Shown here one piece after another: positions 1 through 64,000 of a DNA stretch of 64,000 nucleotides. This DNA comes from Actinokineospora auranticolor (GTDB taxonomy: Bacteria; Actinomycetota; Actinomycetes; Mycobacteriales; Pseudonocardiaceae), in the NCBI RefSeq assembly GCF_002934265.1, contig NZ_PTIX01000002.1, positions 372,001 to 436,000 of the forward strand, read 5' to 3'. A program made the position numbers and the translations under genes. Numbering within the stretch: the stretch's first letter is position 1; each line of letters starts with the position of its first letter. The notes below the pieces were generated by a model. That model had not been told where the DNA came from. It saw only the letters and a program-made list of their open reading frames with translations, and did not search any database.

Positions 1-1266
1 CGCCGCCTCGCCGTAGCGCAGCCAGGCGGCCGTGCGGCCCGCGCGTTCGCTGTGCTCGGCCAGCTGCACGAGCGGCCGCGGCTCGACCTGGTCCAGCGCC
101 TCGATCGCGCGGGTGTGCAGCTGCTGCCGGTCGGGCCCGCCGAGGGTGTCGTAGACCGCCTGACGGGCCAGCGCGTGCCGGAAGCCGTAGCGGCCCGGGT
201 CGACCTCGTGCAGCACGTGCCCGGTGAGCGCGTGCGTCAGCGCCGCCCGGATCCGCTGCTCGCCGATCGCCGCGACCTCGCCGAGCAGCTCGGCGGGCGC
301 GGGGACGCCCAACACCGCCGCCGCCTGCGCCAGCCGGGTCGCGGTGACCGGCAGCGCCGCCAGCCGCTCGGCCATCGCGTCGCGCAGCAGCACCGGCACC
401 TCGACCGCGTCCAGCAGCCGCCGGGCGGTGGCCCCGTCGGCGTGCACGGCGCCCGCCGGGTTGCGCAGCGCCCGCAGGGTCTCCTCGACGACGAACGGGA
501 TGCCCGCGGTCCGCTCGTGCAGCTTCGCCGCGAACTCGGCGGACACCGAGTCCTCGTCCAGGATCGCCGCGGTGAGCGCGCGCACCTCGTCGACGGTCAG
601 CGGACCCAGCTCGACCAGGACGCTGGTGATCCCGCCGGGCGGCCGGAACGCCGCGCCCAGCGGGATGCCGCCCGGCACGTCCTCGCGCCGGTAGGTCACC
701 ACGATCGACAGGTTCGCGGGTGGGTCGGTCATCAGGAACCGCAGCACCTGCCGCGAGCCGTCGTCGGCCCAGTGCAGGTCCTCGACGACCAGCAGCACCG
801 GCCCGAGCGACCCCAGCACCTCGCGCAGCGCCCGGAACACGCGGTGGCGCTCGGTGCGCGGGTCCCCGATCGGGGGCGGCGGCGGGGGCAGGTGCTCGGC
901 GATCTCCGGCAGCAGCGGCGCGAGCACCCCGGCGACCGCGCTGAGCCCGCCGCGCACCCGCGCCAGCCGCGACTCGGCGCCGCGCAGCGCCTCCAGCACC
1001 GCGCCGTACGGGAACGGCTCGCCGACGGGGTGGCAGTGGCCGATGAGGACGGCCATCGGTCCGAGGTCGGTGTCGAGCAGCTCGCGCACCAGGCGGCTCT
1101 TGCCCGCCCCGGACTCGCCCTCGACCATGACCACCGCGGGCTGCGCGGGCACCGCGGTCCGCAGCGCCCCCAACTGGTCCACCCGTCCGACGAGCACCGG
1201 GGAGCTGGTCCGCACCAGGGAGGCCCCGGCGGTCCGCACCGCGTTCGGTCTCGCTGTCCGGGTCAT
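1..1266 (-). CDS. AAA ATPase-type transcriptional regulator, N-terminal part (C-terminus beyond window)
   Basis: The reading frame stays open from an ATG at 1266 to the left edge of the window, so about 422 residues are seen and the C-terminus is missing. A Walker A motif (GESGAGKS, residues 50-57) and a Walker B motif (VLLVVEDLHWAD, about 157-168) mark a STAND/AAA ATPase domain. It is followed by helical sequence of the kind found in LuxR-family LAL regulators. Those proteins end in a LuxR HTH that would lie outside the window, so the regulator role is inferred. The start is set by GGGAGG six bases upstream. An AfsR-like or adenylate-cyclase-linked ATPase is the main alternative. Confidence 0.8.
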   Translation of the reverse strand, partial: MTRTARPNAVRTAGASLVRTSSPVLVGRVDQLGALRTAVPAQPAVVMVEGESGAGKSRLVRELLDTDLGPMAVLIGHCHPVGEPFPYGAVLEALRGAESRLARVRGGLSAVAGVLAPLLPEIAEHLPPPPPPIGDPRTERHRVFRALREVLGSLGPVLLVVEDLHWADDGSRQVLRFLMTDPPANLSIVVTYRREDVPGGIPLGAAFRPPGGITSVLVELGPLTVDEVRALTAAILDEDSVSAEFAAKLHERTAGIPFVVEETLRALRNPAGAVHADGATARRLLDAVEVPVLLRDAMAERLAALPVTATRLAQAAAVLGVPAPAELLGEVAAIGEQRIRAALTHALTGHVLHEVDPGRYGFRHALARQAVYDTLGGPDRQQLHTRAIEALDQVEPRPLVQLAEHSERAGRTAAWLRYGEAA

Positions 1267-1659
1267 TCGCACCCTCCCGCGCCCTCATGATCGGCTCGGC
1301 CTCCGATGGGCCGAGGAGTCTACGTCGTGCACCGGATCGTGTGTCCACGCTCGGAACACGTGAGCGGGGTCCGCTGCCAGGTCGGGAACGATGCCGGGTG
1401 GGGAAGAGGGGGCGGGTGGCGGGAGAAATGGGCACAGCCTAGGCGGCGGAACCGGGCACCGGAACCTCTGGCGACCACCAGCCGAGAAGTTGATCTTCAG
1501 TGAAAGACGGGTATCCCTACCTACCGATACCCGGATTGTTCGGGCGCGCGCTCCGCCCGATGGTGATCCGCAAGTGGCTGTCAGTGATCAACCCTGCCCG
1601 GCAGCCACACCCCCGGGGGATGCCCAGTCACCCGGAGGAGCGGAAATGGAGAATCCCAG
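1267..1659. other. Divergent intergenic region (393 bp)
   Basis: This is the control region between the left-hand ATPase regulator (minus) and the first subtilase (plus). It holds an 8-bp inverted repeat at 1508-1533, listed separately. It also has an unusually strong Shine-Dalgarno sequence GGAGGAG at 1634-1640. That sequence sits five bases before an 18-codon mini-ORF starting at 1646, which overlaps the protease start in another frame. No larger gene is convincing here. Confidence 0.6.
1508..1533. promoter_or_regulatory. Inverted repeat, candidate operator
   Basis: CGGGTATC (1508-1515) and GATACCCG (1526-1533) form a perfect 8-bp inverted repeat with a 10-bp spacer. It lies about 125 bp upstream of the subtilase start. 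The geometry suits a dimeric regulator. The neighbouring LAL-type regulator is one possible binder, but that is inference. Confidence 0.5.
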
Positions 1660-3237
1660 ATGCGACTTGATCGCAAGACCCGCGGGATCGCCGTCGGGGT
1701 GACCGCCGTGGCCGCCATCGCGGCCGTGGCGGGCACGGCGGTGGCCCAGCAGGACCAGGCGACCGGGACCGTGCTGAGCGCCGCGCAGCCCGTCGCGGGC
1801 AGCTACATCGTGGTGTTCAAGGACGACCGCAGCTCCGCGCCGGTCACCAACGGCAAGGCGCTCGACCTGGCCCGCAAGCACGGCGGGCAGGTGCGCAACA
1901 CCTACACCTCGTCACTGCGCGGGTTCGCCGTGCGGCTCGACGAGGCGGGCGCCAGGGCGATGGCGGCCGACCCGGCGGTCGCCTACGTGCAGCAGGACGG
2001 CTACGCGTACGCCTCCGACACCCAGAGCAACCCCACCTGGGGCCTGGACCGGATCGACCAGACGAGCCTGCCGCTGGACTCGAAGTACACCTACGCCAAC
2101 ACCGCGTCCAACGTGACCGCGTACATCGTGGACACCGGCATCTACAAGCAGCACACCGAGTTCGAGGGCCGGGCCAAGGACGGCTACGACTTCATCGACA
2201 ACGACGGCGACGCCTCCGACTGCCAGGGCCACGGCACGCACGTCGCGGGCACGGTCGGCTCCAAGACCTACGGCGTGGCCAAGAAGGTCGACCTGGTCGC
2301 GGTGCGCGTGCTCAACTGCCAGGGCACCGGCCAGTACTCGCAGATCATCGCGGGTATCGACTGGGTCGCCAAGAACGCGGCCAAGCCCGCCGTGGCGAAC
2401 CTCAGCCTCGGTGGCGGCGCGGACACGTCGGTCGACAACGCGGTGCAGAAGGCCATCGCGGCCGGTGTGACGTTCGTGCTGGCGGCGGGCAACAACGCGG
2501 GTGATGCCTGCCAGACCAGCCCGGCCCGCACGCCCGAGGCGATCACCGTCGCGGCCAGCGACAGCGGCGACCGGCGTTCCGTGTGGACGGCGGGCAGCCA
2601 GGAGTCCAACTACGGCAGTTGCGTGGACATCTTCGGCCCCGGCTCGAACATCACGTCCACGAAGAACGGCGGTGGCACCACGGCGATGAACGGCACGTCG
2701 ATGGCCACCCCGCACGTCACGGGCGGCGCCGCGCTGTACCTGTCGGCGAACCCGTCGGCCACGCCGCGGCAGGTGCGCGACGCGCTGGTGAACAACGCCA
2801 CCTCGGGGAAGGTCACCGACCTCAAGGGTTCGCCGAACAAGCTGCTCAACGTCAGCTTCATCGGCGGTGGCGACCCGGAGCCGGGTGACTGCAACCCGGC
2901 GAGCAACGGCGACGACGTGTCCATTCCGGACGCGGGTGCGGCGGTGTCCTCTTCGGTCTCCGTGAGCGGCTGCACCGGCAAGGCGTCCAACGCCACCAAG
3001 GTGAAGGTGGACATCAACCACACCTACACCGGCGACCTGGCGATCGACCTCGTCGGCCCGTCCGGCGCGGTCTACCCCCTGAAGAAGGCCCGTGGCGCGT
3101 CGACCTCGGCGGGCGTGCACGAGACCTTCACCGTCGACGCCTCGGCGGAGAACCGCAACGGCACCTGGAAGCTCCAGGTGACCGACGTGTGGAGCTACGA
3201 CACCGGCACCATCGACGCCTGGACGCTGGCCGTCTAG
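1660..3237 (+). CDS. Secreted S8 family serine peptidase (subtilase) with C-terminal P domain
   Basis: This is a 525-residue exported protease. It has a signal peptide (about residues 1-29, ending AVA-QQ), an I9-type inhibitor propeptide (about 45-115) and an S8 catalytic domain. The catalytic triad is Asp158 (VDTG), His191 (HGTHVAG) and Ser347 (GTSMATP), with oxyanion Asn278. A P/Homo B domain (about 410-525) follows a GGGDPEPGD linker; it is typical of proprotein convertases and many actinobacterial exoproteases and stabilises the fold. The start at 1660 has GGAG eight bases upstream. A near-identical architecture follows directly at 3306, so the pair is a tandem duplication. It presumably degrades extracellular protein. 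Confidence 0.93.
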   Translation: MRLDRKTRGIAVGVTAVAAIAAVAGTAVAQQDQATGTVLSAAQPVAGSYIVVFKDDRSSAPVTNGKALDLARKHGGQVRNTYTSSLRGFAVRLDEAGARAMAADPAVAYVQQDGYAYASDTQSNPTWGLDRIDQTSLPLDSKYTYANTASNVTAYIVDTGIYKQHTEFEGRAKDGYDFIDNDGDASDCQGHGTHVAGTVGSKTYGVAKKVDLVAVRVLNCQGTGQYSQIIAGIDWVAKNAAKPAVANLSLGGGADTSVDNAVQKAIAAGVTFVLAAGNNAGDACQTSPARTPEAITVAASDSGDRRSVWTAGSQESNYGSCVDIFGPGSNITSTKNGGGTTAMNGTSMATPHVTGGAALYLSANPSATPRQVRDALVNNATSGKVTDLKGSPNKLLNVSFIGGGDPEPGDCNPASNGDDVSIPDAGAAVSSSVSVSGCTGKASNATKVKVDINHTYTGDLAIDLVGPSGAVYPLKKARGASTSAGVHETFTVDASAENRNGTWKLQVTDVWSYDTGTIDAWTLAV

Positions 3238-3250
3238 GGATCACTCCTCC

Positions 3251-3278
3251 CGGCCCGGGCACGCGCGTGTCCGGGCCG
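3251..3278 (+). terminator. Hairpin between the tandem subtilases
   Basis: CGGCCCGG (3251-3258) pairs with CCGGGCCG (3271-3278) across a 12-base loop, 13 bases after the first protease stop. There is no T-tract, so it may be an mRNA processing or stability element or a weak terminator that tunes expression of the second protease. Confidence 0.4.
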
Positions 3279-3305
3279 GTCCACTTCCGGAAGGAATCTC
3301 CCCTC

Positions 3306-4895
3306 ATGCAACCGAAATCTCGCCTGCGCGGGCGGGCACTGGCGGTGGTGGGCGTGGCGTCCCTGGCCACCGCCGTCATCGCGACCACGGGCTCGGCCCA
3401 GGCCGCGGAAGCCGACTTCGTGCACGCCAGGCAACCCGTGCCCGGCGGCAGCTTCGTCGTGTCCCTCAAGCCCACCGCGGCCGCGTCGGCCGCGAGCATC
3501 CAGGCGGCGTCGAGTTCGCTCGTGCGGCGCTACGGCGGCGACCTGGACTTCGTGTTCACCAAGTCGATGCAGGGCTTCCAGGTCACCGGCCTGTCCGAGG
3601 CCAAGGCCCGGCAGCTCGCCGCGGACCCGTCGGTCAAGAAGGTCTACCAGGACGGCACGGCCCACACCGCGGACACGCAGGACAACGCGACGTGGGGCAT
3701 CGACCGCGTCGACCAGCAGAACCTGCCGCTGGACCGCAAGTACACCTATCCCAGCGGTGGCGCGTCGAACGTGACGGTCTACATCACCGACACGGGCGTG
3801 AAGACGTCCCTGGCGGAGTTCGAGGGCCGCGCGTCGGTCGGCGCGGACTTCATCGAGGACGGCCAGAACGGCATCGACTGCTCCGGTCACGGCACGCACG
3901 TGGCGGGCACGGTCGGGTCGAAGACGTACGGCGTCGCCAAGAAGGTCAAGCTGGTCTCGGTCCGCATGCTCGGCACCAGCTGCGGCATGAACGGCCCGGA
4001 CTCCGCCGGTGTCAAGGCGATCGAGTGGGTCACGGCCAACGCGGTGAAGCCCGCGGTGGTCAACGCGAGCTGGACGTTCGACACGGCCGAGATCGGCAAC
4101 GACGCCCTGGCAGGCATGCTCGGCGCGGGCATCCAGATGGCGGTGGCCTCGGGCAACAGCTCGACCGACGCCTGCTCGACCGGCCCGGCCAAGTACTCGG
4201 CGCTGATCACGGTGAACGCGACCAGCCAGAACGACGCGCGGGCGTCGTTCTCGAACTACGGCACGTGCACGGACATCTTCGCCCCGGGCGACAACATCAC
4301 TTCGCTGTCGCTGAACGGCGGCACCGCGGGCATGTCGGGCACCTCGATGGCCACCCCGCACGTCACGGGCGTGGCGGCGCTGTACCTGTCGGCGAACCCG
4401 TCCACCAGCCCGCAGGCGCTGCGGGACGCGCTGGTGAACAACGCGACCTCCGGCAAGGTCACCAACCCGGGCTCCGGCTCCCCGAACAAGCTGCTGTACA
4501 GCGGTTTCATCACGGGCGGCCCCGGACCGGAGCCGGGTGGTTGCGACCCCGCGACCAACGGTGACGACGTGTCCATTCCGGACGGTGGCGCGGCGGTCTC
4601 ATCCTCGGTGGCGGTCGGCTCGGCGTGCACGGGTAAGGCGTCTACCTCAACCAAGGTCAAGGTGGACATCAACCACACGTACACCGGCGACCTGTCGGTG
4701 GCGTTGGTCGGGCCGTCCGGGAAGTCGTACAGCCTGAAGAAGGCCAACACCGGCACCAGCTCGGCCGCGGGCCTGCACGAGACCTACACGGTCGACGCGT
4801 CGGCGGAGAACCGAGCCGGGACCTGGAAGCTCCAGGTGACGGACGTGTTCACCTACGACACGGGCACCATCGACAGCTGGACGCTGACTGTTTGA
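3306..4895 (+). CDS. Secreted S8 family serine peptidase (subtilase) with C-terminal P domain, second copy
   Basis: This 529-residue paralogue of the preceding protease has the same order of parts. They are a signal peptide (to about residue 33, AQA-AEA), an I9-like propeptide, a catalytic domain and a P domain after a GGPGPEPGG linker. The catalytic residues are Asp162 (TDTG), His195 (HGTHVAG) and Ser347 (GTSMATP), with oxyanion Asn284. The start at 3306 follows GGAAGGA by ten bases; an in-frame upstream start at 3189 lies inside the first gene and is rejected. The two proteins are close in the C-terminal P domain and differ more around the substrate loops, suggesting different specificity. 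Confidence 0.93.
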   Translation: MQPKSRLRGRALAVVGVASLATAVIATTGSAQAAEADFVHARQPVPGGSFVVSLKPTAAASAASIQAASSSLVRRYGGDLDFVFTKSMQGFQVTGLSEAKARQLAADPSVKKVYQDGTAHTADTQDNATWGIDRVDQQNLPLDRKYTYPSGGASNVTVYITDTGVKTSLAEFEGRASVGADFIEDGQNGIDCSGHGTHVAGTVGSKTYGVAKKVKLVSVRMLGTSCGMNGPDSAGVKAIEWVTANAVKPAVVNASWTFDTAEIGNDALAGMLGAGIQMAVASGNSSTDACSTGPAKYSALITVNATSQNDARASFSNYGTCTDIFAPGDNITSLSLNGGTAGMSGTSMATPHVTGVAALYLSANPSTSPQALRDALVNNATSGKVTNPGSGSPNKLLYSGFITGGPGPEPGGCDPATNGDDVSIPDGGAAVSSSVAVGSACTGKASTSTKVKVDINHTYTGDLSVALVGPSGKSYSLKKANTGTSSAAGLHETYTVDASAENRAGTWKLQVTDVFTYDTGTIDSWTLTV

Positions 4896-4904
4896 GGGTA
4901 GGCA

Positions 4905-4943
4905 GGAAGGCCCGGGGCGCGCGCACACCGCCCCGGGCCTTCC
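4905..4943 (+). terminator. Strong intrinsic-type terminator after the subtilase pair
   Basis: GGAAGGCCCGGGGCG (4905-4919) and CGCCCCGGGCCTTCC (4929-4943) form a perfect 15-bp stem with a 9-base loop, ten bases after the stop codon. It would end transcription of the protease operon just before the next gene. Confidence 0.85.
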
Positions 4944-4965
4944 GCCGTTGCGGCATGATGAACGG

Positions 4966-5418
4966 GTGACGAACCCCGAACCACTCATCAAGATCTGGTT
5001 CCGCATCGCACCGCCCGAGGGGCTGGAGTGGGCGGAGTCGGAGGGCCTGTGGGCGGCGCCGGTGGACGAGGACACGGTCCAGATCAAGAACGTGCCGTTC
5101 CACGTGCCGGGGGTCGCCTACGACGACGTCGTGCGGATCGGGGCGGACCAGGACGGGGTGGTGTGGGCCATCGCGCCGGTGTCCAGCTCGGGGCGCAACA
5201 CCATCACCGTCCACCCGGCTGACGGCGACACGACGGCCGTGTGGGCGGAGTTCAAGCCGTGGGGGATCGGCGGTGAGGCAGGCGAGGGCACGCTGGCCCT
5301 CGACATCCCGTCGGACGAGCACCTGCCCGAGGTGAAGGCCGTGCTGACCCGGGGCACGCGCGAAGGGCGCTGGACGTACCAGGAACTCTGCGTCACCGAA
5401 CGCTGGCTGGCCGCCTGA
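4966..5418 (+). CDS. DUF4265 domain-containing protein
   Basis: This is a 150-residue cytosolic protein without signal peptide or membrane segment. The whole length resembles DUF4265 (start KIWFRIAPPEG, centre GVAYDDVVRI, C-terminal ERW), a family of unknown function in actinobacteria and proteobacteria. I chose the GTG at 4966; a TTG at 4948 is possible but falls close to the terminator of the previous operon. No Shine-Dalgarno sequence is visible, so the transcript may be leaderless. It converges on the HTH gene, with three bases between the stop codons. Confidence 0.75.
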   Translation: MTNPEPLIKIWFRIAPPEGLEWAESEGLWAAPVDEDTVQIKNVPFHVPGVAYDDVVRIGADQDGVVWAIAPVSSSGRNTITVHPADGDTTAVWAEFKPWGIGGEAGEGTLALDIPSDEHLPEVKAVLTRGTREGRWTYQELCVTERWLAA

Positions 5419-5421
5419 GCG

Positions 5422-6330
5422 CTAGGCCGGCCAGGTCCACCGGACGCCGACGATCGGGGACTCGGTGTCGGTGATGACGGCGTGGATGCCGCCGAAGGTG
5501 CCCACCTCCAGGTTGGCCAGCCGGACCTCCGGCTCGTCCGCCGCGTCCTGGGTGAAGGCGTAGCTCGACGTGGGCAGCAGCGCGGGGTGGAAGTTGACCT
5601 CCACCAGGTAGTCCCGCACGCCCCGGCGGCACGCCCGCGAGTACCGGTCCGCCCGCGCGTCGCCGAACCACCGCACCTCGTACTCGAACACCGCCGTCTG
5701 CCCGGCCGACAGCCGCCGGTCGAACAGCACCTCCGCCGCCGTGAACCGGCTCGACGGCACCGACCGCACCCGGCCCAGCGCGCAGCCCACCGGGGCCAGC
5801 AGCACCGGCAGCGCGTGGTCCCCCGGGTCCGCGCGGTGCAGCACCACCATCGACCCCAGCGAGTCCACTTCGGACCGCACCAGGACCCGGACCACCGTCC
5901 GCACGTCCCGGCCCCCGACGTCGACGAAGTGCCGGTCGTGCACGCTCAGGTACGTCAGCTCCCCCGCCCCCGGCTCCCCCAGCTCGGCCAGCACCGACGG
6001 CAGCCCCGAGGTGTCGTCCCACAGCGTCTCGTGCGGGCGGACGACGCCGCCCCGCGACACCCAGCGGCCCCGCGGCTTGCGGGGTCCCAGCAGTCCGGTC
6101 AGGCAGCCGCGCGGGAGGGCGAGGACCTCCTCGATCACCTCGACCGCGCGCAGCGACTCCGGGCGCTCGGGGCGGGTCCGGCCCCGGCGCCAGTAGCTCA
6201 GCGTGGACAGGCTCACCCGCACGCCGTGCGCGGCGAGCTTCCGTTGTAGCTGGTCGAGGCTCATACCGCGGTCCTCGATGGCGCCGGTCAGGGCGGTCGG
6301 GAAGGTGTCCAGCGGGATCGGGTGGTGCAC
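5422..6330 (-). CDS. Helix-turn-helix domain-containing regulator
   Basis: This 302-residue protein has an N-terminal XRE-like HTH (about residues 10-65, around GMSLDQLQRKL and STLSYWRRG). A long C-terminal region of about 210 residues is rich in beta-type sequence and has no motif I recognise. Proteins of this build occur in actinobacteria as HTH plus uncharacterised sensor region. The HTH predicts DNA binding; the ligand and targets are unknown. It ends beside the DUF4265 gene and lies downstream of the S1 protease on the same strand, separated by a hairpin. Confidence 0.75.
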   Translation of the reverse strand: MHHPIPLDTFPTALTGAIEDRGMSLDQLQRKLAAHGVRVSLSTLSYWRRGRTRPERPESLRAVEVIEEVLALPRGCLTGLLGPRKPRGRWVSRGGVVRPHETLWDDTSGLPSVLAELGEPGAGELTYLSVHDRHFVDVGGRDVRTVVRVLVRSEVDSLGSMVVLHRADPGDHALPVLLAPVGCALGRVRSVPSSRFTAAEVLFDRRLSAGQTAVFEYEVRWFGDARADRYSRACRRGVRDYLVEVNFHPALLPTSSYAFTQDAADEPEVRLANLEVGTFGGIHAVITDTESPIVGVRWTWPA

Positions 6331-6350
6331 TGCTCCTCCAAACGCAAACG

Positions 6351-6386
6351 CCCGGCGGCAGGCTCCCGAGAGGAGCCCGCCGCCGG
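6351..6386 (-). terminator. Terminator of the S1 protease gene
   Basis: CGGCGGCAGGCTCC (6353-6366) pairs with GGAGCCCGCCGCCG (6372-6385) with one mismatch and a short loop. It lies 31 bases beyond the stop codon of the minus-strand protease and upstream of the HTH gene. Confidence 0.75.
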
Positions 6387-6416
6387 TTGGTGGGGCCGGT
6401 CAAAGCCCTACCGGGT

Positions 6417-8255
6417 TCAGAAACCGCCGAGGCGGGTGACGGTCAGGGTGAAGGTGGTCTTGCCCGTCTTGCCGTCCGCCGAGGTGGCCGTGATGGTGAT
6501 CGGGTAGGTGCCCGCGGGGGTGCCGAAGCCGGTGAAGAACCAGACGTTGCTGGCACCGCCTTGGGCGATGGTGGCCGGGTTGAACGTCACCTGGGTGCCC
6601 GCGGGCGCGCCGGTGGCGGTCAGGCGGAGGGTGCCCGTGCCGCCACTGGCACGCACAGTGGTCTGGACCAGGCTACCCGCAAAACCGCTGCCTGACGCGG
6701 GTGTGACTGTCACGGTCACGTCACCGGTCGGCGGCTCCTGGGTACCTTCGACGGTCAGCGAGACGGTGGTCGTCGCGGTCTTGCCGCCGGTGTCGGTGCC
6801 GGTCACGGTGATGGTGGACGTGCCTGCCGCCGCCGTGGCGGAGACGTCGAGGGTGAGCTTGGCCGAGGAGCCCGCGGCGATGGTGGTCGGCTGGAAGACC
6901 GCCTTCACCCCGGTCGGCAGGCCCGCGGCGGACAGGGTCAGGTTCTGACCGCGGCCACCGCCGGTGCTGTTGATGGTGGTGGAGACGTACTTGCCCTTGG
7001 CGGCCTTCACGCTGCTGGGCGAGGCCGCGAGGGTGAGGTCGCCGGGCTCGGGGTTGCCGCCGCCGGTGACCGTGAGGGAGAACTTGCCGGTGGCGGTCTG
7101 GCCGCCGGACGTGGTCGCGGTCACGGTCACCTCGTAGGTGCCGTTGGCCGCGTCGGCCGCCGCGTCGAAGGTGAGCTTCGCGGACGAGCCGGTGGCCACC
7201 GAGGTGGGCTGGAACACAGCCTTCACCCCGCTGGGCAGGCCGGACGCCGAGAGGGTCGCGTTCTCGCCGCTGCCGGTGGTGGCGACGGTCGTGGACAGGT
7301 ACTTGCCCGCCGCGACGCTGCCGCTACCCGGGTCGACGCGGACGCCGAGGTCGCCGGTGGGCGGCTCGGTGACGGTGCCGACCTCCTGCTTGACCCAGTC
7401 GCCCATCTCGTTGTCGAGGCGACCGTAGATCGAGTACCACTTGAAGTCCGACCGGCTCCACGACGCGACGCCGTAGACCTTGCCGCCGACCACGAGCGGG
7501 CCGCCGCTGTCGCCGGGCAGGATCGTGACCCGCCCGTCGTTGTAGCCCGCGCAGATCATGTACGCGGACTTGAACCCGGCGCCGACGCCCTGGCACAGCG
7601 AGTCGCCGTTGACGATCGGCAGGGTGGCCTTGTCGAGGGTGGCGTCGAAGGAGTTGTCGTCGAAGTCCTTCTTGCCGTACCCGAAGCCCTGGCCGCTCTT
7701 GCCGGGGGCCGCGCCGCCCGCGTCCGCCGAGGTGGCGAACTGCGGGTAGGCCGCGCCGCCCTTGAGCGGGATGTCGCGGTCCACGGTCACCACGGCCACG
7801 TCGTAGCCCTGGTCGAAGTTGACGTACTTCGGGTGCTTCTTGTAGCTGACGACCCCGACGGCCAGGCCGGACCCGCTGCCGCCCTGGTAGTCCTTGAGGT
7901 CGTCGAGGCCGTAGACGAACTTCTTCTCACCGGCCGCGTCCGCGCAGTGCGCCGCGATCAGGATCTTGCGCGGCGCCACGACGGTGCCGGTGCAGGTCTG
8001 TCCCTCGGGCCGGGGCCCACCGGCGCGGATACCCGCGACGATGCCCGGGAACTCGCTCACGGTGGCGTCCTCACCGTTGGCGAACATCGGCGAGGCGTCC
8101 CCGGAGCGGGCGGGGACGGTGGAGCCCTCGTAGTTCGCTGGGGCGTTGGCCGGTGGTGCCGCCTCGGCCGCCGACGCGATGGTGGCACCGAGTGGGACCA
8201 GCACCGTGGCCGCGGCCAGGGCCAGCAGGCCCCAGGACCGTGGTGTTCTCTTCAC
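6417..8255 (-). CDS. Secreted S1 family (chymotrypsin-fold) serine protease with three C-terminal Ig-like repeats
   Basis: This is a 612-residue exported protein with a signal peptide (to about residue 29) and an S1 domain (about 60-290). The triad is His103 (AAHC), Asp152 (YDVAVV) and Ser250 (GDSGGP). Three related repeats of about 90 residues (roughly 302-396, 402-489 and 497-606) follow. Each contains a beta-rich core with a phrase like TGVKAVFQPT or AGTQVTFNPA, as in bacterial Ig-like adhesive domains. The residue six before the catalytic Ser is Thr instead of the trypsin Asp189, and the usual Cys191 is Leu, so specificity is not trypsin-like. The repeats may bind substrate or cell surface. 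Confidence 0.88.
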   Translation of the reverse strand: MKRTPRSWGLLALAAATVLVPLGATIASAAEAAPPANAPANYEGSTVPARSGDASPMFANGEDATVSEFPGIVAGIRAGGPRPEGQTCTGTVVAPRKILIAAHCADAAGEKKFVYGLDDLKDYQGGSGSGLAVGVVSYKKHPKYVNFDQGYDVAVVTVDRDIPLKGGAAYPQFATSADAGGAAPGKSGQGFGYGKKDFDDNSFDATLDKATLPIVNGDSLCQGVGAGFKSAYMICAGYNDGRVTILPGDSGGPLVVGGKVYGVASWSRSDFKWYSIYGRLDNEMGDWVKQEVGTVTEPPTGDLGVRVDPGSGSVAAGKYLSTTVATTGSGENATLSASGLPSGVKAVFQPTSVATGSSAKLTFDAAADAANGTYEVTVTATTSGGQTATGKFSLTVTGGGNPEPGDLTLAASPSSVKAAKGKYVSTTINSTGGGRGQNLTLSAAGLPTGVKAVFQPTTIAAGSSAKLTLDVSATAAAGTSTITVTGTDTGGKTATTTVSLTVEGTQEPPTGDVTVTVTPASGSGFAGSLVQTTVRASGGTGTLRLTATGAPAGTQVTFNPATIAQGGASNVWFFTGFGTPAGTYPITITATSADGKTGKTTFTLTVTRLGGF

Positions 8256-8403
8256 GATGGTTCCTTTCCGGATCTACCGAACGCTCGCCGCACGGGCAGG
8301 GTGGCGGCGGTTCGCTGATCGCCACTTTCGGGTGACGCCCGGTGGGGAACAATCAGGGTCGGCATCCGTAGGGGTACGGAACTTAATCCGGTAGTGGAGC
8401 GGC

Positions 8404-8805
8404 GTGGAGACGACCGAAGCGACCAGCAAGCGGATGAGCAGGCAGCGGGCCCGCGACACCGGCACCGAGATCGCCCTGCGCCGAGCCCTGCACGCCCTGG
8501 GCCTGCGCTACCGCGTGCACCGGCGCCCGGTCACCGGGGTCCGCCGGGAGGCCGACGTGGTCTTCACCCGCGCCAAGGTCGCCGTCTTCGTCGACGGCTG
8601 CTTCTGGCACGGCTGCCCCGACCACGCCACCTGGCCCAAGCGCAACGCCGACTTCTGGCGAACCAAGATCGAAACCAACCGGCGCCGCGACCAGGACACC
8701 GACACCCGCCTCGACGACGCGGGGTGGCTGGCGGTGCGGGTCTGGGAACACGAGGACCCAGCAGCCGCCGCTTTGCGCGTCCACGAGGCAGTCCGGTCCC
8801 GCTGA
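8404..8805 (+). CDS. vsr: Very short patch repair endonuclease (Vsr)
   Basis: This 133-residue protein matches the Vsr family over its whole length. It has the N-terminal phrase MSRQRARDTGTE, a catalytic EADVVF strand, the conserved GCFWHGCP and TKIETN-RRD regions and the final VRVWEHE. Vsr nicks next to T:G mismatches that arise when 5-methylcytosine deaminates, starting short patch repair. It usually accompanies a Dcm-type methyltransferase, and one lies 4.2 kb downstream at 13019-14119. The GTG start at 8404 has GGAGCGGC upstream; an internal ATG at 8434 fits the family start better and is possible. Confidence 0.92.
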   Translation: METTEATSKRMSRQRARDTGTEIALRRALHALGLRYRVHRRPVTGVRREADVVFTRAKVAVFVDGCFWHGCPDHATWPKRNADFWRTKIETNRRRDQDTDTRLDDAGWLAVRVWEHEDPAAAALRVHEAVRSR

Positions 8806-8824
8806 CCGGCTCGCTCCAGGTCGC

Positions 8825-9193
8825 TTACTCGTCCAGGTAGCCGTACCTGGCATCCGCGGGCGAGATGAAGACCTGGCCGGCACGGACCTGCCACTCACTC
8901 GTCCCGTTCACCTCGTGCCGGGCGTGGAACAGCCCCCGGACGAGGTCGTTGTCCTCGTCCGACGCCGGGATGCGCGCGATTTCCCCGAGTTGGCCGAGGA
9001 ACCAGTCCACAGTCGACTCCCGGATGTCGCCGCCGTAGAAGACGTAGCGGGTCCAGTTGAACGGTTTGCGGGGAAAGCCCCAGCCGCCCGAGTAGAAGTC
9101 GCCGTCGTCGTGCGACGAGATCACCTCCTGGATGGCGACGAGTTGCTTGTCGTCGCACTCAAGCCATCCCCTGATCGACACGTACGTTCCCAC
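8825..9193 (-). CDS. Hypothetical protein (122 aa)
   Basis: This is a small soluble protein rich in Trp, Tyr and acidic residues (for example FYSGGWGFP and RYVFYGGDIRE). It has no signal peptide or membrane segment and I do not recognise the family. It starts at a GTG nine bases after the stop of the FAD-linked oxidase on the same strand, so co-transcription is possible though no Shine-Dalgarno is visible. Its 3' end faces vsr. The acidic, aromatic-rich make-up is like some immunity proteins, but that is only an impression. Confidence 0.65.
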   Translation of the reverse strand: MGTYVSIRGWLECDDKQLVAIQEVISSHDDGDFYSGGWGFPRKPFNWTRYVFYGGDIRESTVDWFLGQLGEIARIPASDEDNDLVRGLFHARHEVNGTSEWQVRAGQVFISPADARYGYLDE

Positions 9194-9202
9194 CGGTGGA
9201 GC

Positions 9203-10837
9203 CTAGGTGAGCTTCCCAGGGTTGAGCACGCCATTTGGGTCGAGGTTCGCGCGAACCGCGCGCAGTACGCCGACGCCCAATTCGCCGATCTCCGCCGCCA
9301 GGTACGGCGCGTGGTCTACACCAATTGCGTGGTGGTGGGTGATGGTGCCGAGTCCGGCGATAGCGGCGCAGGCGGCTTCCTTCGCCTGCTGCCACTGGCC
9401 GATCGGATCGTCCGCGGCCCGCGGCACCAGCGTCGTGAAATACAGCGAAGCGCCCGTTTCGTAGGAATGCGAGATGTGGCAGGCGACCACCGGTCGGCGC
9501 TCCGCCGTCGTCAGGGAGTCCCGCAACGCGCTGGTCACCGTGTCCCGCAGTTCGCCGAGTCGGGACCAGTACGCCGCGGTTTCCAAGGTCTCCACGCACA
9601 TCCCGGCGTCCAGCAACGCGTCTCGCTGGCGTGGTCCGGCGAACCGGCCGTGGCGCCAGGTCTCGCCAGCCGCCGTGCCGAGTCGGACCGTTCCGCCCAG
9701 GTGCCGCAGGCTCTCCCGTCGACGCGCGCGCAAATCCCGGCGGGATCCGGCCTCCCATCCCACGATCAACAACGCGGGCTCGGCGATCCCCCGCACCCGC
9801 AGGTACGCCCGCAGCGCCGCCATCTTCCAACCGCCGGACAGCGCCAGCGCGACCTCGGTCTCCTGCGGGTCCGACAGCCGCGTGACCGCGCCGAGGGTGC
9901 CGCTCTGCGCCAGTGCGCGCACGATCTCGGCGCCCTGCGCGAACCCGTCCACGATGAACCCCTCGTACCTGGTCCACGCGGGTATCGGCCGTACGCGCAC
10001 GGTGACCTCGGTGATCACCCCGAACGCGCCCTCGCTGCCCAGCACCAGTTGCCGCAGGTCCGGCCCGGCGGCCGACGCCGGGGCGACGCCGACCCGCCAG
10101 TCGCCGCGCGGTGTCGCGACCCGCAGCGACTCGACCATGTCCTCGAACCGGCCGTAGCCCGCCGAGGCCTGGCCGGACGACCGGGTCGCCGCGAAGCCGC
10201 CGAGGGTCGCGCGTTCGTAGGACTGGGGGAAGTGGCCGAGGGTGAAACCGCGCGCCGCCAGCAGCCGTTCGGCCTCGGGGGCGACCACGCCCGCCTCGAA
10301 CGTCGCCAGGCGGGAAACCGGGTCCACCGACAGCAGGCGGTGCAACCGGTTCAGGTCCAGCGCGATGACCGCGCCCCGGTCGCCGCGCAGGGCCGCGACC
10401 CCGCCGACCACCGAGGTGCCGCCGCCGAACGGGACGATCCCGACGTTGTGTTCGGCACACAAAGCCACCACGCGCTCGACCTCGACCGCGTCGGCGGGGA
10501 GCACGACCGCGTCGGGTACCGGCAGCTCACCGGCCCCACGACGACGCATGAGGTCCACATAGGACAGCCCACCTGCACGTGCAAGCCGGTCTACGCGCTC
10601 GACCAGCACGTGTTCGGCCCCGACAATGGCGTTCAGGACAGCCCGCACCTCAGCGGGCAGCTCCGACTCGGCCACCCGCATGGCGGAGTCGGGCGCGACG
10701 GGCGTGCGCGTCGGCGTCAGCCCGGTTCTCGCGCTCAGCCAGCGGCTCGCGTGCGCGGGCAGGTGCGCGGCGGCGGCCCCGGCCGGGGTCCAGCCGCCGC
10801 GGACCCGGTGGTCGAGGTGGTCCGCAGGCACGTTCAC
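9203..10837 (-). CDS. FAD-binding oxidase, alkyldihydroxyacetonephosphate synthase-like
   Basis: This is a 544-residue protein of the vanillyl-alcohol-oxidase/PCMH flavoprotein class. It has an FAD_binding_4 domain (around VPFGGGTSVVGG and GHFPQSYERATLGG) and a C-terminal FAD-oxidase domain with CHISHSYETGASLYFT and the His-rich THHHAIGVDH. These match alkylglycerone-phosphate synthase, which forms the ether bond in ether lipids, better than D-lactate dehydrogenase. Actinobacterial members are often unproven, so the substrate is inference. The GTG at 10837 is used; a TTG at 10864 would overlap the divergent gene. It sits opposite a TetR gene and glpD-like gene, suggesting glycerol-3-phosphate or lipid metabolism under shared control. 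Confidence 0.85.
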   Translation of the reverse strand: MNVPADHLDHRVRGGWTPAGAAAAHLPAHASRWLSARTGLTPTRTPVAPDSAMRVAESELPAEVRAVLNAIVGAEHVLVERVDRLARAGGLSYVDLMRRRGAGELPVPDAVVLPADAVEVERVVALCAEHNVGIVPFGGGTSVVGGVAALRGDRGAVIALDLNRLHRLLSVDPVSRLATFEAGVVAPEAERLLAARGFTLGHFPQSYERATLGGFAATRSSGQASAGYGRFEDMVESLRVATPRGDWRVGVAPASAAGPDLRQLVLGSEGAFGVITEVTVRVRPIPAWTRYEGFIVDGFAQGAEIVRALAQSGTLGAVTRLSDPQETEVALALSGGWKMAALRAYLRVRGIAEPALLIVGWEAGSRRDLRARRRESLRHLGGTVRLGTAAGETWRHGRFAGPRQRDALLDAGMCVETLETAAYWSRLGELRDTVTSALRDSLTTAERRPVVACHISHSYETGASLYFTTLVPRAADDPIGQWQQAKEAACAAIAGLGTITHHHAIGVDHAPYLAAEIGELGVGVLRAVRANLDPNGVLNPGKLT

Positions 10838-10844
10838 GAATAGA

Positions 10845-10873
10845 GTGTGACATATGACGTTCAAACGTCACAC
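10845..10873. promoter_or_regulatory. Divergent promoter with nested palindromes, candidate TetR operator
   Basis: GTGTGAC (10845-10851) and GTCACAC (10867-10873) form an inverted repeat. Nested inside are GACGTT (10856-10861) and AACGTC (10864-10869). The element covers the start codon of the TetR gene and lies eight bases upstream of the divergent oxidase start. A TAGAGT hexamer at 10841-10846 is suitably placed as a -10 box for a leaderless TetR transcript. Autoregulation plus control of the oxidase is the likely role. Confidence 0.65.
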
Positions 10874-11459
10874 CGCTTCGCCCGGTCGGGTGGACGACGA
10901 CGTCCTCCTCGACGCGGCCCGCGAGTGCGTCCTCACCCACGGGGTGCGGCGCACGACGCTGACCGACGTCGCCCGCACCGCCCAGGTGAGCCGGATGACG
11001 CTGTACCGCAGGTTCCCCGACGTGCGCAGCCTGCTCGCGGCCCTGATGACCAGGGAGTTCGGCCACAAGCTGACCACCGCGGGCGCCGCGGCGGCCGGTC
11101 CGCACGCGCGGGCCAGGCTGGTCGGCGGCGCGGTGGCGGGAGTGCGCGCCATCGCCGACGATCCGCTCATGCGCACGGTCCTGGAACGCGACGGCGAGCT
11201 GGTGCTGCCCTACGTGGTGGAGCGGCTGGGCAGCACCCAGCACATCGCGGAGAAGTTCCTGCACGCCCAGCTCGTCGCGGGCCACGCCGACGGCTCGGTG
11301 CGGGTGGCCGACCCGGCGGCCCAGGCCAGGGCGCTGCTGCTGGTCGCGCAGTCCTTCGTGCTCTCGCACCGGCCCGCCACCGCGGACGTCGACACCGAGG
11401 CCCTGTTCGGCGAACTCACCCACCTGCTCGACGCGAGCCTGCGACCGGAGCCCAGATGA
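10854..11459 (+). CDS. TetR family transcriptional regulator
   Basis: This 201-residue protein has an N-terminal TetR HTH (about residues 17-60: LDAARECVLTHGVRRTTLTDVARTAQVSRMTLYRRFP without gaps across the recognition helix). The ligand-binding region is all helical. It begins only 17 bases from the divergent oxidase start and overlaps glpD by ATGA. It is therefore very likely the local regulator of both, acting through the palindromes at 10845-10873. The ligand is unknown; a glycerol phosphate or fatty acyl compound would fit the neighbours. Confidence 0.9.
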   Translation: MTFKRHTASPGRVDDDVLLDAARECVLTHGVRRTTLTDVARTAQVSRMTLYRRFPDVRSLLAALMTREFGHKLTTAGAAAAGPHARARLVGGAVAGVRAIADDPLMRTVLERDGELVLPYVVERLGSTQHIAEKFLHAQLVAGHADGSVRVADPAAQARALLLVAQSFVLSHRPATADVDTEALFGELTHLLDASLRPEPR

Positions 11460-13015
11460 CCCGACCTCGACCAGCGCTCAACGCCGAGCGCCGCGCCACC
11501 GACCTCGACGCGCTGACCAGCGGTGACGTCGTCGACCTGCTCGTGGTCGGCGGTGGTGTCACCGGCACCGGGGTGGCGCTCGACGCCGCCGCCCGCGGCC
11601 TGCGCGTGGCCCTGGTGGAGGCGCGCGACCTGGCGTTCGGCACCTCTCGCTGGTCGAGCAAGCTGGTCCACGGCGGACTGCGGTACCTGGCCAGGGGCGA
11701 CGTCGCCCTCGCGCACGAGAGCGCGGTGGAGCGCGGGGTGCTGATGGCCACCACGGCGCCGCACCTGGTCCGCACGCTGCCGCAGCTGGTCCCCCTGCAC
11801 CCGCCGGTGTCCACCCGGGACGCCTCGCTCACCTACACGGGTCTGCTGGCAGGCGACACCCTCCGCCGCGCCGCGCGCACCCCCGCGTCCCTGCTGCCCC
11901 GGCCGCGCCGGGTGTCCACGCCGGAAGCGCTCGCCCTCGCCCCAGGCTTGCGCCGCACCGGTTTGCGCGGCGGCCTGCTTTCCTTCGACGGTCAACTCGT
12001 TGACGACGCACGGCTCGTCGTCGCGCTCGCCCGCACGGCGGCCTCGCTCGGTGCGCGGATCGTCACCCAGGCCCGCGTGACGGGGCTGACCGGTACGGGT
12101 GCCGAGGTCGTGGACGGGATGACCGGGACGCGGTCGGAGATCCGGGCGCGCGCGGTCGTCAACGCGACCGGGGTGTGGGCGGGCACGCTGGTGCCGTCGG
12201 TTCGGCTGCGGCCGTCGTTGGGGTCGCACCTGGTGCTGGACGCGCGGTCGGTCGACTGCGGCGCGACCGCGTTGACCATCCCGATCCCCGGCAGCTTCGG
12301 CCGGTTCGCGCTGCTGCTGCCGCAGGACGACGGCCGCGCCTACCTCGGGTTGACCGACGAACCGCTGGACGGTCCCGTGCCGGACGTACCCGTGGCCCCG
12401 GAGTCCGATGTGGACTTCCTGCTCGACGTCGGCTCCTCGGTGCTGGAAACCCGGCTGACCAGGGCGGACGTGCTGGGTACCTTCGCCGGTCTGCGTCCGC
12501 TGGTGGACGCGCCCGGGGTGAACTCGCGCAGCGCGGACCTGTCCCGCCACCACGCGGTGTCGACCTCGCCGGACGGTGTGATCACCCTGGTCGGCGGGAA
12601 ACTCACCACGTACCGCCGCATGGCCGCGGACGCGGTGGACGCCGCCGTCGACACGGCGGGGCTCAACTGCGGCCCGTCGCGGACCGGCAAACTTCCCTTG
12701 GTAGGCGCGGCATCGCGTTCCGCACTGTCAACTGTGGACGCTCCACGACGTTTGGTGGCCCGCTACGGGACGGAAGCCCCTACCGTGCACGCGCTGGGCC
12801 TGCTGGACCCGGAACTCGCCGAGCCGGTCGCGCCGGGCAGCCCGGTGACGGCGGCGGAGGTCGTGTGGGCCGTCCGCCAGGAGGGTGCGTTGACGGCGGA
12901 GGACGTGCTGCACCGGCGGACCCGGATCGGCCTGGTCGACGCCGACGCCGCGGCGGCACTGCCCGCGGTGGAGCGGCTCGTGGTCAAGGCTTTGAACGGA
13001 CTGCTCGCGGAATAG
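11456..13015 (+). CDS. glpD: Glycerol-3-phosphate dehydrogenase/oxidase (FAD-dependent, GlpD-like)
   Basis: This 519-residue enzyme oxidises sn-glycerol 3-phosphate to dihydroxyacetone phosphate using FAD. The Rossmann motif VVGGGVTGTGVALDAA lies near residue 25, followed by the family phrases FGTSRWSSKLVHGGLRYL and SFDGQLVDDARLV. A C-terminal DAO_C domain begins near residue 400. The start overlaps the TetR stop (ATGA), so the two are translationally coupled. With the divergent AGPS-like oxidase, which uses dihydroxyacetone phosphate derivatives, it suggests a glycerol-3-phosphate or ether-lipid locus. Which of several GlpD paralogues it is cannot be told from here. Confidence 0.9.
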   Translation: MTRPRPALNAERRATDLDALTSGDVVDLLVVGGGVTGTGVALDAAARGLRVALVEARDLAFGTSRWSSKLVHGGLRYLARGDVALAHESAVERGVLMATTAPHLVRTLPQLVPLHPPVSTRDASLTYTGLLAGDTLRRAARTPASLLPRPRRVSTPEALALAPGLRRTGLRGGLLSFDGQLVDDARLVVALARTAASLGARIVTQARVTGLTGTGAEVVDGMTGTRSEIRARAVVNATGVWAGTLVPSVRLRPSLGSHLVLDARSVDCGATALTIPIPGSFGRFALLLPQDDGRAYLGLTDEPLDGPVPDVPVAPESDVDFLLDVGSSVLETRLTRADVLGTFAGLRPLVDAPGVNSRSADLSRHHAVSTSPDGVITLVGGKLTTYRRMAADAVDAAVDTAGLNCGPSRTGKLPLVGAASRSALSTVDAPRRLVARYGTEAPTVHALGLLDPELAEPVAPGSPVTAAEVVWAVRQEGALTAEDVLHRRTRIGLVDADAAAALPAVERLVVKALNGLLAE

Positions 13016-13018
13016 CCG

Positions 13019-14119
13019 CTACACGCAGAGCCGACAGGCACTTTCGGCTTTCGTGCCCCCGAGATGCGCCGCGACGTGCCTGCCGATCGCCTCCGCGAGC
13101 ACCGGCGGCACGGCGTTGCCGATCTGCCTGGCGATCTCGATTTTCGAGCCGCACCAGGTGAAATCGTCGGGGAAGGTTTGCAGCCGGGCGGCTTCCAGGT
13201 GGGTGATGGGCCGGTCAACGCGATGCCCCGAAGGCCCCGGTTCCCATTGCGGGTGCAGGTACTGCCCTTTCTCGGGCTTGTAGAACTCGGTCCGAATGGT
13301 GAGCGACGGCTCGTCCCAGCGCATTCGCCCCATGACGTCGGTGGTACCGGTCTTCTTCTCGCGCCAGCAGCGCGGGAGGAGGTGGTCCGGCAGGTCGAAT
13401 CGCCCGCCGCCGGGTGGCACGACCTGGTAGCGGGCCAGCGAGAGCGCGGTGGGGTTGCGGCCGAGGTGCAGGTCCGCGCTGGTGAACCGACCGGGCACGG
13501 TCTGCCCGAAGTACTCCACAGTGGACTTCGGGAGCGCTGTGGCAGCGGGCTTCTCGGGAAGTCCATGCAGGACGGTCCGAACGCCATGCCAACTCGGGTG
13601 CGTCGGGGTCGGCAGCGGGATAGCGCCTTCGCGAGACCCGATGACAAACGCCCGCTTGCGCCGCTGCGGCACCCCGAAATCGGCGGCGAGCAGCAGCCCT
13701 GAAGTGAGGTGGTAGCCCGACAGCAGGCCCCCGGGCCGCACCTCGGCCTGGAGCAGGCCGAACTCGGATGACGACAGGAACCGGTCCACGTTCTCGATCA
13801 CGAAGGCCGCGGGCCGCACCTCCCGCACGATCCGCAGGTACTGCTTCCACAACTGGTTGCGCGGGTCATCGACGTCGCGGCTCCCCAGGTTGGAGAACCC
13901 CTGGCAGGGCGGGCCGCCGATGACGACGTCGGCCTCGGGCACGTCGGTGACGGTGGTGATGTCGGCCCAGCGAACGTGACCGGCCCCGAAGTTCGCCGCG
14001 TACGTCGCCGCCGCGTGCAGGTCCCACTCGACGGCCAGCACCGGCCGGAACCCGGCGGCGGTGAACCCCGAGGTCATCCCGCCGCAACCGGCGAACAGAT
14101 CGATCATCCGCAAACCCAC
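13019..14119 (-). CDS. dcm: DNA (cytosine-5-)-methyltransferase
   Basis: This 366-residue protein has all main C5-methyltransferase motifs in order. They are motif I DLFAGCGG (7-14), motif IV GGPPCQGFS with catalytic Cys72, motif VI ENV (109-111), motif VIII QRRKR and motif X QIGNAVPP near the C-terminus. It uses S-adenosylmethionine. No restriction endonuclease gene is adjacent, so it looks solitary, partnered by the vsr gene at 8404. The GTG at 14119 is used; an ATG four codons in is equally possible. Its 5' flank is a distinctly AT-richer patch, suggesting acquisition by transfer. Confidence 0.93.
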   Translation of the reverse strand: MGLRMIDLFAGCGGMTSGFTAAGFRPVLAVEWDLHAAATYAANFGAGHVRWADITTVTDVPEADVVIGGPPCQGFSNLGSRDVDDPRNQLWKQYLRIVREVRPAAFVIENVDRFLSSSEFGLLQAEVRPGGLLSGYHLTSGLLLAADFGVPQRRKRAFVIGSREGAIPLPTPTHPSWHGVRTVLHGLPEKPAATALPKSTVEYFGQTVPGRFTSADLHLGRNPTALSLARYQVVPPGGGRFDLPDHLLPRCWREKKTGTTDVMGRMRWDEPSLTIRTEFYKPEKGQYLHPQWEPGPSGHRVDRPITHLEAARLQTFPDDFTWCGSKIEIARQIGNAVPPVLAEAIGRHVAAHLGGTKAESACRLCV

Positions 14120-14318
14120 CGGGTCAGGCTATCCGCAGGCCACGCAGGTCAGGACCCCAGCACCGCCCACCCAGCACACCAAGAGCACTATCCCTCAGGA
14201 TCCGCACACTCACTTCCACAAAGGCAAACCCACCCCAGGGCCCACACAGTTCAGAACTCAACCATGGCCAACCCTCGCCAAGAGCGGCATTGGCTACCTG
14301 CTCGTCCCTCCCCACCCG

Positions 14319-14573
14319 ATGCACTGGAACACGTCCTCCGAGCTGAGCGTCCCGGGCTGCGAATCTCCATTCGACCAGATTGACGACTTCACCTCAAAGG
14401 CGACCTTCGCTTCGCTCATGCTGGCAGTCGCAGCCTTCCTCGCCCACGCCTATTGGCACATTTCAACAATCTCAAGATTGCATCTCACCATCTTGTTGAT
14501 CAGCGCAACAGTCTCCGCAACGGGCGTGCTGGTATCAGTCAAATACTACCGGTCAGGCAAGACGGCATTCTAG
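14319..14573 (+). CDS. Small two-TM hypothetical protein in a low-GC patch
   Basis: This is an 84-residue ORF beginning at ATG 14319 (MHWNTSS). It has an N-terminal soluble stretch of about 30 residues and two hydrophobic segments (about 31-52 and 58-78) ending in a basic tail YYRSGKTAF. I do not recognise it. The reading frame is open further upstream to 14061, but that part is Pro/Gln-rich and overlaps the methyltransferase start. Local G+C drops to about 43% at 14461-14520, far below the neighbours. That supports foreign origin and makes codon bias useless as evidence. It may be a degraded remnant. Confidence 0.45.
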   Translation: MHWNTSSELSVPGCESPFDQIDDFTSKATFASLMLAVAAFLAHAYWHISTISRLHLTILLISATVSATGVLVSVKYYRSGKTAF

Positions 14574-14702
14574 GACGCGTCCCTGGCGGGAAGGCTCCAC
14601 CACGACTGAAGACCCACTCGCCAGAGGCCCAGTACCGCCCGCTTGGTGCTGCCAGGTCGCGGAGGTGACAACTTCGCTGCAAGGGGTGTTGTCTCCCCTC
14701 AA

Positions 14703-14740
14703 CGACAAGGCCCCCGCCGGAATCGGCGGGGGCCTTGTCG
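14703..14740 (-). terminator. Strong terminator of the EspC/WXG operon
   Basis: CGACAAGGCCCCCGCCG (14703-14719) and CGGCGGGGGCCTTGTCG (14724-14740) form a perfect 17-bp stem with a GAAT loop, 11 bases beyond the stop of the WXG protein gene. Confidence 0.9.
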
Positions 14741-14750
14741 CGAGCCGGAG

Positions 14751-16277
14751 TTACTGCTGCTGGATGGTGATCGGACCTGCGGGCCCGGTTCCCGAGATCG
14801 CGCGCAGTGTTTCCAGGAGGCTTCCCCACTGGGTGAGGAAGTAGCGAACGCCCGCGAGCATGTTGTCCACCGGTTCCCAGATGTTGTCGTAGCCCGGCAC
14901 CTTGTGCTGGTCGAACACCGGGTCGGTGATCTGCACCATCCCCTTGGACGGCAGCCCCCCACCCCCGTTCGGGTCCGGCAGCGTCACCGCGTGCGGGTTG
15001 CCGCCGGAGGTGCGGTCGACGATCTGGGCGATCTGCTCGGCGTTGATCTTCGAGGGATCCACACCGTGGTTGATCAGGGTTTCCACGACCGCGCCGATCC
15101 AGCGGGCCCGGTCCACACGGGACGCCGGGGCGCCCTGGGTGGGGGGTGGACCGCTGCTGCCCCACGGCGGGGTGCCGCCGGGGCCGGTGCCGGGGATGCC
15201 CACCTGCCCGACCTGGCCGGGGACGCTCTGCCCCGGGTACGACGGCACGTACTGGCCCGTGCCGCCCGTCGGCGGCTGGTACCCCGTGTACGTCGGCAGC
15301 GCGCCCTGGTTGTACGTGGGTTGGCCGCCCACGGTCCCCGGGGGCTGGTACGGGGTGTAGTTGTAGCTCGGCGGCGCCGTCGACGTGTACGTCGGGCCCG
15401 AGGTCGGGTTCGGGTTGGTGTAGCGCGTGTTCGCCGCCGTGTCGACGCCGGAGGTGTTCACCGCGGGTGCCTGGCGGGTGTTGGCCGCGCGACCGCCGCT
15501 CGCCTTGCCGCCGATGGTCTCCAGCAGCTGCTTGACCGCCTGGGCCAGCTTGACGATCTTCTGGACCGTCTGCAGGATCTTCTGCAGCGAGGACACGAAC
15601 TTCTGGACCTTGCTCAGGACCTTCTGCGCGGTCTGCACCGCCTGCGCCACCGACTTGGCGATGCCCTCGGCGATGCTGGCCCCGAAGCTCAGCCAGGACT
15701 TGGCCAGCGCCTCGATGATGATCATGATGACCTTCTGGACGCACTTGTTGATGAAGTCCAGAACGGTCTTGCGCACCTCGGCGAGCAGCTTGCCCGCCCC
15801 GCTGATCGCCTCGCCGACGCCCTTGCTGACCTCGGCCAGCGCGTCGAGGCCCTCGGCCTGGGTGGCGGCGGCGCGGCGGTACGAATCGCCCGCGGCGCCC
15901 TGCCAGTTGCAGGTCTCGGTCTTCACGGCTTGGCGGTACTTGTCCGCGGCCTGCACCAGCTGGTCACCGGCCTTGACCCAGCCCTGGGCGCTGCTGATGA
16001 TCGAGTTCGCGTCGCCGAGCAGCTTGTCGAACGGCTCGCGCAGGAACTTGATGTGCTGGATGATCCAGCCGAACCCGGCACCGGCGGCCGCGCCCAGCGG
16101 GTCGCCCGCGATGTTGATGACGTCCATGGCCACGTTGGTGACCTGCAGGCCCGCGTCGAGCCAGTCGCCCCGCTCGATCGCCGCCTTGGCGCCGCGGACG
16201 TCGTTGTTCAGGCTGGTGACGGCCTGCTGGCCGGTCACCTGGGTCGTGCCTGCCGTGGTGGTCGTCGGCGCGCTCAC
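14751..16277 (-). CDS. Large WXG100-type protein with degenerate C-terminal transglycosylase-like domain
   Basis: This is a 508-residue protein. Residues 1-255 are largely helical and contain a WxG hairpin (NWQGAAG, Trp125-Gly127), as in type VII secretion substrates. A Pro/Tyr/Gly-rich linker spans about 262-385. Residues 388-485 resemble the soluble lytic transglycosylase fold (SGGNPHAV, GLPSKGMVQITDP, NIWEPVDNMLAGVRYF). The position that should hold the catalytic Glu before SGGNP holds Thr423, so the domain may bind peptidoglycan without cutting it. The GTG start overlaps the upstream EspC-like gene by four bases and has GGAGG five bases upstream. No ESX core genes are in the window. Confidence 0.8.
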   Translation of the reverse strand: MSAPTTTTAGTTQVTGQQAVTSLNNDVRGAKAAIERGDWLDAGLQVTNVAMDVINIAGDPLGAAAGAGFGWIIQHIKFLREPFDKLLGDANSIISSAQGWVKAGDQLVQAADKYRQAVKTETCNWQGAAGDSYRRAAATQAEGLDALAEVSKGVGEAISGAGKLLAEVRKTVLDFINKCVQKVIMIIIEALAKSWLSFGASIAEGIAKSVAQAVQTAQKVLSKVQKFVSSLQKILQTVQKIVKLAQAVKQLLETIGGKASGGRAANTRQAPAVNTSGVDTAANTRYTNPNPTSGPTYTSTAPPSYNYTPYQPPGTVGGQPTYNQGALPTYTGYQPPTGGTGQYVPSYPGQSVPGQVGQVGIPGTGPGGTPPWGSSGPPPTQGAPASRVDRARWIGAVVETLINHGVDPSKINAEQIAQIVDRTSGGNPHAVTLPDPNGGGGLPSKGMVQITDPVFDQHKVPGYDNIWEPVDNMLAGVRYFLTQWGSLLETLRAISGTGPAGPITIQQQ

Positions 16278-16576
16278 GCGGACCTCCCGGCGAAGGTGTT
16301 GGCGTTGCCGAGGTCGATCTGCTCGTACTCGCGGGCCACGTCCTCGATGCCCTTGCGGACGTCGTCGAACGCGGTGGCCACCTTCTGGATGCCCTGCAGC
16401 ACGTCACCGCAGGCGGCCAGGATCGCGGTCGCGAAGAACTGCCCGATCATGCCGAACGCGGCGTCGGAGACCGACTGCGTCGCCCCCGTCGCCGACTGCA
16501 CCTGCGTGGAGCAGGTCGCGACGGTGCGGGCGTGGACCCGCATCTCCGCCACGTTGACGTTGAAACCAGTACCCAT
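16274..16576 (-). CDS. EspC-like type VII secretion-associated protein
   Basis: This is a 100-residue helical protein of the EspC/T7SS-associated family (start MGTGFNVNVAEMRVHA, end EYEQIDLGNANTFAG). Such proteins form helical hairpins or filaments linked to ESX secretion and carry no classical signal peptide. It lies 20 bases after the YbaB/EbfC gene and overlaps the large WXG protein by four bases, so the three genes form one operon. AGAGGCGG upstream of the ATG at 16576 supports the start. The family call rests on length, pattern and context. Confidence 0.75.
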   Translation of the reverse strand: MGTGFNVNVAEMRVHARTVATCSTQVQSATGATQSVSDAAFGMIGQFFATAILAACGDVLQGIQKVATAFDDVRKGIEDVAREYEQIDLGNANTFAGRSA

Positions 16577-16596
16577 CAGATCCGCCTCTGGGGTGT

Positions 16597-17037
16597 CTAG
16601 TGGACGACTTCGGGGGGGTTGTCGAAGTACTCGTCGTCGGAAGGCCGGTCGCGGGGTTTGGCCGGGGGCGCGTCGGTGTCGTCCTCGGCGTCGCCCGCGT
16701 AGCCCTGCGGCAGGTGCGCCTTGACCACGTCCAGCGCGGGCGAGTCGCCGACCAGCTCCTCCATGGTCGCCACCACCTTGGCGCTGGCGTCGCGCTGGGC
16801 CTCCCTGGTCACCGCCAGGATGGCCCTGGCCAGCTGCTCGGGCTCGTAGTCGCGGACGCCGGAGCGCAGCACCAAGCCGGTGGTGGCGCCACCCGCGCTC
16901 ACGTGCACGCTGATCTCGCCGTCGGTCGACGTGGCCGATCCCCCCACCTCCCGCAGCGCCTTGTCCGCCTTCTGCGCACTCGCCGCGGCCTTCTTCAGCG
17001 TCTCGTCGTACTGCGCGAGCCACTGCTCAGGGTTCAT
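16597..17037 (-). CDS. YbaB/EbfC family nucleoid-associated protein
   Basis: This 146-residue protein has a coiled helical N-terminus (KKAAASAQKADKALRE), a central beta hairpin (DGEISVHVSAGGATTGLVL) and a helical stretch, matching YbaB/EbfC. It ends in an acidic and Pro-rich disordered tail (DAEDDTDAPPAKPRD). YbaB proteins bind DNA as dimers. Actinobacterial copies are frequently the first gene of EspC-like and WXG operons, as here. The ATG at 17037 has GGAGGGG upstream; an in-frame start at 17247 would run into the divergent ABC gene and is rejected. Confidence 0.82.
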   Translation of the reverse strand: MNPEQWLAQYDETLKKAAASAQKADKALREVGGSATSTDGEISVHVSAGGATTGLVLRSGVRDYEPEQLARAILAVTREAQRDASAKVVATMEELVGDSPALDVVKAHLPQGYAGDAEDDTDAPPAKPRDRPSDDEYFDNPPEVVH

Positions 17038-17190
17038 CTGGCGCCCCTCCAACTGCGAACCAACCCGGATCATCCGTCGAGCTTTGACGGAGCATCGCGC
17101 GTTCGGTTCCGCGCCGGGCCGCAATCGCGCAACTCGTTTGCGGTCGCACCGGGCGAGCTGACCAGCCGGTAGGCCGGACCGGGGAGCGGG

Positions 17191-17203
17191 GATACTGGGG
17201 GGT
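17191..17203 (+). promoter_or_regulatory. Likely -10 element of a leaderless ABC transporter promoter
   Basis: GATACT at 17191-17196 lies seven bases before the GTG start at 17204. This is the spacing expected when transcription starts at the start codon. The intervening bases are G-rich but too close to act as a ribosome binding site. Confidence 0.45.
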
Positions 17204-18115
17204 GTGGAAACGACCCGCCCCGCACTGGAGGTCGACGGGATCGCCAAGCGCTACGGCGACGTCGTGGCCTGCGACGGGGTCGGCTTCACCGTCGGTCCCG
17301 GCGAGCTGTTCGGCTTCGTCGGCGGCAACGGCGCGGGCAAGACGACCACCATGCGGGTCGTGCTCGGCGTGGTCGAGCCGGACGCGGGCGCGGTGCGCTG
17401 GGCCGGTGCGCCGGTCGACCGCGCGGCCCGGCGCCGGTTCGGGTACCTGCCCGAGGAGCGCGGCCTCTACCCGCGGATGAGGGTGCTCGACCACCTCGTC
17501 TACCTCGCCGAGCTGCACGGGTTCACCACCAACGACGCGCACCGCGACGCCGAGCGGTGGATCACCCGGTTGGGGTTGCGCGGGTACCGGGAAACCGAGG
17601 TGCAGCGGCTTAGCCTGGGCAACCAGCAGCGGGTGCAGCTGGCCGCCGCGCTGGTGCACGACCCGGTGCTGCTGGTGCTCGACGAGCCGTTCTCCGGGCT
17701 GGACCCGCAGGCCGTCGACGTCCTGTCGGAGGTGCTGCGGGAGCGGGCGGCGGCGGGCGTGCCGGTGCTGTTCTCCAGCCACCAGCTCGACCTCGTCGAG
17801 CGGTTGTGCGACCGGGTGGGGATCATCCGGGCCGGGCGGCTGGCGGCCTGCGGGACGGTGGCCGAGCTGCGCGCCGGGTCGGGCAGCACGCTGGTGGTCG
17901 ACGCGCCCGCGGCCCGGCCGGGCTGGGCGGACGGGCTGCCCGGGGTGACCGTGCTGGGTGTGCGCGGCGGGCGCACGCGCCTGCGGCTGGCCGACGGCGC
18001 GGACGACCAGCCGGTGCTGGCCGCGGCGCTGGCGACCGGGCCGGTGCGCGGGTTCACCCACCAGGACCCGACGCTGGCCGAGCTGTACCGGGACGTGGTG
18101 GGGACGACCTCGTGA
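17204..18115 (+). CDS. ABC transporter ATP-binding protein
   Basis: This 303-residue ATPase has Walker A GGNGAGKTTT (about residues 40-49), an ABC signature LSLGNQQRVQ, Walker B VLLVLDEPFSGLD and switch His (SSHQLD). It has the C-terminal extension usual in drug or sodium-export type (DrrA/NatA-like) ATPases. The signature has LSLGN instead of LSGGQ. It pairs with the membrane protein gene 22 bases downstream. The complex would export a hydrophobic compound, ion or peptide; the substrate cannot be inferred. Confidence 0.9.
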   Translation: METTRPALEVDGIAKRYGDVVACDGVGFTVGPGELFGFVGGNGAGKTTTMRVVLGVVEPDAGAVRWAGAPVDRAARRRFGYLPEERGLYPRMRVLDHLVYLAELHGFTTNDAHRDAERWITRLGLRGYRETEVQRLSLGNQQRVQLAAALVHDPVLLVLDEPFSGLDPQAVDVLSEVLRERAAAGVPVLFSSHQLDLVERLCDRVGIIRAGRLAACGTVAELRAGSGSTLVVDAPAARPGWADGLPGVTVLGVRGGRTRLRLADGADDQPVLAAALATGPVRGFTHQDPTLAELYRDVVGTTS

Positions 18116-18137
18116 ACACCGTGAAGGGGGTGGGCGG

Positions 18138-19325
18138 GTGAGCCCGGTGCGGGCCGTGTGGCTGGTGGCCCGGCGGGAGCTGCGGACCCGGCTGCGCACC
18201 CGGTCGTTCCTCATCGGCACGGCGGTGTCGATCGCCGTGCTCATCGGGTTCGTGCTGATGCAGAGCACCCTGTTCGGCGGCGAACGGGTCACCCGGGTGG
18301 GCCTGTCCGGCCAGGCGACCGGCATCGCCAGGGCGCTGGCGGAGGAGGCGGCGTCCCGGGGGCTCGACGTCGAGGTGAGCACGGTCCGCGACCCGGCGTC
18401 CGGCGAGTCGTCGATCGTCGACGGCGACTTGGACGCGCTGGTGACGGGCGCGCCCGCGTCCCTGCACGTGGTGGTCGACGAGTCGCTCGACGAGAACCTG
18501 CGGCGGGCGCTGAACACGCTGGTGCAGCGGGAGGTGCTGCGCGCCCAACTGGCCTCCGTCGAGGACCTGGACCCGGACGAGGTCCTGTCCACGGTGGCCG
18601 ACGCGACGGTCGACGTGCGCGCCCTGCGCGCCCCTGACCCCACCCACGACCAGCGGCTGGCGATGGCGCTGGTGATCGTCGCGCTGCTGTACCTGTCGCT
18701 GCTGCTGTACGGGACGATGGTGGCCCAGGGCGTCGTGGAGGAGAAGTCGAGCCGGGTCGTGGAGATCCTGCTGGCGACCGTGCGGCCGTGGGAGCTGCTG
18801 GCGGGCAAGGTCCTCGGCCTGGGTCTGGTCGGTTTGGCGCAGCTGGTGGTGGTCGGCGGCGCCGGGACGGTGCTGGCCGTCGTGACGGGCGTCCTGACCA
18901 TCCCGTCGGCGGCGGTGGGCACGCTGCTGTGGGGTCTGCTCTGGTACCTGCTCGGCTACCTGTTCTACGCCACCGTCTTCGCCGCGGCGGGCTCCCTGGT
19001 GTCGCGCCAGGAGGAGACCCAGTCGGTCCTGCTGCCGATCACCTCGGTGCTCGTCCTGGCCTTCGTGCTGAGCTTCGGCCTCCTCACCCGAGCCCCCAAC
19101 ACCACGGCGACGGCGGTGCTGTCGGTGCTGCCGCCGTTCGCGCCGATCCTGATGCCGGGCCGCATCGCCCTGTCGGTGAGCACGACGTGGCAGGTGGTGG
19201 TGGCCATCCTGCTGATGCTGGGGTCGACGGCGGTGCTGACGTGGCTCAGCGGCCGCATCTACACGGGCGCCGTCCTGCGCACCGGCCCGCGGCTGAACTT
19301 CCGCCAGGCCCTGCGCCGCCCCTGA
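18138..19325 (+). CDS. ABC transporter permease (NatB/ABC-2 type)
   Basis: This is a 395-residue membrane protein. It has one N-terminal TM segment (about residues 20-42), a large extracytoplasmic domain of about 130 residues and five TM segments in the C-terminal half (from LAMALVIVALLYLSLLLYG onward). The phrase VVEEKSSRVVEILL is characteristic of the NatB/YhaP group. It forms the channel for the ATPase encoded just upstream. The GTG at 18138 follows a G-rich ribosome binding site; an upstream in-frame start at 17958 lies inside the ATPase gene and is rejected. Confidence 0.88.
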   Translation: MSPVRAVWLVARRELRTRLRTRSFLIGTAVSIAVLIGFVLMQSTLFGGERVTRVGLSGQATGIARALAEEAASRGLDVEVSTVRDPASGESSIVDGDLDALVTGAPASLHVVVDESLDENLRRALNTLVQREVLRAQLASVEDLDPDEVLSTVADATVDVRALRAPDPTHDQRLAMALVIVALLYLSLLLYGTMVAQGVVEEKSSRVVEILLATVRPWELLAGKVLGLGLVGLAQLVVVGGAGTVLAVVTGVLTIPSAAVGTLLWGLLWYLLGYLFYATVFAAAGSLVSRQEETQSVLLPITSVLVLAFVLSFGLLTRAPNTTATAVLSVLPPFAPILMPGRIALSVSTTWQVVVAILLMLGSTAVLTWLSGRIYTGAVLRTGPRLNFRQALRRP

Positions 19326-19422
19326 CCGCGCGGCAACCGGGAATCACCGTACCGACCACCGCACCTGGCGCGCGGGAGGCTCGGCGAGTTGGATGGCGTG
19401 ATCACCGGCTGAGGGAGGGCGC

Positions 19423-19788
19423 GTGATCGAGGGAGGGCAGGTTTTCCGGCGGGCCTGGGTCGAGGGGGTGCACCGGCACTTCCCGGGCGGACCGAAGGCC
19501 GAGCACACCGTGCCGTGGCACGAGCTGCCCGCCTGGGAGCGGGCCGCGGCGAACGCGGTGTACGAGCAGGTGCGGGCGTTCGTGGAGCTCGGGGACACCT
19601 CGAGGCTGAGCAGGGTCCAAAAGGGACGGTTTGTGGCGCTCTGCTGGGTCGCCCAGGTCTACAAGCACATCGAGGCGCCCAAGGCGTCGTACGTCGCCGA
19701 CTGGGACGAGTTGCCGCAGTGGCAGCGCGAGACCGATGCCGATGTGTTCGAGCACATCGAGGGCCTGATCCGGCCTCTGCTCACTTGA
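19423..19788 (+). CDS. Hypothetical protein with internal duplication
   Basis: This is a 121-residue soluble protein of unknown function. Its two halves repeat the pattern W-x-ELP-x-W-x-R followed by a helix. The first copy is WHELPAWER (32-40) with VYEQV; the second is WDELPQWQR (94-102) with VFEHI, 62 residues later. The GTG start follows GAGGGAGGG. The last eight bases overlap the 3' end of the convergent photolyase gene. RyR-like or phage-type small domains share the WxELP pattern, but I cannot assign a family. Confidence 0.75.
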   Translation: MIEGGQVFRRAWVEGVHRHFPGGPKAEHTVPWHELPAWERAAANAVYEQVRAFVELGDTSRLSRVQKGRFVALCWVAQVYKHIEAPKASYVADWDELPQWQRETDADVFEHIEGLIRPLLT

Positions 19789-21118
19789 TCTGCCCGTACC
19801 GCTCCAGCGACACCTGCCGTTCGTGGGCGTGGTCGACGATCGGGTCCGGGTAGCCGGGCACACCCGACGGCTGGTGGATCTTCTTGCCCACACACCCCCG
19901 CAGCTCCGGCACGTACTTGCGGACGTAGTCGCCGTGCGGGTCGAACTTCTCCCCCTGGGTGGTGGGGTTGAAGACGCGGAAGTACGGGGCCGCGTCCGTG
20001 CCCGAGCCCGCCACCCACTGCCAGTTGAGCTGGTTCGACGCCAGGTCGCCGTCGACCAGGTGGCGCATGAAGTGCCGGGCACCCCACCACCACGGGACGT
20101 GCAGGTCCTTCACCAGGAAGCTGGCCACGATCATGCGGACGCGGTTGTGCATCCAACCTTCCGCCAGCAGTTGGCGCATCCCCGCGTCGACGATCGGGTA
20201 GCCGGTCTCGCCGCGGCACCAGGCGTCGAAGTTGTCCTCGGCGTCGGTGTCGGTGTCGGTGCGCATGGCGTCGAACTTGGGGTTGTAGTTCTTGCGGGCG
20301 GCGGTCGGGTTGTGCCACAGGACGTCCGCGTGGAACTCGCGCCAGGCGAGTTCGTTGCGGTAGGTGCCGGGGCCCAGGTCGGCGAGCAGGGTCCGGGGGT
20401 GCACGCAGCCCCAGCGCAGGTAGGCCGACATCCGGCTGCTGCCGTCGACGCCGGGGCGGTCGCGGTCGTGGTCGTAGTCACCCAGCCGCTCGTCGCGGAA
20501 CTCGGCCCAGGTCTCCAACGCGGCCCGCTCCCCCGCCTCGGGTAGCTCCGCCCGCACCGACGGGTCGTCCGGGATGCGCACCCGCCGCGGGCCGCCGTCC
20601 TTGTCCGCGGGATCGATCCAGTCCAGTGTGGACGCGTCGGTGTCTGCGGGTTTGCGCCAGCCGTGGTCGGCCCAGGCGCGGCTGAACGGGGTGAACACCT
20701 TGAACGGCTTGCCATCGGACTTCACCACCCGCCCCGGCGCGACCGCGTACGGCGACCCGGTGCGGACGAACTCGACGTCCAGCGCCTCGGCCACGCGGTC
20801 GTCGCGCGCGCTGCCGTACGGACCGAAGTCCGCCGACACGTGAACCGATCCAGCACCCACCGCGCGCACCACGCGCGGCAGCACGTCGACCGGGTCCCCG
20901 CGCACCACGAGCAGCCGTCCGCCCAGTTGCTCGTCGAGGTCCCGCAGGCACCGGTACAGGAAGGCCGACCGCGCCGGACCGGACGGCCGCAGCAGCTCCT
21001 CGTCCAGCACGAACAGCCCCAGCCCGCGCGGTGTGCGCTCGGCCGCCGCCAACAGGACCGGGTGGTCGCCGGTCCGCAGGTCACGCCGGAACCACACCAC
21101 CGCAGGAGTCTCCGCCAC
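19781..21118 (-). CDS. phrB: Deoxyribodipyrimidine photolyase
   Basis: This is a class I cyclobutane pyrimidine dimer photolyase of about 445 residues. The N-terminal alpha/beta domain starts VVWFRRDLRTGDHP. The C-terminal FAD domain contains WREFHADVLWHNP, GYPIVDAGMRQL, NRVRMIVASFLVKDL and the signature NWQWVAGSGTDAAPYFRVFNP, split by nothing unusual. It repairs UV-induced dimers using blue light. The GTG at 21118 is preceded by TAACCT in the position of a leaderless -10 box; a TTG at 21127 is the alternative. It is transcribed alone. Confidence 0.94.
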   Translation of the reverse strand: MAETPAVVWFRRDLRTGDHPVLLAAAERTPRGLGLFVLDEELLRPSGPARSAFLYRCLRDLDEQLGGRLLVVRGDPVDVLPRVVRAVGAGSVHVSADFGPYGSARDDRVAEALDVEFVRTGSPYAVAPGRVVKSDGKPFKVFTPFSRAWADHGWRKPADTDASTLDWIDPADKDGGPRRVRIPDDPSVRAELPEAGERAALETWAEFRDERLGDYDHDRDRPGVDGSSRMSAYLRWGCVHPRTLLADLGPGTYRNELAWREFHADVLWHNPTAARKNYNPKFDAMRTDTDTDAEDNFDAWCRGETGYPIVDAGMRQLLAEGWMHNRVRMIVASFLVKDLHVPWWWGARHFMRHLVDGDLASNQLNWQWVAGSGTDAAPYFRVFNPTTQGEKFDPHGDYVRKYVPELRGCVGKKIHQPSGVPGYPDPIVDHAHERQVSLERYGQIK

Positions 21119-21193
21119 GGCGGGCAAGGTTACCGATCACCGGCCCACCCCGCAGTGCCACTCCATCGGGTTAACCCGACCGTGGAAACGGCA

Positions 21194-21222
21194 GCGGCGC
21201 CGTCCACAGTCGACGGCGCCGC
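21194..21222 (-). terminator. Terminator of the citrate synthase gene
   Basis: GCGGCGCCGTC (21194-21204) and GACGGCGCCGC (21212-21222) form a perfect 11-bp stem with a 7-base loop, 16 bases after the minus-strand stop codon. Confidence 0.8.
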
Positions 21223-21237
21223 GATCGTGGTGGGGTG

Positions 21238-22554
<1,317 letters not shown>

Positions 22555-22770
22555 GCAAGTACCTCTCACACTCGGGCAGGGCGGCGGTGACGGCCGAGCC
22601 GGTACGGCCCTGGTCGGGTGCGATCACGGCCGATGCGAATTGCGGCCACAGCGCAGCACCGCCCCATTGGGGTCCTGAGCCTCCTACGCTAGTGCTCCGC
22701 GCGCATTACGGACAGCCGTGACCGGGGGCGTCGGGCACTCTTGGGACACGTATCACAAATGACGCCACGT

Positions 22771-23379
22771 TTACGCCGGATTTCCCGGCGGCGCATCCCG
22801 GCTCAGTCCACCGAGCAATAGATCCGCCAAACCGGTGAACGCCTCGGCGTCGGAGACTTCGGCGCGCGCGGTGAGCACACCGGACTGGATGCCCTCGATC
22901 AGCCACCCGGCCATCTCGGCCACGAGCGCCGCGTGCACGTCCCGGAAGATGCCCTCCGCCACCCCCTCCGCGATGAACCCGCGGATCCGCTCGGCGGCGG
23001 CCTTGGCGTTGCGCTGGTACACCGCCCGGGTGGGGGCGAAGGCGGCGACGTCCTCGACGAAGCGCGGCGAGGCCACGCCCAGCTCCCGCGCGGCCCCGGA
23101 GAGGTAGCGCTCGATCCGCTCGCGCGCGTCGGCCGCGGTGGCGACGCCCTTCTCGACGCGCTCGGTGGCGCCGCGGAAGAAGTGGCCGACGACCTTGAGC
23201 GCCAGTTGCTCCTTGCTCGGCGCGAGCGCGTACAGGGTGGACTTGGAGCAGCGCAGCCGGGCGGCGAAGCCGTCGAGGGTGGTGTCGGCGAACCCCTCGG
23301 CCAGGAAGATCCCGAGCAGCTGCTCCAGCAGGGCGGCCTGCCGGGCGGTCGGGGTGCGTCGCGGGTTCATGTCGTTCAC
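22771..23379 (-). CDS. TetR family transcriptional regulator
   Basis: This 202-residue protein has an N-terminal TetR HTH (about 17-60; recognition helix CSKSTLYALAPSKEQL) and a helical C-terminal region like TetR_C families that bind acyl-CoA or drugs. It is divergent from an acyl-CoA dehydrogenase. The intergenic region contains three AGTACT-centred palindromes, so it probably represses both itself and the dehydrogenase, with an acyl-CoA as the natural inducer candidate. The start may be the GTG at 23379 or the ATG at 23370. Confidence 0.88.
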   Translation of the reverse strand: MNDMNPRRTPTARQAALLEQLLGIFLAEGFADTTLDGFAARLRCSKSTLYALAPSKEQLALKVVGHFFRGATERVEKGVATAADARERIERYLSGAARELGVASPRFVEDVAAFAPTRAVYQRNAKAAAERIRGFIAEGVAEGIFRDVHAALVAEMAGWLIEGIQSGVLTARAEVSDAEAFTGLADLLLGGLSRDAPPGNPA

Positions 23380-23404
23380 AGTATCGACAGGTCAGGACCC
23401 CGAA

Positions 23405-23444
23405 CAGTACTGTGGAGCGTCCCCCAGTACTGTCCCGAGTACTG
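23405..23444. promoter_or_regulatory. Triple CAGTACTG palindrome, candidate TetR operator
   Basis: CAGTACTG occurs at 23405-23412 and 23425-23432, and a 7-of-8 copy (AGTACTG) at 23438-23444. All lie between the TetR gene and the acyl-CoA dehydrogenase start. The first two are spaced 20 bp apart centre to centre. Repeated identical palindromes in a divergent TetR promoter strongly suggest binding sites. Confidence 0.7.
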
Positions 23445-23470
23445 CTCAGGTTTGACCGAAAGGCCCGAAC

Positions 23471-24628
23471 ATGCCTGCCGAGCGCCTGCTGCCCACCACC
23501 GAGGCCGAGGACCTGCTCGCCCTCACCCGTGAGATCGCCCGCGACGAACTCGCGCCGGTCGCCGCCGAGTACGAGGAACACGAGCGCTTCCCCCGCGAGC
23601 AGTTCCGGCTGCTCGGCCGCAGCGGCCTGCTGGGGCTGCCGTACCCGGAGGAGTGGGGTGGGTCGGCGCTGCCCTACGAGGTGTACCTCCAGGTCCTCGA
23701 GGAGCTGGCGGCGGCGTGGATGACGGTGGGCGTCGGCGTGTCCGTGCACACCATGTCCTGCTACGCGCTCGCCCGGCACGGCACCGAGGAGCAGCGGGCC
23801 CGGTTCCTGCCGGACATGCTCGGCGGGGACCTGCTCGGCGCGTACGCGCTGTCGGAGAGCCACGCGGGCTCGGACGCCGCCGCGCTGACCACCCGGGCCC
23901 GGCGCGAGGGCGACGACTACCTGGTCAACGGCGCCAAGGCGTGGATCACCCACGGCGGTCAGGCGGACTTCTACACGACCATGGTCCGCACCTCGGACGA
24001 CGGCGCGCGGGGCATCAGCTGCCTGCTGGTCGACGCGGGCACGCCCGGCGTGGAGTTCACCCCGCCGGAGCGCAAGATGGGCCTCACCGGCTCGTCCACC
24101 ACCCAGGTCCTGTTCTCCGGCGCCCGGGTCCCCACCGACCGGCTGCTCGGCGCCGAGGGCCAGGGGTTCAAGATCGCGCTCTCCGCGCTGAACTCCGGGC
24201 GGCTCGGCATCGCGGCGTGCGCGGTCGGGTTGGCGCAGGCCGCGTTGGACGAGGCCGTGTCCTACGCCAAGCAGCGCACCCAGTTCGGCCGGACGATCAT
24301 CGACTTCCAAGGACTGGGCTTCCTGCTCGCGGACATGGCCGCCGCCGTGGAGTCGGCCCGCGCGACCTACCTGGAGGCCGCCCGCAGGCGCGACCGCGGC
24401 CTGCCGTTCGTCCGCCAGGCCTCGATCGCCAAGCTGGTCGCCACCGACGCGGCCATGAAGGTCACCACGGACGCGGTGCAGGTCCTCGGCGGCGCGGGCT
24501 ACACCCGCGACTTCCCGGTCGAGCGCTACCTGCGCGAGGCGAAGGTGCCCCAGATCTTCGAGGGCACCAACCAGATCCAGCGCGTGGTGATCGCCCGCCA
24601 GCTGCGCGAAGCCGATGTGACCGGATGA
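23471..24628 (+). CDS. Acyl-CoA dehydrogenase
   Basis: This 385-residue flavoenzyme catalyses alpha,beta-dehydrogenation of acyl-CoA. The N-terminal helical domain, the middle beta domain (AYALSESHAGSDAA, GAKAWITHGGQ) and the C-terminal helical domain are complete. The C-terminus holds RTQFGRTIIDFQGLGF, the QVLGGAGYTRDFPVERYLREAK signature and the catalytic-base region IFEGTNQIQ. Length and order match FadE/ACAD proteins. It is monocistronic, has AAAGG nine bases before the ATG and faces a divergent TetR gene. M. tuberculosis carries fadE10 in the equivalent neighbourhood, but orthology is unproven. Confidence 0.93.
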   Translation: MPAERLLPTTEAEDLLALTREIARDELAPVAAEYEEHERFPREQFRLLGRSGLLGLPYPEEWGGSALPYEVYLQVLEELAAAWMTVGVGVSVHTMSCYALARHGTEEQRARFLPDMLGGDLLGAYALSESHAGSDAAALTTRARREGDDYLVNGAKAWITHGGQADFYTTMVRTSDDGARGISCLLVDAGTPGVEFTPPERKMGLTGSSTTQVLFSGARVPTDRLLGAEGQGFKIALSALNSGRLGIAACAVGLAQAALDEAVSYAKQRTQFGRTIIDFQGLGFLLADMAAAVESARATYLEAARRRDRGLPFVRQASIAKLVATDAAMKVTTDAVQVLGGAGYTRDFPVERYLREAKVPQIFEGTNQIQRVVIARQLREADVTG

Positions 24629-24807
24629 CCGGGACGGCCTGAGGGGACCGCGATCGGTCGCGGGAAGACGGGTTGTGAACGGTCCGCTGTGAATACCGCG
24701 AACCGCCGGATTCACGCCGATCACGCGTCACCCCCTTACGCGACAGTCAGTATCGACGATCATGACGACATGGGGAACACTGTCTCGGCTCGCTGCGGTG
24801 GTGCTCG

Positions 24808-25437
24808 GTGAACCAACCGGTCCTGGCCGACCAGGTGGTCGACATCCTGGCTGACCTGGCGTCGAACACCTTGTCCGGCAACCAGAAGCGCGCCGCGGAC
24901 GTCCTCTTCGACGCGGTGCTCGGCCGGTTGCGCCGGATCCGGCTGGCCGCCGCGTTCGACGTGTTCGAGGCCGACCCGACCGCGCCGCAGCCGAGGTCGA
25001 CGCTGACCACGATCCTCAACGACCAGTTCGCCCGCGACCCGTCCTTCCGCGACCAGGTCTCGAACCTGGCGCAGGCCGCGGGCGCGGCGCCGCAGCCGCC
25101 GGAGGAGCCCCTGCCCGCCCGGTACTCCCCGCGGGTGCCCAAGCGGGTCCTCATGGGGGCCGGGGCGGCGGTCCTGGCCCTGGCCCTGGTCGTGGGTGGT
25201 CGCGCGCTGTTCGTCGAGCTGACCGAGGAACCCGAGTTGGACGGCACCACACCGTGCCGGACCTTCTGGACGTTGAAAGAACCCGAACAGCGGGGACTGC
25301 TGGTCCGCGCCTACCGCGGCAAGGGCCAGGAACGGCGCGAGGACGAGCCGTACATCGTGGCGAGCGTCCTGTACGCCTGCGGGCAAAGCCCGGATAGCAC
25401 GGTCAACGACATAATCGACGCGGCGGCGCTGAAATAG
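24808..25437 (+). CDS. Hypothetical membrane-anchored protein
   Basis: This 209-residue protein has a cytoplasmic helical N-terminal part (about residues 1-90) and a Pro-rich linker. A single TM segment lies at about 114-131 (LMGAGAAVLALALVVGG). An extracytoplasmic C-terminal domain contains two Cys (150 and 191) that could form a disulfide. I recognise no family. The start GTG at 24808 has a weak ribosome binding site. It lies alone between the acyl-CoA dehydrogenase and a convergent amidohydrolase, and may be a sensor or anchor of unknown role. Confidence 0.7.
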   Translation: MNQPVLADQVVDILADLASNTLSGNQKRAADVLFDAVLGRLRRIRLAAAFDVFEADPTAPQPRSTLTTILNDQFARDPSFRDQVSNLAQAAGAAPQPPEEPLPARYSPRVPKRVLMGAGAAVLALALVVGGRALFVELTEEPELDGTTPCRTFWTLKEPEQRGLLVRAYRGKGQERREDEPYIVASVLYACGQSPDSTVNDIIDAAALK

Positions 25438-25454
25438 CGCGGAATTCCGCCGGT

Positions 25455-26666
25455 TCAGCCCCGGTGGAACGGGCTCTCGGTCACGCCGAACCCGGTTTGC
25501 TCGTCGAACCGGTACACCGACCGCCCATTCACGAACACCCGCGTGGCGCGGCTCATCACGTCCAGCGGGTCGCCCGACCAGAGCACCACGTCGGCGTCGA
25601 GCCCCGGTGCCAGCGCGCCGACGCGGTCACCGATTCCCATCATCTCCGCCGGGTTGGTGGTGATCGACCGCAATCCGGTCTCCTCGTCCAGCCCCTCCTT
25701 CACCGCCAGGGTCACCTGGTGCACGAGGAAGTTGATGGGCACGACGGGGTGGTCGGTGGTGATCGCGATGCGAACACCCGCCCGCGCCAGGATCCCGGGG
25801 GTGCGCAGCGTGCGGTTGCGCAGCTCCACCTTGAGGCGGCTGACGAACAGCGGCCCGACGACGACGGGGATGTCGCGTTCGGCGATGAGGTCGGCGATCA
25901 GGTGCGCTTCCGTGCCGTGGTTGAGGACCAGGCGGTAGCCGAACTCGTCGGCCAGGCGGATCGCGGTCGCGATGTCGTCGGCGCGGTGGGCGTGCTGGCA
26001 CCAGGGGATCTCGCCGTCGAGCACGCGCGCGAGGGTCTCGTCGGCGAGGTCGCGGTCGAACGGTTCGCCGTTCTCCCGCGCGCGGTCCCGTCGGGCGCGG
26101 TAGTCCTGGGCCTTGGTCAGGGCCTCGCGGATGACGGCCGCGACGCCCAACCTGGTGGCGGGCATGACGTTGCGCTCGCCGTAGTTGCGCTTCGGGTTCT
26201 CCCCCAACGCGCTCTTGACGCTGATCGGCGCGCGCACCAGCATCTCGTCGGCGGTGCGGCCCCAGGCCTTCACGGCAACCGTCTGGCCGCCGATCACGTT
26301 GCCGGAGCCCGGTTTCACCACGATCGTCGTGACGCCACCGGCCAGCGCGTCGCGGAAGCCCTCGTCGTCCGGGTTGATCGCGTCGAGGGCCGACACCTGC
26401 GCGGTGACGGGGTTGGTCGTCTCGTTGAGGTCGCGACCCTCCCAGCCCTCGGACTCCTCCAGGACGCCGACGTGGCCGTGCGCCTCGACGAAACCGGGCA
26501 GCACCCAGGAACCCGACGCGTCCACGATCTCCGCGTCGTCCGGGACGTCCACGTCGGCGGCGGGGCCGACGGCGGCGATCCGGCCGCCATCGATGAGCAC
26601 GGTCCCGCCCTCGATCGGCGCGCCCACAACCGGAACCACGTATCCACCCGTCACGGCGATAGTCAC
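25455..26666 (-). CDS. Amidohydrolase family protein (imidazolonepropionase-like)
   Basis: This 403-residue metal-dependent hydrolase has a small beta domain at both ends and a TIM barrel. Expected metal ligands are present: AHGH near residue 63, a His pair in WCQHAHRADD, LNHGTEAH and the Asp in TTDHP. It resembles the cytosolic imidazolonepropionase/prolidase-like branch that cleaves cyclic amides or Xaa-Pro dipeptides. The substrate is unknown. The C-terminal phrase GDPLDVMSRATRVFVNG is typical of the superfamily. It is followed 45 bases upstream on the same strand by the aldose epimerase gene. Confidence 0.88.
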   Translation of the reverse strand: MTIAVTGGYVVPVVGAPIEGGTVLIDGGRIAAVGPAADVDVPDDAEIVDASGSWVLPGFVEAHGHVGVLEESEGWEGRDLNETTNPVTAQVSALDAINPDDEGFRDALAGGVTTIVVKPGSGNVIGGQTVAVKAWGRTADEMLVRAPISVKSALGENPKRNYGERNVMPATRLGVAAVIREALTKAQDYRARRDRARENGEPFDRDLADETLARVLDGEIPWCQHAHRADDIATAIRLADEFGYRLVLNHGTEAHLIADLIAERDIPVVVGPLFVSRLKVELRNRTLRTPGILARAGVRIAITTDHPVVPINFLVHQVTLAVKEGLDEETGLRSITTNPAEMMGIGDRVGALAPGLDADVVLWSGDPLDVMSRATRVFVNGRSVYRFDEQTGFGVTESPFHRG

Positions 26667-26711
26667 ACCACCACCGTAGCGCGATGATCAACATGCCACC
26701 GGCCCGAACGG

Positions 26712-27587
26712 CTAGATCGGTGAGATTCCCCAGGATCCGGTCCAGCGCGCGCCCGCGTCCACAACCAACAGGTCCACTCCCGAGTTGAGCGCGTCCGGCG
26801 GGCAGGTCATCGGTTCGACCGCGACCGCGCCGCCTTCGCGGCCGGGGAAGGAATCCGGGGTGTACACCTGGACCCAGCGGAACACCGGGTCCGCCCACAG
26901 GTCCACGCCGCCGGACCCGCCGCGCAGCGTGTGGTGGACCAGTCCGTCGCTTTCCGGCGCGCAACCGCCGAATGCGTCGTCGAGCGTGACTTCCCGGACC
27001 ACACGGGAGAACCGGGGCACCGGGGTGGCGGACCCGGTGGGCACCATGCGTTCCGGGTCGAGCGGCAGGTGCGTGGTCGCGGCGAGGGTGAGCACGCAGT
27101 CGTCGACGTCGAGGCGGCCGGGGCGCGGGTACGGGTGAGCGCCGACGCCGAAGGGCATCGGGCGCTCGCCCAGGTTCTCGACGCCGTGCGTGACGGTGAG
27201 GCCCGCAGCGGAGACGGTGTAGGTGGTGGTGGTCCGGAAGGGGAAGGGCCAGCCGGGGCGGCCGTCGACGGTGACCGCCAGCGTCACGGTGTCGTCGGCG
27301 CGCTCGGCGACCTCCCAGGTCTCGCGGCGCACGAGTCCGTGGCTGGCATTGCCGCGCGCGGGCTCCGTTACGTCGAGGCGCAACTCCTCGCCGTCGTGGT
27401 GCCAGACGGCCCCCGCGACCCGGTTGGGCCAGGGCACCAGCACGGCGCCGGAGCCCATGGGTGGCTGCTCCCCCGCCGGGAAGGTTTCCAGGTAGGGCAC
27501 GTCGTCGAACTCGAAGAGGCGCAGCGCGGCGCCGTGGTGGGTGGCGACGGCACGGGCGCCGCCAAAGCGGATCTCGGTCTCGGCCAT
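26712..27587 (-). CDS. Aldose 1-epimerase family protein
   Basis: This is a 291-residue beta-sandwich enzyme of the galactose mutarotase family. It has the conserved VPWPNRVAGAVW (Asn-Arg), NASHGLVR with His, VGAHPYPRPG with the second His, and C-terminal EPMTCPPDALNSG with the catalytic Glu region. It interconverts alpha and beta anomers of aldoses. The ATG at 27587 is chosen because the longer frame runs antisense through the divergent TetR gene. No ribosome binding site is visible. The amidohydrolase is the next gene on the strand. Confidence 0.88.
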   Translation of the reverse strand: MAETEIRFGGARAVATHHGAALRLFEFDDVPYLETFPAGEQPPMGSGAVLVPWPNRVAGAVWHHDGEELRLDVTEPARGNASHGLVRRETWEVAERADDTVTLAVTVDGRPGWPFPFRTTTTYTVSAAGLTVTHGVENLGERPMPFGVGAHPYPRPGRLDVDDCVLTLAATTHLPLDPERMVPTGSATPVPRFSRVVREVTLDDAFGGCAPESDGLVHHTLRGGSGGVDLWADPVFRWVQVYTPDSFPGREGGAVAVEPMTCPPDALNSGVDLLVVDAGARWTGSWGISPI

Positions 27588-27629
27588 GCCAAGGAGGCTA
27601 GTCGGGTCGCCACGGTCGCGACTCTTACT

Positions 27630-27646
27630 AGACCGGTCTGTATAAT
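27630..27646 (+). promoter_or_regulatory. Consensus -10 box with overlapping palindromic operator
   Basis: AGACCGGTCT (27630-27639) is a perfect 10-bp palindrome abutting a consensus TATAAT (27641-27646). The ATG at 27654 follows seven bases later, so the TetR transcript is probably leaderless. A repressor on the palindrome would block the -10/-35 spacer, giving simple autoregulation. Confidence 0.7.
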
Positions 27647-27653
27647 AACCGCC

Positions 27654-28220
27654 ATGCCCCGCCGTACCGACACCCGAGACCGCACGCTGCGCACCGCCGC
27701 CGAGCTGTTCCGCACGCACGGCTACCACGGCACCGGCCTCAACCAGGTCGTCGCCGAGGGCGGCCTGCCCAAGGGGTCGCTGTACTTCCACTTCCCCGGC
27801 GGCAAGGAGCAGCTGGCCGCCGAGGCGGTGGGGCTGGCGGGGGCCGAGGTGTGCGCGTGGGTGGACCGGGCGTTCACCGAGACGCCGGACGCGGTGGGCG
27901 CGCTCGCCGCGATCACCGGGTTCCTGGCCGACGAGCTGGCGGCCTCCGGGTTCCGGCGGGGCTGCCCGATCGGCACCCTCGCCCAGGACGCCGGGGACGC
28001 GGAGCCGGTGCGCGCGGCCTGCGCCGAGGCGTTCCGCGCGTGGCACGGCGTCGTCCGCGGCCACCTCGCCCGGCACGGGCTACCCGACCCCGACGCGCTG
28101 GCCACCACGTTCTTGGCCGCCGTCGAGGGCGCTCAACTGCTCTCCCGCAACCAACGCGACACGGCCCCGTTGCGCGCGGTCGCCACCGCACTCGCACCAC
28201 TGCTTCGAAAGGACTCCTAG
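27654..28220 (+). CDS. TetR/AcrR family transcriptional regulator
   Basis: This 188-residue regulator has an N-terminal HTH (residues 8-52, with LPKGSLYFHFPGGKEQLA in the recognition region) and a C-terminal domain of the LmrA/YxaF type (GCPIGTLAQDAGDAEPVRAAC). The GCPIG motif is typical of that group, which often controls drug or small-molecule response genes. It directly abuts the metallo-beta-lactamase-fold hydrolase (stop followed immediately by ATG). The hydrolase is thus the likely co-regulated target through the operator at 27630-27639. Confidence 0.9.
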   Translation: MPRRTDTRDRTLRTAAELFRTHGYHGTGLNQVVAEGGLPKGSLYFHFPGGKEQLAAEAVGLAGAEVCAWVDRAFTETPDAVGALAAITGFLADELAASGFRRGCPIGTLAQDAGDAEPVRAACAEAFRAWHGVVRGHLARHGLPDPDALATTFLAAVEGAQLLSRNQRDTAPLRAVATALAPLLRKDS

Positions 28221-29039
28221 ATGCGCGTTCGACACCTCGACTGCGGCAGCATGCACCCGCTCGGCGGGAAGCTGGTCGACGGTGAGCCGGGGCTGTTCCG
28301 GTTCGCCCACATGGTCTGCCACGTGCTGCTCGTCGAATCCGACGACGGCCTGGTGCTCGTGGACACCGGCTTCGGCGTCACCGACCTGACCGACCCGCGC
28401 ACGAACCTGCCCGGCCCGTTCGTGGCCCTGGTGCGCCCGGTGCTGGACCCGGCGCAGGCGGCGGTCCGGCAGGTCAAGGCGCTGGGCTACGACCCGGCGG
28501 ACGTCCGGCACATCATCCTCACCCACCTCGACCTCGACCACGCGGGCGGCCTCGCCGACTTCCCCGACGCGCGCGTGCACGTCTACGGGCCGGAGCTGCG
28601 CGCGGCGCTGACCCCGGCGACCGGCGCCGAGCGGCACCGCTACCGGCAGGCCCACTGGGCGCACGGGCCGAAGTGGGAGGTGCACGAGCCCACCGGCGGT
28701 GAGGGCTGGATGGGCATGGAGGCCGTGCGCGGGCTCGCGGGCCTGTCCGACGACTTCCTGCTCGTCCCGCTGGTCGGCCACACGCGCGGGCACTGCGGCG
28801 TGGCGGTCCGCTCGGACGACGGTTGGCTGCTGCACGCGGGGGACGCGTACTTCAACCGGGCGCAGATGGGGCCGACGGCCAAGTCGACCGTGGGGCTGCG
28901 GGTGTTCGAGTCTTTGGTGCAGACGGAGAAGGAGGCCCGCAAGGCCAACCAGGACCGGTTGCGGACCATGCTCGCCGCACACGACGTCACGGTCTTCTCC
29001 GCCCACGACGTCGTGGAACTGCGCCAGCTCACACGCTGA
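28221..29039 (+). CDS. MBL-fold metallo-hydrolase
   Basis: This 272-residue metallo-beta-lactamase-fold enzyme has the dinuclear metal motif THLDLDH (about residues 94-100), a further His in VGHTRGHCG, an Asp in HAGDAYF and the late His in FSAHD. The pattern resembles AttM/quorum-quenching lactonase-like or glyoxalase II-like hydrolases. The true substrate is unknown. It is the second gene of a two-gene operon with the TetR regulator. Its last 11 bases overlap the convergent amino-acid permease gene. Confidence 0.9.
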   Translation: MRVRHLDCGSMHPLGGKLVDGEPGLFRFAHMVCHVLLVESDDGLVLVDTGFGVTDLTDPRTNLPGPFVALVRPVLDPAQAAVRQVKALGYDPADVRHIILTHLDLDHAGGLADFPDARVHVYGPELRAALTPATGAERHRYRQAHWAHGPKWEVHEPTGGEGWMGMEAVRGLAGLSDDFLLVPLVGHTRGHCGVAVRSDDGWLLHAGDAYFNRAQMGPTAKSTVGLRVFESLVQTEKEARKANQDRLRTMLAAHDVTVFSAHDVVELRQLTR

Positions 29040-30390
29040 GCTTCTCCGCGTCCACCCGCACCCGCCCGACCACGAAGCGGTTGACGAGCCAGAGGACGAC
29101 GCCGACGGCCAGCAGGATGGCGGCGATGCCGTACTCGCGGGCGGGCCTGCCGGACAGCGGGCTGGCCAGGTAGGCGCAGGCCACGGCGCCGATGGCCGGG
29201 AGCGCGGTCGGCGCGCGGAAGTGCTTGTGCTCGACCGTGTCCTTGCGCAGCACCAGAACGGCGATGTTGACGACCGTGAACACCACGAGCAGCAACAGCG
29301 AAGTCGTGCCCCCGAGCAGGTTGATGTCGACGGTGGCCACCAGCACAACGGCGATGAGACTCGTGAACACGATCGACACCCACGGCGTCCGCCGCGCGGG
29401 GTGCACGACGCCGAAGACCTTCGGGATGATCCGCTCGTTGGCCATCCCGTAGACCAACCGGCTGGCCATCAACATGTTGATCAGCGCCGAGTTGATGACG
29501 GCGAGCAACCCGATCAACGCGAACACCCAGAGCGGGAAGTCGGGCGCGCCCGCGGAAAGCACCTTGAGCAGCGCGTCGCTGCCGGACCCCGCCAACTCGC
29601 GGGCGGGGAGCAGGAGCGAGGACGTGACCGCGACCAGTACGTAGATGACCGCCGCGATCCCCATGCCGACCAACATGGCGCGCGGGAAGATGCGAACCGG
29701 CTCGCGGCACTCCTCCGCCATGTTGACCGAGTCCTCGAACCCCACCATGGCGAAGAAGGCCAACGCGGTGGCCGAGCTGACGGCGATGAGGGAACTCTGG
29801 CCGGAGGTGTCGATTTCGACGAGCCTGCCGGGGTCCCCCTGACCGTTGGCGATGGCGTAGATGCCGACCACGATGATGATGAGCAACCCCGAAAGCTCAA
29901 TCACCGTAAGCACGACATTGGCCCACAACGACTCGGCAACACCCCGGAAGTTGATGGCCGCCAAGAGCACGACGAACCCCACCGCGATCCAGACAGTGGG
30001 AATGGTGAGCGAGTCACCCATGAGTTTCTTGAGGTAGGTGTTCCCGAACGCCTGCGCGGCGGAGGCAGCGGAGGTGATACCGGAAGACATGACGGCGAAG
30101 GCCACCATGAACGTCAGGAACTGGACTTTGAACGCCCGGTTGGCGTAGAGCGCGGCCCCGGCGGCCTTCGGGTACTTGCCGACCAGCTCCAGGTAGCTGA
30201 ACGCGGTCAAGAAGGCGACGGCGAAGGCGAGGAGGAAGGGCAGCCAGAGGGCGCCACCGACCTTGCCCGCGACCGTGCCGGTCAGGGCGTAGACACCGGT
30301 ACCGATGATGTCCCCGACGACGAACAGCAGCAACAACCCGGGCCCGATCACCCGCTTCAACTCAGGCTGCGCCTGCTCCTGGGAGGTCAT
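29029..30390 (-). CDS. APC family amino acid permease
   Basis: This 453-residue integral membrane protein has about 12 TM segments. The first contains the APC motif GDIIGTGVYALTG; YPKAAGAALYANRAF and GFEDSVNMAEECREP are also characteristic of the cationic/YfnA-like APC subfamily. It would import amino acids in exchange for protons. The ATG at 30390 begins MTSQEQAQPELKR, a short cytoplasmic tail. It is transcribed alone, away from the HEPN gene, with 234 bp between the two start codons. Confidence 0.92.
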   Translation of the reverse strand: MTSQEQAQPELKRVIGPGLLLLFVVGDIIGTGVYALTGTVAGKVGGALWLPFLLAFAVAFLTAFSYLELVGKYPKAAGAALYANRAFKVQFLTFMVAFAVMSSGITSAASAAQAFGNTYLKKLMGDSLTIPTVWIAVGFVVLLAAINFRGVAESLWANVVLTVIELSGLLIIIVVGIYAIANGQGDPGRLVEIDTSGQSSLIAVSSATALAFFAMVGFEDSVNMAEECREPVRIFPRAMLVGMGIAAVIYVLVAVTSSLLLPARELAGSGSDALLKVLSAGAPDFPLWVFALIGLLAVINSALINMLMASRLVYGMANERIIPKVFGVVHPARRTPWVSIVFTSLIAVVLVATVDINLLGGTTSLLLLVVFTVVNIAVLVLRKDTVEHKHFRAPTALPAIGAVACAYLASPLSGRPAREYGIAAILLAVGVVLWLVNRFVVGRVRVDAEKLSV

Positions 30391-30542
30391 GCCGCAACAG
30401 TGTCCCGGAAGGACTCAAACCAAACATCGTTTTGAGCCACGCACAACACCTCTGCCCCGTTCGCCACCCACCGGTCCCTCGCGAACCCCAACAGCACCCG
30501 TTGCCGTGATGTCAACGCGCTGGGCGCCACACAGAAAATAAG

Positions 30543-30583
30543 AAAGCCTGGGGACGGCCCCAAAGGGGCGGCACCCAGGCTTT
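30543..30583 (+). terminator. Orphan terminator-like hairpin upstream of the HEPN gene
   Basis: AAAGCCTGGG (30543-30552) pairs with CCCAGGCTTT (30574-30583), and an inner GCCCC/GGGGC hairpin (30557-30569) fills the loop. It lies between two divergent genes, so no known gene ends into it. It is either an attenuator in the leader of the downstream gene or the relic of a displaced gene. Confidence 0.65.
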
Positions 30584-30624
30584 AGTCATCGTGCTCAACG
30601 CACTGGTTAGGAGTGAACCACACC

Positions 30625-32241
30625 GTGGCCAACACTGTCAACACTCGGGCTGGCTTGCTGGCGAAAGACCCTTTCGCCAAGCATGTCGCTGCGCGGCTGG
30701 CCGACTTCTTCGCGGACACCACTCCGTGGCCACGGCGACTGTGGGACGTGGGCAGCGTGCTCGCGCTCCGCGAGGCGGTGGAGGCGGGCAATTGGCTCCG
30801 TGCCCATGTTCTCTCAGGAGCTTCGGTGGCCTGGTACCTGCACGATCTGGAACGCGCGCTAGGCCCTGACCGGGGGCTCGGCGATGGGCGCTTGCGTCGC
30901 GAACTCACCGATCTGCTGCGCAACGGCTTGTCCCCGGACGGACAAGACCGCCGAAAGCTGATCGAGCTCCTACCCGCGATCCAGAAGAACTACCTGACCC
31001 GCTGGGCGGACAGTGTCGACTCATCCCGCCCGCCTTCAGCAGAGCGGCTGGCCAAGGCTGTTGCCACACATCTCCTCGACTGCGGCCACAGCTCCGGGCA
31101 GCTGCACCGCTGGGTCCGAGCGTTCACTCGCGAGCCGCAGGCATCACTGGCCGATCTGCTGGACTCCGCTCGCGAACTGGCGGACAGGGTGGACCAGGAG
31201 TTCGAGGTCATCGTCCCGTTCATCTCCGTACCGGAGCAGCAACTACTAGTCGAACACCTTCGTGAATGGCTCTCTCCCGACGAGGCTTCGGCCTGGTTCA
31301 AAGCGCAGAACCTCACCAACCCCGAGCGCCAGAACGGCGCGTTCCGCTACCGCGTCTCGGCGAAGGACGCTGTTGCCGACGCCCGAACCATGGGTGGACT
31401 GGTCCGGCGCATGGAGAACCGGTGGTCCTACTCCCGGAGATCGGACAAGACGTTGCGGCCGTGCGGCAAGGTGTGGGTCATGGGTGCGGCGAAGCCGCTA
31501 CCGCTGCTCCCCCCGCCGCGTGGCGTCGCGATTCCCTCGCTCATGCGGGAGCGAACCATGTTCGACGTGCAGAAGAGCGACCGACTGGATGAAGCGCTCG
31601 AGCTCGCCGCGCCGCTGGACGCCGGTCCCTCGACCTCGGCGGTGACCGGGGCCTGGGCGGCGATCGAGGCGTTGCTCTTCCACCCCGGCGACAAGGCCGA
31701 GACCAAGGTGGGACGAGCTGTGGCCGGAGACCGCCTCGCGGCGATCACCGCCTGCTCTTGGCCGCGTGCCGAGCTGACAGCGCTGTCGTACCAGCATCAA
31801 CCTCCTGCTCCAGACAAGCTCAGCGAGGACTTGGCGAATTGCCCCAACAACCAGCGCCGTTCGGAGGTAGTCGCGAACGCCTTGGGCAACACTTCACTGG
31901 TGATCACAACCGCGAGCGATAGCGCTGCGGCCGACCGCATGACGGCGATGGTGCAGGATCCCCAGCCGCAACTGGAGAGCGTCCGCCGGGTCTTCAGAGG
32001 GATATTCAGGCGGCTCTACCGGCAGCGGAACATCGTCGCGCACGGTGGGAGCACCGGCGGGGTTGCGCTCGAAGCAGCGCTTCGAACAGCGGCACCGCTG
32101 GTCGGCGCGGGACTCGACCGGATTGTGCACGCGAAGCTCGCGGCGGGTGTCAAGCCACTGGCGCTGGCGGCCGGAGCGGAGAACTCGCTGGCTTTGGTCG
32201 GGGACGCCATGGGGCAGCCGGTGACCGGTTTGCTCGGCTGA
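30625..32241 (+). CDS. Hypothetical protein with C-terminal HEPN-like (ApeA-type) domain
   Basis: This is a soluble protein of about 538 residues. The first 320 residues are mostly helical and unrecognised. Near residues 330-350 a helix AVTGAWAAIEALL appears, and 120 residues later comes RRLYRQRNIVAHGG with an R-x4-H motif (Arg468 to His473). This pairing is typical of HEPN domains of the Apea/abortive-infection kind, where Arg and His form the RNase site. The gene has lower G+C (about 57-60% in parts) and more rare codons such as CTA than its neighbours, suggesting transfer. It is monocistronic. AGGAG lies 11 bases before the GTG at 30625; a GTG at 30613 is possible. The defence role is inference. 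Confidence 0.75.
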   Translation: MANTVNTRAGLLAKDPFAKHVAARLADFFADTTPWPRRLWDVGSVLALREAVEAGNWLRAHVLSGASVAWYLHDLERALGPDRGLGDGRLRRELTDLLRNGLSPDGQDRRKLIELLPAIQKNYLTRWADSVDSSRPPSAERLAKAVATHLLDCGHSSGQLHRWVRAFTREPQASLADLLDSARELADRVDQEFEVIVPFISVPEQQLLVEHLREWLSPDEASAWFKAQNLTNPERQNGAFRYRVSAKDAVADARTMGGLVRRMENRWSYSRRSDKTLRPCGKVWVMGAAKPLPLLPPPRGVAIPSLMRERTMFDVQKSDRLDEALELAAPLDAGPSTSAVTGAWAAIEALLFHPGDKAETKVGRAVAGDRLAAITACSWPRAELTALSYQHQPPAPDKLSEDLANCPNNQRRSEVVANALGNTSLVITTASDSAAADRMTAMVQDPQPQLESVRRVFRGIFRRLYRQRNIVAHGGSTGGVALEAALRTAAPLVGAGLDRIVHAKLAAGVKPLALAAGAENSLALVGDAMGQPVTGLLG

Positions 32242-32242
32242 G

Positions 32243-33529
32243 TCAGTCGATCTTCTCGGGTTGCGGGGCGAAGCGGTAGCGCCAGAAGGCCGGGAGGAAA
32301 GCGACCGTGATGATGGTCAGCACGATGCTCAGCACGCCGCCCCACGTGGCCGCCGCGCGGGTGCCGAACTCGGCGGCCGCCCAGCCGTGGGTCAGGTCGG
32401 CGATGCGGGGTCCGCCCGCGACCACCACCGTGAACACGCCCTGCATCCGGCCGCGCATTTCGTCCGTGGCCTCGGTTTGCAGCATCGAGCTGCGGTGCAC
32501 CGCGCTCACCAGGTCGGCCCCGCCCGCCAGCGCCAGGAAGACGACGGCCAGCCAGAGGGAGCTGGTGAGGCCGAACGCCGCGATGGCCGCGCCCCAGCCG
32601 ACGATCGCGCAGGTGATCACCACGCCCTGGCGGGCGATGCGCGAGTAGGCGCCGGAGAACAGGCCGAACAGGGCCGCGCCGATCGGGATCGCGGCGTAGA
32701 GCACGCCCAGGGCGGTGCCGCCGCTGGGCGGGTCGCCGAAGGTGCGCTGGGCCATCTCGGGGAACAGGGCCCGGGGCATGCCCGCGACCATGGCGATGAT
32801 GTCGACCAGGAACGACACCAGCAGCAGCTTGCGCATCCCCAGGTACCGGAAGCCCTCGACGATCGACCGCAGCCCGGCCGTCCGGTTGGCCAGCTCCCCC
32901 GGCGCGATCGGCGGCAGCTGCCACACCATGTAGCACGCCACCGTCAGCGCGACCGCGTCGATCAGGTACATAGTGGACAGTCCGAGCGCGGGGATCAGCG
33001 CACCGGCCAGCAGCGGGCCGAAGATCATGCCGAAGGTGAACGTGGTGAAGCTCAGCGCGTTCGCGGGCGGCAGCAGCTCCGCGGGCACCAGCCGGGCGAC
33101 GGCGGCGCTGCGGGCGGGCATGTTGACCGCCACGAACGCCTGCTGCAACCCCAGCAGCACCAGGATCACCGGCACCGAGTTCAGCCCGACGAACGCCTGC
33201 ACCCAGAACAGCACCGACATCACCGCGACGCCGATGTTGCTCCACAGCATCACCGTGCGCCGGTCGACGGCGTCGGCGATGGCCCCGCCCCACAGCCCGA
33301 AGATCAGCAGCGGGACCAGCCCGACGGCACCGGTCAACCCGACGTATCCCGAGGAGTGCGTCAGCTCGTAGATCTGCTGCGGCACCGCCACCGTGGTCAA
33401 CTGGCTGCCGATGGCGGTGACCACGGTGGACACCCACATGCGACGGTAGTCGAGCACCTTCAGTGGCCTGGTGTCGATGACGATCCGACCCAGGATGCCC
33501 TTTGCCCGCCCAGTCGCCTCAGTGGTCAC
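32243..33529 (-). CDS. MFS transporter, EntS-like (MFS_3)
   Basis: This 428-residue transporter has about 12 TM segments. It resembles the enterobactin-exporter/MFS_3 group: DYRRMWVSTVVTAIGSQLT at the start, GGAIADAVDRRTVM after TM2 as the MFS motif A, and AVHRSSMLQTEATDEMRGRMQG in the second half. Substrate is unknown; siderophores or drugs are usual. The GTG start abuts a long perfect palindrome at 33530-33559, indicating tight local repression. pdxH lies upstream on the same strand but is separated by that operator. Confidence 0.88.
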   Translation of the reverse strand: MTTEATGRAKGILGRIVIDTRPLKVLDYRRMWVSTVVTAIGSQLTTVAVPQQIYELTHSSGYVGLTGAVGLVPLLIFGLWGGAIADAVDRRTVMLWSNIGVAVMSVLFWVQAFVGLNSVPVILVLLGLQQAFVAVNMPARSAAVARLVPAELLPPANALSFTTFTFGMIFGPLLAGALIPALGLSTMYLIDAVALTVACYMVWQLPPIAPGELANRTAGLRSIVEGFRYLGMRKLLLVSFLVDIIAMVAGMPRALFPEMAQRTFGDPPSGGTALGVLYAAIPIGAALFGLFSGAYSRIARQGVVITCAIVGWGAAIAAFGLTSSLWLAVVFLALAGGADLVSAVHRSSMLQTEATDEMRGRMQGVFTVVVAGGPRIADLTHGWAAAEFGTRAAATWGGVLSIVLTIITVAFLPAFWRYRFAPQPEKID

Positions 33530-33559
33530 GATTGGTTAGCTTAGGTTAGCTAACCAATC
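33530..33559. promoter_or_regulatory. Perfect 12-bp palindrome overlapping a leaderless promoter
   Basis: GATTGGTTAGCT (33530-33541) and AGCTAACCAATC (33548-33559) form a perfect 12-bp inverted repeat with a TAGGTT spacer. Within it GGTTAGCT occurs twice as a direct repeat (33534 and 33544). On the minus strand TAAGCT lies eight bases before the GTG at 33529, so the operator covers the promoter of a leaderless MFS gene. Part of it resembles an iron box, but the spacing is one base short. Confidence 0.75.
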
Positions 33560-33605
33560 CGTGTCCTGTGACTTTTCCCGGAGCCCGCGGTCTCAGAACC
33601 GGGGG

Positions 33606-34265
33606 TCACGGACCGAGGCGCTCGACCTTCCAGCCGTCCCGGCCGAGCTTGTAGCGCAACCGGTCGTGCATCCGGTCGCGGCGGCCCTGCCAGAACTCGA
33701 CCAGCTCGGGCTGGATCCGCCAGCCACCCCAGTGCGGGGGGACCGGCACGGTCTCGGCGTCGGCGAACCGGCGCTCCACATTGGCCAGTGCGGTCTCCAG
33801 CGTGCCGCGCCCGCTCACCACGATCGACTGCGGCGACGCCCACGCGCCCAGCTGCGAGCCGCGCGGCCGCTTGGCCCAGTACGCCGCGGTCTCCTTGGCG
33901 CTGACCTTCTCCACGGTGCCGCGGATCGTCGCCTGGCGGTGCAGCCCGTACCAGGGGAAGGTGGCCGAGGCGTAGCGCGTGGCGCTGAGGTCGTGGCTCT
34001 TGGCGGAGGTGTAGTTGGTGAAGAACACCAGCCCGCGCTCGTCGAGGCCCTTGGCCAGCACGGTGCGCGAGGACGGCATGCCGTCGGCGCCCGCGGTGGC
34101 CAGCACCATGGCGTTGGGCTCGGCCAGCCCGGCCTGCTTGGCCGCGTCCAGCCAGGCTTGCAGCTGTTCGTGCCAGGAGGCGGCGAGGTCGCTCTCGTGC
34201 AGGTCGCCGTGCTCGTAGGACACCCGCATGGTCGGGAGCTCAAGGGCGATGTCGCCGTCAGCCAT
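33606..34265 (-). CDS. pdxH: Pyridoxamine 5'-phosphate oxidase
   Basis: This 219-residue FMN enzyme makes pyridoxal 5'-phosphate from pyridoxamine or pyridoxine phosphate. Family sequences are NAMVLATAGADGMPSSRTVLAKG, the FMN-binding FFTNYTSAKSHDL, RGTVEKVSAKETAAYWAKRPRGSQLGAW (in part) and the C-terminal WGGWRIQPELVEFWQGR with RMHDRLRY. The ATG at 34265 has GAGGAG seven bases upstream. The frame extends far upstream antisense to the citrate synthase, but that part is not coding. pdxH next to citA is a common actinobacterial arrangement. Confidence 0.94.
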   Translation of the reverse strand: MADGDIALELPTMRVSYEHGDLHESDLAASWHEQLQAWLDAAKQAGLAEPNAMVLATAGADGMPSSRTVLAKGLDERGLVFFTNYTSAKSHDLSATRYASATFPWYGLHRQATIRGTVEKVSAKETAAYWAKRPRGSQLGAWASPQSIVVSGRGTLETALANVERRFADAETVPVPPHWGGWRIQPELVEFWQGRRDRMHDRLRYKLGRDGWKVERLGP

Positions 34266-34601
34266 TCCACGTCTCCTCACCGCAGCGCGTGGCGGGGTCG
34301 CACCACGAGGCCAGTTTGGTTCATTGGACGGTACGGGGAATCGAGGTGAACGGAAACCGCCCGCACGGTGACAGCGGACACCAAGCGCCCGGAGCTGGCG
34401 ATCGCCGACAATCTGGATCGTTTCACTGGATCGTGACCGAAGACACCGGTGTGAACGATTGCTAACACCGGGTACGAGGAGGAGGGTTGCCCGAAAGCCG
34501 TGCAGTGGTGCCCGGCGTGGGCGATCTGCCTCGCAGTGCCGCTGCCGACCCCGCGGAAACCTCCGTGAACCGTCGTGGACATGGCGTGAAAGGCGAGGCG
34601 T
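34266..34601. other. Divergent pdxH/citrate synthase intergenic region (336 bp)
   Basis: The region carries promoters of both genes. On the plus strand the strong Shine-Dalgarno GAGGAGGAGG at about 34476-34485 sits in front of a TTG at 34487. That TTG opens a frame different from the citrate synthase and overlapping it. This is either a translated leader or chance. No palindrome of note was found. Confidence 0.4.
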
Positions 34602-35762
34602 ATGCAGAACGCGGTGCGCGAGACCGAGCAGAGCTCTCCCGCGCAGACCCCCACCCCGCCGGACGACGGTTTCAAACCCGGCCTCGAGGGCGTCATCGCC
34701 TTCCGGACGGAGATCGCCGAGCCGGACCGCGACGGCGGCGCCCTGCGCTACCGGGGCGTGGACATCGAAGACCTCGCGGGCAAGGTCACCTTCGGCGACG
34801 TCTGGTCCCTGCTGGTGGACGGCCGCTTCGGCCGCGGCCTGCCGCCCGCCGAGCCGTTCCCGCTGCCGGTGCACTCCGGTGACGTGCGGGTGGACGTGCA
34901 GGCGGGCCTGGCCATGCTGGCCCCGATCTGGGGTTACCGCCCGCTGCTGGACATCACCGACGAGGAGGCCCGCGAGCAGCTGGCCAGGGCGTCGGTCATG
35001 GCGCTGTCCTATGTGGCCCAGTCGGCGCGCGGCATCCACCAGCCCGCGGTGCCGCAGCGGCGCATCGACGAGTGCGCCACCATCACCGAGCGGTTCATGA
35101 CCCGCTGGCGCGGCGAGCCCGACCCGGCGCACACCAGGGCCATCGACGCGTACTGGGTCTCCGCCGCCGAGCACGGCCTCAACGCCTCCACCTTCACCGC
35201 CCGGGTGATCTCCTCCACCGGCGCGGACGTGGCGGCGGCGCTGTCCGGGGCGATCGGCGCGATGTCGGGTCCGCTGCACGGCGGCGCGCCCGCCCGGGTG
35301 CTGCCGATGATCGCCGACGTGGAGCGCAGCGGTGACGCCCGCGCGTACGTCAAGGGCATCCTCGACCGCAAGGAACGCCTGATGGGCTTCGGCCACCGGG
35401 TCTACCGCGCCGAGGACCCGAGGGCCCGCGTGCTGCGCCGCACCTGCCGGGAGCTCGGCGCCGAGCGCTACGAGGTCGCCGCCGCGCTGGAGCAGGCCGC
35501 GCTGGCCGAGCTGCGCGAGCGCCGCCCCGACCGGGCGATCGAGACCAATGTGGAGTTCTGGGCCGCGGTCATCCTGGACTTCGCCCAGGTGCCGCCGCAC
35601 ATGATGCCCGCGATGTTCACCTGCGCCCGCACCGCGGGCTGGTGCGCGCACATCATGGAGGAGAAGCGCACGGGCAGGCTGATCCGCCCGGCCGCCAAGT
35701 ACGTGGGCCCGGCACCGCGCCGACCGGAGGACGTCGAGGGCTGGTCGACCGTCCGCGGCTGA
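34602..35762 (+). CDS. citA: Citrate synthase 2 (CitA-like)
   Basis: This is a 386-residue short-type citrate synthase lacking the N-terminal domain of the GltA at 21238. Landmarks are ALRYRGVDIEDLAGKV, EHGLNASTFTARV with the first catalytic His, GPLHGGAPARV with the second, FGHRVYRAEDPRA, and the C-terminal PAMFTCARTAGWCAHIMEE with the active-site Arg region. It resembles mycobacterial CitA, whose role (citrate or methylcitrate) is debated. The ATG at 34602 follows AAAGGCGAGG. It is divergent from pdxH and followed by a hairpin terminator. Confidence 0.9.
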   Translation: MQNAVRETEQSSPAQTPTPPDDGFKPGLEGVIAFRTEIAEPDRDGGALRYRGVDIEDLAGKVTFGDVWSLLVDGRFGRGLPPAEPFPLPVHSGDVRVDVQAGLAMLAPIWGYRPLLDITDEEAREQLARASVMALSYVAQSARGIHQPAVPQRRIDECATITERFMTRWRGEPDPAHTRAIDAYWVSAAEHGLNASTFTARVISSTGADVAAALSGAIGAMSGPLHGGAPARVLPMIADVERSGDARAYVKGILDRKERLMGFGHRVYRAEDPRARVLRRTCRELGAERYEVAAALEQAALAELRERRPDRAIETNVEFWAAVILDFAQVPPHMMPAMFTCARTAGWCAHIMEEKRTGRLIRPAAKYVGPAPRRPEDVEGWSTVRG

Positions 35763-35785
35763 CAATTCGACGATTCACCGGAAAG

Positions 35786-35815
35786 GGGCCACCGACACCA
35801 CGTCGGTCGGCCCCG
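35786..35815 (+). terminator. Terminator of the second citrate synthase gene
   Basis: GGGGCCACCGAC (35786-35797) pairs with GTCGGTCGGCCCC (35803-35815), leaving one bulged base and a 5-base loop. It is 23 bases after the stop codon. Confidence 0.7.
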
Positions 35816-35925
35816 TTGTCCTTTTCCGCGTAGGCCAGCGGACACCGCTGTCCACCGACCGGTGGACAGCCGAGTTCAATCGCTCGTTCGTCCCCGGGGA
35901 ACGCGCACCGCGACAGCATTGAGCC

Positions 35926-36759
35926 ATGAACGCGATCGAAGTCCACGGGCTACGCAAGACCTACGGCGCCAACACGGCGGTCGCGGGCGTCGACCTGGTG
36001 GTGCGGGAGGGTGAGGTCTTCGCGCTGCTCGGTCCGAACGGCGCGGGCAAGACCACGACGACGGAGATCCTCGAGGGCTACCGGGAGCGCGACGGCGGCG
36101 AGGTCCGCGTGCTGGGCCAGGACCCGGCGACCGCCGGGCGGCACTGGCGGGCCGAGCTCGGCATCGTGCTGCAAACCGCCACCGACTCCGCCGAGCTGTC
36201 GGTGCGCGAGACCGTGCGCCAGTTCGCGGGCTACTACCCCGACCCGCGCGGCGTGGACGAGGTCATCGAGCTGTGCGGGCTCACCGCCAAGGCGGGTGCC
36301 CGGATCAGCTCGCTCTCCGGCGGCCAGCGCCGCCGGGTCGACGTCGCGCTCGGCATCATCGGCCGCCCCCGGCTGCTGTTCCTCGACGAGCCGACCACCG
36401 GCTTCGACCCCGAGGCGCGGCGGCAGTTCTGGGACCTGGTCCGCGCGCTGGCCCGCGAGGGCACCACGATCCTGCTCACCACGCACTACCTGGACGAGGC
36501 CGAGGCGCTGGCCGACCGGCTCGCGGTGATCGCGGCGGGCCGCATCGTGGCCGAGGGCACCCCGTTCACCGTCGGCGGACGCGACACCGCGCCCGCCACG
36601 GTCACCTGGACCGACGTGTCCGGCGCGCACGAGGTGCGCACCGTCGACCCGGTCGGCGCGGTCACCAACCTGGCCCGGCGCGGGCCGGTCAGCGGGCTGC
36701 AGGTGCGCCAGCCCAGCCTCGAAGACATCTACCTGGACCTGATCGGAGCCAAGGCATGA
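35926..36759 (+). CDS. ABC transporter ATP-binding protein
   Basis: This 277-residue ATPase has Walker A GPNGAGKTTTT (about residues 38-47), signature LSGGQRRRVDVALG, Walker B LLFLDEPTTGFD and switch His (TTHYLDEAE). It belongs to the DrrA/CcmA-like group exporting drugs or lipids. It overlaps the permease start by ATGA. The following histidine kinase and response regulator genes complete an apparent four-gene operon, so the transporter likely serves a stress or antibiotic response sensed by that kinase. No Shine-Dalgarno is obvious before the ATG. Confidence 0.92.
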   Translation: MNAIEVHGLRKTYGANTAVAGVDLVVREGEVFALLGPNGAGKTTTTEILEGYRERDGGEVRVLGQDPATAGRHWRAELGIVLQTATDSAELSVRETVRQFAGYYPDPRGVDEVIELCGLTAKAGARISSLSGGQRRRVDVALGIIGRPRLLFLDEPTTGFDPEARRQFWDLVRALAREGTTILLTTHYLDEAEALADRLAVIAAGRIVAEGTPFTVGGRDTAPATVTWTDVSGAHEVRTVDPVGAVTNLARRGPVSGLQVRQPSLEDIYLDLIGAKA

Positions 36760-37598
36760 CCACCGGGACGCTGCCCCGCCGCACCACCACCGCCCGGCCG
36801 CCGCTGCCGTCGACGCTGCGCAGCGGCGTGCTGCGCGGCGGCGCCGAGCTGCGGATGTTCTTCCGCTCCAAGGAGGCGGTGCTGTTCACCTTCTCCTTCC
36901 CGGCGATCATCCTGCTGCTGCTCGGCTCGATCAACAGCGGCGAGGCGACCGAGGGTGTGCCGATGAGCCGGGTGCTCACCGCGAGCATGATCGCCTACGG
37001 CATCCTCTCCACCGCCTTCATCAACATCGGCGTCGGCATCGCCGCCGACCGCGAGGACGGCAGCCTCAAGCGGCTGCGCGGCACGCCGGTCACCGCCGGG
37101 GCCTACTTCACCGGCAAGGTCATCCTGGTCGCGGTGGCCACGGTCGCCGAGGTGGCCGTGCTGCTCGCGGTCGGCGTGCTCGCCTTCGACCTGGACCTGC
37201 CGACCGAACCCGGCAAGTGGCTGACCTTCGCGTGGGTGCTGGCGCTCTCGGTCATCGCCTGCACCCTGCTGGGCATCGCGGCCAGCGCGCTGACCCGGTC
37301 CGCGCGCAGCGCGGGCGCGGTGCTCAACGTGCCGGTGCTGGCCCTGCAGTTCATCTCGGGCGTGTTCGTCTACGTAGGCTCGCTGCCCAAGGCCATGGTC
37401 GACGTGGCCGCGTTCTTCCCGGTCCGGTGGATGGCGCAGTCCTTCCGGGCGGTGTTCCTTCCGGACAGCATGGCGGCTGGAGAGGTGGCTGGCACGTGGC
37501 AGTTGGGGACGGCGGCGCTGGTGCTGGGCGCGTGGTGCGTGGTCGGCACGGTGCTCTGCCTGCTGACCTTCCGCTGGACGGACCGGCGCGCGGGCTGA
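36756..37598 (+). CDS. ABC-2 type transporter permease
   Basis: This 280-residue membrane protein has six TM segments, the first at LFTFSFPAIILLLLGSI. The ABC-2 phrase GIAADREDGSLKRLRGTPV follows TM2, and VLNVPVLALQFISGVFVYVGSLP lies near TM5. It starts in the stop codon of the ATPase gene (ATGA overlap) and is probably translated together with it. An upstream in-frame opening at 36273 belongs to a shadow frame. Its end overlaps the possible start of the histidine kinase. Confidence 0.9.
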   Translation: MTTGTLPRRTTTARPPLPSTLRSGVLRGGAELRMFFRSKEAVLFTFSFPAIILLLLGSINSGEATEGVPMSRVLTASMIAYGILSTAFINIGVGIAADREDGSLKRLRGTPVTAGAYFTGKVILVAVATVAEVAVLLAVGVLAFDLDLPTEPGKWLTFAWVLALSVIACTLLGIAASALTRSARSAGAVLNVPVLALQFISGVFVYVGSLPKAMVDVAAFFPVRWMAQSFRAVFLPDSMAAGEVAGTWQLGTAALVLGAWCVVGTVLCLLTFRWTDRRAG

Positions 37599-38812
37599 CC
37601 GAGCGGCACCGGGTCGAGGCCACCACGCGCAACTTCTGGACCTGGGACCTGTACTTCGCGGTCGGGTTCCTGTTCGTCACGACGCTGGTCCTCTGCACCG
37701 ACAACAGCTGGGGCGATCGCGGTGTCGCGGCAGGGGCGATCACCGCGATCGCCCTGCTCTACCTCGTCTGGGGCAGGCGGAAGGCGATCATCGAGGAGGC
37801 CCGGGGGCACACCGCGGTCTTCGTCGTGGTGACCTCGCTGCTGTTCCTCCTCGCGGTCTGGTTCGTCCCGGTGAGCACCTTCCTGCTGTTCGAGATGTGC
37901 CCGCTGATCTTCATGGCGCTGCCGCTGCCGGTCGCCGCCCCGGTGGTGGTGCTGCTCAACGTGCTGCCCCCCGCGCTGGAGGCGGCGCGGCACGGCGACA
38001 TCGGCGGCTGGCGCGGCCAGTTGCCCACGTCGGTCCTCGGTCTGGCGCTGTCGCTGCTGATCGGCACCTTCGTGCACCGGGTGGTGACCCAGAGCCACGA
38101 GCGGGCCGCGCTGATCACCGAGTTGGAGGACAGCCGGGCCCAGGTCGCCCAGCTCTCGCACGAGGCGGGGGTGGCCGCCGAACGGGCCCGGCTGGCGGGC
38201 GAGATCCACGACACCCTGGCCCAGGGGTTCACCAGCATCGTCGCCCTGGTGCAGGCCGCGGAGTCCGAAGTGGACCGCGACAGCGCCAAGGTGCGGCACG
38301 CACTGGGCCTGGCCGCGCGCACCGCCCGGGAGAACTTGGCCGAGGCCCGCGCGCTGGTCGCCGCGCTGGCCCCGACCGCGCTCGGCGAGGGCAGCCTCAC
38401 CGACGCGCTGCGCAGGCTGGCCGAGCGGCTGGCGGCGGAAACCGGCGCGGCGACCAGCTTCCACACCGAGGGCGACCCGAGTGGACTCCCCACCGGCGTG
38501 GAGGTGGTGCTGCTGCGGGCGGCGCAGGAGGCGCTCGCCAACATCCGCAAGCACGCGGGCGCGGAGTCGGTGTCCGTCGACCTCTGCCACACCCCGACGG
38601 GTGTCACCCTGACGGTGAGCGACGACGGCGCGGGCTTCGACCCCGGCGCACCGGCGGGCGGCTACGGTCTGCGCGGGATGCGGGCGCGGGCCGAGCAGGT
38701 CGCGGGCACCGTGACCGTGCACAGCGCACCGGGTTCGGGCACCACGCTGACCGTGTCCGTACCCACCGCGGCGGCGCACCAGCCGACCGAGGACCCGAAG
38801 GAGCGGCCGTGA
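37532..38812 (+). CDS. Sensor histidine kinase (NarL/DesK-type)
   Basis: This two-component sensor of about 426 residues has an N-terminal region with five or six TM segments (NFWTWDLYFAVGFLFVTTLVL onward). A HisKA_3 dimerisation helix carries the phospho-accepting His in LAGEIHDTLAQGF. A HATPase_c domain follows (NIRKHAGAESVSVD, DDGAGFDP, GGYGLRGMRARAEQV). It would phosphorylate the regulator encoded next, overlapping it by four bases. The start is uncertain: GTG codons at 37532 and 37535 lie inside the permease gene, the only other candidate is CTG at 37595, and the conserved part starts near 37620. The short extracellular loops suggest intramembrane sensing, as in LiaS-like kinases. Confidence 0.88.
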   Translation: MVRGRHGALPADLPLDGPARGLTERHRVEATTRNFWTWDLYFAVGFLFVTTLVLCTDNSWGDRGVAAGAITAIALLYLVWGRRKAIIEEARGHTAVFVVVTSLLFLLAVWFVPVSTFLLFEMCPLIFMALPLPVAAPVVVLLNVLPPALEAARHGDIGGWRGQLPTSVLGLALSLLIGTFVHRVVTQSHERAALITELEDSRAQVAQLSHEAGVAAERARLAGEIHDTLAQGFTSIVALVQAAESEVDRDSAKVRHALGLAARTARENLAEARALVAALAPTALGEGSLTDALRRLAERLAAETGAATSFHTEGDPSGLPTGVEVVLLRAAQEALANIRKHAGAESVSVDLCHTPTGVTLTVSDDGAGFDPGAPAGGYGLRGMRARAEQVAGTVTVHSAPGSGTTLTVSVPTAAAHQPTEDPKERP

Positions 38813-39429
38813 TCACCGTCCTGCTGGTCGACGACCACCCCGTGGTCCGCGAGGGCCTGCGCGGCATGCTGGAGGCCGAGCCCGACCTCACCGTGGTGGG
38901 CGAGGCGGGCTCCGGCGCGGAGGGCGTCGCGGTGGCCGCCGCGCTGCGGCCCGACGTGGTGCTCATGGACCTGCGCATGCCGGGCCTCGACGGGGTCGGC
39001 GCGACCGCGCGGATCGTGGCCGCGGGCGGGCCGAGCAAAGTGGTGGTGCTGACCACTTATGAGACCGACTCCGACATCTTGCGCGCGGTCGAGGCGGGCG
39101 CTTCCGGATATCTGCTCAAAGACGCTTCCCGAACGGAATTGGCGGGCGCGGTTCGCGCGGCCAGTCGCGGTGAGACGGTTCTCGCACCCTCTGTAGCCGG
39201 CCGTTTGGTCCGCCAGGTGCGTCAACCACCCAAACAGGGGCTATCAGGTCGCGAGGTCGAGGTATTGCGGCTGGTCGCCCGCGGCCTGACGAACGCCGAC
39301 ATCGGCCGTGAGCTGCACATCAGCGAAGCCACGGTGAAAACGCACCTGCTGCGCGCATTCGGCAAACTCGACGTCTCCGATCGCACCGCGGCGGTCACGA
39401 CGGCCATGTCGCGAGGCTTATTGGGTTGA
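38809..39429 (+). CDS. LuxR-family response regulator
   Basis: This 206-residue NarL/LiaR-type regulator has a receiver domain with the acid pocket Asp8-Asp9 and phospho-acceptor Asp54 (VLMDLRMPG), Lys in YLLKDAS, and a LuxR HTH (SGREVEVLRLVARGLTNADIG...SEATVKTHL). It is translationally coupled to the kinase gene. The last codons include an in-frame TTA at 39418-39420, rare in such GC-rich genomes and a possible point of control by a bldA-type tRNA. It likely regulates its own ABC operon. Confidence 0.92.
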   Translation: MITVLLVDDHPVVREGLRGMLEAEPDLTVVGEAGSGAEGVAVAAALRPDVVLMDLRMPGLDGVGATARIVAAGGPSKVVVLTTYETDSDILRAVEAGASGYLLKDASRTELAGAVRAASRGETVLAPSVAGRLVRQVRQPPKQGLSGREVEVLRLVARGLTNADIGRELHISEATVKTHLLRAFGKLDVSDRTAAVTTAMSRGLLG

Positions 39430-39451
39430 GTTATGGCGCACAATTCCCTGC

Positions 39452-40813
39452 ATGCTGCAAACACTCGAGTTCGCATTGCTGCGCAGGCTCGCGGTCGAAC
39501 AGGCCGAGAACCGGGTGCCGTCGTTGGTCGCCGCGGTCGTCCGCGGCGACCGGACCACCTGGACGGGCGCGCGGGGCAAGGTCGACGGGGCGACCCCCAC
39601 CGCCGACACCCAGTACCGCATCGGGTCGATCACCAAGTCGTTCGTCGCGACCCTGGTGATGCGCCTGCGCGATGAGGGGAAGCTGGACCTCAACGACCCG
39701 TTGGACAAGCACGTCCCCGGCACGGCGTTCGGCGCCGTCACCGTCGCCCAGCTGCTCGCCCACACCAGCGGCATGACCGCCGAGTCGCCTGGCGTGTGGT
39801 GGGAGCGGGCCCCCGGCGCCGACTGGTCCGCGCTGGAGCGGAGCCTGGAGGAGGGCGCGCTCAAGCACCGCTCCGGCGCCCGGTTCCACTACAGCAACAC
39901 CGGCTACGGCGTGCTCGGCGAACTCGTCGCCCGGCTGCGGGGCACCTCGTGGCTCGAGGCGCTCAACGCCGAGATCGTCGGACCGCTCGGCCTGACCCGC
40001 ACGTCGCCGCACCCCGAGGGCGCCGCGGCCACCGGCTGGGCCGTGCACCCGTACGCCGACGTCCTGCTGCACGAGCCCACCCCCGACGCGGGCGCGATGG
40101 CCCCGGCCGGTCAGCTGTGGTGCAGCATCACCGACCTGGCCCGCTGGACCCGGTTCGTCGGCGGCGACACCGGCGACGTGCTGCACCCGGACACGGTCGC
40201 CGAGATGCGCGAGGTCGCGCACATCGACGACGACCAGAACTGGAGCTCCGCCTACGGCCTCGGCCTGCAGGTCCTGCGGATCAACGGCAGGCGGGTGTCG
40301 GGCCACGGCGGCTCCATGCCCGGGTTCCTGGCGATGAACCTCATCGACCCGAAGACCGGCACCGGCGCCTGCGTGCTGGCCAACACCACCTCGGGCGCGG
40401 CGATCGGCGCGCTGGCGGGCGACCTCATCGAGTTGGTGGAGAAGCACGAGCCCGCGCTGCCCGCCGAGTGGGAGCCCGCCACCGAGGCCGACCCGGCGCT
40501 GCTCGCGCTCACCGGCCAGTGGCACTGGGGCCCGACCCCGTACGTGCTGCGCCTGCTGCCCGACGGCTGGCTGAACCTGACCCCCGTCAGCGGCCGGGGC
40601 CGCGCGTCCCGGTTCCGGCCGTCCGGCCAGGACACCTGGACCGGCGTCGACGCCTACTACGCGGGCGAGACGCTGCGCCTGTGCCGTGGTGCCGACAACC
40701 GGCCAACCCACCTGGACCTGAACACGTTCATCTTCACCCGGGAGCCCTACGGCACCCCGGCCGCCATCCCCGGCGGGGTGGACGAGCGGGGCTGGCGCAC
40801 CCTGGAGGGCTGA
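39452..40813 (+). CDS. Serine hydrolase, beta-lactamase (class C/PBP4-like) family
   Basis: This 453-residue protein with the beta-lactamase/D-aminopeptidase fold has nucleophile motif SITK (about residues 59-62), YSN (about 149-151) and a late HGG in SGHGGSMPG. No signal peptide is visible, so it may act in the cytoplasm as an esterase or peptidase. The C-terminal 130 residues form a second beta-rich domain typical of the family. It lies 22 bases after the response regulator on the same strand and may be co-transcribed. The substrate is unknown. Confidence 0.88.
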   Translation: MLQTLEFALLRRLAVEQAENRVPSLVAAVVRGDRTTWTGARGKVDGATPTADTQYRIGSITKSFVATLVMRLRDEGKLDLNDPLDKHVPGTAFGAVTVAQLLAHTSGMTAESPGVWWERAPGADWSALERSLEEGALKHRSGARFHYSNTGYGVLGELVARLRGTSWLEALNAEIVGPLGLTRTSPHPEGAAATGWAVHPYADVLLHEPTPDAGAMAPAGQLWCSITDLARWTRFVGGDTGDVLHPDTVAEMREVAHIDDDQNWSSAYGLGLQVLRINGRRVSGHGGSMPGFLAMNLIDPKTGTGACVLANTTSGAAIGALAGDLIELVEKHEPALPAEWEPATEADPALLALTGQWHWGPTPYVLRLLPDGWLNLTPVSGRGRASRFRPSGQDTWTGVDAYYAGETLRLCRGADNRPTHLDLNTFIFTREPYGTPAAIPGGVDERGWRTLEG

Positions 40814-42031
<1,218 letters not shown>

Positions 42032-42095
42032 GCAGGCGCTGAGCTGTGCCCGCGGAGTCGCGGGTCCGCCTGTGGGCACAGCTCTCCGCGCCTGC
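42032..42095 (+). terminator. Terminator of serC
   Basis: Two nested perfect stems start at the stop codon: GCAGGCGC (42032-42039) with GCGCCTGC (42088-42095), and GAGCTGTGCCC (42041-42051) with GGGCACAGCTC (42073-42083). Together they give a 19-bp interrupted helix. Confidence 0.8.
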
Positions 42096-42447
42096 CAGTG
42101 ACCTCGGCCGCGAGCGTTCACCCCGGTGCGAGCCCACGGAACCGGTTCGCCGGAACCGCGCCGGTTGGGTGCTCATGGGAGTCCCGCGCTTGCGCGCGGG
42201 CGAGCACTGCTCTGTCCGTGACACCGCCGCAAGCGCTTGCGCACCCCGCAGGTGACCAGCGGATACCCGACATGCCAGCCAATGGGTGAATCTTGAATCA
42301 ACCCAGGTGCGGTAGGGCCGGTGGATACGGCAAGATCACAACTAGATGTCACGGGGATCGCGGCGCGCCTTGCGCGCCAATCCGGTTCACCGATCTACCG
42401 TGGGACGCAGGCGGGTGAAGTCTGCTCAGGTCGCGGGGAGGTGAGCG
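42096..42447 (+). promoter_or_regulatory. Structured sepH upstream region
   Basis: The 352 bp before sepH contain three potential structures. They are a nested hairpin at 42169-42207 (GTGCTC/GAGCAC enclosing CCCGCGC/GCGCGGG), a 12-bp palindrome GCAAGCGCTTGC (42229-42240) and a hairpin GGCGCGC/GCGCGCC (42362-42378). No ORF is convincing. A long structured leader for the cell division gene is possible. The string GGGTGAATC at about 42285 recalls the c-di-AMP riboswitch, but the rest of that motif is absent. Confidence 0.45.
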
Positions 42448-43461
42448 ATGCGTGCGCTGCGGGTAGTCGGTCTGTCCGACGACGGCAAGACGGTGATCTG
42501 CGAGGACCCGGCGCGCGGTGAGCGCTTCACCCTGCCCGCCGACGAGCGCCTGCGCGCCGCCGCGCGCGGCGACGTCACCCGACTCGGCCAGATCGAGATC
42601 GAGCTGGAGAGCCAGATGCGTCCTCGGGAGATCCAGACCCGCATCCGCGCGGGTGAGTCCGTCGAACAGGTGGCCGAGGCAGCGGGCATCCCCACGCACA
42701 AGGTGGAGCGCTTCGCCTACCCCGTGCTGCTGGAGCGCTCGCGCACGGCCGAGCTGGCCCAACGCGCCCACCCGGTGCGCGAGGACGGCCCGGACGTCCA
42801 GACGCTCGGCGAGGTCGTGGCGCACGCCTTCGGCCTGCGCGGGCAGGACTACCCCACCACCGGCTGGGACTCCTGGCGCGGCGAGGACGGCAAGTGGGTC
42901 GTCCGGCTGTGCTGGACCGCGGGCCGGTCGGAGAACCGCGCGCACTGGTCGTTCCACCCCGGAGCGCACGGTGGCACGGTCACCCCGCTCGACGAGCACG
43001 CCCAGGACCTGATGGACCCGCAACCGAACCGCCCGCTGCGCACGGTGCGACCGGTGACGGAACTGGCCCAGGCGGCGCTGGCGATCGAGATGCCGCCGCC
43101 CGCCCCGGTCGTGGAGCCCGACGCGGACCTGGAACTGGACGCGTCGGTCTTCGAGCCGCCGGTGGCGCCGGTGCCGGACCCGCCGAAGGTCGAGGAGCCG
43201 TTCGAGCAGTCCTACGTGGAGGACTTCGAGCTGACCCCCGAGCCGGTGGTCCCGGAGCAGCCCGCGGCGGAGCCGGTGGTGGCCGAGGAGCAGCAGCCGG
43301 TCGCCGAGGAGCCGGAGCAGGACGCGCTGATCGAGGAACCCGCCCGCAAGCAGGCCGAACCCGCCGCGGCGGCGAACCGGCGGCCGAAGGCGAAGAAGGC
43401 CCGCCCGATCGTCCCGTCCTGGGAGGACGTGCTGCTCGGCACGCGGTCCAACCGCGGGTAG
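42448..43461 (+). CDS. sepH: Septation protein SepH
   Basis: This 337-residue protein matches SepH (DUF3071), an actinobacterial cell division factor that binds FtsZ and promotes assembly of the Z ring. The conserved N-terminal domain (about 1-165) starts MRALRVVGLSDDGKTVI and includes an HTH-like segment (IQTRIRAGESVEQVAEAAGI). The middle is acidic and Pro-rich. The short conserved basic C-terminus is AKKARPIVPSWEDVLLGTR. GGGGAGGTGAGCG precedes the ATG at 42448. The serC-sepH order is conserved in mycobacteria and Streptomyces-like genomes. Confidence 0.93.
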   Translation: MRALRVVGLSDDGKTVICEDPARGERFTLPADERLRAAARGDVTRLGQIEIELESQMRPREIQTRIRAGESVEQVAEAAGIPTHKVERFAYPVLLERSRTAELAQRAHPVREDGPDVQTLGEVVAHAFGLRGQDYPTTGWDSWRGEDGKWVVRLCWTAGRSENRAHWSFHPGAHGGTVTPLDEHAQDLMDPQPNRPLRTVRPVTELAQAALAIEMPPPAPVVEPDADLELDASVFEPPVAPVPDPPKVEEPFEQSYVEDFELTPEPVVPEQPAAEPVVAEEQQPVAEEPEQDALIEEPARKQAEPAAAANRRPKAKKARPIVPSWEDVLLGTRSNRG

Positions 43462-43475
43462 GCGTCGAGTTTTGA

Positions 43476-43503
43476 GGGCCCGGTTCGTTCGCGAACCGGG
43501 CCC
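43476..43503 (+). terminator. Terminator of sepH
   Basis: GGGCCCGGTTCG (43476-43487) and CGAACCGGGCCC (43492-43503) form a perfect 12-bp stem closed by a TTCG tetraloop, followed by TTTCT. Confidence 0.92.
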
Positions 43504-43507
43504 TTTC

Positions 43508-43759
43508 TCATAGCCGTCGTGATGGGGGTGCGGGGACCTCGTTGAGGAGGTCGAGGGGCCAGCCCTCGCGTTCGCACCAGTCCTCCGCGGACTCGCGGGA
43601 GAGGTAGTCGGCGGACGGGGGTTTCACCCGGCCGAGGTGGACCCAGCCGTCCGGGGCGAGGACGTGCACCTCGCCCGCGCGGATCGCGAGGAGTCGGCCG
43701 TCCGGGAACGCCATGGTCGGTTCCGTGCGCAGGAACCGCACCGCATCAGGGCGGGTCAT
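43508..43759 (-). CDS. Hypothetical protein (83 aa)
   Basis: This is a small soluble protein with a beta-rich start (FPDGRLLAIRAGEVHVLAPDGWVHLGRV) and a helical, acidic middle (LSRESAEDWCEREGW). I recognise no family. The ATG at 43759 gives MTRPDAVRFL. Its stop codon lies just after the sepH terminator, which could serve both strands. It is probably a real gene because the reading frame is compact and intergenic, but it is unsupported by homology. Confidence 0.6.
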   Translation of the reverse strand: MTRPDAVRFLRTEPTMAFPDGRLLAIRAGEVHVLAPDGWVHLGRVKPPSADYLSRESAEDWCEREGWPLDLLNEVPAPPSRRL

Positions 43760-43876
43760 GGGTCCATGATGCCGCCGGTGTCCGGATCCGGCTCGTGCCG
43801 ATCTTGTTCGTTACCCATCCGATCCTGCCCGTTGACCAGCGGTAACCCGGTTGCCCGCCCGGCTACCGCCAGGGCC

Positions 43877-44074
43877 ATGGATGCCTTCGCCGCCACTCTC
43901 GCCGGGTTCGCGGACTGGCCGGAGGCGGAGCGGGACGCGGAGCGCGCCGAGTTCCGGGCCATGATCACCCGCGCGGCGCGCGCCGAGCGCGACCTGGTCG
44001 AACCTGGTGCGGCACCGCTGACCCGGCTCGCGGCCCACGGGGCACTGGACCGGATCGCCAACATCGCCGACTGA
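43877..44074 (+). CDS. Small hypothetical helical protein (65 aa)
   Basis: The ORF begins MDAFAATLAGFADWPEAE and is almost entirely charged alpha helix (EAERDAERAEFRAMITRAARAERDL). Start ATG 43877 has only a weak AGGG upstream. It ends eight bases before a bidirectional terminator. No family recognised; coding status is moderately likely. Confidence 0.5.
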   Translation: MDAFAATLAGFADWPEAERDAERAEFRAMITRAARAERDLVEPGAAPLTRLAAHGALDRIANIAD

Positions 44075-44081
44075 CCCCGGT

Positions 44082-44114
44082 GTTCGGCGCCGCGCGGGGT
44101 GCGCGGCGCCGAAC
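44082..44114. terminator. Bidirectional terminator
   Basis: GTTCGGCGCCGCGC (44082-44095) and GCGCGGCGCCGAAC (44101-44114) form a perfect 14-bp stem with a 5-base loop between two convergent genes. Confidence 0.88.
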
Positions 44115-44117
44115 CGG

Positions 44118-45950
44118 CTAGGCCAGGGAGTCCTGCCAGGCGGAGTGCAGGTCGGCGAAGGGGCCGCGGCCCTTGCCGATCAGGGTTTCCGGGGCGCCGT
44201 CCTCGGCGATGCGGCCCTGGTCGACCACCAGCACCCGGTCGGCGATGAGCACGGTGGAGAGCCGGTGGGCGATGATCAGCGCGGTGCGGTCGGCCAGCAC
44301 GGACTCCAGGGCCCGCTGCACGATCCGCTCCGTCGGCAGGTCCAGGCTGGACGTCGCCTCGTCAAGCACGAGCACCGCCGGGTCGGCCAGGAAGGCCCGG
44401 GCGAAGGCCACCACCTGCCGCTGACCCGCCGAGAGCCTGCCGCCGCGTTTGCGGACGTCGGTGTCGTAGCCGTCGGGGAGGGCGCGGATGAACTCGTCCG
44501 CGCCGACGGCCCGGGCCGCGGCCTCGATCTCCGCGCGGCTCGCGCCCGGCTTGCCCAGCGCGATGTTGTCCGCGACGGATCCGCTGAACAGGAAGTTCTC
44601 CTGCGTCACCATGACCACCGCGGCGCGCAGGTCCACATCGGACACCGCGCGCAGGTCGACGCCCGCCAGCCGGACCTCGCCCTCGGTCGGGTCGTAGAAG
44701 CGGGCGACCAGCTTGGCGATGGTCGACTTGCCCGCGCCCGTCGGCCCGACCAGCGCCACCGTCTGCCCCGCCGGGATCGCCAGGTCCAGTTCCGGCAGCA
44801 CGACCGGGGTGTCCGGGCGGTACCGGAACTCCGTCCCCGCGAACTCGACCTCCAGCCCGCCGTCGCGCCGCCGCGGGAGCGGCACCGGGCGCTCCGGTTC
44901 GGGCACGTCCGGCTTCTCCTCCAGCAGACCGGAGATCTTCTCCAGCGCCGCGATCGCCGACGAGTACGAGTTGGCGAACATCGCGACGTCGTCCAGCGGC
45001 TCGAAGTAGCGGCGGACGTACAGGATGAACGCCGTGAGCACGCCGAGTTCCATGGAGCCGCCCGCGACCCGCAGCGCGCCGATGGTCAGCACCGCGACCA
45101 TGGTCAGGTTGCCGATCATCCGGACCGCCATGGTGAACACCGCCACCACGCTCAGCGAATCGCGCGCCGAGGAGCGGACCCGCGAGTTCAGTCCGTCCAT
45201 GATGGACTTGTTGCGGCCCTCGCGGCGGAACGCCTGCACCGCGCGCATGCCGTTCATGGTCTCGACGTAGTGCACGATCAGCGTGGCCGTGCGGCCGCTG
45301 ACACCGCGGTACGCCTCGTTGCTGCGGCGCAGGAACCAGCGCGCGATGAACGCCAGCGGGATGGCGGTGACCAGCACGACCAGCGCCAGCTCTAGGTCCA
45401 GGGTCAGCAGCAGGATCGCGATGCCGGTGACCGTGAGCACCGAGGTGAGCAGGTCGTCGATGCCCACCTCCAGCAGGTCGCCGAAGGCGTCGATGTCACT
45501 GCTCTGCCGGGAGATGACCTTGCCGGAGGTGTAGGTCTCGTGGAAGGACACCGAAAGCCGCTGGGCGTGGTCGAAGATCCGCTGCCGCAGGTCGAGCACC
45601 AGGTCCTGGCCGATGCGGCCGGACAACCGCAGGAAGCACATCCACAGCAGCGCCGACGCGAGGGAGCACACCGCGTAGGAGACCACGCACCAGGCCAGCA
45701 CGGTGCCGTCGCCGCGGACCGCGTTCGGGATGCCGACGTCGATCACCGCGGCGACGATCAGCGGCCCGGCCAGTTGGGCGGCGTTGCCCAGCATGACGAG
45801 CAGCAACACCACCATGGCGGGCCAGAACCTGGGACGCAGCAGCGATCCGAGCAGGGCCCGCGACCGCGCGCGCAGCTTCATGGTGACCGCCGCGGCGACG
45901 TCCTCGGTGTCCTCGGCGGCGACGCCGCGCCAGTCCCGCTCGGCGGTCAC
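44118..45950 (-). CDS. ABC exporter subunit (TM plus ATPase), catalytically canonical half
   Basis: This 610-residue half transporter has six TM segments (about residues 45-340) and an ATPase. Walker A is GPTGAGKST, the signature LSAGQRQ and Walker B VLVLDEATSSLD with catalytic Glu, followed by AHRLST. It overlaps the second half-transporter gene (45947-47710) by four bases, so the two form a heterodimeric exporter of the LmrCD/BmrCD or TM287/288 kind. Likely substrates are drugs, lipids or peptides. The 3' end is marked by the terminator at 44082-44114. Confidence 0.92.
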   Translation of the reverse strand: MTAERDWRGVAAEDTEDVAAAVTMKLRARSRALLGSLLRPRFWPAMVVLLLVMLGNAAQLAGPLIVAAVIDVGIPNAVRGDGTVLAWCVVSYAVCSLASALLWMCFLRLSGRIGQDLVLDLRQRIFDHAQRLSVSFHETYTSGKVISRQSSDIDAFGDLLEVGIDDLLTSVLTVTGIAILLLTLDLELALVVLVTAIPLAFIARWFLRRSNEAYRGVSGRTATLIVHYVETMNGMRAVQAFRREGRNKSIMDGLNSRVRSSARDSLSVVAVFTMAVRMIGNLTMVAVLTIGALRVAGGSMELGVLTAFILYVRRYFEPLDDVAMFANSYSSAIAALEKISGLLEEKPDVPEPERPVPLPRRRDGGLEVEFAGTEFRYRPDTPVVLPELDLAIPAGQTVALVGPTGAGKSTIAKLVARFYDPTEGEVRLAGVDLRAVSDVDLRAAVVMVTQENFLFSGSVADNIALGKPGASRAEIEAAARAVGADEFIRALPDGYDTDVRKRGGRLSAGQRQVVAFARAFLADPAVLVLDEATSSLDLPTERIVQRALESVLADRTALIIAHRLSTVLIADRVLVVDQGRIAEDGAPETLIGKGRGPFADLHSAWQDSLA

Positions 45951-47710
45951 GACGCCGCCTCCGCGCGCTCGTCCTCCACAGTGGATAGTTGAGCGCGGTA
46001 GGCGGCGCTGGTGGCCAGCAGTTCCGCGTGCGTGCCCAGCGCCACGATCCGGCCACCGTCGAGCAGCGCCACCCGGTCGGCGAGCCGGACCGTGCTCGGC
46101 CGGTGCGCCACCACGAGCGCTGTGACACCCGAGAGCACCTGGCGCAGCGCGCGTTCCACCTCGGCCTCGGTGTGCACGTCCAGTGCGGACAGCGGGTCGT
46201 CGAGCACCAGCACCTTGGGCTTGCCGACCACCGCGCGGGCCAGCGCCAGCCGCTGCCGCTGACCGCCGGACAACGACAGCCCCTCCTCGCCGATGCGGGT
46301 GTCGAGGCCCCAGGGCAGCCGGTCGACGAAGTCCTCGGCCTGGGCGACCCGCAGCGCTTCCCGGACCTCTTCGTCGGTGGCGCCGGGCGAGCCGAGCGCC
46401 ACGTTCTCGCGCACGCTGGCGGAGAACAGCACGGGTTCCTCGAACGCGACGGCCACGACCGCGCGCAGGTCGTCGAGCCGCAGGTCGCGCACATCGACGC
46501 CGTCCACGGTCACGCGCCCGCCGGTCACGTCGGCCAACCGCGGCACGAGCATGGTCAGCGTCGACTTGCCGGACCCGGTCGGCCCCACCAGCGCGACCGT
46601 CTCACCCGGGCGGAGCGCCAGGTCCACTCCGGACAGAACCTCGTGGTCCGCGCCCGCGTGGGCGAAGCGCACGCCCTCGAAGCGGACCGCGCCGACGCCA
46701 TCGGCGGGCAGCGGCCGGGACCGGTCGGGGTCGGTGATCGTCACCTCGGCGTCGCGCACCTCCCAGTACCGGGTGGACGCCGTGGCCGCCTGGTTCGCCT
46801 CGGCCAGCAGCCAGCCGATCGAGTCGGTCGGCCAGCGCAGGAACCCGGCGACCGTGATGCCCGCGACCAGCGTGCCGACGGTCATCGTGCCGTCCGCCAC
46901 GCCGAGCGAGCCGATCAGCAGCTGCGCGGCGATGCCCAGCTCGGGCAGCAGGATGATGGCGCCCCACAGCAGCGACAGCACGCGGAACTTGCCCAGCTCC
47001 GTGCGCCGCAGCCGCCGGGCCTGCCCCAGGAACTTGGCCGCGAGCTGCGGGCCGCGGCCGAACGCCTTGAGCACCCGGATGCCCAGCACGGACTCCTCGA
47101 CCACCGTGGCCAGGTCGCCGACCTGGTCCTGGGCCCGGCGCGCGAGCACCGCGTACTTCGACTCGAACTGGGTGGAGATCAGGAGCAACGGCAGCGAGCA
47201 CACCAGGGTGATCAGCCCGAGCGCGGGCGAGAGAGAGAACAGCACGACCATGCCCAGCACCAGGGTGATCGTGTTGACCACGAGGAAGACGCCCGCGAAG
47301 GCGATGAACCGGCGCAGGGTGGCCAGGTCCGAGATGGCCCGGGAGAGCAGTTGGCCGGACTGCCACCGGTCGTGGAAGGAGATCGGGAGCCGTTGCAGGT
47401 GCGCGTACAGGTCGGCGCGCATCCGGGCCTCCACCAGCGTGCTCGGCCCGGCGACGAGCTTGCGGCGCAGGTAGAACATCAGCGCCTCGAGCGCGCTCAG
47501 CGCCGCCACGACCACGATGGGCCACGGCAGCGCGCCGGTGTCCCGGGCGGCGACCGGTCCGTCGAGGATCCACTGCAGCACCAGCGGGATCGCCAACCCG
47601 CTGAGCATGCCGGCGGTGACCGCGGCACCGGACCCGATCAGCCCGGCCCGCACCGGTTTCAGGTACGGCACCAACCGCCGCAACGCCGCGACCGTCCCAA
47701 CCCGCTCCAT
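45947..47710 (-). CDS. ABC exporter subunit (TM plus ATPase), degenerate-site half
   Basis: This 587-residue half transporter has six TM segments and an ATPase domain with Walker A GPTGSGKST and signature LSGGQRQR. Walker B is VLVLDDPLSALD, in which the catalytic Glu is replaced by Asp; the later switch His is kept (AHRPST). Such a degenerate site is the rule in one half of heterodimeric exporters. It is translated ahead of its partner at 44118-45950 with an ATGA-type overlap. The ATG at 47710 begins MERVGTVAALRRLVPYLKP. Confidence 0.92.
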   Translation of the reverse strand: MERVGTVAALRRLVPYLKPVRAGLIGSGAAVTAGMLSGLAIPLVLQWILDGPVAARDTGALPWPIVVVAALSALEALMFYLRRKLVAGPSTLVEARMRADLYAHLQRLPISFHDRWQSGQLLSRAISDLATLRRFIAFAGVFLVVNTITLVLGMVVLFSLSPALGLITLVCSLPLLLISTQFESKYAVLARRAQDQVGDLATVVEESVLGIRVLKAFGRGPQLAAKFLGQARRLRRTELGKFRVLSLLWGAIILLPELGIAAQLLIGSLGVADGTMTVGTLVAGITVAGFLRWPTDSIGWLLAEANQAATASTRYWEVRDAEVTITDPDRSRPLPADGVGAVRFEGVRFAHAGADHEVLSGVDLALRPGETVALVGPTGSGKSTLTMLVPRLADVTGGRVTVDGVDVRDLRLDDLRAVVAVAFEEPVLFSASVRENVALGSPGATDEEVREALRVAQAEDFVDRLPWGLDTRIGEEGLSLSGGQRQRLALARAVVGKPKVLVLDDPLSALDVHTEAEVERALRQVLSGVTALVVAHRPSTVRLADRVALLDGGRIVALGTHAELLATSAAYRAQLSTVEDERAEAAS

Positions 47711-47807
47711 GCCCGCCCCTCAGCGCTCGCCACCCGGCCGGTCCTCGACGGTAGCGAGCACCCCGCGCCGAAAGCACGCGAGTTTCCCCGAGCGGGGCCG
47801 GGCGGGG

Positions 47808-48428
47808 TCAGCCGAAGACGATGAACGGCAGCGCGAGCCAGCCCAGGGCGATGCCCGCCGCGACGCCGACCGCCACCCAGCGCCAGGTCGGCACGTTCCG
47901 GGCCAGCCAGACCGACGGGAGCAGACCACCGCTGATCACCGCGTTGGACAGCAGCGCCAGCAGCGGGTTGGTCTCGTAGAGGGTGATCGCCAGGGTGAGC
48001 ACGGCGAACAGGACCAGGGCCAGGGAGAAGCCCGCGACCAGCAGGCCGGTCCCCCACGGCGTCGGCTCCGCGGGCTCGGCGGCGGTGGCGGGCTCGGCCT
48101 CTGCGGCAACGGGTGGTTCCACGATCGACACCTCTCCGGACAGGGGATCCTCATAGCGGACGGGGGCGCCCATGACGGCCGCGACGCGCTCGGCGAGCTG
48201 GTGGCCCCGGCGGGACACGACCGCGGTGGCGGAGTCGCCCGACTCGGGTTCGGGGTCCGGCGCGCCCGCGGGCACGGAGCGGCGGACGGCGTGCACGACC
48301 TTGGCCCACTCGTGCAGCGCCGCGGTCAGCTCACCGCCCAGGGCCAGGCTGTCGACGTCGACCTCGCGGGCGCCGGTGCCGTCGTCGCCGACGAGGACGG
48401 CCCGCTCACCCTTGGCGCGCAGTTCCAC
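47808..48428 (-). CDS. DUF2537 domain-containing membrane protein
   Basis: This 206-residue protein has a soluble N-terminal domain (about residues 1-120, starting MELRAKGERAVLVGDDG) and four hydrophobic segments in the C-terminal third. It corresponds to the DUF2537 family (Rv0882 in M. tuberculosis), function unknown, usually beside an RNA methyltransferase and sepH, as here. The GTG start lies 23 bases inside the upstream methyltransferase gene, so the two are coupled. Confidence 0.82.
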   Translation of the reverse strand: MELRAKGERAVLVGDDGTGAREVDVDSLALGGELTAALHEWAKVVHAVRRSVPAGAPDPEPESGDSATAVVSRRGHQLAERVAAVMGAPVRYEDPLSGEVSIVEPPVAAEAEPATAAEPAEPTPWGTGLLVAGFSLALVLFAVLTLAITLYETNPLLALLSNAVISGGLLPSVWLARNVPTWRWVAVGVAAGIALGWLALPFIVFG

Positions 48429-49236
48429 CGCTGCCCCTTTCGCCGAGCGCGTAGAAGGTGACCGCCGCCGCGGTGGCGACGTTGAGCGAGTCGACGCCGC
48501 GCGCCATCGGGATGCGCACGGCGGTGTCAGCGGCGGCGATGGCCTCGGGGGTGAGCCCGGGCCCCTCGGAGCCGAGCAGCACGGCCACCCGCTCGTGCGC
48601 GTCGACCGCGTCGGCCAGCGCGACGGAGTCCGCGGCGGGGGTCAGGGCGAGCACGCGGAAGCCGCTGTCGCGCAACCACTTGAGCCCGTCGGGCCACGGC
48701 TCCAGCGGCGCGAACGGCACCGCGAGCACGTGCCCCATGGACACCCGGACGCTGCGCCGGTACAGCGGGTCGCTGCACCCCGGGCCGAGCAGCACGGCGT
48801 CCACGCCGAGCGCGGCGGCGTTGCGGAACAGCGCGCCCAGGTTCTCGTGGTCGCCGACGCCCTCGAGCACGGCCACCGTCCGGACTCGCTCGATCAGGTG
48901 AACGGGGTCGGGCGCGGGTGCCCGGTCGGCGGCGGCCAGAACCCCGCGGTTGAGGTGAAAACCCACGGTCTCGGCCATCACGTCGGCGCTCGCGACGTAC
49001 GCGGGCACATCCAGCGCGGCCAGTTCCGGGGCCAGCGCGTCGATCCGGCGGCGCACGCCGAGCAGGGCGCGCACCGGGTACGGGGAGGCGAGCAGCCGCT
49101 GCACGACGACCACGCCCTCGGCGATGACCAGGCCGCGACCGCCCGGTCGGTCGGGTCGGCGGTCGGCGGTCGACAGGTCCCGGAAGTCGTCGAGCCGCGG
49201 GTCCGCCGGGTCGGTCACCTCGATCACCTGCGCCAC
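48406..49236 (-). CDS. TrmH/SpoU family RNA methyltransferase
   Basis: This 276-residue SPOUT methyltransferase has an N-terminal substrate-binding domain and the C-terminal knot fold. The motifs are NLGALFRNAAALGVDAVLLGPG (motif 1), LLGSEGPGL (motif 2) and IPMARGVDSLNVATAAAV (motif 3, with the cofactor loop). It methylates ribose 2'-OH of rRNA or tRNA using S-adenosylmethionine. It is equivalent in position to Rv0881. The GTG at 49236 is chosen; the frame is open to 49338 but lacks a better start. It is coupled to the DUF2537 gene. Confidence 0.9.
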   Translation of the reverse strand: MAQVIEVTDPADPRLDDFRDLSTADRRPDRPGGRGLVIAEGVVVVQRLLASPYPVRALLGVRRRIDALAPELAALDVPAYVASADVMAETVGFHLNRGVLAAADRAPAPDPVHLIERVRTVAVLEGVGDHENLGALFRNAAALGVDAVLLGPGCSDPLYRRSVRVSMGHVLAVPFAPLEPWPDGLKWLRDSGFRVLALTPAADSVALADAVDAHERVAVLLGSEGPGLTPEAIAAADTAVRIPMARGVDSLNVATAAAVTFYALGERGSGGTARQG

Positions 49237-49427
49237 CGGGGCAGTCTCGCACGCCGGGGTGTAACGGTGACGTTGTCCCGCGCGACTTCTTCCCCGAACG
49301 CTCGCTCTGTGTAACGCCTTCATAACGCACGGCACCAATTTGGCCGCTAGCCCGGCCGTGTCCGCTGTGCGAATGTTGGCTCCCCGCGCGTGTGCCGGAC
49401 GCCGATCCGGCCAGACGGGAGGGCGGC

Positions 49428-50921
49428 ATGGGGCAGGACGTACGAACCGACGCTTTCAGCCGAGAAGACCGGCAGCGCTACCGCCAGAAGGTGCGGCGGT
49501 GCCTGGACGCGCTGGAGCGGATGCTGGCCGAAGGCGGATTCGCCGACGAGCACCCGAGGATGGGCCTCGAGATCGAGCTGAACCTGGTCGACGACGCGCT
49601 GCGGCCCGCCATGCTCAACCACACGGTCCTGGAGAAGATCGACGACCCCTGCTACACGACCGAATTGGGCCAGCACAACCTGGAACTCAACGTGCGGCCC
49701 CGGTTCCTGCGCGACTCGGAGTCCACCGAGCTGGAGTCCGAGCTGCGCCAGTCGCTCGCGCTGGCCGGGCACAAGGCGCAGGACGCGGGCGCCACCCTGG
49801 TCATGATCGGCGCGCTGCCCACGCTGCGCCGCGAGCACTTCGACATCCGCTGGCTGACCCAGAACCCGCGCTACCACCGGCTCAACGACCAGATCTTCGC
49901 CAGCCGGGGCGAGGAACTGCTGCTGCACATGGAGGGCACGGCGCTGCCCGGCCAGCGCGCCGACCGGTTGCGGTGCCTGCAGGACTCGATCCTGGCCGAG
50001 TCGGCGTGCACGTCCGCGCAGCTGCACCTCCAGGTGCCGCCGGAGCGCTTCGCCGCCAACTGGAACGCCGCGCAGTGCCTGGCGGGCGTGCAGGTGGCGA
50101 TCGCGGCCAACTCGCCGTTCCTGCTGCGCAAGGCGCTCTGGCACGAGACCCGCATCCCGCTGTTCCTGCAGGCCACCGACACCCGGCCGCAGGAGCTGAT
50201 GAACCAGGGCGTGCGGCCGCGGGTGTGGTTCGGCGAGCGGTGGATCACCTCGATCTTCGACCTGTTCGAGGAGAACGTGCGCTACTTCCCCGGCCTGCTG
50301 CCCGAGATGGACGACGAGGACCCGTTCGAGGCGCTGGAATCCGGCCGCGCCCCGCGCCTGGCCGAACTGCGGCTGCACAACGGGACCATCTGGCGGTGGA
50401 ACCGCCCGGTCTACGACGTCACCGACGACGTGCCGCACCTGCGCGTGGAGAACCGCGTGCTGCCCGCCGGACCGACCGTGGTCGACCTGATCGCGAACGC
50501 GGCGTTCTTCTACGGCGCGCAACGCGCGCTGACCGCCGAAGAGCGTCCACTGTGGACCAGGATGTCGTTCCAGGCGGCCGAGGAGAACCTCCAGGCGGGC
50601 GCCCGGCACGCGTTCGACGCGCAGCTGTACTGGCCCGGCATCGGGTGGATCCCCCCGGACGAGCTGGTGCTGCGCCGCCTGCTGCCGATGGCCCACGAGG
50701 GCCTGCGCGACTGCGGCGTGTCCGACCAGTCCCGCGAGCGCTACCTCGGCGTGATCGAACGGCGCTGCCTGGCCCGGCGGACCGGGTCGAGCTGGCAGCG
50801 GGACACGGTCGCCGACCTGGAGGCGCACGGGGTGGACCGGGACGCGGCGCTGGTGACGATGCTGCGCAGGTACATCGAGCTGAGCGAGGCGGGCGACCCG
50901 GTGCACACCTGGCCGGTGTAG
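49428..50921 (+). CDS. Glutamate--cysteine ligase family protein (carboxylate-amine ligase)
   Basis: This 497-residue protein of the GCS2/GshA-like ATP-grasp-related superfamily has MGLEIELNLVDD (substrate and metal Glu residues), TTELGQHNLELNVRP, ACTSAQLHLQVPPE, ANSPFLLRKALWHETRIPLF and the ribose/phosphate region LRLHNGTIWRWNRPVYD. It would join a glutamate-type carboxylate to an amine. In actinobacteria that use mycothiol the true product is often unknown. The ATG at 49428 has a clean GGGAGGGCGGC; an in-frame ATG at 49392 has none. Confidence 0.82.
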   Translation: MGQDVRTDAFSREDRQRYRQKVRRCLDALERMLAEGGFADEHPRMGLEIELNLVDDALRPAMLNHTVLEKIDDPCYTTELGQHNLELNVRPRFLRDSESTELESELRQSLALAGHKAQDAGATLVMIGALPTLRREHFDIRWLTQNPRYHRLNDQIFASRGEELLLHMEGTALPGQRADRLRCLQDSILAESACTSAQLHLQVPPERFAANWNAAQCLAGVQVAIAANSPFLLRKALWHETRIPLFLQATDTRPQELMNQGVRPRVWFGERWITSIFDLFEENVRYFPGLLPEMDDEDPFEALESGRAPRLAELRLHNGTIWRWNRPVYDVTDDVPHLRVENRVLPAGPTVVDLIANAAFFYGAQRALTAEERPLWTRMSFQAAEENLQAGARHAFDAQLYWPGIGWIPPDELVLRRLLPMAHEGLRDCGVSDQSRERYLGVIERRCLARRTGSSWQRDTVADLEAHGVDRDAALVTMLRRYIELSEAGDPVHTWPV

Positions 50922-50959
50922 GTCCCGCTGGGTGGACCCTTGTCGGCACATCGTGGCAG

Positions 50960-50976
50960 TTGCGAGTAGGTTGCAA
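50960..50976 (+). promoter_or_regulatory. Nur (nickel regulator) box upstream of superoxide dismutase
   Basis: TTGCGA (50960-50965), GTAGG (50966-50970) and TTGCAA (50971-50976) match the published Nur box TTGCAA-N5-TTGCAA with one mismatch. It lies 37 bases before the SOD start codon. In Streptomyces coelicolor Nur with nickel represses the Fe-SOD gene sodF at such a site, while Ni-SOD is made instead. Confidence 0.72.
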
Positions 50977-51013
50977 TTAGCACCGACTGGCACCAACGTT
51001 CCAAGGAGAGCAC

Positions 51014-51649
51014 GTGGCTCCCTACGTCCTTCCCGACCTCGACTACGACTACGGCCAGCTCGAGCCGGTGATCATCGGCGACATCAACGAGCTCCACCAC
51101 AGCAAGCACCACGCGGCCTACGTCAAGGGCACCAACGACACGCTGGAGAAGATCGCCGCCGCCCGCGACAAGGGCGACTTCTCCGCCATCGTCGGCCTGG
51201 AGACCACCCTGGCGTTCAACCTCGCGGGCCACACGCTGCACGCGCAGTGGTGGAAGAACCTCAGCCCCGACGGCGGCGACAAGCCGACCGGCGAGCTGGC
51301 GGCCGCGGTGGACGAGCACTTCGGCTCGTTCGACAACCTCCGCGCCCAGCTCAACGCGGTCTCGGCCACGATCCAGGGTTCCGGCTGGGGCATCCTCGCC
51401 TGGGACCCCGTCGGCGAGCGGCTGATCACGCAGCAGCTGAAGGACCACCACTCGAACCTGTCGATCGCGACCACGCCGCTGCTGGTGTTCGACACGTGGG
51501 AGCACGCGTACTACTTGCAGTACAAGAACGTGAAGACCGACTACATCGACCGACTGTGGAACCTCGTCGACTGGGCGGACGTCACCGCCCGCTTCGACGC
51601 CGCCCGCGCGGGCGTCAACGGCCTCCGCCCCCCGGCCCCCCAGGCCTGA
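51014..51649 (+). CDS. sodF: Superoxide dismutase, Fe-type (SodF/SodA-like)
   Basis: This 211-residue enzyme dismutates superoxide. Metal ligands are His28 (NELHHSKHH), His76 (GHTLH), Asp160 and His164 (DTWEHAYY). They fall at the same numbers as in M. tuberculosis SodA, and His145 (DHH), associated with iron use in that enzyme, is also present. AAGGAG precedes the GTG at 51014. The Nur box in the promoter makes repression by nickel likely and implies a Ni-SOD elsewhere. Two perfect hairpins follow the gene. Confidence 0.93.
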   Translation: MAPYVLPDLDYDYGQLEPVIIGDINELHHSKHHAAYVKGTNDTLEKIAAARDKGDFSAIVGLETTLAFNLAGHTLHAQWWKNLSPDGGDKPTGELAAAVDEHFGSFDNLRAQLNAVSATIQGSGWGILAWDPVGERLITQQLKDHHSNLSIATTPLLVFDTWEHAYYLQYKNVKTDYIDRLWNLVDWADVTARFDAARAGVNGLRPPAPQA

Positions 51650-51694
51650 CAAGCCCCGGCGAGATGCTCCGACAAGCTCCCCCGCCGGTTTTTC

Positions 51695-51731
51695 GGGTCC
51701 CCGCACGGAGTCCGCTCCGGTGCGGGGACCC
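51695..51731 (+). terminator. First terminator of the SOD gene
   Basis: GGGTCCCCGCAC (51695-51706) and GTGCGGGGACCC (51720-51731) form a perfect 12-bp stem, with a further CGGAG/CTCCG stem inside. Confidence 0.88.
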
Positions 51732-51754
51732 GTCGCATTCGCGCCCGGATGCGC

Positions 51755-51790
51755 GAGACCCCCGCTCCGGACGCTTGGAGCGGGGGTCTC
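51755..51790. terminator. Second terminator of the SOD gene
   Basis: GAGACCCCCGCTCC (51755-51768) and GGAGCGGGGGTCTC (51777-51790) form a perfect 14-bp stem with an 8-base loop. It could end transcription from either side. Confidence 0.88.
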
Positions 51791-51836
51791 ACTGTTCCCG
51801 AACTGACTGCCGCTCCCACCACGAAGCGGACGAGAG

Positions 51837-51855
51837 TTAGGTTAGCCTAACCTCT
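51837..51855. promoter_or_regulatory. Orphan DtxR/IdeR-type iron box
   Basis: TTAGGTTAGCCTAACCTCT matches the IdeR/DmdR consensus TTAGGTTAGGCTAACCTAA at 16 of 19 positions and has a perfect 7-1-7 palindrome core. It lies between two convergent genes, flanked by terminators at 51755-51790 and 51913-51938, with no annotated gene to control. The hexamers TAGCCT and TAACCT could act as -10 boxes on the plus strand, and equivalents exist on the minus strand. Confidence 0.72.
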
Positions 51856-51938
51856 TTGCCAGGGCAAGAGCGGATGCGTCCCGAGCAGACTCCCCCTGGT
51901 GAACGCCCGAAAAAGGCCCCGGCCGAAGCCGGGGCCTT
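51856..51938 (+). ncRNA. Candidate iron-regulated small RNA
   Basis: A transcript starting just after the iron box at 51837-51855 would run about 80 nt to the hairpin at 51913-51938, which has a perfect 11-bp stem and TT. No credible protein-coding ORF lies in it. This is inference from the combination of regulator site plus terminator; the terminator may instead belong only to the minus-strand MFS gene. Confidence 0.3.
51913..51938. terminator. Terminator of the MFS gene (minus) or of a short plus-strand RNA
   Basis: AAGGCCCCGGC (51913-51923) and GCCGGGGCCTT (51928-51938) pair perfectly around a CGAA loop. AAAA precedes it and TT follows, so it can work in both directions. It lies two bases beyond the MFS stop codon. 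Confidence 0.85.
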
Positions 51939-51940
51939 GA

Positions 51941-53317
51941 TCACCTGGCCCGTCTCCCAGGCCGCCGCAACAGCAATCTCCCCCACCCGGTCACCGGCAA
52001 CTCCACTCCCCCGCGACGCAACAGCACCGCCCCGCAGACCACCGCCGTCAACGCCGCGATGGCACCCCCGACGACGAACGGGGACCTGGCGCCCCACTGG
52101 TCCGCCATCCACCCCACCATCGGCGCGCCCAGCGGGTTGCCGCCGACGAAGACCAGCATGTACAGCCCCATGACGCGACCCCGCATCTCCGGGGCCACCG
52201 CCAGCTGGACGGTCGAGTTCGCCGTGGTCATGAAGGTCATCAGGCACAGCCCGACCGGGATCAGTGCGATGGCGAAGCTGGCGTACGACGGCATCAGCCC
52301 GACCACCACCTCCAGCACCCCGAACGCGAACGCCGACCCGAGCAGCAGTCGGGTGCGGGGCTTGCCCCGGGAACTGCGGCGCACCGCCCACAGCGCGCCC
52401 ATCAGGGTGCCGACGGCCAGGGTGGTCGACAGCAGCCCGTACCCGTCGGCGTCGCGGTGGAAGACCGTCGCGGCCACGACCGCCAGGGTCACGAAGAAGG
52501 TCATGCCGAACGTGCTGACGAAGAACACCAGCACCATCACGGTCAGGATGTCGGCGCGCTTGCGCACGTAGCGCAGGCCCTCGACGAGCTGCCCCTTCTT
52601 GCGCGGCACCTTCGGCCCGGGGATGAGCTTGGCCGGGTCCATCAGCAGCAGCCCGGTGATCACCCCCACGGTCAGCAGGGCGTTGCCCAGGAACAGCCAC
52701 CCGGTGCCGATCACCGTGATCAGCACGCCCGCGATCGCCGGCCCGACGATCCGGGCCACGTTGAAGCTGGTCGAGTTGATCGCGACCGCGTTCGCCACCT
52801 GGGCGCGGCCGACGATCTCCGCGACGAACGACTGCCGCACCGGCACCTCGACCGCCGCGAACGCGCCGAGCACGAAGCACAGCACGTACACGTGCCACAC
52901 CTGCACCAGACCCGTCACGTCCAGCAGCCCCAGCACCAGCGCGCAGGCCACCAGGCCGCACTGCACCCCGACCAGCAGCCTGCGCTTCTCCAGCCGGTCC
53001 GCCAGCACCCCCGCCCACAGCGAGAACATCAGCGTCGGCAGGAACTGCAGCGCCGCCGCGACGCCCAGTGCCACCGGGTTGTTGTCGGTGAGCACCAGGA
53101 CCAGCCAGTCCTGGGCGATGCGCTGCATCCAGGTGCCCACATTGGACACCAGTTGCCCGCTCGCGAACAGCCGGTAGTTGGGCACCCGCAGCGAGGCGAA
53201 CATGCCCGGCTCGGGGTCTGGAGTGGACTCCAGGGTGGGTCTGTGCGGCGGCGGCAGGGGTGTCGAGATCGCTTGGTCGGTCCGTTCCTCTCGGGTACCA
53301 CCCGCTTGTGCCCGCAC
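51941..53317 (-). CDS. MFS transporter (MFS_3, drug/siderophore-exporter-like)
   Basis: This 458-residue transporter has a Pro-rich N-terminal tail and about 12 TM segments. FASLRVPNYRLFASGQLVSNVGTWMQ and the motif A region WAGVLADRLEKRRLL place it in the MFS_3 group with EntS. The GTG start follows the MarR stop codon with no gap. The ATG of MFASLRV 38 codons later is the alternative. The MarR-MFS pair is a typical self-regulated efflux operon. Confidence 0.88.
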   Translation of the reverse strand: MRAQAGGTREERTDQAISTPLPPPHRPTLESTPDPEPGMFASLRVPNYRLFASGQLVSNVGTWMQRIAQDWLVLVLTDNNPVALGVAAALQFLPTLMFSLWAGVLADRLEKRRLLVGVQCGLVACALVLGLLDVTGLVQVWHVYVLCFVLGAFAAVEVPVRQSFVAEIVGRAQVANAVAINSTSFNVARIVGPAIAGVLITVIGTGWLFLGNALLTVGVITGLLLMDPAKLIPGPKVPRKKGQLVEGLRYVRKRADILTVMVLVFFVSTFGMTFFVTLAVVAATVFHRDADGYGLLSTTLAVGTLMGALWAVRRSSRGKPRTRLLLGSAFAFGVLEVVVGLMPSYASFAIALIPVGLCLMTFMTTANSTVQLAVAPEMRGRVMGLYMLVFVGGNPLGAPMVGWMADQWGARSPFVVGGAIAALTAVVCGAVLLRRGGVELPVTGWGRLLLRRPGRRAR

Positions 53318-53761
53318 CTATTGGTTCCCCGCCATCCTGTCGATGATGTCGGCGGCCTGGGCGAGGATCGCCCGCTCCCCGTCGTCCAGTTCCGCCAGTC
53401 GTCTGTCCAGCCACGCCTCGCGCGCGGAGATGTCGGCCTCGATGTAGGCCTGGCCCGCGTCGGTCAGCGCCACGATGGCCTGCCGCCCGTCGCTGGGGTG
53501 CGGCGAGCGGCTGGCGTACCCCAGTTCCTCCAGCGCGCCGATGATCCGCGTCATCGACGGCGGCTGCACGCCTTCCTTGGCGGCCAACTCCCCCGGCGTC
53601 AGCGGCCCGCACTTGTGCAGGCAGGACAGCGCCGAGATCTGCGTCAGGGTGACCGCGGAGTTGGTGCGCTGGGCGCGGAGCCTGCGGTTGAGCCGCACGA
53701 CCGCCAACCGCAACCGGCTGGTTAGCGCGCGCTCAGCTGACTCCGACACATTCGTTAGCAT
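53318..53761 (-). CDS. MarR family transcriptional regulator
   Basis: This 147-residue winged-helix regulator has the MarR core TQISALSCLHKCGPLTPGELAAKEGVQPPSMTRII with the wing SRSPHPSDGRQAIVALTDAG (quoted in parts). It would repress the MFS gene that follows directly and probably itself; ligands are usually phenolic drugs or oxidants. M. tuberculosis Rv0880 is a MarR protein in the same neighbourhood. The ATG at 53761 lies next to the GNAT gene promoter, transcribed the other way. Confidence 0.92.
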   Translation of the reverse strand: MLTNVSESAERALTSRLRLAVVRLNRRLRAQRTNSAVTLTQISALSCLHKCGPLTPGELAAKEGVQPPSMTRIIGALEELGYASRSPHPSDGRQAIVALTDAGQAYIEADISAREAWLDRRLAELDDGERAILAQAADIIDRMAGNQ

Positions 53762-53835
53762 ACCTCAGTAAAAGGTCGGTTATCCACGAACTTACGCGGA
53801 CATCACACCGTACGGGCCACGGCTATCGTGGAGCC

Positions 53836-54351
53836 ATGAGTCGATCTCCGCACGTGGTCCGCCGCGTCCGCGCTGGTGACGGCGCCGGGATCGCCCGCGT
53901 CCACGTCGCGGCCTGGCGCCGCGCGTACGCGGGGATCATGCCCGAGGACCGGCTGGCCGCCCTGTCCGTGCGCACGTCGTCGCGCCGGTGGGAGACGATC
54001 GTCACAACGCCGACGGAGACCAGGGCGTTCGTCGCGGAGTCCGACGGCGAGATCGTCGGCGTCGGCGCGGCCGGTCCGCCGCGCGAACCGGGGCCCGCGG
54101 ACACAGGTGAGGTCAACCTGCTCTACGTCCACCCGGACCGCTGGGGTACGGGAATCGGCAGCCTGCTGCACGACCGATTGCTGGCGGAGTTGCGCACCCT
54201 CGGCTACGCCGAGGCGTACCTCTGGGTCGCCGACGGCAACACCCTCGGCATCGACTTCTACGTCCACAAGGGATGGACCCGCACCGAGGACACGTCCGAC
54301 CACGACGAGAACCCCCCGATCCCCATCCGCCGCTTCACCATCGACTTGTGA
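53836..54351 (+). CDS. GNAT family N-acetyltransferase
   Basis: This 171-residue protein has the acetyl-CoA binding motif A (VNLLYVHPDRWGTGIGSLLHDRL) and the C-terminal motif B (AYLWVADGNTLGIDFYVHKGW) in GNAT order. GGAG precedes the ATG at 53836. Substrate unknown; the family acetylates amines in drugs, peptides or metabolites. It is transcribed alone, divergent from the MarR gene and convergent with the purine permease, with 16 bases between stops. Confidence 0.9.
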   Translation: MSRSPHVVRRVRAGDGAGIARVHVAAWRRAYAGIMPEDRLAALSVRTSSRRWETIVTTPTETRAFVAESDGEIVGVGAAGPPREPGPADTGEVNLLYVHPDRWGTGIGSLLHDRLLAELRTLGYAEAYLWVADGNTLGIDFYVHKGWTRTEDTSDHDENPPIPIRRFTIDL

Positions 54352-54367
54352 CGCGGCAAGGGGTCGG

Positions 54368-55819
54368 TCAGGCGATGGCCGCGCGCAGGGGGCCCATGGC
54401 GAAGTAGACGACGAACGCGGCCGCCACCACCCACATCAGCGGGTGGATCTCGCGGGCGCGGCGGGTGACCACGCGCAGGACCACGTACGTGACGAAGCCC
54501 GCGCCGATGCCGTTGGCGATGGAGTAGGTGAAGGGCATGACCACGATGGTCAGGAAGGCGGGGAGGGCGATGGTGAAGTCGGTGAAGTCGACATCGCGGA
54601 TCTGGGTCATCATCATCGCCCCGACGACCACCAGCGCCGGGGCCGCCGCCTCGATCGGGACGACCTGGTAGAGCGGGGTGAAGAACATCGCGGCGATGAA
54701 CAGCAGCCCGGTGACCACGTTCGCCAGCCCGGTGCGCGCGCCCTCGGCGATGCCCGCCGCCGACTCGATGTAGACGGTGTTCGAACTCGACGACGCCGCA
54801 CCGCCCGCGACGGCGCCGAGGCCGTCGACGAACAGGGCTCGGCTGGTGCCGGGCAGGTCGCCGTTCTTGTCGATCAGGTCGGCTTCCCGGCCGAGGCCGG
54901 TCATGGTGCCGATGGTGTCGAAGAAGTCGGTCAGCACCAGGGTGAACACCAGCAGCGCCGCGGTGATCGCGGGCACCCGCCACCACGCGCCGAAGGAGAC
55001 GTCGCCGACCAGGGAGAGGTCGGGCAGGGCGAAGACCTGGTCGGGCAGCGCCGGGTAGCCGAGGTTCCAGCCCTTGGGGTTGACGCCCGCCGAGCGGCCC
55101 GCGTGCGCGACCGCCTCCAGCACGATCGACAGCACCGTGCCGGACAGCACGCCGATCAGGATCGCGCCGCGCACCCGCTTGGCCACCAGGATGCCGGTGA
55201 CCAGCAGTCCGACGACGAACACCAGCGTCGGCCAGGACGCGATGGACCCGTCGATGCCCAGGCTGACCGGGACCGTGGTGCCCGCGACGTCCGGGACGCG
55301 CCGGACGAACCCGGCGTCGACCAGTCCGATGAGGCTGATGAACAGGCCGATGCCGACCGCGATCGCCGACTTCAGCGGCGCCGGGACCGCGTCGAACACG
55401 GCTTTGCGCACGCCGGTCACGACGAGCAGCAGCACCACGATGCCGTTGACCACGACCAGGCCCATCGCCTCCGGCCAGGTCATCTGCGGTGCGATGGTGA
55501 CCGCGACCAGGGTGTTGATGCCCAGCCCGGTGGCCAGCGCGAACGGCAGGTTGGTGAGCAGGCCGAAGAGGATGGTCATCACCCCCGCGACCAGCGCGGT
55601 CACCGCCGCTACCTGGTCGACCGGGAGGACGCCGCCGAGCAGGTCCCGGTGCGCGCCGCGGTCGTCCGCGGCGAAGCTGCCGATGATCAGCGGGTTGAGG
55701 ACCACGATGTAGGCCATGGTCACGAAGGTGACCAGGCCGCCGCGCACCTCCCGGCCCGTCGTCGACCCGCGCTCGCTGATCCGGAAGAACCGGTCGACGG
55801 CCGAGGTTGGCTTGTCCAT
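54368..55819 (-). CDS. NCS2 family permease (AzgA-type hypoxanthine/guanine permease)
   Basis: This 483-residue membrane protein has 12-14 TM segments. AzgA-type phrases are TFVTMAYIVVLNPLI in TM1, ATGLGINTLVAVTIA in TM3, LTDFFDTIGTMTGLG (TM8 region with substrate-binding Asp) and SSSSNTVYIESAAGIAEGARTGL. It imports purine bases with protons. The ATG at 55819 has GGGAGG upstream. It shares an 17-bp intergenic segment with the divergent DUF2530 gene. Confidence 0.92.
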   Translation of the reverse strand: MDKPTSAVDRFFRISERGSTTGREVRGGLVTFVTMAYIVVLNPLIIGSFAADDRGAHRDLLGGVLPVDQVAAVTALVAGVMTILFGLLTNLPFALATGLGINTLVAVTIAPQMTWPEAMGLVVVNGIVVLLLVVTGVRKAVFDAVPAPLKSAIAVGIGLFISLIGLVDAGFVRRVPDVAGTTVPVSLGIDGSIASWPTLVFVVGLLVTGILVAKRVRGAILIGVLSGTVLSIVLEAVAHAGRSAGVNPKGWNLGYPALPDQVFALPDLSLVGDVSFGAWWRVPAITAALLVFTLVLTDFFDTIGTMTGLGREADLIDKNGDLPGTSRALFVDGLGAVAGGAASSSSNTVYIESAAGIAEGARTGLANVVTGLLFIAAMFFTPLYQVVPIEAAAPALVVVGAMMMTQIRDVDFTDFTIALPAFLTIVVMPFTYSIANGIGAGFVTYVVLRVVTRRAREIHPLMWVVAAAFVVYFAMGPLRAAIA

Positions 55820-55836
55820 GGCGTAGCCTCCCGAAC

Positions 55837-56112
55837 ATGGCTGGACCAGCGAAGACCCCCGACCCGCGCCCCACACCGCCCCTACCCGCGCGGCTGCTGG
55901 CCATGGCCCCCATCGTCTACGGCGGCACCGGGCTGTGGGCCCTGGCCGCCGTTGTGCTGGGCATTGCCCACTACGGCTTCGGCAAAACCCCGCCCATCTG
56001 GCTGTGGACGGCGATCTCCGGAGCCGCACTGGGGATCGTAGGTGCACTCGTCATGGTTTGGCAGCGCAAGGCCGTCCGCCGGGGCTCGCGCGGCGCGCAG
56101 AAGATGGACTAG
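55837..56112 (+). CDS. DUF2530 family membrane protein
   Basis: This 91-residue protein has two TM segments (about 25-47 and 55-77) and a basic C-terminus ending RRGSRGAQKMD, the DUF2530 pattern. Rv0879c is the mycobacterial member and also sits near a MarR gene. TAGCCT at 55824-55829 lies seven bases before the ATG at 55837, so the transcript is probably leaderless. The frame is open ten codons upstream, but that overlaps the divergent gene start. Confidence 0.85.
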   Translation: MAGPAKTPDPRPTPPLPARLLAMAPIVYGGTGLWALAAVVLGIAHYGFGKTPPIWLWTAISGAALGIVGALVMVWQRKAVRRGSRGAQKMD

Positions 56113-56196
56113 TCGGGGGCGAGCGGCAACGCGATGTCCACTGTGGAGTGTCGGTCGCGCACGCAACCGGCAGCCACACCGGCCTCGTTGGGGCAC

Positions 56197-59130
56197 TCAG
56201 GTGAGGTAGTGGGCGGGTTCCTCGATCAGCGCCGTGAAGAGGTGGCGGTCGGTCCAGCGGTCGGTGGTCCAGGCCAGTGCTCGGGCCAGGGCCTCCGGGG
56301 TGTCCTCGCAGTGGACCACGCCGTCCTGGACCCACCACGGGACGTTGTGGGTGCCGGTGGGGGTGTGGATCATCAGCTTTTCGTGGACGAGGAGGCTGCC
56401 CAGGGGCGTGGGGACGTCCAGGAGTTCGCAGGCGGCGGCCACGGCGCCCAGCTCCGACCACGGGACCGGCTCCGCGGCCGAGGTGATCTCCTCGTCCAGC
56501 TCCTCGGTGGCCAGGGGGAGGTCGAGCAGCTCCGCAAGGGGCTCGGCGAGGGCGAAGTCCGGGCCCGCCGACACGACCTGGGTTTCGCTCAGCACCGCCA
56601 GCGGCCAGGGGGCGTCCAGTACCAGGCAGTCGGTGGCGACCGTGCCCGCGAGGGTGCGGGTCGTCTCCGGCAGGCGGACGTCGGCGGGGTCGAAGAGTTC
56701 GTCGACCACCGCCTCGGCCAAGGCCGCGTGGGTGCGCAGGATGGCACCGGGGGGCAGCGCGCGGTCCTGGTCGCCCAGGCGGACCAGCAGGTCTTCCGCG
56801 TCGTCCGCGTTGTCGACGCGCAGGGTGGAGCGGACGCCGATGGCGGCCAGCACCCGGGGGTCGACGCCGATGTCGGGGATGACGTCGTAGAGGCCCTCGA
56901 GTTCGTCGGCCTCCGCCAGGCGCCAGTCGCCGGGGGCGGCGCCCGCGAGGACGGCGTTGCGGGCGATCCACCAACCCGTGTAACCATCGGGCTCAAGCAG
57001 GGCGCGCCAGGTGTCGGGTTCGGCGGCGAGCAGGTTCAGCGCCCGCGGCCACGCGTCGTCGGTGACCAGGTCGAGGTCGCGCACGGCCAGGACCCGGGCG
57101 GGCGGCTCGGGGCGGGCGTCCCACCAGACGACCTCGTCGGCCAGCGCGTGGTCGGGGCCAGCCGGGGCCTCGTCGACGACCAGCGCGAAGGCGTCGAGCA
57201 CACCGACGGCGGCCAGCACGTGGTCCGGCCACTCGGCGGCGACCTCGTCCGACAGCACGCCGACGGGCGCGTCCTCGTCGAGGATGTCGAGCAGCGGCGA
57301 ACCGGGCAGCGCCAGCTCGTCCGCGCGCCGCCAGTCGCCGACGGAGTCCTCGAGCGCCAACGCACCCAGCCACGGGCGATCACCGGTCCGCACACCCGCG
57401 TCGCGAACCAGGCGCAGCACCACGGAGATCAGCCCGTGAATGTCCACACCGGACTCGACGTCGTCCAGGCTGCGCTCGACCGCGTCCTGCAACCCACCCG
57501 CGTCGAGCAGGTCGGCCGGACCGCCGCGGTGGGCGCCCAAGCGCTCCAGCACCGGGTGCGCGGCCTCCGCGTGCACGACCGGCAGCACGCCGACCTCGGC
57601 CTGCCCCAGCAGTTCCAGCAGCTCCGCGTCCTCGACCAGCACGACACCGGCCGGTCCCGGCAGCGTGCGGCCGTCGGCCAGCGGGACCGGCAGACCACCC
57701 AGCTCCATCCGGGCGGTGCCATCGGTCTCGATCACGGGGGCGAGCGCGGTGTAGAGCCGGTGCCACCACTCGGGTGGACGAGCCCGTCCGGTGATCGTCT
57801 CCACCACGTCGGCGGGCCGCAGCCGGGGCACGTCCAGCGCGGCGAGCGCGGCCGTGTGCCGCTGCTCCGAGAGGTAGCCCGCCGCGAGGTCGGCGACGAC
57901 CTCGGACAGCAGTTCCGCCAAGCCGTCGGCACTCACGTCGAGCACGTGCGCGCGGGCCGGGGTGAGATCACCGGTGCCGTCGGCGGCGGCCAGCCACGGC
58001 GCGCGGCGCAGCGCGGACAGCAGCAGCTCGCGCAGCTTCTCGTCCACTTCGGACAGTGGGAAACCGACCAGCGGGACCAGCGCCGTGCGGTGCTCCGCGG
58101 CGGTCAGGTCGACCAGGGCCGGGTACGCGCGCGCGGCCTCGGCGAGCACGGCGTCGGCGGCGGGACCGGGGTGCAGCCTGCGCCGCGACGGCTCGATCGG
58201 CAGCGTGGCGACCAGCCGGGCGGGCAGCGAAAGCCGTTCGTCGGTGGGGGTCGGCGCGTGCAGGACGTCGTCGCCCAGCGGCAGCGGGACGCCGTCCGCG
58301 TCCACCCGCACCGCCCAGCACACCGTCCACTGCGGCCGTTCCCGGGCCTCGACGCCCAGGCTCTCCACCAGGTCTTCCGGCAGCACGCCCGCGACCCGGT
58401 GCACCAGCCACGACACGACACCGTCCGGCCCGTGGATGTGCACGCGGGCGCCGTCGCCGACCCGCCACCACGCGTCCGCGCCGATCTCGATGCGCTCCAG
58501 CCCGGGCAGCGCCAGCAGCAGGTCGGCGGCTTGCCCCGCGAAGTCGGCGAGCAGGGCGGCACCGTCGACACCGTCGCGCAGCGGCAGCCGGACCTCGGTG
58601 GCGAACCCGTCCGGCACGTCACCGTCCGCGGGCCACACCACGCGCAGCACCGGCACGCGCCCACCGCGCTCGGCGGCGCGGGCCGCCAGGTCGGGGTGCT
58701 CGGCGATGGCCGCGCGGGTCCGCTCGGCCGAGAACGCGACACCGCCCGCGCGGGAGAGCACGGACGGCGCGTCGGTGACCGCGAGCACGGCGGAGAAGCC
58801 GACGCCGAACTGGCCGACGCCCTGGGCCGGGTTCTTCGCCGACGCGCGTAACGAGGCGAGCGCGGCGACGCCGTCGGCGTCGAGCGGCCGACCGGTGTTC
58901 GCCGCCCGCAGCTCACCGTCCACAAGGGAGAGTCGGAGGGTACCGGCGCCGTCGGCCGCGTCGGCGGCGTTCTGCGCCAGCTCGACCAGCAGCCGGTCGC
59001 GGTAGCCACCGAGGTAGAGGTCTTCCTCGGCGTTGGCGTCCTCGCGGAACCGGGTGGGCGAGGTGGCCCACGCGCCCAGCACGGCGGCGCGCAGGGCCGC
59101 GGTGCCGAACGGGTCGGTCGGCGCGCTCAC
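56197..59130 (-). CDS. Sacsin N-terminal ATPase-like (GHKL/Hsp90-type) protein
   Basis: This is a 977-residue cytosolic protein. The N-terminal 230 residues form a GHKL ATPase with the N box ELAQNAADAAD (Glu50, Asn54), a partial G1 region and the G2 box VGQFGVGFSAVLAV (105-118), as in Hsp90 and sacsin. The remaining 750 residues are acidic and leucine-rich and have no motif I recognise. In actinobacteria such proteins are called sacsin-like ATPases or Hsp90-like chaperones; function is unproven. The GTG start overlaps the DUF3027 stop by four bases, so the two proteins are made together. Confidence 0.85.
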   Translation of the reverse strand: MSAPTDPFGTAALRAAVLGAWATSPTRFREDANAEEDLYLGGYRDRLLVELAQNAADAADGAGTLRLSLVDGELRAANTGRPLDADGVAALASLRASAKNPAQGVGQFGVGFSAVLAVTDAPSVLSRAGGVAFSAERTRAAIAEHPDLAARAAERGGRVPVLRVVWPADGDVPDGFATEVRLPLRDGVDGAALLADFAGQAADLLLALPGLERIEIGADAWWRVGDGARVHIHGPDGVVSWLVHRVAGVLPEDLVESLGVEARERPQWTVCWAVRVDADGVPLPLGDDVLHAPTPTDERLSLPARLVATLPIEPSRRRLHPGPAADAVLAEAARAYPALVDLTAAEHRTALVPLVGFPLSEVDEKLRELLLSALRRAPWLAAADGTGDLTPARAHVLDVSADGLAELLSEVVADLAAGYLSEQRHTAALAALDVPRLRPADVVETITGRARPPEWWHRLYTALAPVIETDGTARMELGGLPVPLADGRTLPGPAGVVLVEDAELLELLGQAEVGVLPVVHAEAAHPVLERLGAHRGGPADLLDAGGLQDAVERSLDDVESGVDIHGLISVVLRLVRDAGVRTGDRPWLGALALEDSVGDWRRADELALPGSPLLDILDEDAPVGVLSDEVAAEWPDHVLAAVGVLDAFALVVDEAPAGPDHALADEVVWWDARPEPPARVLAVRDLDLVTDDAWPRALNLLAAEPDTWRALLEPDGYTGWWIARNAVLAGAAPGDWRLAEADELEGLYDVIPDIGVDPRVLAAIGVRSTLRVDNADDAEDLLVRLGDQDRALPPGAILRTHAALAEAVVDELFDPADVRLPETTRTLAGTVATDCLVLDAPWPLAVLSETQVVSAGPDFALAEPLAELLDLPLATEELDEEITSAAEPVPWSELGAVAAACELLDVPTPLGSLLVHEKLMIHTPTGTHNVPWWVQDGVVHCEDTPEALARALAWTTDRWTDRHLFTALIEEPAHYLT

Positions 59131-60122
59131 CCGCGCTGGTCGGACTCGGGCTGACCCGACGGCTCGTCGGCCAGCTCAGCCTGCACCAGCGCGTCCTCGG
59201 CCTGGTCCGCCGCGGCCTCGATCACCTCGTCGGGCTCGGTCTCCGCGACGACCGCGGACTGCGGCTCGTCGGCGGCGGGCTCATCGGCTTCGGCGGCCAC
59301 CGACGCCGGGCCGTCGGCCTCGGTAGCGAGCGAGTCGTCGGACCGACCGCCCTCGACCGGCTCGGGCAGCGGTGTGGCCTCGACGTCGAGCTGGGCGTCG
59401 TCGTAGATCAGGTCGGCGACCAGGACCGGCGAGATCTGCTCGACCTCGGCCTCCGAGTGCGCGCCGCAGCCGTACCCGGCGTGCACGGCCCGCCCGTCAG
59501 CCGGGGCCAGCTCGTTCCCGCAGACGCCGAACGCCGCGCCGACCGCACCCGCCACCGGCAGGTAGAAGCCGCACGTGCCGCAGGCCGCGGGGGCGCCGCG
59601 GGCCATGTCGGAGCCGGGTCCGAACTCGCCGGTCTGCCAGCGGTCGGCGGCGTCGAGGCGGCCGAAGCGGGACAGCACGCGCACGCGGCCGAGCCCCACC
59701 TCCATGGCCAGCTCCTCGACCTCCGGGTCGTCGGACTCGAGGTACGCGGGTACCAGGCGCGGGTCGTCCGGGGCGGTCGGCAGCAGGTCGCCGACGCCGA
59801 GGTCGCCCGCGCGGACCCGGTCCTGCCAGGGCACCCACGGCGGGGCGACCAGGGCGTCCGGGCCGGGCAGCAGCACGACCTCGCTCACGGTCACGTCCGT
59901 GTCCGGTGCGGACACGGCGACGGTCACCGCCCACCGCCAACCGCGGTAACCGGTCTTGTCCGCCTCGAACAGGTGCGTCGCCGAAGCCGAGTCCTCGGCG
60001 CGCACCTCGACGTGCGCGCCGACCTCGGTCCCGGCCTGCTCCCGTGCGGCGGCCCGCGCGAACTCGACCGCGGCGATCAGCGCGGGGTCGGTCGCGGCTT
60101 CTGGTGCAGGCGTCGAGGTCAT
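59127..60122 (-). CDS. DUF3027 domain-containing protein
   Basis: This is a 331-residue soluble protein. Residues 10-225 match the DUF3027 family (Rv0877 in M. tuberculosis). It includes DKTGYRGWRWAVTVAV, PWVPWQDRVRAGDLGVGDLLPT and a likely zinc site made of CGTC (181-184), Cys201 and Cys219 with nearby His222. The last 100 residues are acidic, Ala/Glu-rich and probably disordered. The ATG at 60122 is used. It is translationally coupled to the large ATPase, suggesting a joint role that is not known. Confidence 0.85.
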   Translation of the reverse strand: MTSTPAPEAATDPALIAAVEFARAAAREQAGTEVGAHVEVRAEDSASATHLFEADKTGYRGWRWAVTVAVSAPDTDVTVSEVVLLPGPDALVAPPWVPWQDRVRAGDLGVGDLLPTAPDDPRLVPAYLESDDPEVEELAMEVGLGRVRVLSRFGRLDAADRWQTGEFGPGSDMARGAPAACGTCGFYLPVAGAVGAAFGVCGNELAPADGRAVHAGYGCGAHSEAEVEQISPVLVADLIYDDAQLDVEATPLPEPVEGGRSDDSLATEADGPASVAAEADEPAADEPQSAVVAETEPDEVIEAAADQAEDALVQAELADEPSGQPESDQRG

Positions 60123-60180
60123 CACGGCTGATTGTGCCCCACGGCCGCTACGGCTCACACAGCCGTGTCACGCTTGTGGG

Positions 60181-60978
60181 GTGCGCGCCCGCTCGATCGC
60201 CTCGATCACCACCGCCGTGCTCGGCTGCTTGGCCGCGGGTTGTTCCTCCGCTTCTCCCACACCCGCACCGGCAGCGGGCGCAACCGTGCTGACGCCGCGG
60301 GTCCTCGGCGAGGTCTCGCACGACAAGGGCGCCTTCACCCAGGGCCTCGAACTGGCCGACGGCGTGCTCTACGAGGGCACGGGCCTGGTGGGCAAGTCGC
60401 AGGTGCGCGCGGTCGACCCGGCCACGGGGGCGGTGCAGAGCAGCGTCGACCTGCCCGCCGAGATGTTCGGCGAGGGCATCACCGTCGTCGGCGACCGGAT
60501 CTGGCAGATCACCTGGCGCGACGGCGTGGCCGTCGAGCGCGACCGGGCGACCCTCGCCGAACGCCGACGAGTCACCTATACGGGTGAAGGTTGGGGCCTG
60601 TGCCACGACGGTGGCCGGTTGGTCATGAGCGACGGCACCGACCGGCTCGCCTTCCGCGACCCGGGCACCTTCGCCGAGGTCGGTGACGTGCGGGTGCACG
60701 ACGCCAACGGCCCGGTGCGCAACCTCAACGAGCTGGAGTGCGCGGGCGGCGCGGTCTACGCCAACGTCTGGCAGACCGACCGGATCGTGCGGATCGACCC
60801 CGCCACCGGCGCGGTGACGGCCGAGGCCGACCTGAGCGGGCTACTGCGACCGGATGAACGCGCGAACGCGGACGTACTCAACGGTATCGCCGCCGTGCCC
60901 GGCACCGATGAGTTCCTCGTGACCGGCAAGCTGTGGCCCCGCCTGTTCCGGATCAGATTCGACCCGGCCGCCCGGTGA
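60181..60978 (+). CDS. Glutaminyl-peptide cyclotransferase (bacterial beta-propeller type), lipoprotein
   Basis: This 265-residue protein starts with a lipoprotein signal (lipobox LAAGC near residue 21). A five-bladed propeller of the glutamine cyclotransferase family follows (PF05096-like): FTQGLELADGVLYEGTGLVGKSQVR, AEMFGEGITVVGDRIWQITWRDG, GEGWGLCHDGGRLVMSDG and NELECAGGAVYANVW. It would turn N-terminal Gln of exported peptides into pyroglutamate. The GTG at 60181 is chosen; the frame extends upstream antisense to DUF3027. Confidence 0.87.
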   Translation: MRARSIASITTAVLGCLAAGCSSASPTPAPAAGATVLTPRVLGEVSHDKGAFTQGLELADGVLYEGTGLVGKSQVRAVDPATGAVQSSVDLPAEMFGEGITVVGDRIWQITWRDGVAVERDRATLAERRRVTYTGEGWGLCHDGGRLVMSDGTDRLAFRDPGTFAEVGDVRVHDANGPVRNLNELECAGGAVYANVWQTDRIVRIDPATGAVTAEADLSGLLRPDERANADVLNGIAAVPGTDEFLVTGKLWPRLFRIRFDPAAR

Positions 60979-61053
60979 CAGAAACCTGACAAGCCCCGGC
61001 GACGTCGGAACAACGACCGCTTGATCCCCCGGACAGCCACCGGGTACGGCAGG

Positions 61054-62949
61054 ATGGACGACGTGATTCGCAACAACCCCGCAGATCAGCCGCCCTCCGG
61101 CCGCCGTTCGGGCCGCAAGGCGAAGCGGGGCTGGGCGAACGTCCAGCAGCCGAGCTGGCGGGAGCCGGAGCCGCCGACCAAGGGGATCCCCCGGCAGAAC
61201 CCGGTGCCCCCGCACGCGCCCCGCAGGCCGGACCCGCTGCCGCCGCCGCGCGCCACGACGAGGCGGATGGCGGAACCCGCCGAGTCGCGCTACGAGACCT
61301 ACGGCGACCAAGACCCCGAGCGCTACGGCCGGGGCCAGTACGACGACCACCCGTACGACCAGTCCCGCAGGAGCGGCACCGGGTACGACGACCGCCGCCG
61401 CGACGACCGCTACTACGAAGACCGCCGCGACGACAGGCGCGAAGACCGGTACGACGACCGCTACGACCGCCGTCGTGACCCCGAGGAGGGCGACCGCCAC
61501 GAGCGGACCGAGGTCGACCGCTACCGGGGCGACGAGCCGCCCCCGCCGCGCTACCCGAAGAAGCTGACCGTCACCCGCGTGGCCGCGCTGCGCAGCAAGC
61601 AGCTGACCAGCCAGGCGATGACCGCGTTCCGCAGGGCCGCGAACGCCGACGGCGCCGACAAGTCCGGCCTGACCTCGCTGACCTACGCCACGATGCTCAA
61701 CTACGCCGGTGACGCGGCGATGGCCGTGGCGCTGGCGAACACCCTGTTCTTCTCCGCGGCCAGCGGCGAGAGCAAGGGCAAGGTCGCGCTCTACCTGCTG
61801 ATCACCGTGGCCCCGTTCGCGCTGCTGGCGCCGGTCATCGGCCCGATGCTCGACCGCCTCCAGCGCGGCAGGCGGCTGGCGATGTGCGCGGCGTCGGCCG
61901 GGCAGGCGCTGATGTGCCTGATCATGGCGATGCACTTCGACGACTGGATGCTCTACCCGGCCGCGCTCGGGAAAATGGTGCTGTCCAAGTCGTTCACCGT
62001 GCTCAAGGCGGCGATCACCCCGAGGGTGCTGCCGCCGGAGACCACGCTGGCCAAGACCAACGCCCGGTTGACGGTGTTCGGCCTGGGGGCCGGTGCCGCG
62101 GCGGGTGGTGTCGCCGCGTTGTTCGCCAACATCTTCGGCTCGCCCGGCGCCCTGTGGTTCACGGTCCTGATCTGCGGCGTCGGTGCCGTGCAGGCGTTGA
62201 AGATCCCCGCCTGGGTGGAGGTCACCGAGGGCGAGGTGCCCGCGTCGATCAGCGCCCGGATGCCGCTGCCCACGGCGAACAAGCGCAGACCCATGGGCAG
62301 GCACGTGGTGGTGTCGCTGTGGGGCAACGGCACGATCCGGGTGCTCACCGGGTTCCTGATGATGTTCGCCGCGTTCGCCGTGCGCGCGCAGAACGAGGCC
62401 GAGCCGTTCCAGCAGCTGCTGCTGCTCGGCCTGATCGCGGGCGCGGCGGGGCTGGGCAGCTTCGCGGGCAACGCGATCGGGGCGCGGGTGCACGTCCGCA
62501 ACCACGAGCAGCTCGTGCTCGGCTGCGTCATCGGCGCGCTGGCCGCGACGGTCGTGGCGACGATCACCGCGGGCATCTTCGCGGCCACCGTCGTCGGCCT
62601 GGTCGGCGCGGTGGCGAGCGCGCTGGCGAAGAACAGCCTCGACGCGGTGATCCAGGACGAGCTGCCGGAGGAATCCCGGGCGTCGGCGTTCGGGCGCTCG
62701 GAGACCGTGCTGCAGTTGGGCTGGGTGTTCGGCGGCGCGGTCGGCGTGCTGCTGCCGCCGATCTGGTGGGTCGGCTTCCTGGTGGTGTCGATCATGCTGG
62801 GGGTCGGTCTGGCGCAGACGCTGGTGACTCGCGGCGGCGGCTCGCTCATCCCCGGGTTCGGCGGGCAGGGCGCGGCGAGCGCGGCAGCCGCGCTGCGCCG
62901 CTTCGGCCCCGCGCGGCCCGCGGCGCGACCGGCCGGTGAGGACACGTAG
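61054..62949 (+). CDS. MFS-type membrane protein with long charged N-terminal tail
   Basis: This protein of about 631 residues corresponds to Rv0876c-type transporters. Residues 1-165 are low complexity, dominated by Arg, Asp and Tyr (for example DDRRRDDRYYEDRRDD), and are probably disordered and cytoplasmic. About 12 TM segments follow from residue 210, with an MFS-like GPMLDRLQRGRRLAM loop after TM2. The last 60 residues are Gly/Ala-rich. Substrate unknown. The ATG at 61054 is preferred; GTG at 61063 or TTG at 61021 are possible. It is followed by the DUF2771 lipoprotein, as in mycobacteria. Confidence 0.85.
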   Translation: MDDVIRNNPADQPPSGRRSGRKAKRGWANVQQPSWREPEPPTKGIPRQNPVPPHAPRRPDPLPPPRATTRRMAEPAESRYETYGDQDPERYGRGQYDDHPYDQSRRSGTGYDDRRRDDRYYEDRRDDRREDRYDDRYDRRRDPEEGDRHERTEVDRYRGDEPPPPRYPKKLTVTRVAALRSKQLTSQAMTAFRRAANADGADKSGLTSLTYATMLNYAGDAAMAVALANTLFFSAASGESKGKVALYLLITVAPFALLAPVIGPMLDRLQRGRRLAMCAASAGQALMCLIMAMHFDDWMLYPAALGKMVLSKSFTVLKAAITPRVLPPETTLAKTNARLTVFGLGAGAAAGGVAALFANIFGSPGALWFTVLICGVGAVQALKIPAWVEVTEGEVPASISARMPLPTANKRRPMGRHVVVSLWGNGTIRVLTGFLMMFAAFAVRAQNEAEPFQQLLLLGLIAGAAGLGSFAGNAIGARVHVRNHEQLVLGCVIGALAATVVATITAGIFAATVVGLVGAVASALAKNSLDAVIQDELPEESRASAFGRSETVLQLGWVFGGAVGVLLPPIWWVGFLVVSIMLGVGLAQTLVTRGGGSLIPGFGGQGAASAAAALRRFGPARPAARPAGEDT

Positions 62950-62959
62950 GGTCAGCCCC

Positions 62960-63430
62960 GTGCGCCGAGTCCTCACCGCAGCCCTGACCTGCGTCACCGT
63001 CGCGGTGGTGGCCGGGTGCGCCCCGCCGCCGAAGCCCGAGGTGACCTTCTACTCCGACGGCAACAGCGTCTCCGTCGGACCGGTGAACGCGAACTGCCCC
63101 GACGGTGTGCTGCGCGGCTGCAAGACCCCGGTCTTCGGCTCGCTGCGCATGCGCATGGGCAAGACGGTGCAGATCTCGGTGCCGTCGGAGATCTCCGAGA
63201 GCCCCTGGGGCGTGACGTTCTCCTACGCCAACGGCGAGGGCCGGATCATCGACGGCAGCAGCAAGCTCTTCTTCCCGCAGGCCAAGCAGCACGCGTTCAC
63301 CCTCGACCTGCCGTCGGACGACGACACGCTGCTGATGGTCATCGTGCAGAAGGTCGCCTTCCCCGACGCGAACCGGCCCGCGACGACGGGCATGTGGGTG
63401 CTACAGGGGGACCTGGACCGGAAGAAGTAG
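62960..63430 (+). CDS. DUF2771 family lipoprotein
   Basis: This 156-residue exported protein has a lipobox VVAGC near residue 19 and a single beta-rich domain containing conserved Cys residues (NCPDGVLRGCKTPVFG). It is the DUF2771 family; Rv0875c is the mycobacterial counterpart and also follows the MFS gene. The GTG at 62960 has AGGG upstream; an upstream GTG at 62936 would overlap the MFS gene. Function unknown; it is probably displayed on the outer face of the membrane. Its stop lies seven bases from the convergent cold-shock gene. Confidence 0.82.
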   Translation: MRRVLTAALTCVTVAVVAGCAPPPKPEVTFYSDGNSVSVGPVNANCPDGVLRGCKTPVFGSLRMRMGKTVQISVPSEISESPWGVTFSYANGEGRIIDGSSKLFFPQAKQHAFTLDLPSDDDTLLMVIVQKVAFPDANRPATTGMWVLQGDLDRKK

Positions 63431-63437
63431 CCGCCGG

Positions 63438-63824
63438 TTACGGGTCGAGCTCGCGGGCGACCGCGCGGACGACCTCGGCGATCCGCTTGGTGACCTTGCG
63501 GTCGGGGTAGCGACCGCGCTGCAGGTCGGGCTGGACGGTGGACTCCAGCATCTTGATCATGTCCTCGACCAGGCCGTGCAGCTCCTCGGCGGGACGGCGC
63601 CTGGCCTCGACGACCGACGGCGGCGCGTCCACGAGCCGGACCGAGAGCGCCTGCGGCCCCCGGCGCCCGTCGGCGACGCCGAACTCGATGCGCTGCCCGG
63701 CCTTGAGCCCGGACACCCCCGCGGGCAGCGCGGACGCGCGGACGTAGACGTCCTCGCCCCCGTCCTGCGTGACGAACCCGAAGCCCTTCTCCGAGTCGTA
63801 CCACTTGACCTTGCCGGTCGGCAC
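63438..63824 (-). CDS. cspB: Cold-shock protein with C-terminal extension (CspB-like)
   Basis: The first 65 residues form a cold-shock domain with both RNA-binding motifs in [25 protein letters not shown] (KGFGF and VYVR, the latter replacing the usual VFVH). A helical basic C-terminal extension of about 60 residues makes it twice the normal CspA length, as in mycobacterial CspB (Rv0871). It binds single-stranded RNA or DNA. The GTG at 63824 gives the usual [10 protein letters not shown] start; a GTG at 63833 adds three residues. Confidence 0.9.
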
Positions 63825-63833
63825 AGCACTCAC

Positions 63834-64000
63834 CGTTCCCTACGTCGTCGCCTCGCCCCGCGCGCCGCGGACCCATCGCCCGCGCAAAGCGAACGCGCCC
63901 CGGGCGCACACCCTGGACGCGTCCCCCAAGCCTAGGCCACGCCGAGGCTCGGCAGTTGAGTCGCCTCAGCCCCGCCCAGGCGTTACCACCGCCTTCGCGG
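63834..64000. other. Right-edge noncoding sequence
   Basis: The 5' flank of the cold-shock gene. It carries AGGG close to the possible start at 63833. No second gene or clear palindrome is visible before the window ends. Confidence 0.4.

Follow-up and report, generated by a model that had tools for sequence, protein, structure and literature searches.

ApeA, a bacterial protein known to cut RNA in defense against phages, is classed as a HEPN system (excerpt of PMC7699616), and a preprint title in the reference list of PMC13405049 reports its activation by deoxydinucleotides. The PDB holds 9HXL, titled 'Putative bacterial antiviral defense protein Thr1ApeA', and Ec2ApeA (9HXD and related entries). 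In AbiF, the noncoding RNA RCd22 binds and neutralizes a HEPN-related toxin, and Cas13 has been suggested to descend from AbiF-like RNases (excerpt of PMC12373285). Literature searches of open-license PMC papers found no RNA partner of ApeA in titles or abstracts. Here we describe an ApeA-type gene of Actinokineospora auranticolor that is accompanied by a small structured RNA gene. We judge it just probable that the two form a module in which the cognate RNA silences or gates the RNase.

The window, a 64,000-nucleotide stretch of contig NZ_PTIX01000002.1, carries a genuine open reading frame of 542 codons at 30613-32241 of the + strand. A first-pass annotation had given its product 538 residues, a length that fits an alternative GTG start at 30625; the GTG at 30613 yields 542 residues, and in this numbering the Arg468 and His473 of that annotation become R472 and H477. 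The 5' boundary given in that annotation, 30543, falls within the RNA gene described below (about 30605-30534, - strand). Codon use differs from that of both neighbors, as had been noted, with a GC3 of 0.794 against 0.936 for the upstream permease gene and 0.960 for the downstream MFS gene. The lower GC content also reported for the gene holds against the downstream neighbor (0.670 versus 0.706) but not against the permease gene (0.663). The view that the gene interrupts an otherwise ordinary region agrees with the genomes of 15 same-genus relatives, none of which has a match to the HEPN protein. In five of these the permease and MFS genes lie side by side, in two a metallo-beta-lactamase gene is present in the stretch around the orthologous MFS gene, and in eight neither the permease nor the metallo-beta-lactamase gene is found within 1.5 kb of the orthologous MFS gene. 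Because these relatives lack it, the HEPN gene is most simply read as an insertion between the permease and MFS genes.

From residue 25 to its end the protein matches PDB 9HXL (phmmer against PDB, E 3.8e-92), which replaces the earlier impression that its first 320 residues were unrecognizable. A profile of the family also matches Ec2ApeA weakly (E 1.7e-6); most of this match comes from the R-N-x3-H region, and another stretch, in the middle, is weak when taken alone (i-Evalue 2.7). Both sequence features singled out previously, AWAAIEALL and YRQRNIVAHGG, are present. All 50 homologues in an alignment of 50 have R472, N473 and H477 (codons at 32026-32043, + strand) as well as Y469, W348 and E352. 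R-x4-H is the HEPN catalytic site. Across 82 homologous loci, 79 have R-N-x3-H, the exceptions (L046, L057, L108) being broken or frameshifted. The window protein matches no Pfam, PADLOC or NCBIfam family even at E<=10, the Pfam and PADLOC ApeA models match none of the 50 homologues at E<=0.1, and Pfam detects no Abi_2 domain in the window protein or its homologues. Database names such as 'integrase' and 'class I SAM-dependent methyltransferase' on four plasmid homologues (L024, L026, L027, L029) have no Pfam support in related proteins and were set aside as probably propagated. Judged from its sequence, the window protein is an ApeA-type HEPN protein with an intact R-N-x3-H site. The earlier call of a putative Apea-type HEPN RNase thus stands on homology to 9HXL and, more weakly, Ec2ApeA, on the invariant motif and on homologues in 18 plasmid records. 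The label 'undescribed' does not suit the protein, which is a relative of ApeA and so of a known kind; it is the RNA partner for which we found no earlier description.

Homologues of the HEPN protein have a wide but patchy distribution. Within the family, 17 of 390 genomes have one, a count that takes in the window's own genome and two weak partial matches. They also occur in 10 of 394 genomes of the class (the window's own again included), 18 of 72,556 plasmid records and three IMG/VR contigs, and phage records gave no match. Genome contigs yielded nothing to a single-protein query and 132 loci to an alignment query, of which 80 were kept. Record titles place the homologues in Actinomycetota, Acidobacteria, Proteobacteria and one Myxococcaceae MAG. 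At a Pandoraea locus, a C4 antisense RNA (RF01695, 62.4 bits) is found some 300 bases past the HEPN gene (L105:7856-7950, + strand), which suggests a prophage or satellite context.

The gene had been described as standing alone, a claim that fails on the presence of a conserved structured RNA gene paired with it. In the window this RNA of about 70 nt lies at 30534-30605 on the - strand, divergent from the HEPN gene, its ends being placed from the promoter and the U-rich tail. The order of parts is promoter, small hairpin P1, CU(A/U)A linker, long hairpin P2 and U-rich end. All on the - strand, a -35 element TTGACA (30636-30641, six of six consensus positions) is followed after 18 nt by a weak extended -10, (TGG)TTCACT (30612-30617, three of six), and a stricter promoter scan lists none in the window because of this weak -10. 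P1 (GUGC-GUUGA-GCAC, 30591-30603) is drawn from the predicted fold, and another stem outscored it in a simple stem scan. It is followed by a conserved linker that includes CUAAA (30581-30590) and by P2 (30546-30580), which contains a conserved C.C mismatch and is defined by fold and covariation. The U-rich 3' end (30535-30545) reads as an intrinsic terminator tail. The window RNA has a predicted folding energy of -36.9 kcal/mol (z -5.3). Since the promoter (30612-30641) and the beginning of the HEPN gene overlap, the two genes are probably co-regulated in the window.

Covariation argues that the hairpin is maintained as RNA, its structure being conserved more than its sequence. The 15 actinobacterial copies of alignment A3 have pairs in 96.9% of 191 cells, and nine of 13 pairs have changed on both sides, values reached by none of 500 shuffles; at one stem pair the window has U.C where the 14 other copies have A-U. 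The corresponding figures for 35 copies (A5) are 95.0% and 12 of 13 pairs, again with no shuffle in 500 as high, in an alignment made with the model and so leaning towards the structure. A separate alignment of nine Betaproteobacteria and one IMG/VR contig (A6), with a structure drawn by hand on the basis of one member's fold and then fitted to other members, gave 91.8% paired cells and eight of 15 pairs changed on both sides (0 of 500 shuffles), although its number of further pair types was not unusual (287 of 500 shuffles as high). The C.C mismatch lies mid-helix in 35 of 35 A5 rows and nine of 10 A6 rows, and the linker reads CUAA, CUUA, CUUG or CUAC in 32 of 35 A5 rows, counts in which related sequences recur. 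P1 stems in 40 loci scored a mean of 6.70 against 5.42 after single-base shuffling, with related sequences likewise counted repeatedly, and were clearest in betaproteobacteria. The betaproteobacterial RNAs also have a long, variable apical part of P2 and a separate terminator after the hairpin.

Several observations assign transcription to the strand opposite the window's HEPN gene. Cells with G-U outnumber those with A-C by 9:0 in A3 and 15:2 in A5. Of 101 upstream regions, related sequences being counted more than once, 87 carry a stem with a T-rich tail on the RNA strand and 42 carry one on the other. Over the 65 nt upstream of the linker in 78 loci, with the same repeated counting, the mean sigma-70-like score was 8.13 for the RNA strand and 3.93 for its complement, compared with 3.63 after shuffling in 2-base blocks; TGnTAnnnT occurred in 47 of these loci on the RNA strand and in one on the other, against a mean of 3.8 in shuffles. 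TTGACN with TAnnnT precedes the RNA in six acidobacterial loci (L091, L092, L094, L096, L102, L104) and in L118 and L122. A + strand 5' leader of the HEPN mRNA was rejected, since the - strand is favored by G-U cells, by promoters and by T-rich tails, and the RNA of a Micromonosporaceae group is located downstream of the gene. A leader or attenuator of the neighboring permease gene was also rejected, as the R3 model introduced below found no match in any of the 15 same-genus genomes, which are without the HEPN gene.

We searched with two models of the RNA. R2, built from 15 copies, was run on 100 sources totaling 1.29 Mb, some of them close relatives and hence counted repeatedly, and gave 52 matches at E<0.01. 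Beside a HEPN gene lay 47 of these (the 15 training copies and 32 others), including the window copy at 30585-30533 (E 1e-14, itself a training member). Of the remaining five, four fall on these hairpins read from the reverse strand, and the fifth is L111:10405-10452. This last match, on the - strand about 2.8 kb beyond the HEPN gene of Nonomuraea glycinis, appears to be a second RNA copy with no second HEPN homologue recognized, and is perhaps a remnant duplication. R3, applied to 66 non-training sources, gave 31 matches at E<0.01, one in each of 31 loci and every one next to the HEPN gene, with 13 loci shared with R2 and relatives again recurring. Rfam returned nothing at the RNA position at gathering scores in nine loci and no RNA match in ten loci at E<=1. 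In the window region, searched to E 10, one match overlaps the hairpin, on the + strand; it is to the Guanidine-II riboswitch and was taken as chance, its 15.1 bits (E 7.3) falling well short of the gathering score of 32. Four Crossiella-type homologues have a similar hairpin that the models match weakly (R2 E 0.66-9.9; L080 R3 0.035), and no RNA was assigned to L028, L049 and L097.

Run with stricter filters on the family's 390 whole genomes, R3 gave 25 matches at E<=0.001. Eight of these, at 46 bits or more, all lie beside close HEPN homologues; copies from those genomes trained R3, and the result therefore shows that nothing else in the 390 genomes scores as high. A non-training match of 34 bits adjoins a broken HEPN gene (G082). 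The other matches, 16 of 25 at 26-36 bits, lie away from HEPN genes, and the one inspected (L145) resembles a terminator. This look-alike hairpin (L145:1501-1548, 35.8 bits) has no adjoining HEPN homologue, and four other genomes of genus g6 also gave weak matches; it is possibly a shared terminator or a related orphan RNA. Such matches, and the GC-rich hairpin followed by U-rich sequence, are what one would expect if the element were merely a conserved intrinsic terminator or insulator of neighboring transcripts. A terminator, however, has no need of a C.C mismatch, a CU(A/U)A linker, P1 or an upstream promoter, betaproteobacteria place a separate terminator after the hairpin, and the same-genus genomes without the gene have no match; we regard this explanation as very improbable.

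The RNA is divergent from the HEPN gene in most loci, and other arrangements exist. Seven Streptosporangiaceae and Streptomyces copies have a co-directional variant RNA with a CUAA/CUUA-type linker and a strong terminator, matched by the models on that strand in L082 and L085. In seven Micromonosporaceae loci (L063, L068, L070, L072, L075, L076, L078) a convergent RNA with a -10-like sequence lies downstream, with model matches in all except L070. Paractinoplanes deccanensis (L078) has RNA both upstream and downstream of one HEPN gene (5824-5874 and 7648-7684, - strand), like an intermediate arrangement. Variant RNAs (Streptosporangiaceae, Nonomuraea, L071, L073, L090) lack the C.C hairpin and were grouped by eye from linker, position and terminator, the models reaching them below E 0.01 only in L082 and L085; the acidobacterial RNAs (A7) were likewise picked out by eye, using the same three features. 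In a tree of 79 protein sequences, with arrangement labels set by hand and with broken copies, plasmid loci and some other genome loci excluded, the downstream group forms one clade (support 1.0), seven tips carry co-directional RNA, and parsimony requires at least three changes of arrangement, through which the RNA is kept. An RNA that may be divergent, co-directional or convergent is therefore a gene of its own, and its pairing with the HEPN protein gene across distant bacteria is well supported by comparison of the sequences.

These rearrangements bear on whether the RNA only controls HEPN gene expression, by divergent-promoter interference or as an antisense, and never touches the protein. 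The overlap of the RNA promoter with the gene start in the window is as this would predict. Yet the RNA is also kept where it lies convergent in a Micromonosporaceae group, away from the gene's promoter, and where it is co-directional, in seven other copies; the conservation of structure above sequence, with a C.C mismatch in every A5 row, also speaks against such a role. We consider it improbable.

At least eight broken HEPN genes retain a detectable RNA (L036, L037, L038, L045, L046, L057, L108, G082), whereas two broken copies (G148, G212) have no R3 match, in a tally that leaves out G405, G550 and G673. On three Streptomyces plasmids (L036, L037, L038) the HEPN gene is split or truncated and the adjoining RNA is a strong model match. 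The RNA is also kept beside a frame missing the first part of the protein (L119). Conversely, Streptomyces philanthi (L067) has an open HEPN frame and a degenerate, sub-threshold RNA. The retention of RNA beside broken genes mildly favors a harmless leftover antitoxin, against the evidence of L067.

Since RCd22 of AbiF binds and neutralizes a HEPN-related toxin, we infer by analogy that the RNA is a protein-binding partner that keeps the RNase silent. The HEPN protein would be bound through the P2 hairpin, with the C.C mismatch at its core, and the CU(A/U)A linker, the bound RNA serving either as an antitoxin or as a licensing partner. The pairing might be disturbed when a phage infects or the element is lost, by transcription shut-off or through an activating ligand; the freed protein would then cut host RNA, perhaps tRNA, and the infected cell would stop growing. 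Pointing away from this module are the title-reported activation of ApeA by deoxydinucleotides, which names no RNA, the weak -10 in the window, the degenerate RNA of L067 and the variant RNAs without a C.C mismatch. The RNA could instead be an activator or sensor: without this cofactor, scaffold or bait the HEPN protein would fail to recognize infection, much as in retrons with their RNA component. All of the pairing evidence fits this equally, and the variable apical part of P2 in betaproteobacteria could be the sensor. The closest studied analogue, AbiF with RCd22, is nonetheless inhibitory (excerpt of PMC12373285), and the balance of broken genes with and without RNA fits a leftover antitoxin slightly better, leaving an activating RNA unlikely in our estimation.

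Other ApeA loci delimit the association. The T. rubra locus L103 encodes the tested 9HXL segment and carries the RNA, a training copy that R2 scores at 55.6 bits. Fragments of Ec2ApeA used as queries found seven IMG/VR loci, no plasmid record and, with the short fragment only, no phage record, while PF18739 matched in four of 274 genomes of a second class (three over the cut-off) and in neither of two in the other search. R3 run to E 10 found no RNA at the seven Ec2ApeA-like loci or the four PF18739 loci, and direct upstream inspection revealed no such element at the seven or at L162-L164; weak AT-rich hairpins precede two of the seven. One Ec2ApeA-like gene (L184:4500-6371) apparently occupies a cargo site, and the genes around it look to us like a P2-type prophage. 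From this absence, the RNA marks the Thr1ApeA-like branch, and related ApeA RNases probably function without one. These 11 loci, and the description of ApeA as a HEPN system (excerpt of PMC7699616), would also suit an ordinary single-protein defense gene to which the RNA is incidental. Retention of the RNA through at least three changes of arrangement and in distant bacteria makes that very improbable.

Whether ApeA-type HEPN RNases gated by a dedicated C.C-mismatch-hairpin RNA constitute an unrecognized protein-RNA immune or addiction class, found in Actinomycetota, Pseudomonadota and, by eye, Acidobacteriota, is in our judgment an even call. If so, they would add to AbiF a second case in which a HEPN RNase comes with a noncoding RNA of its own, with a different protein and a different RNA, and would be relevant to the origin of RNA-gated HEPN nucleases such as Cas13. 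If a whole branch of ApeA, one member of which has a solved structure, has a dedicated RNA, then one component has been missing from the work on how that branch is controlled. The prediction is concrete: an RNA of about 70 nt with a defined core and effects on binding and toxicity.

Among known systems, the Thr1ApeA branch (9HXL) is homologous to the window protein from residue 25 onward, with the YRxRNxxxH motif common to both. Ec2ApeA shares that motif, but a partner RNA gene was found in the window branch and at none of the 11 Ec2ApeA-like or PF18739 loci. Like the module proposed here, the type IX retron has a HEPN RNase gated by an RNA-containing partner (excerpt of PMC13405049); in contrast, Pfam reveals no reverse transcriptase in six neighboring window genes and no msDNA is known. 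Type III toxin-antitoxin systems (ToxIN, CptIN, TenpIN) likewise join a predicted RNase to an adjacent structured, terminator-ended RNA gene. Their toxins have the ToxN fold rather than HEPN, and their RNA is upstream and co-directional, whereas the RNA described here is divergent in the window and usually on the opposite strand elsewhere. Type III antitoxins also have tandem repeats, whereas model searches find one RNA unit per flank here, and the RNA is therefore not filed as type III. AbiF/Abi_2 with the abiF noncoding RNA (RF03085) also sets a HEPN-related defense protein beside a terminator-ended noncoding RNA of about 100 nt. The window protein has no Pfam match, and RF03085 is absent from the matches obtained at E<=10 for the window region, at E<=1 for ten loci and at gathering scores for nine; the RNA paired with the ApeA-type gene is mostly divergent, single-unit and of a different structure.
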